33,673 nucleotides of DNA, from assembly GCA_938015525.1 (NCBI GenBank), contig CALLPC010000031.1, forward strand, positions 1 to 33,673, given 5' to 3'. The notes under the pieces were generated by a model that was not told where the DNA came from, made no database searches, and saw nothing but the letters and a program-made list of their open reading frames with translations. This stretch comes from an uncultured Dehalococcoidia bacterium (GTDB lineage Bacteria; Chloroflexota; Dehalococcoidia; Tepidiformales; Tepidiformaceae). A program made the translations under genes and the position numbers. Shown piece after piece: positions 1-33,673 of the stretch; the stretch's first letter is position 1, and each line of letters opens with the position of its first letter.

Positions 1-297
1 CTGGCGGTGCTGGAGCCGCCGCCGACGCCGCCGGCCACGCCTGCCCCGCCGGCCCCGGTCGAGAACCCGTCGCCGACGCCCGCCCGGACGCCGACCGTCT
101 CCCCGCCGAGCCCCACACCGAGCGTGACGCAGGTCGCCGGCAGCATTTCGAGCCCCACGCCCCGGCCGCCCGCGACCGGCACCGGCGCGCCCGCCGGCAG
201 CGGACTCCCCGGCCTGCTCTCCGTCGCCGGCCTCCTCGCCCTCAGCAGCGGCCTCGGCCTCCTCGCCCTCACCCGGCGCCCGGCCCGGCGGAAGTAG
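1..297 (+). CDS. C-terminal end of a Pro/Thr-rich surface-anchored protein (partial)
   Basis: The reading frame is open to the left edge, so only the last 98 codons are present; an internal GTG at 7 is probably not the start. The visible part is a low-complexity Pro/Thr/Ser/Ala stalk, then PPATGTG, a hydrophobic stretch of about 20 residues (GLPGLLSVAGLLALSSGLGL) and a basic tail RRPARRK. This order (stalk, TG-containing motif, membrane segment, positive tail) is that of cell-wall or membrane-anchored surface proteins, and the TG motif loosely resembles a sortase signal without the usual Leu. The N-terminal functional domain lies outside the window, so no function can be given. A strong hairpin follows at 323-357. 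Confidence 0.7.
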   Translation: MAVLEPPPTPPATPAPPAPVENPSPTPARTPTVSPPSPTPSVTQVAGSISSPTPRPPATGTGAPAGSGLPGLLSVAGLLALSSGLGLLALTRRPARRK

Positions 298-322
298 CCC
301 GCCCGCTCCATCCCGAGCCCCG

Positions 323-357
323 GACGGGCTCCCGGCCTACCCCGCCGGGAGCCCGTC
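323..357 (+). terminator. perfect 14-bp hairpin after the surface protein gene
   Basis: The arms 323-336 and 344-357 (GACGGGCTCCCGGC and its exact complement) pair over 14 bp around a 7-nt loop. It lies 25 nt after the TAG stop and before the next gene. There is no T-tract, so it is either a U-less intrinsic terminator or an mRNA 3'-end stabiliser. Confidence 0.6.
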
Positions 358-438
358 GCCTGTCCGCGCGCAATTTCCTTGCGAACCGTCCGGTCGAATG
401 GCACGATCCCGTGCCAGCAGCTTCCCCGGAGCACCGCC

Positions 439-2010
439 GTGACCAGCAACATCGAGATCGCCAGCTTCGCCGACATCACCCGGGTCCACGCCGCCGAGCG
501 CCCCAGCGCCGTCGCCCTCGTCTACCAGGGCCGCGAAACCACCTACGGCCAGCTCGATGAACGCGCCAGCCGCGTCGCCAACGGCCTCATCGCCGCCGGC
601 CTCGGCCCGCAGGCCCGCATCGCCTACCTCGATAAGAACTCCGACCGCTTCTTCGAAGTGCTCTTCGGCGCCGCAAAAGCGAACCAGGTCATGGTCGCCG
701 TCAACTGGCGGCTCGCCCCGCCCGAGGTCGCCTACGTGGTCAACGACGCCCAGGCCGAGGTCCTCTTCGTGGGCCAGGAGTTCTTCCCCGTCATCGAAAA
801 GGTCCTCCCCGAGCTCCGCACCGTGAAGAAGGTCATCGCCATCGATGCCCCCCGCGAAGGCTGGGACTACTACCCCGACTGGCGCGACGCCCAGCCCCCC
901 GATGACCCCCGCGTCCCCGTCGCCGAGGACGACGTTGCCATCCAGATGTACACCTCCGGCACCACCGGCCACCCCAAGGGCGCCCAGCTCACCAACGGCA
1001 ACTTCTTCGCCCTCCTCCCAGGCGCCACCCGCGAGTGGGGCCCCCGCTGGTCCACCGACGACGTCAACCTCGTCTGCATGCCCCTCTTCCACATCGCCGG
1101 CAGCGGCTGGGGCATTGTCGGCCTCTACGCCGGCGCGAAGGACATCGTCCTCCGCGACGTCGTCCCGCCCGAGATTCTCAAGGTCATCCCGCAGTACGGC
1201 GTCACCCGCGCCCTCTTCGTCCCCGCCGTCCTCCTCTTCCTCCTCCAGACGCCCGGAGTCCAGGAGACCGATTTCTCAACCCTTAAGTTCATCGCCTACG
1301 GAGCCTCGCCCATCCCGCTCGACCTCCTCCGGAACGCCATCGCCACCTTCAAGTGCGATTTCGCCCAGCTCTACGGCCTCACCGAGACCACCGGCGCCAT
1401 CACCTACCTCCCGCCCGAGGACCACGACCCGAACGGCAACCGGCGCATGCGCTCCTGCGGCCGCCCCATCTCCGGCGTCGAAATCCGCGTCGTCGACCCC
1501 GAAGGCCGCGACCTCCCCGTCGGCCAGGTCGGCGAGATCATCTGCCGCACCAAACAGGTGATGAAAGGCTACTGGAACCTCCCCCAGGAGACCGCCAGGG
1601 CCATCCGCGACGGCTGGTTCTACACCGGCGACGCCGGTTATCTCGATGAGGACGGCTACCTCTACATCCACGACCGCGTCAAGGACATGATCGTCTCCGG
1701 CGGCGAAAACGTGTACCCCGCCGAGGTCGAATCCGCCCTCTTCGGTCACCCCGCCGTCGCCGACGTCGCTGTCATCGGCGTCCCCGATGAAAAGTGGGGC
1801 GAAGCCGTCAAGGCGATCGTCGTCAAGAAGCCCGGGGCGGAGGTCACCCCGGAGGAGCTCATCGCCTTCGCCCGCGAACGGATCGCCGGCTACAAAGTAC
1901 CGAAGTCGGTCGACTTCGCCGAAGCGCTCCCGCGCAACCCCTCCGGCAAGATCCTCAAGCGCGAACTCCGCGCCCCCTACTGGGCCGGCCGCGACCGCCA
2001 GGTGAACTAG
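439..2010 (+). CDS. AMP-dependent acyl-CoA synthetase (fatty-acid--CoA ligase family)
   Basis: This 523-aa ANL-superfamily enzyme should activate a carboxylic acid with ATP to an acyl-adenylate and transfer it to CoA. The P-loop motif YTSGTTGHPKG is at 171-181, YGLTET near 312, YTGDAGYLDEDG from 395 with the ribose-binding Asp398, the hinge DRVKDMIVSGGENVYP just after, and the C-terminal catalytic Lys504 in PSGKILK. The GTG start at 439 is chosen because GGAG sits at 428-431, seven nt upstream, and family similarity begins there; a TTG at 379 would add 20 unlikely residues. No TM segments. The chain-length class cannot be read from the sequence; medium- or long-chain fatty acids are most likely. 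A PilZ gene follows on the same strand, with no clear functional link. Confidence 0.93.
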   Translation: MTSNIEIASFADITRVHAAERPSAVALVYQGRETTYGQLDERASRVANGLIAAGLGPQARIAYLDKNSDRFFEVLFGAAKANQVMVAVNWRLAPPEVAYVVNDAQAEVLFVGQEFFPVIEKVLPELRTVKKVIAIDAPREGWDYYPDWRDAQPPDDPRVPVAEDDVAIQMYTSGTTGHPKGAQLTNGNFFALLPGATREWGPRWSTDDVNLVCMPLFHIAGSGWGIVGLYAGAKDIVLRDVVPPEILKVIPQYGVTRALFVPAVLLFLLQTPGVQETDFSTLKFIAYGASPIPLDLLRNAIATFKCDFAQLYGLTETTGAITYLPPEDHDPNGNRRMRSCGRPISGVEIRVVDPEGRDLPVGQVGEIICRTKQVMKGYWNLPQETARAIRDGWFYTGDAGYLDEDGYLYIHDRVKDMIVSGGENVYPAEVESALFGHPAVADVAVIGVPDEKWGEAVKAIVVKKPGAEVTPEELIAFARERIAGYKVPKSVDFAEALPRNPSGKILKRELRAPYWAGRDRQVN

Positions 2011-2053
2011 TCAGGCCGCTTCACTGGCCGCACGGCCTGCCGAACCTTCCAAT

Positions 2054-2488
2054 ATGGAACGGCCCGATGGCGCGGCCCGGCGAGCAGTCGCGCGCGTCCC
2101 TGCCAGCCTGCCCTACCGGCTGCTGGCCGCCGGCCGCCCCGTGGCCGCCGGCAGCCTCCTCGATATCTCCGTCCGCGGCGCGGCCCTCCTCGCCGACCGG
2201 CGCCCGGCAGCGGCAGACGACCTCGTACTCGAGCTGCATGACCCCGCCGGCAGCGCCGGCCTCGCCATCCCCGCCGACCTCGTCACGGTCGACCCGGACC
2301 CCTTCGGCGGCTGGGTCATCCGCCTCCGCTTCTGCGCCGACCCGGGGGACCCCGCATGCCGCGCCCTCGCCCGCGCCGTTGCGCACCTTCGCCGCCGGTT
2401 CAACACCCGGCAGTCCGCCCTTGCCCGCGAACGGCTCGGGCTCTTCCCGGGCGCCGCGTACGCCGCCCGCCGCCCCCCGGCCGGCTGA
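2054..2488 (+). CDS. PilZ-domain protein, probable c-di-GMP receptor
   Basis: A 144-aa protein that looks like a stand-alone PilZ domain. It has an N-terminal arginine motif (RRAVAR, residues 9-14), then a beta-strand region and the second PilZ signature DISVRGAALL (residues 38-47, D-x-S-x-x-G), the two elements that clamp cyclic di-GMP. The rest is compatible with the six-stranded barrel plus a C-terminal helix rich in Arg. No output domain is fused. The start is ATG 2054; the only promoter-like element is a weak GAACCT ending 6 nt upstream, and no Shine-Dalgarno is seen. The stop lies 4 nt from the convergent dapB stop. PilZ proteins usually control motility, surface polysaccharide or adhesion; the target here is unknown. 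Confidence 0.7.
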   Translation: MERPDGAARRAVARVPASLPYRLLAAGRPVAAGSLLDISVRGAALLADRRPAAADDLVLELHDPAGSAGLAIPADLVTVDPDPFGGWVIRLRFCADPGDPACRALARAVAHLRRRFNTRQSALARERLGLFPGAAYAARRPPAG

Positions 2489-2492
2489 CCGC

Positions 2493-3272
2493 TCACTCCA
2501 GCCCGAGCAGCCGCTCGAGCCCGACGACCAGCCCCTTCCGCACCGTCACCTCGCGAATCGCCAGCAGCACCCCGGGCATGAACGAATCCCGCCCCGTGCT
2601 GTCCTGCCGGATCGTCAGCACCTGCCCGGGCCCGCCGAAGATGACCTCCTGGTGCGCCACCAGCCCGGGCAGCCGCACGGAGTGGATCGCCACCCCGCCC
2701 AGCTCTGCACCCCGCGCCCCCGGCACCGTCTCCACCTCCGGCGCCCGGTGCTCGAACGGCCGGCCCCGCGCCGCCACCATCCCCTCCGCCGTCGCCTTCG
2801 CCGTACCCGAAGGGCTGTCCGCCTTTCCCTCGTGGTGCAGCTCGACCACCTCCGCCCAGTCGAAGAACCGCGCAGCCAGCTTCGCGAAGTGCATCATCAG
2901 CACCGCGCTCACCGCGAAGTTCGCTGCCACCACCACCCCGATGCCCCGGGCCTCCGCCTCCGCCTCCAGCCAGCCCATGAACTCCGCCGTCAGCCCCGTC
3001 GTCCCGATGACGAGCGGGATGCCCCGCTCCAGCGCCGCCTTCGCAATTACCGGTGTCCAGGCCGCGTTGGTGAAATCGACCACCACGTGCGGCTTCGCCT
3101 CGTCCAGCCCCACGCCTGCTTCCCGGAACACCGGGATGCCGTCCATCGCCCCCCGCTCGGCGAGCCCGTCGATGTACGCCACCGGCGTCATCCCCGGCTC
3201 GGCGAGGACCGCCGCGGCCACCTGCCGGCCCATCCGGCCCGTCCCGCTGACCACCACGGAGAGCTCAGTCAC
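2493..3272 (-). CDS. dapB: 4-hydroxy-tetrahydrodipicolinate reductase
   Basis: DapB reduces 4-hydroxy-tetrahydrodipicolinate with NAD(P)H in the diaminopimelate/lysine pathway. The 259-aa product has the dinucleotide loop GTGRMG (10-15), GTTG near 90-93, and the signature ELHHEGKADSPSGTA with catalytic His146/His147 and Lys150 followed by the substrate-binding SGTA. I chose the GTG at 3272 rather than the ATG at 3299 because TACAAT (3279-3284) ends exactly 6 nt before the GTG, the leaderless pattern seen across this window, and because DapB similarity starts at VTELSVVVSG. The ATG at 3299 overlaps the upstream hydrolase stop (ATGA) and would add nine residues; translational coupling from it cannot be excluded. 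No dapA or lysine gene is adjacent. Confidence 0.93.
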   Translation of the reverse strand: MTELSVVVSGTGRMGRQVAAAVLAEPGMTPVAYIDGLAERGAMDGIPVFREAGVGLDEAKPHVVVDFTNAAWTPVIAKAALERGIPLVIGTTGLTAEFMGWLEAEAEARGIGVVVAANFAVSAVLMMHFAKLAARFFDWAEVVELHHEGKADSPSGTAKATAEGMVAARGRPFEHRAPEVETVPGARGAELGGVAIHSVRLPGLVAHQEVIFGGPGQVLTIRQDSTGRDSFMPGVLLAIREVTVRKGLVVGLERLLGLE

Positions 3273-3278
3273 GCCCGG

Positions 3279-3284
3279 ATTGTA
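3279..3284 (-). promoter_or_regulatory. -10 box TACAAT for leaderless dapB
   Basis: TACAAT on the minus strand is followed by 6 nt and then the GTG start of dapB, placing the expected transcription start at the start codon. It lies in the 23-nt gap between the hydrolase stop and the dapB GTG, so dapB can be transcribed independently. Confidence 0.55.
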
Positions 3285-3295
3285 GCCCGTCGCCG

Positions 3296-4183
3296 TCATC
3301 CGAGCTTCGCCAGCATCTCCCGGACCTGCGCCGCCACGAACGCCGGGTCCTCCATCGGGATGAAGTGCGAATACTGCGGCACCGGCACGTCCTCGCCCAG
3401 CGCGAAATGCCGGGCCAGGTCCGGCGCCGTCGGCGACCCGCTCATGTCCAGCGGCGCCCCCTCGGCACGCCCCCGCGCCCGCAGCACCCGCACCGGCACC
3501 CGGACCGCCGCGACCGCATCGTAGACGTCATCGCCCTCCGGGTCTGAATACGCCCCCGCGTACACCGCCGCCTCGATGCGCGGTGGGCAGGCGAGCACGT
3601 ACCCCCCGCCGTCCGGGTTCGGCACCAGCCCGTACGCGCAGTAATCGCGCAGCACCTCCGGGGCCCAGCGCGAAAACGGCTCCCGCCCCCGGAACCGCTC
3701 GAACATCTCCCCGGGCGACGTCCACTCGTTCCGCCGCCGGGCCGCGAAATGCTCGTCCTCCCCCATCACCCGCCGGAACCCCCGCGGCCCGATGACCGGG
3801 TCGACCAGCAGGAGCGCACCGAACGCGCCCGGTTCCAGCGCCGCGGCCCGGACCACGGCGTGGCCGCCCTTCGAATGCCCCACCCCGAGCGCACCCCGCA
3901 GCCCCAGCTCCCGCGCTGCCGCCGCGACGTCCCGCCCGAAGTGCGACCACCGGTACGGCGGCGCCGGCTTCTCGCTCAGCCCGTGCCCCCGCATGTCGAT
4001 GGCATACGCCCGGATGCCGGGCAGCCGCCGGATGACCGCGTCCCAGCAGCGCGCGTGGAACCCCGTCGCATGCGCGAACAGAACCGCCGGGCCGTCGCCC
4101 TCCCACGCGTACGCCTGCAGCTCGACGCCCTCGCCAGGCACCCGGAACGCCCGGGGCTCGTCCGTTCGCAACCCTTCGTCCAT
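3296..4183 (-). CDS. alpha/beta hydrolase
   Basis: A 295-aa single-domain alpha/beta-hydrolase. The oxyanion-hole motif HATGF is at 38-42, the nucleophile elbow GHSKGG at 102-107 with Ser104, and the catalytic His is probably His273 in YSHFIPMEDP near the C-terminus; MRGHGLS at 64-70 is the usual strand-4 motif. No signal peptide or TM segment, so cytoplasmic. The substrate (ester, lactone, C-C bond or epoxide) cannot be told from the motifs. The ATG is preceded at 7 nt by the minus-strand hexamer TAGACT (4191-4196), which suggests a leaderless transcript. It is divergent from the DinB-like gene across only 50 bp. Confidence 0.85.
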   Translation of the reverse strand: MDEGLRTDEPRAFRVPGEGVELQAYAWEGDGPAVLFAHATGFHARCWDAVIRRLPGIRAYAIDMRGHGLSEKPAPPYRWSHFGRDVAAAARELGLRGALGVGHSKGGHAVVRAAALEPGAFGALLLVDPVIGPRGFRRVMGEDEHFAARRRNEWTSPGEMFERFRGREPFSRWAPEVLRDYCAYGLVPNPDGGGYVLACPPRIEAAVYAGAYSDPEGDDVYDAVAAVRVPVRVLRARGRAEGAPLDMSGSPTAPDLARHFALGEDVPVPQYSHFIPMEDPAFVAAQVREMLAKLG

Positions 4184-4190
4184 ACCCGAC

Positions 4191-4233
4191 AGTCTAGCCC
4201 GGCGCCGGCTCCCGTTCCTGCTACCCTCTCCAT
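4191..4233. promoter_or_regulatory. back-to-back -10 boxes of two divergent leaderless genes
   Basis: Minus strand: TAGACT at 4191-4196, 7 nt before the ATG at 4183. Plus strand: TACCCT at 4222-4227, 6 nt before the ATG at 4234. The start codons are 50 nt apart, so there is no room for two conventional leaders, and the two -35 regions must overlap. No strong -35 hexamer is visible for either. Confidence 0.5.
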
Positions 4234-4761
4234 ATGCACCTCCCCCAGCCCGTCGCCGACGCCCTCGCCGTCCTCACCAGCACTCCCACCATCCTCGCCC
4301 ACCTCGTCGCCGAGGCCGGGGATGACCGCCTCGACGACCTCGACCGCGACGGCTGGTCTGCCCGGCTCCTCCTCGCCTGGTTCCGCGACGAAGAGGTGCT
4401 CGCCCTGCGGCCCGGGCTCGAGCGGCTCCTCGCCGAGCCGGCCCCCGTCCTCCACGAACTCGACCGCACCGCCTGGCTCCGCGAACGCCACCGCACCCGG
4501 GAACGAAAACAGGAGCTCCTCGCCGATTTCGCCCTCCACCGGCAGTCCACCCTCGCTATCGTCCGCACCCTCGAACCCCGCCACCTCGAGCGCACCGGGC
4601 TCCTCGGCGGCGAACCGGTCACCCTCCAGGCCTACCTCCTCCGCTGGGCCGACCGCGACCGCCAGCGCATCGCCCGCCTCGAATCAGCGCTCGGCGAAAC
4701 CCTCGCCGACGTCCTCGAGCGCCGCCGCCGCCTCGTCGAAGAGTTCCGCCGGGAGAGTTGA
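4234..4761 (+). CDS. DinB-like (four-helix bundle) protein, metal ligands not conserved
   Basis: A 175-aa, mostly helical soluble protein. The pattern resembles DinB/DUF664-type domains: an amphipathic N-terminal helix, RDGWSARLLLAWFRDEEVL like the family's W-S-x-R-E-x-L-x-H-x-x-D-x-E helix, a charged middle helix, and RWADRDRQRIARLE where the family has H-x-x-D-x-x-H-x-x-Q-I. The histidines that bind the metal in classical DinB proteins are replaced here (W/A and R), so if the fold is right the enzyme site is probably lost or altered. DinB-fold proteins include thiol-dependent transferases and many of unknown role. The gene is leaderless by the TACCCT box 6 nt upstream. It converges on recQ with only a 26-bp repeat-like junction. 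Confidence 0.55.
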   Translation: MHLPQPVADALAVLTSTPTILAHLVAEAGDDRLDDLDRDGWSARLLLAWFRDEEVLALRPGLERLLAEPAPVLHELDRTAWLRERHRTRERKQELLADFALHRQSTLAIVRTLEPRHLERTGLLGGEPVTLQAYLLRWADRDRQRIARLESALGETLADVLERRRRLVEEFRRES

Positions 4762-4787
4762 GGAGGCTGGAGGTTAGAGGTTCCCCC
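4762..4787. repeat. minisatellite-like junction repeat, copy 1 (GGAGGTT type)
   Basis: The whole gap between two convergent stop codons consists of GGAGGCTGGAGGTT followed by AGAGGTTCCCCC. The GGAGGTT/GAGGTTCCC units recur at 6891-6931 and in diverged form at 9683-9736. Confidence 0.5.
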
Positions 4788-6839
4788 TCACCGCTCCTGC
4801 CGTGAGAGCCACGCGCGGATGAGGTGGAGCTCGTCGTAGCTCACCGCATCGCCCAGCCGCTCCTTCAGCGGCCGCAGGGAGCCGACCGGCGCGCCCCCGG
4901 CGGCCGCCCGGACCAGCTCGACCTTGCCCGGCTCGACCAGCCCCTCCAGCGACGGCACGGCCCCTGCCGCCAGCAATTCGGCGAGGTGGCTCACGATCGT
5001 CGCCGGGGCGAGCGACCGTGCCTTCGCCATCTCCCCAACGTCCCGCAGCCCGTCCTGGTAGAGCGAGAGCGTCTCCCGCACGGTCGGGGTGAAGGCCGCC
5101 GCGTCGCGGACCTCCGGCCGGGCCGCCCGCGCTGCCGGGACCGGCCGAACTGCGGCGGCGGCGGAACGGGTCGCCGCGAGGAACCCCTCGCCGTACCGCT
5201 CGAACTTCACCCGGCCCATGCCCGGCACGGCGAGCATCTCCGCCCGGTTCCGCGGCTTCCGCCGCGCCATCTCCCGCAGCACCGCGTCCGAGGCCACGAT
5301 GTAGGGCGGAACGCCCTCCGCCTCCGCGTACGCCCGCCGGACCGCGCGCAGCTCCTCGAAGAGCGCCTCCTCGGCCGCCGGCCGCCCCGGCTCGGTGCCG
5401 CGCACCCCGCCGAGGCACGGCCCGCAGTTGCCGCAGGCCGCCGGCGGCGTCTCACCGAAATACGCCAGCAGCCGCGCCCGCAGGCAGGTGCGCGAGGTTG
5501 CGTACGCCTCCATGGCGTCCAGCTTCCGGAACGAATGGTCGCGGTGGGCCTCCAGCAGCCCCGTGTCGATCGCTGCTTCCCCGTCCGGGCGGGTCGCCGC
5601 CAGCGTCCAGCCCTGCTTCACCGCGAGCCCCGATTCGAGCAGCGTCCGCACTGCCGCGTTGAAGCCCGGCTCGTCTTCCTCTTTCATCAGGTCCCGCACG
5701 TGCACCCGGCGGCCCGCGGCTGCCGCCAGCGCCCGGTAGAGTTCGAGCACCCGCTCCGCGCTGGGGTGCGCCATCTCGATGAAGGACTCCCGCAGCTCCC
5801 GGTCCCGCGCGCTGTAGAGCAGCAGGCAGCGGGCCGGCTCTCCATCCCGCCCGGCCCGCCCGGCTTCCTGGTAGTACGACTCCAACGAGTCGGGCAGGTC
5901 GTGATGGACGACGAGCCGCACATCCGGCTTGTCGATGCCCATGCCGAAGGCGTTCGTCGCCACGATCACCCGCACCGCATCCCGCGCGAAGGCGTCCTGG
6001 ATGCGCCGACGCTCCCCATCAGGCAGTCCCGCGTGGTAGGCCGCGCACGGAATGCCCCGCCGGTGCAGCTCCTGTGCCAGGTCCTCCGTCCGCTTCCGCG
6101 TCGCGCAGTAGACGATGGCCGAGGCGCCCCGCAGCGGCGCCAGCTCACCGGCGACCGCTTCCGCCTTCTCCCGCAGGCTCCCGGCGCGCGCCGTTTCCCA
6201 GCGCAGGTTCGGCCGGTCGAAGCCCGCCACGTGGATGGCCGGCTCCCGCAGCCGCAGCCGCTCCACGATGTCCCGCCGCACCAGGGGGTCGGCCGTCGCC
6301 GTGAGCGCCACCGTCGGCGGCGAACCCAGCCGCTCCCGGACCTCCCCGAGGTCGCGATAGCTCGGCCGGAAATCGTGCCCCCACTGGCTGATGCAGTGCG
6401 CCTCGTCCACCGCCAGCCGGGCGATGCGGATGGCCCGCAGCGCCGCCATGAAGCTGCCCGACTGGAACCGTTCCGGCGCAACATAGAGCAGCCGCACCCG
6501 CCCTTTGGCGCAGTCTGCCAGCACAGCCCGCTGCGCCTCCCCCTCCAGCGTCGAGTTGACCGCCGCTGCCGCCACGCCCATCGCCCGGAGGCCATCGACC
6601 TGGTCCTTCATCAGGGCGAGGAGCGGCGAAACGACCAGCGTCAGCCCCTCATCGAGCACCAGCGCCGGCACCTGGTAGCAGATGCTCTTGCCCCCGCCGG
6701 TCGGCATCACGACGAGCGCATCCCGCCCCGCCAGCACGTCCGCGACCACCGCCTCCTGCCCCGGCCGGAAGCTCCGGTAGCCGAACACCTCCCGGAGCAC
6801 GGCCTTCGCCCGCTCGACCCCAGCACCTGCTGCCGTCAC
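4788..6839 (-). CDS. recQ: ATP-dependent DNA helicase RecQ
   Basis: A 3'-5' superfamily 2 helicase for recombination and replication-fork repair, 683 aa. Walker [15 protein letters not shown] is near residue 50, [15 protein letters not shown] is motif II plus the aromatic-rich loop, TATAD is motif III, then [27 protein letters not shown] and [10 protein letters not shown] (motif VI). A zinc site is visible (C in [15 protein letters not shown], then CGNCGPC), followed by an HRDC domain (about 495-565, ending [17 protein letters not shown]) and a C-terminal helix-turn-helix of the RecQ-associated type. The linker before the HRDC is short, so the RQC winged helix seems reduced or absent. The GTG at 6839 is preferred over the GTG at 6845 because TATACT ends 8 nt before it but only 2 nt before the other. 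Confidence 0.95.
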
Positions 6840-6847
6840 AGCCACCG

Positions 6848-6853
6848 AGTATA
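6848..6853 (-). promoter_or_regulatory. -10 box TATACT upstream of recQ
   Basis: A near-consensus TATACT on the minus strand. Transcription should begin about 6841, inside the first of two in-frame GTG codons, which favours the second GTG (6839) as a leaderless start. Confidence 0.5.
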
Positions 6854-6890
6854 GAACACCTGTGCGATAGCAGCGGGGAGAGGGAACAGC

Positions 6891-6931
6891 GTGGAGGTTC
6901 GAGGTTCCCTGCTCCCCGCTCCCCGTCCCCC
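6891..6931. repeat. minisatellite-like junction repeat, copy 2
   Basis: Between the recQ promoter region and the end of the CapA-like gene lies GTGGAGGTTCGAGGTTCCC followed by TGCTCCCCGCTCCCCGTCCC. It joins the two unit types of this family: GGAGGTT, and GCTCCCC repeated with period 7. Confidence 0.5.
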
Positions 6932-6933
6932 GC

Positions 6934-8697
6934 CTACTCCACCGGCGTCTCGATGACGTCCGCGATGACCTTCAGCCGGGTCGCGCCCTCCGCAAACATC
7001 GGCCGGTACTGCCCCTCGATCCGGTACGGCAGCATCCGGATCGTCGCCAGCTTCGCCCCGTGAAACGTCGCCTCCAGCAGGTACCCCTGCGTGTGCTCCG
7101 GCGTCCAGCGCTGGTCGAAGATGAAGTTCCCGAGCGCATAGGCGATGAACGCCCCGCCCCGCACTTCGGCCGCCTGCACCCAGTGCGCCTGGTTCCCGAC
7201 GACGAGGTCCGCCCCCGCATCGGCTGCCGCCCGCAGCGCCTTGATGCTCCGGGGGCTCGGCGTGTGGGTATCCTCGAATCCCGATTGCACGAGCACCACC
7301 ACCACGTCCGCTTCCGCCTTCAGCGCCCGGATGGCCGCCTCGAACCGCGTCAGCGAGAGCATCTCCGCCGGCTTGTAGAAGGCCGGCTCCCGCGGCGGCG
7401 TCGACTGCTCGTCCGCGTACGAATCGTCGAGCGGGGCCGTGCCCGGCTCCGTCGCCGTCGCGCCGATCTCCTCTGCCGCGATGTCGTCGAACCCGAGGAA
7501 GCCGAAGCGCACGCCGTTTCGCTCCAACACCACCGGCGCCAGCGCCTCCTCCAGGTTCCGCCCTCCGCCGACCGTCGCGATGCCCGCCGCCCGGAGCAGC
7601 TCGATGGTCCGCAGCATCGCCTTCGCCCCGCAGCCCCCATCGGCGCAGTCAAAGACGTGGTTCGTGGCGACCGTCAGCACGTCGAAGCCGGCGTACGTCA
7701 GCGCCCCAATCACCTCGGGCGGCGAGGTCAGGTTCGTCGTGCTCACGCAGCCGTAGGGCTCGGCATAATCCTGGATCGAGCCGTCGAGCGAGCCGGCCGC
7801 GATATCCGCCGCCGCGAGGAAATCGCCCACCGGCGAGCGGAGCGGGCTCGCCCAGTCGCCCGTCGCCCGGATGGCCGTGAGCGTGCAGCGCGACATCAGG
7901 ATGTCGCCCGTTGCCACGACGCGCGTCACGGGCGGCGGCGCCCAGGCGATGGCCGCTTCTACCCGCGCCCGGGCCTCCTCCCCGGCCGCAGTCAGCGCTC
8001 GCACGGAGACCCGCTCCGCGAGCGGCCACGCACCCGGGTCGCCGTACCCCCGTGCCGGGTCCGCGCCGTCCACCGCGAGCGCCACCATCGGCGGCCGCAG
8101 CCCCTCGAACGGCACGACCGCCAGGATGCCCGAATCGAGCGTCAGCGCCGCACGCAGCTCCTCGGCCGTGGCGAAGAAGCGAAACCGGGAGAGGTCGAAC
8201 GTGCCCGCACCGAGCCCTGCGAGGACCCCCTGTGCCTCCGCCGGCTCACCGACGAACGCCGGCTCGACCCGCCGTGCGAAGCCGCCGAAGGCCGCCCAGC
8301 TCGATGCCTCTCCTCGCAGCGCGCCGATGAGCTCCTCCCGGGTCAGCGCATCGACCCCTGCCCCCGGTGCCGCCGCGGCCACGAACAGCCGCACCGGTAC
8401 GCCCTCGCCCGGCGCTGCCGGTTCGAACGCAAGGTCCGCCGCCTCCCCCGGTCCTGCCGCCACGAGGCCCAGGCCCGCCGCTCCCGGCGGCAGCACGCCC
8501 CGGTAGCGGAGCACCGGCGCGGGAGTCGCAGTGGCTGCATCGCCCGGGGTGCTGGCAGCCGTCCCATCCCGGCCCGGGCTCACGGCAGCAAAAATCGACC
8601 ACGCGAGGAATCCGAAGCCCAGGCAGCAGGCTGCCACGCTCGCAGCGAACCACGGCAGCCACGGATTCCGCCTCTCCCCCGGCGCGGCGGGCTCCAT
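6934..8697 (-). CDS. CapA-family (PGA_cap) membrane-anchored protein with a substrate-binding-like N-terminal domain
   Basis: 587 aa. One TM anchor lies at about 14-38, then a Thr/Ala/Pro linker. Residues about 65-260 look like a divergent PstS-type periplasmic binding domain ([15 protein letters not shown], then SSWAAFGG). The C-terminal 310 residues are a CapA/PGA_cap metallophosphatase-like domain: [21 protein letters not shown], a GGGRNLEEA strand, [14 protein letters not shown] and [10 protein letters not shown]. The family's HWGxE is QSGFED here and GHHPH is GNQAH, so two classical His positions are Gln; this Gln-containing form may be its own subfamily. CapA proteins take part in poly-gamma-glutamate capsule synthesis, but no capBC genes are here. 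Leaderless: TAGGAT at 8704-8709, 6 nt before the ATG. Confidence 0.8.
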
Positions 8698-8703
8698 GCG
8701 CGC

Positions 8704-8709
8704 ATCCTA
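8704..8709 (-). promoter_or_regulatory. -10 box TAGGAT of the leaderless CapA-like gene
   Basis: TAGGAT on the minus strand is followed by GCGCGC (6 nt) and the ATG. It lies in the 33-nt gap after the HDOD gene, so the CapA-like gene can be transcribed separately. Confidence 0.5.
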
Positions 8710-8730
8710 GCGCGGGCCGCCCGGCCCGTG

Positions 8731-9603
8731 TCAGCTCGCCCGCGCGTACCAGGTCTCCGGCGTGCCCGATGCCGCCTCGATGAAGGAAAAGGCCCGGTTC
8801 AGCACCCGTTCGATCCCCCCGCAGGCCGCCTCTACCGCTGCCAGGTCCGGCGGCAGCGGCGCGACCTCGCCCTCTTCTGCGTCGTATCCGCAGAACAGCC
8901 CGTAGTGGAGCACCAGCCGGTTCGCCTGCGCCACCACCCCGGCCAGCCCGTCCTCCTCGGGGGTCAGCGTCTCATCGTGGTGGCACCGGACCGCTTCCAC
9001 CAGGTGGCCCGGGAACTTCCACAGCTCCCCCAGCGCCCGCCCCACTTCGTCATGGGCGTAGCCGGTCGTCAGCAGCTCGGCGATGTGCAGCGGCGCCTCG
9101 CCCCGGCGCGCCATCTGCACCGCCTGCTCGAACTCCGCCGGCATCACCTGCCGGATGACCAGCCGGCCGATATCGTGGAGGATGCCCGCCGTAAACGCGT
9201 CCTCCGGCTTCACCGTGAACGTTCTCTTCGCCAGGGCTTCGCCGGCCACCGCGACTGCCACACTGTGCCCCCAGAAGAGGTCCAGGTCGAACGATTCGTT
9301 CGGCAGCTTTCGGAACGTCGTCATCAGGCTCGCCCCGACCGCCACCTGCCGCACCTGCTTGAAGCCCAGCAGCACCACCGCCTCGCGCACCGTCGAGACC
9401 CGGCGCGCAAACCCGTAAAAGGCCGAGTTCGAAATCCGGATTAGCTTCGCCGTCAGCGCCTGGTCCGTCGCCAGCACCTGCGCGAGGTCCATCGCGCTCG
9501 TCCGTTCGTCCTCGGCCATCCCCATCACGCGCGCCGCTACAGCGGGCAGCGGCGGAAGGTCATCGATTCTCGAGAGCAGCGCCGCAGCATCCTTACCCTT
9601 CAC
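8731..9603 (-). CDS. HDOD-domain signalling protein
   Basis: A 290-aa protein made almost entirely of an HDOD domain, a non-catalytic relative of HD phosphohydrolases that acts as a scaffold in signalling, motility or stress responses. Family landmarks are IDDLPPLPAVAARVM at the N-terminus, the helix around FYGFARRVSTVREAVVLLGF, GHSVAVAVAGEALAKR, and ILHDIGRLVI, where HD is retained. No receiver, GGDEF or EAL domain is attached. The frame is open to 9768, but family similarity begins at KDAAALLSRIDD. I therefore place the start at GTG 9603, where GACACT (9610-9615) ends 6 nt upstream. Confidence 0.85.
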   Translation of the reverse strand: MKGKDAAALLSRIDDLPPLPAVAARVMGMAEDERTSAMDLAQVLATDQALTAKLIRISNSAFYGFARRVSTVREAVVLLGFKQVRQVAVGASLMTTFRKLPNESFDLDLFWGHSVAVAVAGEALAKRTFTVKPEDAFTAGILHDIGRLVIRQVMPAEFEQAVQMARRGEAPLHIAELLTTGYAHDEVGRALGELWKFPGHLVEAVRCHHDETLTPEEDGLAGVVAQANRLVLHYGLFCGYDAEEGEVAPLPPDLAAVEAACGGIERVLNRAFSFIEAASGTPETWYARAS

Positions 9604-9682
9604 GCATTGAGTGTCGGCAGCCCCCGGCCGCCGTGAAGGGAAACATCCGGGAACAGCCGTCCGCACCGGCCGTCCCCTGCCC

Positions 9683-9736
9683 GGGGAGGCTGGAGGTCGA
9701 GAGGTCGCTCCCCGTTCCTCGCTCCCACCTCCCACC
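9683..9736. repeat. minisatellite-like junction repeat, copy 3
   Basis: The 172-nt gap between the divergent HDOD and glycosyltransferase genes holds GGGGAGGCTGGAGGTCGAGA, then GGTCGCTCCCCGTTCCTCGC and TCCCACCTCCCACC. It has the same units as the other copies but is more diverged. The rest of the gap holds the two promoters. Confidence 0.45.
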
Positions 9737-9739
9737 GCG

Positions 9740-9769
9740 TTCGACACACCGCCCGCCCGGCCCCACAAT
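9740..9769 (+). promoter_or_regulatory. promoter of the leaderless glycosyltransferase gene
   Basis: TTCGACA (9740-9746), a 17-nt spacer and CACAAT (9764-9769), then CACCCC and the ATG at 9776. The expected transcription start coincides with the ATG. The same TTCGACACACCGCC and CACAATCACCCCATG blocks recur before purQ at 19810-19849. Confidence 0.65.
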
Positions 9770-9775
9770 CACCCC

Positions 9776-10516
9776 ATGACCGCGCCGCGGCCCCGCGTCG
9801 ACGTCGTCATCCCCTGCTACAACGAGGTCAACGTCCTCGAGCAGAGCACCCTCGCCACCCTCGCCCTCTTCGACCAGAACCCCCAGTACGACTGGCGGCT
9901 CGTCATCGCCGACAACGGCTCCACCGACGGGACCTCCGAACTCGCCCGCCGGCTCGCCGTCGAACACGACCGGGTGCACGCCCTCGTCCTCGAGGTCAAA
10001 GGCCGCGGCCTCGCCCTCCGGGAGGCCTGGCTCCAGAGCGACGCCGACATCGTCAGCTACATGGACGTCGACCTCTCCACCGACCTCGCCCACCTGCCGG
10101 AGCTCATCGCCATGGTCGCCGAGCGGGGCTGCGACGTCGCCATCGGTTCCCGCCTCGCCCGCGGTGCAAAAGTCAAGCGCCAGCTCAAGCGCGAAATCAC
10201 GAGCCGCGGTTACGTCGCCCTCATCCGGCTCACGTTCCCCCGCCTCCGCATCACCGATGCCCAGTGCGGCTTCAAAGCCCTCAGCCGGCGGGCCGTCGAG
10301 ACCGTCGTCCCCCAGGTCGAAAATCGGATGTGGTTCTTCGATACCGAGCTCCTCATCCTCGCCCAGCAGGCCGGGCTCAGGATTTGCGAGCTGCCCGTCC
10401 GCTGGGTCGAAGACCCGGATACCAAGGTCAAAATCGTGAGCACGGCGCTCGAAGACCTCCGCGGCCTTGCCCGCATGCGCTTTCGACGGCGGCACCCCCG
10501 GGCAGCCCCGCCGTGA
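9776..10516 (+). CDS. family 2 glycosyltransferase (dolichyl/polyprenyl-phosphate sugar synthase type)
   Basis: A 246-aa GT-A fold transferase. It has the N-terminal VDVVIPCYNEVN, ADNGSTDGTSELARRLA, and the DxD-type metal site MDVDLSTDLAHLPEL, then the acceptor-side signature DAQCGFKALSRRAVE and an RWVEDPDTKV strand. This order and length match soluble bacterial homologues of dolichyl-phosphate glucose/mannose synthase, which move a sugar from a nucleotide sugar to polyprenyl phosphate at the inner membrane face. No TM segments are present, unlike ArnC/GtrB types. The sugar cannot be told. The ATG at 9776 is set by the leaderless promoter. The gene ends before the promoter of the respiratory operon. 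Confidence 0.85.
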   Translation: MTAPRPRVDVVIPCYNEVNVLEQSTLATLALFDQNPQYDWRLVIADNGSTDGTSELARRLAVEHDRVHALVLEVKGRGLALREAWLQSDADIVSYMDVDLSTDLAHLPELIAMVAERGCDVAIGSRLARGAKVKRQLKREITSRGYVALIRLTFPRLRITDAQCGFKALSRRAVETVVPQVENRMWFFDTELLILAQQAGLRICELPVRWVEDPDTKVKIVSTALEDLRGLARMRFRRRHPRAAPP

Positions 10517-10575
10517 AGGCGCCGCGCTGGCGTGGCGCGGATGGTAAGCGCGGTCCCATCCCGCGCAGTTCTGGT

Positions 10576-10604
10576 TTGATCGGGCACCGGGCCGATGGTA
10601 TAAC
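10576..10604 (+). promoter_or_regulatory. promoter of the cytochrome bc operon
   Basis: TTGATC (10576-10581), a 17-nt spacer and TATAAC (10599-10604): the best sigma-70-like match in the window. Transcription should begin near 10611, giving a leader of about 74 nt. The leader carries a 7-bp hairpin (CCGGGGC 10639-10645 with GCCCCGG 10653-10659) just before the G-rich ribosome-binding region 10664-10676. Confidence 0.7.
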
Positions 10605-10684
10605 TCTGCCTTGCTACAGGATTCACAAAGTACCCGCACCGGGGCTCATCGCGCCCCGGGGCCGGGGAGGGGGAGGCCGGCCGC

Positions 10685-10804
10685 ATGGAATGGGCGAATC
10701 TACCGCACGACTTCGCAGAGCCCCTCGAACTCGTCATCGTCGCGATCAGCATCACCGCGATGCTCGGGGTCCTCGTGCTCTTCGGGCAGTGGTGGCAGAA
10801 GTAA
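10685..10804 (+). CDS. 39-aa single-pass membrane peptide at the head of the bc operon
   Basis: ATG to TAA encodes 39 residues. A polar N-terminus (MEWANLPHDFAEPLE) is followed by one hydrophobic helix of about 19 residues (LVIVAISITAMLGVLVLFG) and the short tail QWWQK. GGGAGG at 10671-10676 sits 8 nt upstream, a good ribosome-binding site. It is the first gene after the operon promoter and ends 9 nt before the cytochrome b ATG, which has its own AAGGAAGG. I do not recognise a family. Small single-helix subunits (PetG, PetL, PetM and PetN types) are known in b6f complexes, so a structural or assembly role in this complex is a reasonable inference. The alternative is a translated leader with no stable product. 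Confidence 0.7.
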   Translation: MEWANLPHDFAEPLELVIVAISITAMLGVLVLFGQWWQK

Positions 10805-10813
10805 GGAAGGACC

Positions 10814-11566
10814 ATGGCCGTCGAAGCACCACCCAAGCCAACCCTCGCCGATAAGATCTACGACAAGCTCTTCCACAACTACGTCTGGAAATCGATCTTC
10901 CGCACCGGCTACCCGAACACGCCGCGCAACCAGATGCTCATCGTTGCGACGAACGTGTTCCTCCACCTCCACCCCACCCGCATCCACCGCACCCACGTCA
11001 AGATCACCCACACCTACTGCCTCGGCGGCCTCTCCTTCTTCATGTTCCTCGGCCTCACCGTCACGGGCATCCTGCTGATGTTCTACTACGTGCCCTCCGT
11101 CGAACGGGCCTACCTCGATATCCAGAACATCACCACCACCGTCCAGTTCGGCCAGCTCATGCGCAACATGCACCGCTGGATGGCCCACGCCATGGTCATC
11201 CTCGTCTTCCTCCACATGATGCGCGTCTTCTACACCGGGGCATACAAACCGCCGCGCGAGTTCAACTGGGTCGTCGGCGTCATCCTCCTCGTCCTCACCT
11301 TCCTCCTCAGCTTCACCGGCTACCTCCTCCCGTGGGACCAGCTCGCCTTCTGGGCCATCACCGTCGGTTCGGAGATCGCCGGCTCCGCGCCCGTCCTCGG
11401 CCCCAAGACTCGCTTCTGGATGCTCGGCGGCTTCGAGGTCGGCCCGAACGCCCTCATCCGCTTCTACACGCTCCACGTCATCGGCCTGCCGCTGCTTGCT
11501 GCCATCTTCATGGCCGTGCACTTCTGGCGCATCCGCCGCGACGGTGGCCTCGCGCGGCCGCTCTAA
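10814..11566 (+). CDS. cytochrome b, N-terminal b6-type subunit of a quinol:cytochrome c oxidoreductase
   Basis: 250 aa, four membrane helices, the heme-carrying half of a split cytochrome b. Heme ligands are His120/His134 (13 residues between) and His221/His236 (14 between); 13 plus 14 is the b6 pattern, whereas bc1 cytochrome b has 13 in both. Cys69 in [11 protein letters not shown] aligns with the b6/QcrB cysteine that binds the extra heme ci (heme x) covalently at the Qn side. [15 protein letters not shown] is the family's Qp/cd-helix signature, and the protein ends after helix D as b6 does. The next gene supplies the C-terminal half. The quinone is probably menaquinone, an inference from the expected lineage. 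Confidence 0.95.
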
Positions 11567-11602
11567 TCGGCGGCCACACACCAGGTTGAGAGAGGGGAAC
11601 GC

Positions 11603-12493
11603 ATGGCAACCGCAGTCGTAGCCCGGCCCGTCGCGCGGCCTCAGCCCCGCGCCCGGGATGAAGAAGTCCTCGTCTGGCCCGACCTCATCTTCGTCGAATT
11701 CATCTCGGCGCTCGTCTTCACCGTCGGCCTCCTCATCCTCTCGACGTTCATGAACGCGCCGCTCCTCGACCAGGCGAACCCGGATGTCACCCCAAACCCC
11801 TCCAAAGCGCCCTGGTACCTCCTCAACCTCCAGGAGCTCCTCCTCCACATGAACGCCGCGATGGCCGGCATCATCGTGCCGACCGTCTGGCTCATCCTCC
11901 TCGCCGCTTTCCCCTACTTCGACCGTGATAACGAAGGCCAGGGCGCCTGGTTCGCTACCGAAAACGCCTGGCGCATCACCATCGTCTCCGGCCTCGTCGC
12001 CTTCTTCGGCACCTGGCTCCTCATCCTCTGGGACACCGGCAAAATCGCCCACTTCCTCAACGCCTGGTTCGGCCTCTCCGGCGGGGATACCCTCCGCTTC
12101 CTCGAAAACGTCCGCTCCATGCAGTCCCAGCTGCCCTGGCCCGAGTGGTCCCGCAGCATCACCTACCTCCCCTTCGAACTCCGCATCCTCGACGGCACCG
12201 GCCGCGGCGGCCCCACCACCTTCCAGCATCTCGACTTCCCCGGCTGGCTCGTCGAACAGGCCATCCCCATCACCTCCCTCGTCGGTCTCCCCAGCCTCCT
12301 CATCTACACCCTCTGGCGCATGGGCTGGGTCGTCAGTCGCCGCGACGCACTCCTCGCCCTCTTCACCGGCTTCGTCGTCGTCTTCGGCGTCCTCACCCTC
12401 GTCGGCACCGCGTTCCGCGGCCAGGGCCAGGAGCTCGTCCTCCCGTGGCAGCTCAAGGTGAGCGAAGGCATCCCGGGCCAGGAGGCACACTGA
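11603..12493 (+). CDS. cytochrome b C-terminal half / subunit IV-like protein
   Basis: 296 aa, clearly longer than plant subunit IV (about 160 aa), with a cytoplasmic N-terminal extension of about 25 residues and extra helices. [19 protein letters not shown] (65-83) corresponds to the Qp-site region; the PEWY tetrad of bc complexes is APWY here, so the quinol-site Glu is missing, as in some menaquinol-using complexes. The helices at about 30-50, 85-105, 127-148, 222-242 and 255-275 fit a C-terminal cytochrome b domain with additional TM segments. GAGAGGGG lies just upstream of the ATG. The gene is 36 nt downstream of cytochrome b and ends 1 nt before the Rieske ATG. Confidence 0.9.
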
Positions 12494-12494
12494 T

Positions 12495-13103
12495 ATGGCA
12501 CAGGCTGAATCCGCACCCCGCGCCACCGGGCGCATCGAACGCGCGCGCCAGATCGAAGCCCGCAAGCTCGCCCGGCGCTCCTTCCTCCGTGTCAGCGCCT
12601 TCGCTGGCCTCACCCTCTTCACCGGGAGCCTCCTCGCCAGCTTCCTCGCCTTCTTCAACCTCCGCAAGCCCACCGGCTTCGGCGGCGTCGTCACCGTCAC
12701 CCCGGACCGCATCCCGCGCCCCGGCAGCGACCCCGTCCGCATCCCCGAGGGCAAGTTCTGGCTCGTCAACCTCAACGGCCCCGAGGGCGACGTCCTCCAG
12801 GCCGGCGGCACCGGCGGCCTCCTCGCCCTCTACTGGAAGTGCCCCCACCTCGGCTGCACCGTCCCCTGGAACCCCGCCTTCAACGGCGCCACCGTCAACT
12901 TCCCCGGCATCATCGGCTGGTTCCGCTGCCCCTGCCACGGCTCCACCTACTCCAAGGCCGGCATCCGCGTCTACGGCCCTGCCCCGCGGCCCATGGATAC
13001 CATGGCCATCCGCGTCAATGCCGACGGCTCCGTCAGCGTCAACACCGGCCAGATTACCGGCGGCGCAGCCGATAACCCCCTGCGCGCCGTCCCCTACGCC
13101 TAG
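12495..13103 (+). CDS. Rieske [2Fe-2S] iron-sulfur protein, Tat-type
   Basis: 202 aa. The N-terminus has a twin-arginine motif ([11 protein letters not shown], 26-36) and a membrane helix at about 32-53 that should stay as an anchor. The C-terminal Rieske fold has box I CPHLGC (Cys116, His118, Cys121) and box II CPCHGS (Cys145, Cys147, His148). Cys116, His118, Cys145 and His148 are the cluster ligands and Cys121-Cys147 the disulfide. A rather long insert lies between the boxes. The protein passes electrons from quinol oxidised at the b subunits to the next carrier, which by gene order is the fusion protein at 13119. It starts 1 nt after subunit IV, so translation is probably coupled. Confidence 0.96.
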
Positions 13104-13118
13104 CAAGAGGAGGTTCGA

Positions 13119-14969
13119 TTGAACACCCAGAAGCAGATCATCCTGATCGTCGCCCTCCTCTTCATGACCGTCGGCGGCTGCGCCGCCTACGCCGCCATCG
13201 ACCTCCCCGTCCGCGCAGACTCCCAGGCAAAGTGGACCCTCGACCAGTCCCGCGAGCGCGGCGCCCTCCTCTATGCCAACAACTGCCGCACCTGCCACGG
13301 CAACCGCGGCGAGGGCGGCGTCGGCCTGCCCCTCGATACACCCGAGTTCAAAAACCAGGACCCGCTCGTCCTCGCCGCCAACAAGGCAATGCTCCGCCGC
13401 ACCCTCTACTGCGGCCGCGCCGGGAGCCGGATGCCCGCCTGGCTCAACACCAACGGCGGCTCCCTCAACGCTGTCCAGATCGAACACCTCATCAACCTCA
13501 TCACCGCCCCCGAGGACACCGAAGTCGACGGCGTCCCCACCTCCAAATGGTGGCTCGAAGCCGAGCACTTCGCCCATAACCTCAACACCGAGCTCGTCGC
13601 CCTCGTCAGCGGCGACACCCTGGGCACCATCGCCCGCCAGCACGGCATCGGCTACGCCGAAATCTCCGCCGCCAACGGCAACCGCAACATCGACGAAGTC
13701 CTCCCGAAAAACACCCGCGTCCGTATCCCGGGCTTCGGGGCGATGCCGAACGGCTACGTCTACACCGTCTACAAGGAGAACGAGACCCTCCGGAAGATCG
13801 CCGACAGCCAGCTCGTCGGGCCGGTCATCATCGCCGACCTCAACGGCTTGAAGTACACCTACGAGGAGAAGCGCGGCGTCGCCACGATGCAGCTGCTGAC
13901 CGACGACGGCAAGCCCCGCGCCGGCCTCTTCCCCGGCGAAACTCTCAAGCTGCCCGAGGGGGCGACCTACATCATCGCCGCCGGCGACACCCCCGCTTCC
14001 ATCGCCCAGCAGCACGGCATCGCTGTCGCCGACCTGCGCCAGCTCAACCCCGACATCTTCAGGGGCGTCGGCGATACCGAAGAGCTCGAGCATCGCCGAC
14101 AGCTCAACCTCCCCAATCCCGTCTATATCGCGAAGGAGGGCGAAACCCTCGCCGAGATCGCCGAGATGCACGGCATCACCGACGTCGCCGCCCTCGCCAC
14201 CCGCAACAACCTCGACCCCGCGGCGCCCGTCGTGAACCCCGGCCAGGAGATTCGCCTCCCCGACGGGACCCGCTACATCGTCGGCCTGGCCGATACCTGG
14301 GAGTCTGTTGCCGCCAGCCACCGCACCTCAGTCGCCGAGCTCGCCCGCGCCAACCAGGCCGACCCGGCGACCCCGCTCAGCCAGGACGTCGTCATCCGCC
14401 TTCCCAGGGTCGACCGCTACACCGTCAAAGGGCAGACGCTCGAAGAGGTCGCAGCCGGCTTCGCCAACGTCACCGCCGCCACCCTCGCCGAGGCGAACGG
14501 CATCCAGCCGAACAGCATCCTCGCCATCGGCACCAGCCTGAAACTCCCGGACTCCGCCTGGGGCACCGCCCCGCCCGACACCATCAACCCCGGCACCGCG
14601 TGCGTCCAGTACGCGATCCCGAACGCCGTCTTCGAAACCCTGCCCGGCCTCGGCACCCCGGTCAGCATCGAAAAGCCCGCAGAGTTCAGCACCCAGGTCA
14701 CAATTGAAGCCCACGCCAACGACTGGACCATCGTGGCCGACGGCCAGCGCAAGCAGCCCAACCTCGGCGGCGTCAAAGTCAAACCCGGCACCACCGTCAC
14801 CTTCACGTCCATCGTCGGCCTCCACAACATCGTCTTCAACGGAACCGCCCAGGGCCCCGACCTCCGCCAGGGCGATACCCGCCAGATCACGATGAACACG
14901 CCTGGCGAGTTCAAAGTGACCTGCGATTACCACCCGCCGATGCTCGCCTACATCTGGGTCGAGTCATAA
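13119..14969 (+). CDS. cytochrome c - six LysM - cupredoxin fusion protein
   Basis: 616 aa, exported. The N-terminal hydrophobic segment 7-27 contains VGGC at 18-21, which may be a lipobox or part of a TM anchor. A class I cytochrome c domain follows (about 44-130): heme site CRTCH at 56-60, axial Met105 in SRMPAW. Then come six LysM-like repeats at about 157-205, 213-279 (with an insert), 283-333, 335-382, 385-430 and 433-478, each with a GDTL/GETL-like start and an IRLP/LKLP end. The C-terminal domain (about 522-616) is a cupredoxin with type-1 copper ligands His569, Cys602, His605 and Met608; C-x2-H-x2-M is the amicyanin spacing. The TTG start has AGGAGG at 13108-13113. It is the last gene of the bc operon and probably its electron acceptor. 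Confidence 0.88.
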   Translation: MNTQKQIILIVALLFMTVGGCAAYAAIDLPVRADSQAKWTLDQSRERGALLYANNCRTCHGNRGEGGVGLPLDTPEFKNQDPLVLAANKAMLRRTLYCGRAGSRMPAWLNTNGGSLNAVQIEHLINLITAPEDTEVDGVPTSKWWLEAEHFAHNLNTELVALVSGDTLGTIARQHGIGYAEISAANGNRNIDEVLPKNTRVRIPGFGAMPNGYVYTVYKENETLRKIADSQLVGPVIIADLNGLKYTYEEKRGVATMQLLTDDGKPRAGLFPGETLKLPEGATYIIAAGDTPASIAQQHGIAVADLRQLNPDIFRGVGDTEELEHRRQLNLPNPVYIAKEGETLAEIAEMHGITDVAALATRNNLDPAAPVVNPGQEIRLPDGTRYIVGLADTWESVAASHRTSVAELARANQADPATPLSQDVVIRLPRVDRYTVKGQTLEEVAAGFANVTAATLAEANGIQPNSILAIGTSLKLPDSAWGTAPPDTINPGTACVQYAIPNAVFETLPGLGTPVSIEKPAEFSTQVTIEAHANDWTIVADGQRKQPNLGGVKVKPGTTVTFTSIVGLHNIVFNGTAQGPDLRQGDTRQITMNTPGEFKVTCDYHPPMLAYIWVES

Positions 14970-15006
14970 CAGGAGAGAGAACTCCGGCACTGCGCCGCCC
15001 GCCCAA

Positions 15007-15034
15007 GAAAGGGGGGCCCTGCGGCCCCCCTTTC
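15007..15034 (+). terminator. terminator of the cytochrome bc operon
   Basis: GAAAGGGGGGCC (15007-15018), loop CTGC, and GGCCCCCCTTTC (15023-15034) form a perfect 12-bp stem 37 nt after the stop codon. There is no real T-tract. The next promoter starts 4 nt later, so the hairpin separates the two units. Confidence 0.8.
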
Positions 15035-15037
15035 CGT

Positions 15038-15066
15038 TTGACCCCGGCCCGCGCCCTCCGTAGGAT
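15038..15066 (+). promoter_or_regulatory. promoter of the desulforedoxin-like gene
   Basis: TTGACC (15038-15043), a 17-nt spacer and TAGGAT (15061-15066). Transcription should begin near 15073, giving a leader of about 56 nt with AGGGG at 15115-15119 as ribosome-binding site. Confidence 0.65.
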
Positions 15067-15128
15067 CCGGGCAAGCACCGCGCCCGGACGACGGGCGCCG
15101 ATCTCCACGAGAACAGGGGTAGAGAGGG

Positions 15129-15431
15129 ATGGCAGCAGCCCAGACTGGCAAACGCTACGTCGTGCCCGGCGGCGTCGCCGAGTTCATCGTCACCAAGGGG
15201 GGCAACGGCGAACTCCGCTGCGGCGATGTCCCCATGCAGATGCGGGGCCAGGAAGACCCGAGCGTCACCGTCGACACCACCGGCATGGAGACCGTCCAGC
15301 TCGGCAAACGGTACCGCGATGAGCAGACAGGGATCGAAGTGCTCGTGGTCAAGCCCGGCCCCTGCGCGCTCAACGTGGACGGTCGTCCGATGGAGCTCCT
15401 CCAGCCCAAAGTCCTGCCGTCCGCGGACTGA
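15129..15431 (+). CDS. tandem degenerate desulforedoxin-like protein, 100 aa
   Basis: A small soluble protein with an internal duplication: GKRYVVPGGVAEFIVTK...ELRCGDVPM (7-36) and GKRYRDEQTGIEVLVVK...ALNVDGRPM (59-88). Each half follows the desulforedoxin / desulfoferrodoxin N-domain pattern Y-x-C-x2-C-G-x-hydrophobic ... G-x-L-x-C-C-G-x-x-M. The metal cysteines are gone, apart from Cys31 in unit 1 and a displaced Cys79 in unit 2, so neither half can hold a four-cysteine iron centre. It ends LLQPKVLPSAD. Start ATG 15129 with AGGGG nine nt upstream and its own promoter. It follows the respiratory operon but is separated by a terminator. The function is unknown; the homology is inferred from pattern only. 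Confidence 0.75.
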   Translation: MAAAQTGKRYVVPGGVAEFIVTKGGNGELRCGDVPMQMRGQEDPSVTVDTTGMETVQLGKRYRDEQTGIEVLVVKPGPCALNVDGRPMELLQPKVLPSAD

Positions 15432-15463
15432 CCGCCCAGGCCGCGCCCGCTCCGCTACCATAC

Positions 15464-15489
15464 GATGGCCCGCCACCTGGCGGGCCATC
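15464..15489 (+). terminator. 11-bp hairpin (GATGGCCCGCC type), copy 1
   Basis: GATGGCCCGCC, loop ACCT, GGCGGGCCATC, 33 nt after the upstream stop and 20 nt before the next ATG. It has no T-tract. It closely resembles the hairpin at 16296-16323. It is a probable terminator, or a leader hairpin if transcription starts at the TACCAT box at 15456-15461. Confidence 0.5.
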
Positions 15490-15509
15490 CTCGTCGCTCC
15501 CGGCCCCGC

Positions 15510-15974
15510 ATGTCCCTCGAAAACGCCATCGAATCCCAGATCCAGGACGCCATCGCCGCCGGGCTCTTCGATAACCTCCCCGGTGCCGGCAAGCCGCTCC
15601 GTCTCGAGGGCAACGAAAACGACCCCAACTGGCTCGGCCACCACATCCTCAAGAACGCCGGCGTCCTTCCCCAGTGGCTCAACCTCGCCCGCGAGATCGA
15701 AGCCGCCCTCGAACAGCTCGCCGGCATCGACGAGGCCCACCGCCGCATCTGCGAACAGGCCGCCGCCACCGGCGACTGGGAAGGCCACCGCCTCGCCATC
15801 GCCCACGCCCGGCAGCGCTACGAACGGCTCGCCCGCGAGATTCGCCGCCAGCAGGACCGCTTCAACCTCGAAGCACCCGGCCTTCGGACGGAGCGCCCCG
15901 GCATCTGGGTCGAATACCACCTCGCACGCCTCGATAGCCGCGTTCCCGCCCGCATCCGCCACCTGTTCGCCTGA
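15510..15974 (+). CDS. DUF1992 (DnaJ-C28-like) protein
   Basis: 154 aa. The N-terminal half matches the DUF1992 / DnaJ homologue C28 conserved domain: ENAIESQIQDAIAAGLFDNLPGAGKPL, where the I-x-E-A-x-x-x-G-x-F-D-x-L-P-G-x-G-x-P-L pattern is typical, then WLGHHILKNAGVLPQWLNLAREIE. The C-terminal half is a charged helical region with many Arg and Glu. No J-domain is present. The molecular role of this family is not settled. The start is ATG 15510, where the domain begins; an in-frame ATG at 15465 lies inside the hairpin and would add 15 Arg/Pro-rich residues. A promoter-like TACAGT (15991-15996) follows for rpsU. Confidence 0.8.
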   Translation: MSLENAIESQIQDAIAAGLFDNLPGAGKPLRLEGNENDPNWLGHHILKNAGVLPQWLNLAREIEAALEQLAGIDEAHRRICEQAAATGDWEGHRLAIAHARQRYERLAREIRRQQDRFNLEAPGLRTERPGIWVEYHLARLDSRVPARIRHLFA

Positions 15975-15990
15975 ATCTCCCGCCCCGTGG

Positions 15991-15996
15991 TACAGT
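15991..15996 (+). promoter_or_regulatory. probable -10 box of rpsU
   Basis: TACAGT lies 56 nt before the TTG start of rpsU in the only gap upstream of it. Transcription would start near 16003, leaving a leader of about 50 nt that holds GAGGTGA (16037-16043). No clear -35 hexamer is seen. Confidence 0.4.
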
Positions 15997-16052
15997 GCAT
16001 GGTGCGCCTCCGCGCGCCCCAACCCACCACGAAGGCGAGGTGAGAGCAGCTC

Positions 16053-16268
16053 TTGTCCGAAGTCATCGTTGCCGAAGGCGAGCCATTCGAGGTAGCCCTC
16101 AAACGCTTCAACAAGCGCGTCCAGCAGGACGGCATCCTCTCCGAAGCGCGGCGCCGCGAGCACTACGAAAAGCCCAGCGTCAAGCGCAAGAAAAAAGAAG
16201 CAGCGCGCCTTCGCAAACTCCGCAAGAAGCAGCTTCGCAGCGAAGCCCGAGCCGCAGCCCGGCGCTGA
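16053..16268 (+). CDS. rpsU: 30S ribosomal protein S21
   Basis: 71 aa, small-subunit protein that helps mRNA engagement near the anti-Shine-Dalgarno end of 16S r[34 protein letters not shown] is the conserved S21 core with the F-K/N-R helix; [19 protein letters not shown] and the Arg/Lys-rich tail complete it. The TTG start is supported by GAGGTGA at 16037-16043, 9 nt upstream, and by the exact family N-terminus. It is followed by yqeY, the classic rpsU neighbour in many bacteria, but a strong hairpin (16296-16323) stands between them. Confidence 0.95.
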
Positions 16269-16295
16269 GCCGCCTCGCAGCATCCACACCACCCC

Positions 16296-16323
16296 GATGG
16301 CCCGGCACCTTCGCCGGGCCATC
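16296..16323 (+). terminator. 11-bp hairpin (GATGGCCCGGC type), copy 2, between rpsU and yqeY
   Basis: GATGGCCCGGC, loop ACCTTC, GCCGGGCCATC: a perfect 11-bp stem 27 nt after the rpsU stop and 19 nt before the yqeY ATG. There is no T-tract. It could attenuate read-through, keeping S21 in excess over YqeY. Confidence 0.55.
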
Positions 16324-16342
16324 CCGTTCCGGAGCAGCCCTC

Positions 16343-16843
16343 ATGCCCACCCTCCGCGACCGCATCCAGGCCGACCTGGCCGACGCCATGCGCAGCCGCG
16401 ACGAAACCCGCAAGTCCACCCTGCGCATGCTGCTCTCCGCCATCAAAAACGCCGAGATTCGCACGCCGCCCCCCGGCGCCAGCGACGAAGAGCTCGCCCG
16501 CATGGCCGGGCTCCCGCCCCTCGTCCTCGATGACGCCGCCGTCCTCGCCCTCATCCAGAAGCAGATCAAGCAGCGTCGCGAAAGCATCGAACAGTTCCAG
16601 AAGGCCGGCCGCCAGGACCTCGTCGAAAAGGAATCCGCCGAGGTCGCCGTCCTCGAAACCTACCTCCCGCAGCAGGCCGGCCGCGACGAGATCGAAGCCG
16701 CCGCCCGCCGCGTCATCACCGAGACCGGCGCCAGCTCCCCGCGCGACCTCGGCAGGGTCATGCCCATCCTCACCAGGGAGTTCGCCGGCCGGGCCGACGG
16801 CCGCACCATCAACGAGATCGTCCGCAGCCTCCTCTCCGGCTGA
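16343..16843 (+). CDS. yqeY: GatB/YqeY domain-containing protein
   Basis: 166 aa. It matches the YqeY family: LRDRIQADLADAMRSRDETRKSTLRMLLSAIKNAEI at the N-terminus, QIKQRRESIEQFQKAGRQDLVEKESAEVAVLETYLP in the middle and DLGRVMPILTREFAGRADGRTINEIVRSLL at the end. The fold is that of the tail domain of amidotransferase subunit GatB, which binds tRNA; the role of the free-standing protein is not established. The ATG at 16343 has GGAGCAG at 16331-16337. An insertion around residues 35-55 (TPPPGASDEELARMAGLPPL) is longer than usual. The HAD gene begins 11 nt later and is probably co-transcribed. Confidence 0.9.
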   Translation: MPTLRDRIQADLADAMRSRDETRKSTLRMLLSAIKNAEIRTPPPGASDEELARMAGLPPLVLDDAAVLALIQKQIKQRRESIEQFQKAGRQDLVEKESAEVAVLETYLPQQAGRDEIEAAARRVITETGASSPRDLGRVMPILTREFAGRADGRTINEIVRSLLSG

Positions 16844-16854
16844 GGCACCCCGCC

Positions 16855-17571
16855 ATGGCCATCCGCGGTGTCCTCTTCGATTGGGACGGCACCATCGCCC
16901 GCGGGGGCGGCGAACGGGTCCCCGCCGCCTGCGTCGCCGTCGCCGCCTACGCCGCGCGCGAACTCGGCGTCGAAGCCAGCCCGGCCGACCTCGAACGCGC
17001 ACTCGATGCCGTTGTCTCCCATCGCCCGGCCGACCCGGCCCCCGAAATCCGCGCCATCCTCGGCCAGGCCTTCACCTGGCTCGGCTGGCCCGCCTCAGCC
17101 GGCGACGTCGAAGCCGCCGCCCGCCTCTTCTTCGAAGCCGCCTGCCGCGGACAGGAGGTGTACGACGATGCCCGCGCCATCCTCGCCTCACTGAAGTACC
17201 GGGGATACCGCCTCGGCGTCGTCGCCAACTCCATCTTCCCCGCCGACAGCTGGCACCCGCTCGTCAACAGCCTCGGCCTCGCCGGTTACATCGAAACCTT
17301 CGTCACCTCCGCCGATATCGGCCTCGCCAAGCCCAGCCCCTCCCCATTCCGCCGGGCACTCGCCGAGCTCCGTCTTCAACCCCACGAAGCCATCTTCGTC
17401 GGCGATACCCCGGCCACCGACATCGCTGGCGCCCGCGCCGCCGGCCTTCGCGCTGTGCTCCTCGACCGCCGCGGCCGCCAGCGCGAAGCGGCCGGCTACC
17501 TCGTCATCCACCGCCTCAGCGCGCTTGCCGACCTCCTCGGCGAAGGCCTCTCCCCCCGGTACGGATTCTGA
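16855..17571 (+). CDS. HAD-superfamily hydrolase
   Basis: A 238-aa haloacid-dehalogenase-like phosphatase. Motif I is FDWDGTIA (nucleophile Asp9, general acid Asp11), motif II the Ser in VVANSI, motif III the Lys in GLAKPSP, and motif IV GDTPATDIAGARAAG with its paired Asp. The helical cap lies between motif I and about residue 95, so it is a subclass I enzyme. It is likely a small-molecule phosphatase acting in the cytoplasm; the substrate is unknown. It lies 11 nt downstream of yqeY without its own promoter, so the two are probably one unit. Confidence 0.88.
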   Translation: MAIRGVLFDWDGTIARGGGERVPAACVAVAAYAARELGVEASPADLERALDAVVSHRPADPAPEIRAILGQAFTWLGWPASAGDVEAAARLFFEAACRGQEVYDDARAILASLKYRGYRLGVVANSIFPADSWHPLVNSLGLAGYIETFVTSADIGLAKPSPSPFRRALAELRLQPHEAIFVGDTPATDIAGARAAGLRAVLLDRRGRQREAAGYLVIHRLSALADLLGEGLSPRYGF

Positions 17572-17599
17572 CCTCGCCGGGCCGTGCATCGCGCTCTGG

Positions 17600-17605
17600 T
17601 ATCCT
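17600..17605 (+). promoter_or_regulatory. -10 box TATCCT before the PgpH-like gene
   Basis: TATCCT ends 12 nt before the ATG at 17618, so the leader would be about 5 nt, too short for a Shine-Dalgarno sequence. No strong -35 hexamer is visible. Confidence 0.4.
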
Positions 17606-17617
17606 GACAGCACCGCC

Positions 17618-19795
17618 ATGCTCCGCCCGCCCTCCCCCGCCGTCACCCGCATCTCCGCCGCCGCCTTCGGCCTCATCCTCGCCGCCGGCGCCGTCCTCCT
17701 CGTCGCCCCCATCGGCGGGCTCCGCGCCGAATTGGCCGAGGGCGACTACGCCCCCCGCACCTTCGAAGCCGCCCACGACGCCCAGTTCGTCTCCGAGGCC
17801 CTCACGGAGGCCGCCCGTGAGCAGGCCGCCGCCGCCGTCCAGGACGTTCCCCTTCCGCCCGACCCCGCCCTCACCGACGCCCGCGTCGCTGCCCTCCAGC
17901 GCTACCTCGCGAGCGTCCGCAGCATCGTCGCCCGGCCCGACCTCTCCACCCAGCAGAAGGCCGACCAGCTGGCTGCCCTCGATGCCCCCGGCCCCGTGGG
18001 CAGCACCACCCGCCTCTACCTCATCTCCCTCGATGCCGCCGGGCTCGCCCTGTTCGAATCGCGCGCCGCCGACCTCCTCCGCGCCCTGATGAGCAGCCCC
18101 ATCGGTCGCGGCGCCACCCAGGACGAGCAGCAGCGCGACATCGCTGCCGCCGTCGAACAGCTCATCGCCCAGCGCGGCACCGCCTCCGAAGCCGAGCGCG
18201 CCGCCCTCGCCACCCTCCTCCGCGCCTTCGCCGCCTCCAACTTCCGCATCGATGCCGCCGCCACCGAACGCGCCCGCCAGCAGGCCCGCGACGCCGTCAC
18301 CCCCGTGGTCCGCACCATTACCGCCGGCCAGGTCATCGTCACCGAAGGCCAGCGCATCACCTCCCAGGAGATCGAAGCCCTCCGCGCCACCGGCACCCTC
18401 CGCGCCGGGCTCGACCCCTACACCTTCGGGGGCGCGGCCCTCATCGCCGCCGGGTTCGGCCTCCTCCTCGGGCTGTACGCCTACCTCCTGCAGCCCTTCG
18501 AAAGCCCCGCCAACCGCCGCCTCACCGCCGCAGCCCTCACCATCCTCGCCGTCCTCATCGGCGCCCGGGCCGCCTTCCCCGTCCTCACCCCCGATGCCGA
18601 GCGGACGTTCCTGCTCCACGCCATGCCCGTCTCCACCGCCGCTATCGTCGTCGGCTCCTTTGCCCGCCTCTCCTTCGCCGCCGTGGTCGCCGCCGCCGTC
18701 GCCATCTTCGCAGCCTTCATCGGCGGCAGTTTTCCCCAGGTGGCCGGTTCCACCTACATCGGGCCCCTCCAGTCGCTCGAATACGCCATGGTCGCCGCGG
18801 TCGGCGGCCTCGCCGGCGCAGCCGCCATCAACCGCGCCGAGCGCATCAGCCGTTACGCCCTCGCCGGCGTCGCCACGGGCCTCGCCACTGGCGGCGCCAT
18901 GGCCTCCTTCTGGCTCTTCCAAATGCCCCGCGCCAACATCGACCTCGCCTGGATCGGCCTCGCCGCCGGTATCCACGGCGCGGCCAGCGCCGTCCTCGGC
19001 CTCGGCCTCTTCGCCCTCCTCGCCTTCGCCCTCGGCATCACCTCCCGCATCCAGCTCCTCGAACTCGCACAGCCGGAGCATCCCCTCCTGCGCCGCCTCC
19101 AGGAAGAAGCCCCGGGCACCTACCACCACAGCATGCTCGTCGGCTCGCTCGCCGAGCGCGCCGCCATCGCCATCGGAGCCGACCCCCTCCTCGCCCGCGT
19201 CGGCGCCTACTACCACGACATCGGCAAGCTCGCCATGCCCCGCTACTACATCGAAAACATGCTCGAAGAAGGCAGCCCCAACCCCCACGAGGGCCTGCCC
19301 CCCGAAGAGAGCGCCCGCATCATCCGCGCCCACGTCACCAACGGCCTCGAACTCGCCCGCAAACACCGCCTGCCCGATGTCGTCCGCGACTTCATCCCCC
19401 AGCACCACGGCACCCGCCTCGTCAGCTACTTCTACCGCATCGCCGTACGCGACGGCCGCCAGCCCGACCCCGCCGATTTCCGCTACGACGGCCCCCGTCC
19501 CCAGAGCCGCGAAGCCGCCATCGTCATGCTCGCCGACTCCTGCGAAGCGGTCATCCGCGCCGGCGACCACGACCCGGCCGCCATCGACCGCTCCGTCGAT
19601 GCCGTCATCGCCGAGCGCCTCGCCGAGGGCCAGTTCGACGAATGCGACATCACCATGCGCGACCTCCAGGCCATCGCCCGCACCTTCAAGGCCACCTTCC
19701 GCGCCGTCTACCACCCGCGCGTCCGCTACCCCCAGCCCACCCCCGAGGAGCTCGCCTCCGTCGCCCGCGGCGAGACCCCCGTCCGCAGCCCCTGA
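17618..19795 (+). CDS. PgpH-like 7TM HD-domain phosphodiesterase (probable c-di-AMP hydrolase)
   Basis: 725 aa. An N-terminal TM segment (about 12-33) is followed by an extracytoplasmic HDED-type domain (about 35-265), a block of seven TM helices (about 270-475) and a cytoplasmic HD domain. HD motif residues are His503/His504 in TYHHSMLVG, His533-Asp534 in YYHDIGKL, His596/His597 in IPQHHGT, and an Asp in MLADSCEAV. This order is that of PgpH, which cleaves cyclic di-AMP to pApA and affects osmotic and wall homeostasis. The linker just before the HD domain (ELAQPEHPLLRRLQEEAPGTYHHS) is typical of the family. The ATG at 17618 is 12 nt downstream of TATCCT (17600-17605), giving a very short leader. 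Confidence 0.92.
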   Translation: MLRPPSPAVTRISAAAFGLILAAGAVLLVAPIGGLRAELAEGDYAPRTFEAAHDAQFVSEALTEAAREQAAAAVQDVPLPPDPALTDARVAALQRYLASVRSIVARPDLSTQQKADQLAALDAPGPVGSTTRLYLISLDAAGLALFESRAADLLRALMSSPIGRGATQDEQQRDIAAAVEQLIAQRGTASEAERAALATLLRAFAASNFRIDAAATERARQQARDAVTPVVRTITAGQVIVTEGQRITSQEIEALRATGTLRAGLDPYTFGGAALIAAGFGLLLGLYAYLLQPFESPANRRLTAAALTILAVLIGARAAFPVLTPDAERTFLLHAMPVSTAAIVVGSFARLSFAAVVAAAVAIFAAFIGGSFPQVAGSTYIGPLQSLEYAMVAAVGGLAGAAAINRAERISRYALAGVATGLATGGAMASFWLFQMPRANIDLAWIGLAAGIHGAASAVLGLGLFALLAFALGITSRIQLLELAQPEHPLLRRLQEEAPGTYHHSMLVGSLAERAAIAIGADPLLARVGAYYHDIGKLAMPRYYIENMLEEGSPNPHEGLPPEESARIIRAHVTNGLELARKHRLPDVVRDFIPQHHGTRLVSYFYRIAVRDGRQPDPADFRYDGPRPQSREAAIVMLADSCEAVIRAGDHDPAAIDRSVDAVIAERLAEGQFDECDITMRDLQAIARTFKATFRAVYHPRVRYPQPTPEELASVARGETPVRSP

Positions 19796-19809
19796 CCCGG
19801 CCCCGCCCG

Positions 19810-19840
19810 TTCGACACACCGCCGCGCTGCACCGCACAAT
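19810..19840 (+). promoter_or_regulatory. promoter of leaderless purQ
   Basis: TTCGACA (19810-19816), an 18-nt spacer and CACAAT (19835-19840), then CACCCC and the ATG. It nearly duplicates the promoter at 9740-9769, including the flanks CACCGCC after the -35 and CACCCC after the -10. Confidence 0.65.
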
Positions 19841-19846
19841 CACCCC

Positions 19847-20548
19847 ATGCGCTTCGCCATCGTCCGCTTCCCCGGCACCTGGAGCGACCGCGACACCTAC
19901 CACGTCCTCCACGACGTCCTCGGCCAGGAGGCCGAAATCCTCTGGCACCGCGAAACCGACCTCGCCCGCTTCGATGCGGTCGTCCTCCCCGGCGGCTTCT
20001 CCTACGGCGATTACCTCCGCTGCGGCGCCATCGCCCGCTTCTCCCCCATCATGGAGGCGGTCACCGCCTTCGCCGAGGCCGGTAAGCCCGTCATCGGCAT
20101 CTGCAACGGCTTCCAGGTCCTCTGCGAGAGCCACCTCCTCCCTGGCGCACTCGTCCGCAACGCCAGCCTCCAGTTCCGCTGCGAATGGGTCCACCTCCGC
20201 CGCGAGGGCGGTCCCAGCCCGTGGGTCGATGCCATCCCCCAGGGCACCGTCCTCCGCATCCCCATCAGCCACGGGGAAGGCAACTACTACGCCGACCCCG
20301 AAACCCTCGACCGCCTCGAAGCCGCCGGCCGGGTCGTCTTCCGCTACTGCGACCCCGACGGCAACGTCACCCCCGAAGCCAACCCCAACGGCTCGGCCCG
20401 CAACATCGCCGGCATCATCAACGCCCGCGGCAACGTCCTCGGCCTGATGCCCCACCCCGAGCGCGCCGGCGAGCAGCTCGTCGGCGGAACCGACGGCAAC
20501 CGCATCTGGGAGTCACTCATCCAGTCCGCCCTCGCGGCCGTCCGCTAG
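19847..20548 (+). CDS. purQ: phosphoribosylformylglycinamidine synthase, glutaminase subunit
   Basis: PurQ releases ammonia from glutamine for the FGAR-to-FGAM step of purine synthesis. The 233-aa class I glutaminase has [17 protein letters not shown] (47-63), the nucleophile Cys86 in GICNGFQVL, and the His203/Glu205 pair in MPHPERA. The N-terminal motif usually reads PGSNCDRD; here it is PGTWSDRD. It works with PurL, encoded about 800 nt downstream, and PurS; no purS gene is visible in the window. The ATG at 19847 is set by a leaderless promoter. A DUF4389 membrane-protein gene with its own promoter lies between purQ and purL. Confidence 0.96.
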
Positions 20549-20581
20549 ACCGTCGCCAATCATCCCCTCGTCAACCAAATC

Positions 20582-20610
20582 TTTACACGACAACATTCCG
20601 CGCGCAGAAT
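20582..20610 (+). promoter_or_regulatory. promoter of the DUF4389 gene
   Basis: TTTACA (20582-20587), a 17-nt spacer and CAGAAT (20605-20610), within an unusually AT-rich patch. Transcription should start near 20617. The leader of about 59 nt contains AGGAG at 20664-20668, seven nt before the ATG. Confidence 0.55.
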
Positions 20611-20675
20611 CCGCGCCGCGGACCATCCCGTTCGCCGGTGCGGGCCCACAGGGCCGGCCGTTCAGGAGTACCCGC

Positions 20676-21263
20676 ATGTCCGTCGCGACAGCACCTGGCT
20701 ATCCCTTCGGGCTGGAGGTCGACCCGGCAGCTCCCCAAAACCGCCTCGGCATCCTCTTCCGTCCCATCCTCGTCATCCCCCAGGCCATCATCGTCAACAT
20801 CCTCGCCAACCTCGTCCAGATTCTCGTCTTCTTCGCCTGGGTCGTCATCATCATCACCGGTCGGCTCCCCTCCGGATTCGGCTCCCTCATCCTCGGCGTC
20901 CTCCACTGGGAAGTCCGCGTCTGGAGCTACCAGTTCCTCCTCACCGGCAAGTACCCGCCGTTCGCCTTCGGTGAGGACACCAGCTACCCCATCCGGGTCA
21001 CCGGTCAGCCGCAGCTCGAACGGCGCAACCGCCTCTCCGTCCTCTTCCGCATCATCCTCGTCATCCCCCACGTCATCGTCGTGGCAGTCCTCGCCATCAT
21101 CGCGTTCGTCGTCCTCATCATCGCCTGGGTCGCCGGCATCTTCGCCGGCCGAATCCCCGCCTTCGCCCACTCCTACCTCGCCGGCTTCAGCCGCTGGTAC
21201 TGGCGGGTCGGGGCCTACCTCTATCTCCTTACCGACGACTACCCGCCCTTCAGCCTGAACTAA
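20676..21263 (+). CDS. DUF4389-family membrane protein with two tandem units
   Basis: 195 aa, made of two similar halves. The first has PAAPQNRLGILFRPILVIPQ (about 18-37) with a TM stretch to about 62; the second has PQLERRNRLSVLFRIILVIPH (about 111-131) with TM to about 156. Each half ends with a conserved aromatic turn: YQFLLTGKYPPFAF and YLYLLTDDYPPFSL. The R-x-x-x-L-F-R-x-I-L-x-I-P-H/Q motif followed by a hydrophobic pair of helices is the DUF4389 pattern. The function of the family is unknown. It has its own promoter and a good AGGAG site, unlike its leaderless neighbours purQ and purL, so it need not be part of purine synthesis. Confidence 0.85.
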   Translation: MSVATAPGYPFGLEVDPAAPQNRLGILFRPILVIPQAIIVNILANLVQILVFFAWVVIIITGRLPSGFGSLILGVLHWEVRVWSYQFLLTGKYPPFAFGEDTSYPIRVTGQPQLERRNRLSVLFRIILVIPHVIVVAVLAIIAFVVLIIAWVAGIFAGRIPAFAHSYLAGFSRWYWRVGAYLYLLTDDYPPFSLN

Positions 21264-21329
21264 TCCCGCCCCCGCCCCGCCACTCCAGGGATACGCGCCC
21301 GGGTCCTCTCCCGTAGGCCCGGGCGCGCG

Positions 21330-21335
21330 TACCAT
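21330..21335 (+). promoter_or_regulatory. -10 box TACCAT of leaderless purL
   Basis: TACCAT is followed by ACCCCC (6 nt) and the ATG at 21342. No convincing -35 hexamer is visible 17 nt upstream. Confidence 0.5.
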
Positions 21336-21341
21336 ACCCCC

Positions 21342-23570
21342 ATGCCCGTCGACCAGGCCGCCCTCGATGCCGTCGCCCTCTCCCGCGATGAATACGACCT
21401 CCTCGTCCAGCGGCTCGGCCGCGAACCGAACGACGTCGAACTCGGCATGTTCGGCTCCCTCTGGAGCGAACACTGCGGCTACAAAAACAGCAAGCCCCTC
21501 CTCCGCCTCCTCCCCTCCACCGGCCCGCGCATCCTCACCAAAGTCGGCGCCGAAAACGCCGGCGCCATCGATATCGGCGACGGCCGCTGCGTCGTCATGA
21601 AAATCGAATCCCACAACCACCCCTCCGCCATCGAGCCGTACCAGGGCGCCGCCACCGGCGTCGGCGGCATCGTCCGCGACATCTTCGCCATGGGCGCCTA
21701 CCCCGTCGCCATCCTCGATTCCCTCCGCTTCGGCCCCCTCGAAAATCCCCAGGACCGTTACCTCTTCCACGGCGTCGTCGCCGGTATCGGCGGCTACGGC
21801 AACTGCCTCGGCATCCCCACCGTCGGCGGCGAACTCTTCTTCGCCCCCGCCTACGCCGGCACCCCCCTCGTCAACGCCATGTGCGTCGGCATCGCCGAGG
21901 TCGATAAGCTCCTCAGCGCCCGGGCCCAGGGCGAAGGCAACGTCCTCCTCCTCGTCGGCGCCGATACCGGCCGCGACGGCATCCACGGCGCCAGCGGCCT
22001 CGCCTCTCGCACCGACCCCGAAGCCCGCTTCGAAGAGATGCGCCCCGCCGTCCAGGTCGGCAACCCCTTCCTCGAAAAGCTCCTCATGGAAGCCTGCTAC
22101 GAGCTCGCCTCCCAGCACCGCGACTGGGTCGTCGGCCTCCAGGACCTCGGCGCTGCCGGCCTCACCTCCTCCGTCGTCGAATGCTGTGCCAAGGGCGGCG
22201 CCGGCGCCATCCTCGACCTCGAACACGTCCCGCGCCGCGAACAGGGCATGACCCCGTACGAAGTCATGCTCTCCGAAAGCCAGGAGCGCATGCTCGTCAT
22301 CGCCAAAAAAGAACACGTCGCGGAGGTCACCGCCCTCTTCCAGCGCTGGGAGCTCCACTGTGCCGCCATCGGCGTCGTCACGGCCGGCCGCGAAGTCGTC
22401 GTCCGCGAACACGGCGTCGAAGTCGCGCGCGTCCCCGTCGATATCGCTACCGACCCGCCCCAGTACCGCCGCGAAGGCGTCCGCCCCGCCGAGCTCGCGG
22501 AGCTGAACGCCTTCGACCCCGCCACCCTGCCCGACCTCGCACCTTCGGAAGCCGCCGCCGCCCTCCTCCGGATGCTCGCCCGCCCCAACGTCGCCTCCCG
22601 GCGCGGCGTCTTCCGCCAGTACGACCACCAGGTCCTCGGCAACACCGTCGTCCCCCCCGGCGGCGATGCCGCCGTCCTCCGCGTCCCCGGCACCAGCCGC
22701 GGCATCGCCGTCGCCACCGACTGCAACGCGCGGCTCGTCTACCTCGACCCCTACACCGGCGGCGCCATCGCCGTCGCTGAAGCCGCCCGCAATGTCGTCT
22801 GCACCGGCGCCGCCCCCGTCGCCGTCACCGACTGTCTCAACTTCGGCAACCCGGAGCGCCCGGACGTCTACTACACCCTCGAACAGGCCATCCGCGGCAT
22901 CGCCGACGCCTGCCTCCAGCTGGCAACCCCCGTCGTCAGCGGCAACGTCAGCCTCTACAACGAAGCCGGCGGCCGCCCCGTCTACCCCACCCCCATCATC
23001 GGCATGCTCGGCCTCCTCGAGGACGTCACCCACCACCTCCGCGCCGGGTTCGAAGGCCCGGATTGCCAGGTCGTCCTCCTCGGCGCCGGCCTCGAACAGC
23101 CCGCCTCCACCCTCGGCGGCTCCGAGTACCTCGACGCCGAGCACGGCCTCGTCGCCGGCATGCCCTCGATCGACCTCGCGCTCGAGCAGCGCCTCCACCA
23201 GCTCATCCTCCGTGCCCACGCCGAGGGCCTCCTCCTCAGCGCCCACGACTGCTCCGAAGGCGGCCTCGCCGTCGCCCTCGCCGAGGCGTGCATCCTCGGC
23301 GGCTGGGGCCTCGATGCCGCGTGCGACCTCCCCGGCCGCCTCGATGCCGCCCTCTTCGGCGAAGCCCAGTCCCGCATTGTCGTCACCATCGCCGCCGACG
23401 GCTTCCGGCAGGGAGGCGGCCTCGCCCGCCTGCGCGACCTCGGCGAAGAGCTCGGCGTCCCGGTCACCCCCCTCGGCCGCACCACCCGCGAGCCCCGCTT
23501 CCGCTTCGGGCCCATCGACCTCCCGGTCGGAGAACTCCGCCGCGCCTACGAAGCCCTCCTCGAGGCCTGA
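21342..23570 (+). CDS. purL: phosphoribosylformylglycinamidine synthase, synthetase subunit
   Basis: The ATP-dependent FGAM synthetase of purine synthesis, 742 aa, the size of the small PurL that needs separate PurQ and PurS. Landmarks are GMFGSLWSEHCGYKNSKPLL near residue 35, IESHNHPSAIEPYQGAATGVGG near 90, QDLGAAGLTSSVVE near 267, the second-half nucleotide site around PGGDAAVLRVPGT, TDCLNFGNPERPDVYYTL, SGNVSLYNE, and the C-terminal LSAHDCSEGGLAVALAE. It is leaderless by the TACCAT box. It is intact and full length. Confidence 0.97.
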   Translation: MPVDQAALDAVALSRDEYDLLVQRLGREPNDVELGMFGSLWSEHCGYKNSKPLLRLLPSTGPRILTKVGAENAGAIDIGDGRCVVMKIESHNHPSAIEPYQGAATGVGGIVRDIFAMGAYPVAILDSLRFGPLENPQDRYLFHGVVAGIGGYGNCLGIPTVGGELFFAPAYAGTPLVNAMCVGIAEVDKLLSARAQGEGNVLLLVGADTGRDGIHGASGLASRTDPEARFEEMRPAVQVGNPFLEKLLMEACYELASQHRDWVVGLQDLGAAGLTSSVVECCAKGGAGAILDLEHVPRREQGMTPYEVMLSESQERMLVIAKKEHVAEVTALFQRWELHCAAIGVVTAGREVVVREHGVEVARVPVDIATDPPQYRREGVRPAELAELNAFDPATLPDLAPSEAAAALLRMLARPNVASRRGVFRQYDHQVLGNTVVPPGGDAAVLRVPGTSRGIAVATDCNARLVYLDPYTGGAIAVAEAARNVVCTGAAPVAVTDCLNFGNPERPDVYYTLEQAIRGIADACLQLATPVVSGNVSLYNEAGGRPVYPTPIIGMLGLLEDVTHHLRAGFEGPDCQVVLLGAGLEQPASTLGGSEYLDAEHGLVAGMPSIDLALEQRLHQLILRAHAEGLLLSAHDCSEGGLAVALAEACILGGWGLDAACDLPGRLDAALFGEAQSRIVVTIAADGFRQGGGLARLRDLGEELGVPVTPLGRTTREPRFRFGPIDLPVGELRRAYEALLEA

Positions 23571-23594
23571 CGCTCCCGTTCCCCCCCGTTCCGC

Positions 23595-23600
23595 TATGCT
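23595..23600 (+). promoter_or_regulatory. -10 box TATGCT of the leaderless site-2 protease gene
   Basis: TATGCT is followed by AACGCC (6 nt) and the ATG at 23607. It lies in the 36-nt gap after purL. Confidence 0.5.
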
Positions 23601-23606
23601 AACGCC

Positions 23607-24779
23607 ATGTTCGGGGGCTCCTTTCGCATCGCCCGCCTCTTCGGCATCGACATCGAAATCCACCCATCGTGGCTCCTCATCATCGCCTTCCTCTCCTACT
23701 CCCTTTCCGTGGGCCTCTTCCCCGCGCGCTATGAAGATTGGAGCGCCGGCACCGCCTGGGCCGTCGGCACGGCATCCGCCTTCCTCCTCTTCTTCACCGT
23801 CCTCCTCCACGAGCTCGCCCACGCCCTCGTCGCGAAGCGCCGCGGCCTCCCCGTCCCCCGCATCACCCTCTTCATCTTTGGCGGGGTCTCCCACCTCGGC
23901 CGGCAGCCCTCCTCCGCCGGCGAGGAGTTCCAGATTGCCGCGGCAGGCCCTGCCACCAGCTTCGTCATCGCCGCCCTCACCGGTGCAGCCGGCCTCCTCC
24001 TCGGCTCGCTGAACGAACAGCTCGAAGCCATCCTCTTCTATCTCGCCGCCGTCAACGCCCTCCTCGGCGTCTTCAACATGCTCCCCGGCTTCCCCCTCGA
24101 CGGCGGCCGCGTCCTCCGCGCCATCGCCTGGAAGCGCTCCGGCAGCTTCCGGAAGGCCACCCGGACGGCCGCCGGCGTCGGCGAACTCTTCGGCTACGGC
24201 CTCCTGGGCATCGGGTTCTTCATCCTCCTCGGCGGCTTCCTCCTCGATGGCCTCTGGCTCATGTTCATCGGCTGGTTCCTCCTCGGCGCCGCCCGCAGCG
24301 AAGCCTCCAGCCTCCAGCTCGAAGGCGTCCTCCGGCGGCTCACCGCCCGCGACGTCATGCGCACCGATTTCCCCACCGTCGTCCCTGGCCTCCCCCTCGC
24401 CGCCGTCGTCGACGAGTACATGGTCGGCCACGGCGAACGCGCCGTGATGGTCGCGAATGGCGGCGCCGTCCTCGGCATCCTCACCGTCAGCGATGTCCGC
24501 CGCGTCCCCCGGGCCGAGTGGCCCTACACCCCCGCCCAGTCCGTCATGACCCCGCGCGAGCGCGTCGTCACCGTCGAAGCCGCCACCCCCGCCGTCGAGG
24601 TCCTCACCCTCCTCGGCGAGAAAGCGCTCAACCAGGTCCCCGTCCTCGACGACGGCCGCATGGTCGGCCTCGTCACCCGGCGCGAACTCCTCGAGCGGCT
24701 CCAGCTCGCCGAAAGCCTCGGCGAGAACAACCCCGCCATCGACGAAGAACGCCCGCGAACCCCGACCGCCGTCCCCTGA
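23607..24779 (+). CDS. site-2 protease family (M50) membrane metalloprotease with tandem CBS domains
   Basis: 390 aa. The membrane part has the zinc motif HELAH (His68, Glu69, His72) in an early helix and the third ligand Asp165 in NMLPGFPLDGGRVL. ITLFIFGGVSHLGRQP between them is typical of the CBS-containing subgroup. About six TM helices cover residues 20-230. The C-terminal part (about 240-365) holds two CBS motifs: TARDVMRTDFPTVVPGLPL ... LGILTVSDVRRV, and PAQSVMTPRERVVTV ... MVGLVTRRELL; together they form a Bateman module that binds adenine nucleotides. The enzyme should cut membrane-spanning substrates such as anti-sigma factors, gated by ligand at the CBS pair; the substrate is unknown. 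Confidence 0.93.
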   Translation: MFGGSFRIARLFGIDIEIHPSWLLIIAFLSYSLSVGLFPARYEDWSAGTAWAVGTASAFLLFFTVLLHELAHALVAKRRGLPVPRITLFIFGGVSHLGRQPSSAGEEFQIAAAGPATSFVIAALTGAAGLLLGSLNEQLEAILFYLAAVNALLGVFNMLPGFPLDGGRVLRAIAWKRSGSFRKATRTAAGVGELFGYGLLGIGFFILLGGFLLDGLWLMFIGWFLLGAARSEASSLQLEGVLRRLTARDVMRTDFPTVVPGLPLAAVVDEYMVGHGERAVMVANGGAVLGILTVSDVRRVPRAEWPYTPAQSVMTPRERVVTVEAATPAVEVLTLLGEKALNQVPVLDDGRMVGLVTRRELLERLQLAESLGENNPAIDEERPRTPTAVP

Positions 24780-24803
24780 ACCGCCCGGCCCGCCCCCCGA
24801 CCG

Positions 24804-25985
24804 CTACCTGCGGGCGGCGAGCGGCCGCCGCGCCCACTCCTCCCACAGCGCCCACGCCTGCTTGTTCGACCCGTCGGCCCGGCGCAGCCCCGTATCCCGG
24901 AACGCCACCGCCGGCCCCGTCGTCGCGAACGCGGGGTCGAGCGCAGCGAACCACACCACCCCGAGGAAATTCAGCCCTTCCGCCTCGCCCAGCAGCCGCT
25001 CCAGGTACGCCCGCTGCTCTGCCTCAGTGCCGACCGCCTCGCGCCCCTCCACCGGGGCCGAAGGGTAGGCCGTCTCCGCGATGAGGATGTCCCCGTCCCA
25101 CCGCGCTCGCAGCTGCCGGTAGTAGTCCTCCCGGATGTCGGCCACGCTCCGCACTTCCCCGAGGAACGGATACGTACTGACCGCGAACACATCCATCATC
25201 CCGCTGAACCGCTCCAGCAGCTCCCACCGCGGCGGGTGCACCTGCCCGAACGTCCCCTCCAGGTCCTCCAGCTGCCACGTCGGGAACACCTTCGTCTCCG
25301 GGCTGTTCCCCTTCACCACCGCGTAGGCCTCCCGATAGAGAGAAACGAACGCCTCGAACTGCTCCGGCGCCCGCTCATAGGTCATGTTCACCTCCACCCC
25401 GAGCGCCAGGTACGCCGGCCGGTAGTTCTTCGCGACGTACGCCGCATACGCGACGAACGCCGCTCGCACCCCCGGGTCCGTGAACCCGGCCTGGACGTCC
25501 ACCGATGGCGGCAGATTCGCGAGCCGGCTCCGCTGCACCGCGCCGTCCGTCGGGTCGATGGCGTAGTACAGCCTGAGGCTCCCGTACTGCTTCAAAAGCG
25601 CCGTCTCCAGCCGCGTCGTCTCCGCCGTCTCCTTCGAGATGTTCCCCCCGGGCAGGAAATCCGCCCATGGCGGCGTCCGCTGGATGAGGATGAGGTCCGC
25701 GTACTGCGCCGCCGTCGCGAACGCCTGGACGTAGGCCTGGCTCGTCAGCTCCGGCGGCAGCGAACTGAAGCCCAGCAGCAGCGAGCGCGCCTCGCCCGCC
25801 GGTCCCGGGCGCTCCACGGTCGGCCCCGGCCCGGCCGGGGCGCCGCCTTCCCCGCTGCCGCCGCCCCCGTTCCCCCCGCAGCCGGTCGCGAACAGGGCAG
25901 CCGCCGCCACTGCTACAATCCATGCGGCGGGGAACCACGAGGAGCGGCGCATGCCCGTGCGCTCGGCCTTCATCGCAGCCATCAT
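24804..25985 (-). CDS. lipoprotein with a glycoside-hydrolase-like barrel
   Basis: About 393 aa. A lipoprotein signal WIVAVAAAALFATGC precedes a Gly/Pro-rich linker and a domain of about 330 residues. LALGVEVNMTYE has the beta-strand 4 acid/base pattern of clan GH-A enzymes (Asn is usual before the Glu; Val here), and ILIAETAYPS resembles the nucleophile strand AETGWPS. STYPFLGEVRS and VVWFAALD also fit a TIM barrel like GH53 or GH5. The substrate is unknown. Start choice: the ATG at 25985 has GAGGAGG 6 nt upstream; the ATG at 25952 has no such site but gives a tidier signal peptide. Either way it overlaps the divergent PBP gene, by 35 or 2 nt. Confidence 0.7.
   Translation of the reverse strand: MMAAMKAERTGMRRSSWFPAAWIVAVAAAALFATGCGGNGGGGSGEGGAPAGPGPTVERPGPAGEARSLLLGFSSLPPELTSQAYVQAFATAAQYADLILIQRTPPWADFLPGGNISKETAETTRLETALLKQYGSLRLYYAIDPTDGAVQRSRLANLPPSVDVQAGFTDPGVRAAFVAYAAYVAKNYRPAYLALGVEVNMTYERAPEQFEAFVSLYREAYAVVKGNSPETKVFPTWQLEDLEGTFGQVHPPRWELLERFSGMMDVFAVSTYPFLGEVRSVADIREDYYRQLRARWDGDILIAETAYPSAPVEGREAVGTEAEQRAYLERLLGEAEGLNFLGVVWFAALDPAFATTGPAVAFRDTGLRRADGSNKQAWALWEEWARRPLAARR
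25914..25944 (+). promoter_or_regulatory. -10 box and ribosome-binding site of the PBP gene
   Basis: TACAAT (25914-25919) would start transcription near 25926, with GAGGAG (25939-25944) 6 nt before the ATG at 25951. Both elements lie inside the signal-peptide codons of the divergent lipoprotein gene. Confidence 0.5.
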
Positions 25986-27984
25986 CGTCGGCCTCCTCGC
26001 TGGCGGCGCCGTCGCCGGCGCGCGCATCCTCGCATCCCGCGGCGGCACCGGCGAAACCGTCGCCGAACCCGAGCCCGGCTCGCCCGCTGCCGCCGCCGCC
26101 GAATTCGCCGCTGCCTGGAGCGCCGGCGACTACCAGGCCCTCTACCTGCTCCTCACCCCGGCCTCCCAGCGCGCCAGCGCCTTCGAGGCCTTCCGAGATG
26201 CCTACCGCACCTTCGAAGAGCAGCTCACCGTCACCGGCACCGCCGTCCGCGTCGCCGAGGTCGATGGCACCACCGCCCGGCTCGGCGTCCGCCTCGATAC
26301 AGCCTATTTCGGCACCCTCGAATACTCCACCACCCTCCACCTCGTCCCTGCACCCGCCCGTTACCTCGTCGCCTGGGACCCCTCCGCCATCCACCCCCGC
26401 ATGGCCGGCGGCTTCACCTTCAGCTCCATCATCCAGCGGCCCGTCCGCGGCACCATCTACGACCGCAACGGCATCGAGCTCGCCGTCACCCGCGACGTCC
26501 GCTACGTCGGCCTCAACCGCAGCGTCATCACCGACCGGCCCGCCCTCGAAGCCGCCCTCCTCCAGTTCGGCTTCACGCCCGGGCAGGTCGATGCCGCCTT
26601 CACCTCCCCTGCCCCCCTCCACCACCGCGTCCGCGTTGGCCCCATCCCCGAGGAGAAGGTCGAGCTCGCCAATCAGCTCCTCCGCCCGTTCCAGGGCGTC
26701 GTCATCTACGTCGAATCCCAGCGCATCCACCCGCTCGGCCCCGCCGCTGCCCACGTGGTCGGCTACACGCGCGAATACACCGCCGAGGAGCTCGCCGCCC
26801 GTAAAGGCCAGGGCTACCGCCCGGGCGACCGCGTCGGCGCCGTCGGTCTCGAAGCCCTCCTCGACGACCGCCTCGCCGGCTCCGTCGGCGCCGAGCTTCG
26901 GCTCATCGCACCCGACGGTTCCATCGCCGAGGTGCTCATCTCCCGCCCGTTCCGCCAGGGCGAAGACGTCCGCACCACCCTCGACGCGCCCACCCTCCGC
27001 CGGGCCCACGAGCGGCTCGCCGGCCGCGCCGGCGCCGCCGTCGTCATCGACCCCGCCACCAACGACATCCTCGCCCTCGTCAGCTCCCCCTCCTTCGACC
27101 CCGACGCGTTCGAACGGGGCGATACCGCCGCCCTCGCCGCCATCACCGCCGCCCCGGGCGCCCCGCTTACCAATCGCGCCGCCTCCGGCCTCTACGCCCC
27201 CGGCTCCACCTTCAAGCTCATCACCGGCGCAGCTGGCATGGTCCACCTCGGCCTCGGCCCCGGCGACCGCCTCGAATGCGGCGCCACCTGGTACGGCGTC
27301 GACCCGCCCCGCCGGAACTGGGAGGGTGCCCAGGGGATGCTCACCATCGCCGAGGCCCTCATGCGCTCCTGCAACCCCGTCTTCTATGAAATCGGCCTCC
27401 GCCTCTACGACCGCTTCGACGATGCCCTCGCCGGCATCGCCCGCCAGTTCGGCCTCGGCGCCCCCACCGGCACAGTCGGCCTCGTCGAGGAACCCGGCCT
27501 CGTCCCCGACTCGGCCTGGAAACGCCGCACCACCGGCCAGCCCTGGTACCCCGGCGATGAAGTCAACCTCTCCATCGGCCAGGGCGACCTCCTCGTCACC
27601 CCGCTCCAGCTCGCCAACGCCTACAGCACCTTCGTGACCGGCCAGCTCCGCACCCCCCGCCTCCTCGCCGAAGCCGACGCGGCAGTCCGGGGCACCCTCC
27701 CGCTCACGCCGGGACAGCACGCCCACCTCCAGCGCGGCCTCGAACTCGTCACCGGCCCCTCCGGCACGGCCGGCGCCGCCTTCGCCCTCGCCGGCTACAC
27801 CGACTTCGCCGGCAAGTCCGGCACCGCCGAGGACGCCAACCAGCAGTCCCACGCCCTGTTCGTCGCGATGACCCCTGCCCGCCAGCCGCGCGCCCTCGCC
27901 GCCGTCGTCCTCGATGACGGCAAGTCCGGCTCCATCGAAGCCGGCCCCATCGCCCGCGACATCCTCCTCACGGCCGCCCGCTGA
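25951..27984 (+). CDS. penicillin-binding transpeptidase (PBP2/MecA-like, class B)
   Basis: 677 aa. A TM anchor (about 5-28), an NTF2-like MecA_N domain (about 46-150: PAAAAAEFAAAWSAGDYQALY), a PBP dimer domain (about 158-330, beginning RPVRGTIYDRNGIELA), then the transpeptidase. Active-site motifs are STFK (Ser419, Lys422), SCN (473-475) and KSGT (622-625). It cross-links peptidoglycan stem peptides outside the membrane. The MecA_N plus dimer layout is that of class B PBPs including the low-affinity PBP2a group; low beta-lactam affinity cannot be inferred from this alone. It is useful here as evidence that the organism makes peptidoglycan, the LysM ligand. Confidence 0.94.
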   Translation: MPVRSAFIAAIIVGLLAGGAVAGARILASRGGTGETVAEPEPGSPAAAAAEFAAAWSAGDYQALYLLLTPASQRASAFEAFRDAYRTFEEQLTVTGTAVRVAEVDGTTARLGVRLDTAYFGTLEYSTTLHLVPAPARYLVAWDPSAIHPRMAGGFTFSSIIQRPVRGTIYDRNGIELAVTRDVRYVGLNRSVITDRPALEAALLQFGFTPGQVDAAFTSPAPLHHRVRVGPIPEEKVELANQLLRPFQGVVIYVESQRIHPLGPAAAHVVGYTREYTAEELAARKGQGYRPGDRVGAVGLEALLDDRLAGSVGAELRLIAPDGSIAEVLISRPFRQGEDVRTTLDAPTLRRAHERLAGRAGAAVVIDPATNDILALVSSPSFDPDAFERGDTAALAAITAAPGAPLTNRAASGLYAPGSTFKLITGAAGMVHLGLGPGDRLECGATWYGVDPPRRNWEGAQGMLTIAEALMRSCNPVFYEIGLRLYDRFDDALAGIARQFGLGAPTGTVGLVEEPGLVPDSAWKRRTTGQPWYPGDEVNLSIGQGDLLVTPLQLANAYSTFVTGQLRTPRLLAEADAAVRGTLPLTPGQHAHLQRGLELVTGPSGTAGAAFALAGYTDFAGKSGTAEDANQQSHALFVAMTPARQPRALAAVVLDDGKSGSIEAGPIARDILLTAAR

Positions 27985-27988
27985 GCAC

Positions 27989-28762
27989 TCAGCGACCGCG
28001 CCACTGCGGCTCCCGCCGCTCCCGCGCAGCGGCCATTCCCTCACGCGCGTCATCCGTCGCCTGCGCCACCCGCCGCATCGTCTCCCCGAACCGGACCGCC
28101 TCCACCCAGGGCATCTGCTGGCCGCGCCAGGCCACCTCCTTCGTCGCGCGCACCGCCAGGGGCGCCGACTTCAGCAGCCGCTCCGCCAGCGCCCGGGCTT
28201 CCGTCATCAGCTGCTCGTGCGGCACCACCTTCCACACCAGCCCCATCTCCTTCGCCCGCTGCGCATCCACCCGCTCGCCGATGAGCAGCAGCTCCATCGC
28301 ATGCTGCCAGCCCACCCGCTGCGGCATCCGCACCGCCCCCTGGATGGTCGGCACCCCGAGCCGGACCTCCGGGAAACCGAACTCCGCCCGCTCGCTCGCG
28401 ATGACGAAATCGCACGCCGCCACGAGTGTGCAGGCGAACCCCAGGCAGTACCCGTTCACCGCCGCAATCACCGGCTTCCAGATTTCGAGACCGTTCTCGA
28501 GGGAGGTCAGGCTCGGCGTCTCCCAGTGCGTGGCGCCCCGCGGCGGCGCGCTCCCCCGCAGGTCCGCCCCTGCGCTGAACGCCCGCCCCGCGCCGGTCAC
28601 GATGGCGACCCACGCCTCCTCGTCGTCCCGGAACCGGGCCCAGGCGGCATCCAGCTCCTCGCGGAGCTCCGCATTGATCGCGTTCAGCGCCTCCGGCCGG
28701 TTGTACGTAATCGTCGCAATCCGCCCGTCCCGTTCGTACAGCACCGTCCCCGGCATATCCAT
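27989..28762 (-). CDS. enoyl-CoA hydratase/isomerase (crotonase) family protein
   Basis: A 257-aa crotonase. ITYNRPEALNAINAEL is the N-terminal strand, AFSAGADL holds the first oxyanion-hole amide, and YCLGFACTLVAACDFVIAS the second. In enoyl-CoA hydratase a catalytic Glu sits in the second segment (GGGCELA-type); here that position is Thr (GFACTLVA). The other catalytic Glu is kept in GFPEVRLGV. A single acidic residue favours an isomerase, dehydratase or another crotonase reaction over standard hydration. The start is ATG 28762, with another ATG two codons later. TAGACT (28787-28792) and GAATCT (28774-28779) are candidate -10 boxes, and GGGGG before the ATG a possible ribosome site. The stop is 4 nt from the convergent PBP stop. 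Confidence 0.88.
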   Translation of the reverse strand: MDMPGTVLYERDGRIATITYNRPEALNAINAELREELDAAWARFRDDEEAWVAIVTGAGRAFSAGADLRGSAPPRGATHWETPSLTSLENGLEIWKPVIAAVNGYCLGFACTLVAACDFVIASERAEFGFPEVRLGVPTIQGAVRMPQRVGWQHAMELLLIGERVDAQRAKEMGLVWKVVPHEQLMTEARALAERLLKSAPLAVRATKEVAWRGQQMPWVEAVRFGETMRRVAQATDDAREGMAAARERREPQWRGR

Positions 28763-28821
28763 ACCCCCGGCCGAGATTCGCGCCGGAGTCTACCCCAGCG
28801 CAGGCGCCCCCGCCCGCCCCC

Positions 28822-31278
28822 TCACACCGCCCGGCCGCGCAGCCGGTCCTGCTTGCCCGGCGCCGCCGTCAGGAAGTTCAGGAACTCCTGCCAGTACCGG
28901 CTGAGCAGGTACTGCCCGAGCAGCGCCCCCGCCACCGCCGTCAGCACGATCACCCAGTCGCCCGTGTGGACCTCGGTGAAGTCGAAGAACCGCCGCAGCC
29001 GCGGCGTGTAAATCGTCGCCAGGAAGCCCGCCACGAGCAGCAGCCCGAGGAAGCTCGTCAGGACCGGCCGCGTCAGGCTCCGCCAGGAGGCCCCCTGGAA
29101 CCCCAGCACCTCCACCATGAAGAACAGCCCCGTAATCCCCATCGTCAGCGACACCAGCGTCCGCGCCTCCGCAATGTCCCGGCGGAGCAGCCCCTCCGTC
29201 AGCAGATGCACCAGGATCGCCGCCACCGCCAGCGCGACCGAGGCCGGCAGCGCCCAGCGCAGCACGTTCCGGGTGAAATCCCGCCCGGCATCCGGCGGCG
29301 GCACGCTGATCGAGATGAAGACCGCCGGGATGCCCAGCGTCAGCAGCGCCGTCAGCGAGCCGTGCCGCGGCAGGAACGGGAAATCGAGCCCGAGCATGTT
29401 CGTGGCCACGATGATCAGGTAGGCGTACAGGCTCTTCGCGATGAACAGCTTGCTCAGCCGCGCCGCGTTGCCGAGCACTGCCGTCGCCTCCTTCGCCCCC
29501 CGGATGAGCGCAAGGAACGAATCGTTCAGCAGGACGATGCCCGCCACCGCACGCGTCATCGAGGTGCCGCTCGCCATCGACACCGCCACGTCCGCCGTCC
29601 GCAGCGCCTGCACGTCGTTCGCCCCATCCCCCACCATCGCGACGAAGTGCCCGTTCTCCTTCAGCGCCCCCACGATCCGTGCCTTCAGCGCCGGCGTCAC
29701 CCGCCCAAAGACGCTGTGCTCCTCCACCGCCCGCTGGAACGCCTCTCCCTCGAGCGGCTCGAGCTCCGGCCCGGCGACGACCCCGCCCTTCAGCCGGATG
29801 CCCAGCTGCGCCAGCAGCGCCCGCACCGTCTCCGGGTTATCACCCGAGATGATCTTCGGCTCGATACCCAGCTGCTCCATCATCGCAAACGCGTTCCGCA
29901 CCTCCGGCCGCAGCTCATCCCCGAGCGTCAGCAGCGCCAGCGCGCGCAGCGGCCCCGGCTCCTCCCCCGGCCCGGGAAGCCGCTCCGCCTCCGCAAAGAC
30001 CACCCCCCGCAGCCCCTGCTCCGCCGCCTCCCGGTAGGCAGCCTCCAGCTCGCCGCCGTTCGCGCAGCGCGGCAGCACCGTCTCCGGGGCCCCGAGGACG
30101 AACACCCGCACCTCGCCGTCCTTCTCCAGCCGGGCGGCGCTCCAGCGCCGCTCCGAATTGAACGGCACCGACCCCGTCGGGCGCGCCAGGTTCGTGCTGT
30201 TCCCCAGCGCCTCCGCCAGCGCCTCCGCCGTCTTGCTCTCCTCACGGCTCGCCGCGGCGAACGCCCCCAGCCAGCCCGCAAACCCCTCCGCCCCCGGCAG
30301 CCACCGCACCTCCCGCAGCGACATCCGGTTCGCCGTAATCGTCCCCGTCTTGTCCAGGCAGATGATATCCGTGTAGTTCAGCGCTTCGACGGCGTTGATG
30401 TCCTGCACGATCGCCCCCGACCGCGAGACCCGCACCGCCCCGACTGCGAACGCCACCGTCATCCCCAGCAGCAGCCCCGTCGGCACCACCGTCGTCACCG
30501 TCGCCGTCGTCGCCTTGAGCGCATCCGCCAGCTCGCGGCCCGTCATCAGGTACTGGATCATCAGCGCCGCCGCGAGCACCCCCGTCGCCGTCAGCAGCAC
30601 CCGCAGGATCCGCTTGAACCGGATTTGCAGCGGCGTCAGCCGCTTCACCAGCTGGCGCGCATCGGCCGTCAGCCGCATCGCGTAGGCCTCCGGCCCCACC
30701 TTCTCCGCGAGGTAGTAGCAATCCCCCGCCGTGCAGAAGCTCCCGCTCCGCAGCTCGTCCCCCGGCCCCCGCTTCACCGAGTCCGACTCCCCCGTCAGCA
30801 GCGATTCGTCCACCTCCGCCTCCCGGGCCACTACCCGCCCGTCCGCCACCACCTGGTCCCCCTTCTTCAGGTGGATGAGGTCCCCCTGCACCACGTCCTC
30901 CGCGGCGATGTCCACCTCCACTCCGTCCCGCACCACCGTCACCTGCGGCGCCGTCAGCGCCCGCAGCTCCCGCAGCGTCCGCGTCGCCTTCAGCTCCTGC
31001 AGCGTCGCCACCAGCACGTTCGCAATCACCACCAGCCCAACGAACACCCCGTCCTTGAACTCCCCGATCGCCAGCAGCGCCACGATCAGCGACCCCAGGA
31101 CCACGTTGAAGAACGTCAGGACGTTCGCCCGGATGACGTCCGCGTCGCTCCGGAGCCGGCCCCCGTCCCGGTTCGTCAGCCCGGCCGCCGCCCGCGCCAT
31201 CGCCTCCGCGGAGCTCAGCCCGCGCAGCTGGCCTGTCTCCTGCAGCCCGGGGAGCTGTGCCTGTGCCGTCTGCGTCAC
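28822..31278 (-). CDS. P-type cation ATPase, CtpE-like
   Basis: About 818 aa (GTG start at 31278). The actuator loop has LLTGES (160-165), helix M4 has VVPTG (264-268), the phosphorylation site is DKTGT with Asp309, and the hinge is MVGDGANDVQAL. ADVAVSMASGTSMTRAVAGIVLL and RGAKEATAVLGNAARLSKLFIAKSLYAYL follow, then about six C-terminal TM helices. The N-terminus lacks heavy-metal-binding domains. The M4 VPTG (not CPC or PEGL) and the VQDINAVEALNYTDIICLDKTGT region are those of the CtpE group, linked to Ca2+ uptake in mycobacteria; the ion here is inferred. The frame extends to a TTG at 31296; CAGGCT ending 6 nt before the GTG favours 31278. Confidence 0.9.
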   Translation of the reverse strand: MTQTAQAQLPGLQETGQLRGLSSAEAMARAAAGLTNRDGGRLRSDADVIRANVLTFFNVVLGSLIVALLAIGEFKDGVFVGLVVIANVLVATLQELKATRTLRELRALTAPQVTVVRDGVEVDIAAEDVVQGDLIHLKKGDQVVADGRVVAREAEVDESLLTGESDSVKRGPGDELRSGSFCTAGDCYYLAEKVGPEAYAMRLTADARQLVKRLTPLQIRFKRILRVLLTATGVLAAALMIQYLMTGRELADALKATTATVTTVVPTGLLLGMTVAFAVGAVRVSRSGAIVQDINAVEALNYTDIICLDKTGTITANRMSLREVRWLPGAEGFAGWLGAFAAASREESKTAEALAEALGNSTNLARPTGSVPFNSERRWSAARLEKDGEVRVFVLGAPETVLPRCANGGELEAAYREAAEQGLRGVVFAEAERLPGPGEEPGPLRALALLTLGDELRPEVRNAFAMMEQLGIEPKIISGDNPETVRALLAQLGIRLKGGVVAGPELEPLEGEAFQRAVEEHSVFGRVTPALKARIVGALKENGHFVAMVGDGANDVQALRTADVAVSMASGTSMTRAVAGIVLLNDSFLALIRGAKEATAVLGNAARLSKLFIAKSLYAYLIIVATNMLGLDFPFLPRHGSLTALLTLGIPAVFISISVPPPDAGRDFTRNVLRWALPASVALAVAAILVHLLTEGLLRRDIAEARTLVSLTMGITGLFFMVEVLGFQGASWRSLTRPVLTSFLGLLLVAGFLATIYTPRLRRFFDFTEVHTGDWVIVLTAVAGALLGQYLLSRYWQEFLNFLTAAPGKQDRLRGRAV

Positions 31279-31397
31279 GCGTCTAGCCTGAACCAAACCC
31301 GGCCGGAATGAAAGCCCGCGCCGTTAACCAGCACCTAACACCACCGCCCCACAGTGGAAAGCGCGCTGAGCAACACCCCACGCGGGATGCGCACGAA

Positions 31398-31432
31398 AAG
31401 GCGGCCAGCTCCTCCCTCCGGCTGGCCGCCTT
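31398..31432 (-). terminator. intrinsic terminator of the 29-aa peptide gene
   Basis: Read on the minus strand, AAGGCGGCCAGC (432-421), an 11-nt loop and GCTGGCCGCCTT (409-398) form a 12-bp stem that runs into four T residues. It lies 40 nt after the TGA of the small gene and downstream of nothing else on that strand. Confidence 0.7.
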
Positions 31433-31472
31433 CCTCGTTCCCATCGCCAGCGCCGGCACGGCCGGCCCCGCC

Positions 31473-31562
31473 TCAGGCCTTGATGCCGATGATGGACAGC
31501 GAGATCAGCATCCCGATGAAGACGCCGCACAGCAGCGTCAGCCAGCCAATCGTCTTCCACAT
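31473..31562 (-). CDS. 29-aa single-pass membrane peptide
   Basis: ATG to TGA encodes MWKTIGWLTLLCGVFIGMLI followed by SLSIIGIKA: a short basic start, one hydrophobic helix of about 21 residues with a Cys, and a Lys near the end. GGGAGGGTGG (31569-31578, minus strand) stands 6 nt upstream and is the best Shine-Dalgarno match in the window. A -10 candidate TACGAT at 31612-31617 would give a leader of about 43 nt, and an intrinsic terminator follows at 31398-31432, so it looks like a complete one-gene transcript in the 416-nt gap between the P-type ATPase and the nucleotidyltransferase. I recognise no family. Small helices like this often regulate membrane transporters; the P-type ATPase next door is a candidate partner, by position only. 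Confidence 0.7.
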   Translation of the reverse strand: MWKTIGWLTLLCGVFIGMLISLSIIGIKA

Positions 31563-31656
31563 GGCAGTCCACCCTCCCGTTGGACTCCGGCGAGTTTCGC
31601 CCGGCGCCCCCATCGTAACTCCCACCGCCCCCACACGCGACGCCCCCCCGACCCGC

Positions 31657-31662
31657 TACGAT
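31657..31662 (+). promoter_or_regulatory. -10 box TACGAT of the inositol-phosphate gene pair
   Basis: TACGAT is followed by ATCCCC (6 nt) and an ATG at 31669. That ATG opens a 9-codon frame, not the nucleotidyltransferase frame, so the leader starts with a short open reading frame. Confidence 0.5.
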
Positions 31663-31668
31663 ATCCCC

Positions 31669-31698
31669 ATGCGCACCGCCCCACGGGCCAGCCGGTGA
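31669..31698 (+). CDS. 9-aa leader peptide (MRTAPRASR) overlapping the nucleotidyltransferase start
   Basis: ATG 31669 sits 6 nt after TACGAT, in the exact geometry of the leaderless genes of this window, and its frame closes at TGA 31696-31698. The stop overlaps the GTG start of the next gene in the tetranucleotide GTGA. The main gene has no Shine-Dalgarno sequence, so ribosomes ending the leader could re-initiate at the GTG. The peptide is basic and has no run of one amino acid that would suggest classical attenuation. It may have no function except coupling. Confidence 0.45.
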   Translation: MRTAPRASR

Positions 31699-32414
31699 AA
31701 GCCGTCATCCTCGCCGCCGGCGACGGCGGCCGCCTCGGCGCACTCACCCGCGAGCGCCCCAAACCCCTCGTCGAACTCGGGGGTCGCCCCATCATCGCCT
31801 ACACCCTCGATGCCCTCGCCGCTGCCGGCATCCGCGACGTCGCCGTCGTCCTCGGCTACCGCGCCGCCCAGCTCGGCGAAGCCCTCGCCGCCGCCACCCA
31901 CGGCCTCTCCCTCTCCTTCATCTATAACGCCCGCTTCCGCGAAGGCGCCTCCCTCTCCCTCGCCGCCGCCCGCACCTGGGTCGAAGACGCCCCCTTCCTC
32001 CTCCTCATGGCCGACCACCTCCTCTCCGCACCCATCATCGAGCGCCTCACCGCCGCGCGCACCCGCCAGCCCGCCGCCCTCTCCCTCGTCGCCGCCGATG
32101 CACCCGGCCGCTGGCCCCCCGACTACCGCGACGAAGCCACCCGCCTCGCGCTCGACCCGGCAGGCTTCGTCACCGCCATCGGCAAGCGCATCGAACCGTA
32201 CGACGCCCTCGATACCGGCGCCTTCCTCCTCGACCCCGCCGCCTGGCGCGCCCTCGATGCCGCACCCGAGAGCTGCGAACTCTCCGCCATCTTCGCCCTC
32301 CTCGCCGCCGAACGCGCCCTCCGCGCCGTCGACATCGGCGGCGCTCCCTGGTACGACATCGATACCGGCGCCGACCTCGAAGCCGCCGCCGCCCTCCTCG
32401 CCGCCCGCCAGTGA
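31695..32414 (+). CDS. nucleotidyltransferase, probable CTP:inositol-1-phosphate cytidylyltransferase
   Basis: A 239-aa GT-A-fold sugar-phosphate nucleotidyltransferase. MKAVILAAGDGGRLGALTRERPKPLVELGGRPII is the nucleotide-binding start (G-x-G-x-R-L and R-P-K-P-L), LLMADHLLSAPI holds the metal-binding Asp, and IGKRIEPYDALDTGAFLL is the sugar-phosphate side. The GTG start overlaps the leader-peptide stop, and its own stop overlaps the next gene's GTG (GTGA), so the pair is tightly coupled. Next to a CDP-alcohol transferase of the DIPP-synthase type, the best reading is that it makes CDP-inositol from CTP and inositol-1-phosphate. In hyperthermophiles these two activities are often one fused protein. 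Other CDP-alcohols cannot be excluded. Confidence 0.75.
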   Translation: MKAVILAAGDGGRLGALTRERPKPLVELGGRPIIAYTLDALAAAGIRDVAVVLGYRAAQLGEALAAATHGLSLSFIYNARFREGASLSLAAARTWVEDAPFLLLMADHLLSAPIIERLTAARTRQPAALSLVAADAPGRWPPDYRDEATRLALDPAGFVTAIGKRIEPYDALDTGAFLLDPAAWRALDAAPESCELSAIFALLAAERALRAVDIGGAPWYDIDTGADLEAAAALLAARQ

Positions 32415-33022
32415 ACTACGACGGCCTCGTCTCCCGCCACCTCAACCGCCGCCTCAGCCGGCCCGCCGCCCGCGCCCTCCGCCGCACCCCCGTCACCCCC
32501 AACCACGTCACCGCCTTCACCCTCCTCCTCGCCATCGCCGCCGGCGCCATGCTCGCCGCCGGCTGGAACATCCCCGGCGGCCTCGCCGTCCAGGCCGTCA
32601 GCATCATCGACGGCGTCGACGGCGAACTCGCCCGCCTCAAGAACGCCGCCACCCGCCTCGGCGCCGTCTTCGACGCCGTCACCGACCGCTACGCCGATGC
32701 CGCCATCATCGCCGGCATGACCGTCTACGCCGCCCGCTTCGAAGACTGGCCCCGGCCCGAGTTCGTCGGCCTCCTCGCCCTCGGCGCCTCCCTCATCGTC
32801 AGCTACAGCCGCGCCCGCATCGAAGCCGACCTCCCCCACGCCGCCCGCGCCGCCAACCTCGATAGCATCTTCGGACTCGCCAGCCGCGACGTTCGCTCCC
32901 TCCTCCTCGCCCTCGGCGCCGTCCTCGGCCAGTGCTACCTCGCCCTCGCCCTCGTCACCCTCCTCGCCGCCCTCACCATCGCCTGGCGCCTCCTCTACCT
33001 CCGCCTCCACCCCGCCCCCTGA
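32411..33022 (+). CDS. CDP-alcohol phosphotransferase, probable di-myo-inositol-phosphate-phosphate synthase
   Basis: A 203-aa membrane enzyme. The family motif D-G-x2-A-R-x8-G-x3-D-x3-D is complete: Asp70, Gly71, Ala74, Arg75, Gly84, Asp88, Asp92, with an extra Asp67 in IIDGVDGE. The N-terminus SRHLNRRLSRPAARALRRTPVTPNHVT and the GGLAVQAVSIIDGVDGELARLKN stretch resemble the DIPP-synthase domain of bifunctional inositol-phosphate enzymes more than PgsA or PssA. Five or six TM helices are visible. It would join CDP-inositol to inositol-1-phosphate (an osmolyte precursor), or to a lipid alcohol. GTG start overlapping the upstream stop. The dedicated phosphatase and inositol-phosphate synthase are not in the window. 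Confidence 0.8.
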   Translation: MNYDGLVSRHLNRRLSRPAARALRRTPVTPNHVTAFTLLLAIAAGAMLAAGWNIPGGLAVQAVSIIDGVDGELARLKNAATRLGAVFDAVTDRYADAAIIAGMTVYAARFEDWPRPEFVGLLALGASLIVSYSRARIEADLPHAARAANLDSIFGLASRDVRSLLLALGAVLGQCYLALALVTLLAALTIAWRLLYLRLHPAP

Positions 33023-33062
33023 CCCCGCTCCCCGTCCCCACCTCTACCCTCCCACCTCCCAC
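33023..33062. repeat. minisatellite-like junction repeat, copy 4
   Basis: CCCCGCTCCCCGTCCCCACC then TCTACCCTCCCACCTCCCAC fills the gap between convergent stops and runs into the last codons of the minus-strand gene, whose TAG stop (33044-33046) is inside the repeat. Confidence 0.5.
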
Positions 33063-33655
33063 CTCACCTCCGCCGTCCCGCCCCGGTCCCGCAGCTCGAT
33101 TTCCAGGAGCGCCGGCCCGCCCCCGTGCGCGAACACCACCTCCAGCCGCCCCGCCTCCGACGGCCCCGCCGCCCGCGCCACCTCCTCCCCGTCCACCCGC
33201 ACCGCCAGCTCCCCCCGGTACGCCAGCACGAACCGGTACCGCCCCTCACCCGGCAGCTCCACCTCCGCGCTCGCCACCAGGCTCCACCGGTCATCCGCCA
33301 GGTCCGGGAACGGCGCCCCCGCGTACGAAAGCGAGAGCCCCTCCACCGCCCCATCCGCCGCCTTCACGTGCCCGCTCGAAGGCCGGTCATCGAACACCTC
33401 CACCCGGAACCGCCCCGGCCGCCCCAGCTCCCGCAGCGGCAGCGGCGTCGGCGTCGGCACCGCCGTCACCCGCGCCGTCGGCGTCGCCCCGGGCATCACC
33501 GTCCCCCGTTCGCCGCTCCCCGCTCCCCGCTGCCCGCTGCCTGCTGCCTGCTCCCTGCTCCCCGCTCCCCCCTCATCCACGAACTGCCACGCAATCACCC
33601 CCACCACCACCATCACCGCCAGCGCGACCACCTCGCGAACACCAATCCCGCGCAT
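33044..33655 (-). CDS. membrane-anchored PA14-like beta-sandwich protein with a repeat-encoded linker
   Basis: 203 aa. An N-terminal TM segment (about 9-26) is followed by a Gly/Ser/Arg/Gln linker (about 28-52) with a 7-residue pattern (GAGSREQ, AAGSGQR, GAGSGER), a Thr/Pro stretch, and a C-terminal domain of about 125 residues. FPDLADDRWSLVASAEVELP, GRYRFVLAYRGELAVRVDGEEV and the following strands resemble a PA14 domain, a carbohydrate-binding sandwich. The linker is encoded by eight 7-nt repeats at 33515-33570. Start ATG 33655, with GAGACT (33663-33668) ending 7 nt upstream. The protein is probably exposed outside the membrane; its ligand is unknown. Confidence 0.65.
   Translation of the reverse strand: MRGIGVREVVALAVMVVVGVIAWQFVDEGGAGSREQAAGSGQRGAGSGERGTVMPGATPTARVTAVPTPTPLPLRELGRPGRFRVEVFDDRPSSGHVKAADGAVEGLSLSYAGAPFPDLADDRWSLVASAEVELPGEGRYRFVLAYRGELAVRVDGEEVARAAGPSEAGRLEVVFAHGGGPALLEIELRDRGGTAEVRWEVGG
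33515..33570. repeat. eight-copy heptanucleotide tandem repeat inside a coding region
   Basis: Plus-strand units: GCTCCCC x2, GCTGCCC, GCTGCCT x2, GCTCCCT, GCTCCCC x2, exactly period 7. Seven is not a multiple of three, so a change of one unit would shift the frame of the PA14-like gene before its C-terminal domain. Confidence 0.85.
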
Positions 33656-33662
33656 CCCCCAC

Positions 33663-33668
33663 AGTCTC
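33663..33668 (-). promoter_or_regulatory. candidate -10 box GAGACT of the PA14-like gene
   Basis: GAGACT on the minus strand ends 7 nt before the ATG; the ACTGT that follows resembles the alpha/beta hydrolase promoter at 4191-4196. The window ends here, so the -35 region cannot be seen. Confidence 0.35.
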
Positions 33669-33673
33669 CCACC

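Follow-up and report, generated by a model that had tools for sequence, protein, structure and literature searches.

A cytochrome c-LysM-cupredoxin fusion as the probable electron-exit subunit of a cytochrome b6-type complex in Tepidiformaceae

The last gene of a Rieske/cytochrome b operon in the window (the whole stretch of 33,673 nucleotides analysed here) encodes a single chain that runs from a membrane anchor through a class I cytochrome c domain and an array of six LysM domains to a cupredoxin domain. This fusion is probably the subunit through which electrons leave a quinol-oxidising complex of the cytochrome b6 type, with the LysM domains as a side lobe at the wall and the copper domain near the heme. 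It is real and conserved, apparently undescribed in the open-licence literature, and a variant of a known component, the cytochrome c subunit of b6-type complexes, not a new class of system. Carriers that connect a quinol-oxidising complex with an oxidase usually diffuse freely, are anchored in the membrane or are fused to either partner; in the present case a single subunit next to the complex unites two kinds of carrier, heme c and type 1 copper, and a predicted wall anchor lies between them in the chain. The features are as follows, in window coordinates.

10814..11566, + strand: cytochrome b6-type subunit (PF00033, E 4.9e-47; best solved relative cytochrome b6 6rqf, E 1.8e-49)
11603..12493, + strand: subunit IV, the petD-like second half of cytochrome b (PF00032, E 8.9e-5)
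12495..13103, + strand: Rieske [2Fe-2S] protein (PF00355, E 1.1e-6; Cytb6fFeSPetC, E 1.6e-16, below its cut-off)
13119..14969, + strand: the fusion, anchor - cytochrome c - LysM x6 - cupredoxin, 616 aa, TTG start
13119..13208, + strand: N-terminal membrane anchor, residues 1-30 (helix 3-55 in the AlphaFold2 model)
13236..13511, + strand: class I cytochrome c domain, residues 40-131, axial Met105 (PF13442 at 46-110)
13284..13298, + strand: heme-attachment motif CRTCH, residues 56-60
13410..13412, + strand: Cys98, predicted disulfide partner of Cys495 (found in 313/313 protein entries from three overlapping sets)
13596..14549, + strand: six LysM domains, residues 160-477 (PF01476, 6 stretches; six helix pairs with strands in the model)
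14601..14603, + strand: Cys495 in the conserved return segment 478-500 (119/119 family homologues reaching its place)
14691..14963, + strand: plastocyanin/amicyanin-like cupredoxin, residues 525-615, with His569, Cys602, His605 and Met608
15008..15033, + strand: GC-rich hairpin with a short T run, a possible terminator of the operon (read from the sequence, no tool score)

The four genes follow one another in the order b6, subunit IV, Rieske protein and fusion with intergenic gaps of 36, 1 and 15 nt, in keeping with the claim of the initial annotation that the fusion closes the Rieske/b operon, and a good ribosome-binding site precedes its TTG start, 15 nt past the Rieske gene. Cytochrome b is split into b6 and subunit IV, and the YCLGG cysteine of the b6 product, which we take to be the heme c_i carrier as in cytochrome b6, is aligned with 6rqf; a split b with this cysteine is what distinguishes a cytochrome b6f-type complex. 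The fourth gene gave no match to the cytochrome f families in the Pfam scan of the window and matches class I cytochrome c. The b6 gene (10814-11566) also scores just above the cut-off of NCBIfam NF040969 (296.2 vs 290), 'selenite/tellurite reduction operon b-type cytochrome ExtP', but since the gene lies in a Rieske operon the automatic name would mislead. Located 3' of the operon, 15129-15431 encodes a 100 aa protein whose weak match to the N-terminal domain of desulfoferrodoxin (E 0.024) is below threshold.

The order cytochrome c - LysM(6) - cupredoxin, with its coordinates and ligands, was correctly read in the initial annotation, as judged by PF13442, PF01476 and ligand conservation, and export is supported by the N-terminal anchor. 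Within this anchor Cys21 lies in a lipobox-like setting (VGGC) and is kept in 120/120 family homologues; because of this invariance and setting a lipid anchor is considered, and the protein may be held by a lipid or by an uncleaved helix. The cytochrome match is just above its cut-off (PF13442, 27.6 bits vs 27), and the heme ligands C56, C59, H60 and M105 are kept in 120/120 homologues. PF01476 gives 132.2 bits vs 20.9, in 6 stretches, and the AlphaFold2 model has helix pairs flanked by strands at all six LysM places, some of the outer strands being short, so that the LysM folds the initial annotation had called from a repeat pattern are present in the predicted structure, as is its cupredoxin fold. 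The C-terminal domain was assigned a cupredoxin fold from the predicted structure and a fold search, whose matches are almost all cupredoxins or copper enzymes and which is uninformative on the cytochrome or LysM part. Its four type 1 copper ligands are kept in all 119 homologues long enough to include the domain. PF00127 (12 bits vs a cut-off of 21.2) and amicyanin TIGR02657 (18.3 vs 110.2 bits) both miss their cut-offs on the fusion; relatives L065, L081 and L099 do score above that of PF13473. The cupredoxin thus falls below family cut-offs, and it is assigned from its predicted fold and from ligand conservation. In one LysM-type homologue (L056:6610-8532) the axial copper Met is replaced by Gln (CDFHPEQ), which would alter the potential of the site.

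The genome of the window (2.49 Mb, 37 contigs, 94% complete) has Tepidiforma sp. KatS3mg064 and T. flava as its nearest named relatives in a tree of b6 and Rieske proteins. When 294 genomes of the class, an even sample of a larger group, were searched at E <= 1e-20, the fusion was matched in 41, of which 25 belong to the family of the window (its own genome included) and 16 matched the cytochrome part only. A protein search gave at least 287 matches at E <= 1e-10; among the best 120, which were examined, every one has the cytochrome motif and at least four LysM domains, and 119 also the copper ligands, the other (P0017) being truncated. The initial annotation knew of no described system with this architecture, and none was found in open-licence papers; the main text of the paper on cultured Tepidiforma (PMC10284905) contains neither the word cytochrome nor the word LysM.

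Rieske loci of other Chloroflexota place the fusion among its relatives. The best 80 of 136 Rieske relatives were taken from named genome records, one genome per species, mostly labelled Chloroflexi or Dehalococcoidia; they were chosen with close-relative patterns, and records very near the window's genome may be missing. An anchored cytochrome c reading frame lies 3' of the Rieske gene in 73 of the 80, the seven exceptions being contig ends (L038, L079, L105) and loci where something else follows (L067, L068, L095, L101). Behind the cytochrome, 48 of the 73 have a copper motif, as called by pattern, six a second heme (L066, L094, L096, L102, L104, L112) and 16 neither; three are truncated. 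LysM domains occur in 30 of these 73 loci (29 with four to six, and the truncated L042 with one), and the remaining 43 showed none, so that the domain order of the initial annotation recurs beside the Rieske gene in other genomes. In a Pfam scan of ten relatives, the matches above cut-off were cupredoxins in the three loci named above (two stretches in L099), one copper-binding domain (L088) and a pair of cytochrome stretches in each of L066 and L094; a copper domain was below cut-off in L085, L092 and L106, and L073 had none. Behind its cytochrome c, L099:6656-7951 carries a tandem pair of cupredoxin domains. The LysM array is replaced by a repeat with the core VERGxxGTxAxxH in L085, L091, L092, L097, L103, L107, L109, L110 and L113, and no Pfam family explained this repeat in the two scanned (L085, L092).

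The tree of Rieske and b6 proteins (71 rows) was made by a quick method; six of its rows are less than half filled, and several of its branches are long. In it, the LysM type (30 rows) makes up one side of one branch (SH-aLRT 99), as does the type without a second centre (98), and the states copper, heme and none need at least four changes. As relatives carry a second heme or nothing past the second cysteine, the LysM lobe appears to have been added to a standard exit subunit in this family alone. PMC3578206 describes the cytochrome c subunit as conserved less than any other part of such complexes in bacteria at large. A misassembly or one-off fusion is ruled out by the conserved architecture in 120 homologues, one of them truncated, together with the single LysM-type branch.

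Outside the anchor, heme and copper sites, the protein of the window has only two cysteines, Cys98 and Cys495, which flank the LysM array. Both are present in 306/306 of the entries that reach both places, where the 313 entries (120 + 120 + 73) come from sets that overlap (T. flava, for example, occurs in the database set as well as among the loci) and share ancestry, so that these are not 306 independent cases. The seven that end before the second cysteine (P0017, P0204, P0211, P0230, L042, L098, L111) were left out of this count; from their ends, the database entries P0204, P0211 and P0230 read as probable fragments. The cysteines outside heme, copper and anchor sites are even in number in 304/306, and odd in P0057 and P0156, and proteins of the L073 kind contain four cysteines altogether, two for the heme and the pair. 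Distances were measured in 300 of 309 entries; four of the nine dropped are truncated, and in the other five (P0047, P0080, P0092, P0116, P0233) the second cysteine was missed by the pattern. The gap between the paired cysteines ranges from 65 to 454 aa and is filled by LysM domains, other repeats or a 65-residue loop. From the second cysteine to the copper cysteine, the median is 109 residues (93-224, CV 0.11, n=245; 223 in L099 with its two cupredoxins), and to the second heme 44-63 residues (n=33). Segment 478-500 is conserved at 0.77, close to the cytochrome (0.79) and above the cupredoxin (0.66), unlike the linker behind it (501-524, 0.52).

The bracketing cysteines and the near-fixed distance to the second centre suggest that a Cys98-Cys495 disulfide returns the chain to the cytochrome, so that the LysM array is looped out to the side as a closed lobe and the copper lies near the heme. 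The copper domain would then sit beside the heme domain on a flexible tether of about 30 residues and could swing between the heme domain and the oxidase. In AlphaFold2 models, residues 487-514 and 102-114 of the window protein (41 sequences chosen from 121) have pLDDT under 50, and the CGQ segment of the short-linker relative P0196 (50 chosen sequences) is at about 50-65; as both cysteine regions are uncertain in the models, the disulfide is one that we infer.

The initial annotation had instead seen the array as a link between the two redox centres, with electrons handed outward. In such an arrangement a linear LysM tether would cross the wall and hold the copper domain far out, and electrons would exit the cell or reach an outer partner; the chain order of the domains agrees with this, as does the 40 nm periplasm with a wall layer of about 20 nm that PMC10284905 gives for cultured Tepidiforma. 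The array lies, however, between paired cysteines in every entry reaching both places, and the second centre keeps a near-fixed distance from the second cysteine, not the first, which speaks against the array as a spacer between the centres. Electron tunnelling is impossible between a heme and a copper tens of nm apart, the separation that a wall-crossing tether would impose. The cultured species, moreover, are strictly aerobic and oxidase-positive, with no anaerobic respiration in the experiments reported in that text (PMC10284905), and strict aerobiosis provides no reason for outward export. We therefore regard an outward relay as unlikely, a linear one through the wall as distinctly improbable, and a wall-anchored, copper-equipped exit subunit as the best reading.

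In this exit subunit, the LysM lobe would grip peptidoglycan and fix the complex, or the subunit, to the wall in a thick envelope with a single membrane. The peptidoglycan-binding array of the initial annotation stands as far as the six domains and a wall target are concerned, and binding itself is a prediction. According to PMC10284905, cultured members of the heat-loving genus Tepidiforma have a single membrane, an S-layer and peptidoglycan, the last shown by sacculi and beta-lactam inhibition. The genome of the window has an mraY match and five transpeptidase matches, and mraY is matched in 25/25 of the family genomes found in the fusion search (only partially in G129); with peptidoglycan, mraY and transpeptidases present, the wall target is there. 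Full-length homologues in the database have six LysM domains in 115 of 119 cases and four in the remaining 4, the truncated P0017 showing five; these domains, like those of the Rieske loci, were counted with a model built from the family's own repeats.

The same domains may have lost their grip on peptidoglycan and serve the exit subunit as a filler lobe of variable size, as unrelated repeats would do in other Chloroflexota. In relatives, non-LysM repeats or a 65-residue loop suffice, the number of LysM domains varies from four to six, and LysM 3-5 are among the least conserved regions (0.52-0.59), so that a spacer fits them as well as a binder; the weak conservation of LysM 3-5 and the relatives without LysM speak against an essential binding role. 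According to the text of PMC10284905, moreover, the cell-wall hydrolysate of a cultured Tepidiforma species had no detectable DAP or lysine. On the other hand, at least four LysM domains are kept in all 29 full-length LysM-type proteins of the loci and in all 119 full-length database proteins, and the LysM folds are intact in the model. We consider a mere filler somewhat unlikely, with appreciable weight left to it. An array of fixed length as a spacer is ruled out by the variation from four to six. Peptidoglycan as the sole reason for the lobe is likewise ruled out, as genomes without a LysM match also have mraY: it is matched in 16/16 genomes of the class that match only the cytochrome part of the fusion (weakly in G222), and peptidoglycan alone is thus no predictor of the lobe.

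As to the path of the electrons, among 22 good family genomes (>=90% complete, <=5% contaminated) the fusion is the sole PF00034 match in nine, and the other 13 have exactly one further match, in a frame of 516-918 residues. The genome of the window is of the latter kind; its second match is a CopC - CopD - cytochrome c protein (L126:1080-3332, contig C8), the sole other PF00034/PF13442 match there. Within the genus, PF13442 matches two places, the fusion and one longer frame, in each of five genomes >90% complete, and only the longer frame in a sixth (72% complete). These counts apply to the two profiles, which miss some c-type cytochromes. A COX2 match is found in 37/38 family genomes, including 22/22 good ones, and a cytochrome b match in 36/38 (exactly one in 32) and in 22/22 good ones, with more than one among these only in G296. 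The window's genome has two COX1 genes, and a cytochrome domain is absent from both of its COX2 proteins. The fusion being the only class I cytochrome c found in 9/22 good genomes, and the CuA oxidase subunit being matched in all 22, it is likely to be the complex's electron exit. Its heme c domain would accept electrons from the Rieske protein, and with few cytochromes c and COX2 lacking a cytochrome domain, the most likely path leads from heme c through the fused plastocyanin-like domain to the CuA site of the oxidase, which would make a free cytochrome c unnecessary. The position between Rieske protein and oxidase proposed in the initial annotation is thus supported, as a predicted role. 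Weak COX2-profile matches also occur in frames of about 680-756 aa in family genomes such as G118, G195 and G107, which we presume from their resemblance may be nitrous oxide reductases, another possible electron acceptor.

Three PF13473 cupredoxins score above cut-off in the window's genome, none of them the fusion gene, and one lies within a cox operon (L123:2481-3563, contig C21; 360 aa, with hydrophobic stretches). It is a possible docking or relay partner of the fused copper domain; since separate cupredoxins exist, the fused domain need not be the last carrier, and they could still take part in the electron path. If heme c passed its electrons directly to such a separate cupredoxin, the fused domain would lie off the main path and might store or deliver copper or sense the redox state, and 16 of the 73 Rieske-adjacent relatives do have the cytochrome and the cysteine pair with no second redox domain. 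Yet all four copper ligands are invariant (119/119) and second hemes occupy the same place in relatives, which favours electron transfer over copper storage and makes an off-path role improbable.

More tentatively, and with rather less confidence than in the exit subunit itself, we propose that the Tepidiformaceae complex is bolted to the wall: the b6-type complex, the heme c/plastocyanin pair and the six-LysM lobe thrown out into peptidoglycan by the disulfide may form one fixed unit, and the cysteine-clamped socket may take either copper or heme across related Chloroflexota. We know of no other respiratory complex with a predicted peptidoglycan anchor, and none was found in open-licence papers. 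The way in which copper and heme replace each other after the conserved cysteines offers a natural experiment on subunit evolution, and the cultured Tepidiforma species make the proposal testable.

The fusion can be compared with several known systems. The LysM cell-wall proteins known to us are hydrolases, spore or surface proteins; both the sequence and the predicted fold of the fusion show six LysM domains, but its array is inside a respiratory subunit. The three-domain copper nitrite reductase of Hyphomicrobium denitrificans (6tfd, 2dv6) shares a cupredoxin fused to a partner redox unit, but reduces nitrite and has neither a quinol-oxidising complex nor LysM domains. In contrast to amicyanin and plastocyanin, the cupredoxin here is a domain of the fusion, and it is far under the cut-off of the amicyanin model. 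In the cytochrome b6f chain, a b6-type split cytochrome b is followed by a heme c acceptor (cytochrome f) and then by a plastocyanin-fold copper carrier. The fusion has the same split b, heme c acceptor and plastocyanin-fold carrier, but joins heme and copper in one chain, uses a class I cytochrome c and has the LysM domains inserted. To our knowledge, QcrC of the actinobacterial bcc-aa3 complex has neither copper nor LysM domains. It has two hemes (two CxxCH sites) and works with a single-chain cytochrome b, whereas the fusion has one CxxCH, a copper site and a split b; the QcrC model NF050122 gives the fusion 21.2 bits vs 200. A two-heme form nearer to QcrC is present in the six two-heme loci listed above (L066 to L112). 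PMC8361435 describes QcrC as a diheme cytochrome cc subunit in bacteria in which small c-type cytochromes are missing. Both QcrC and, by its predicted role, the fusion are subunits of a quinol-oxidising complex that carry two redox centres in the ectodomain and replace a free cytochrome c, and the fusion would thus be the copper counterpart of actinobacterial QcrC.
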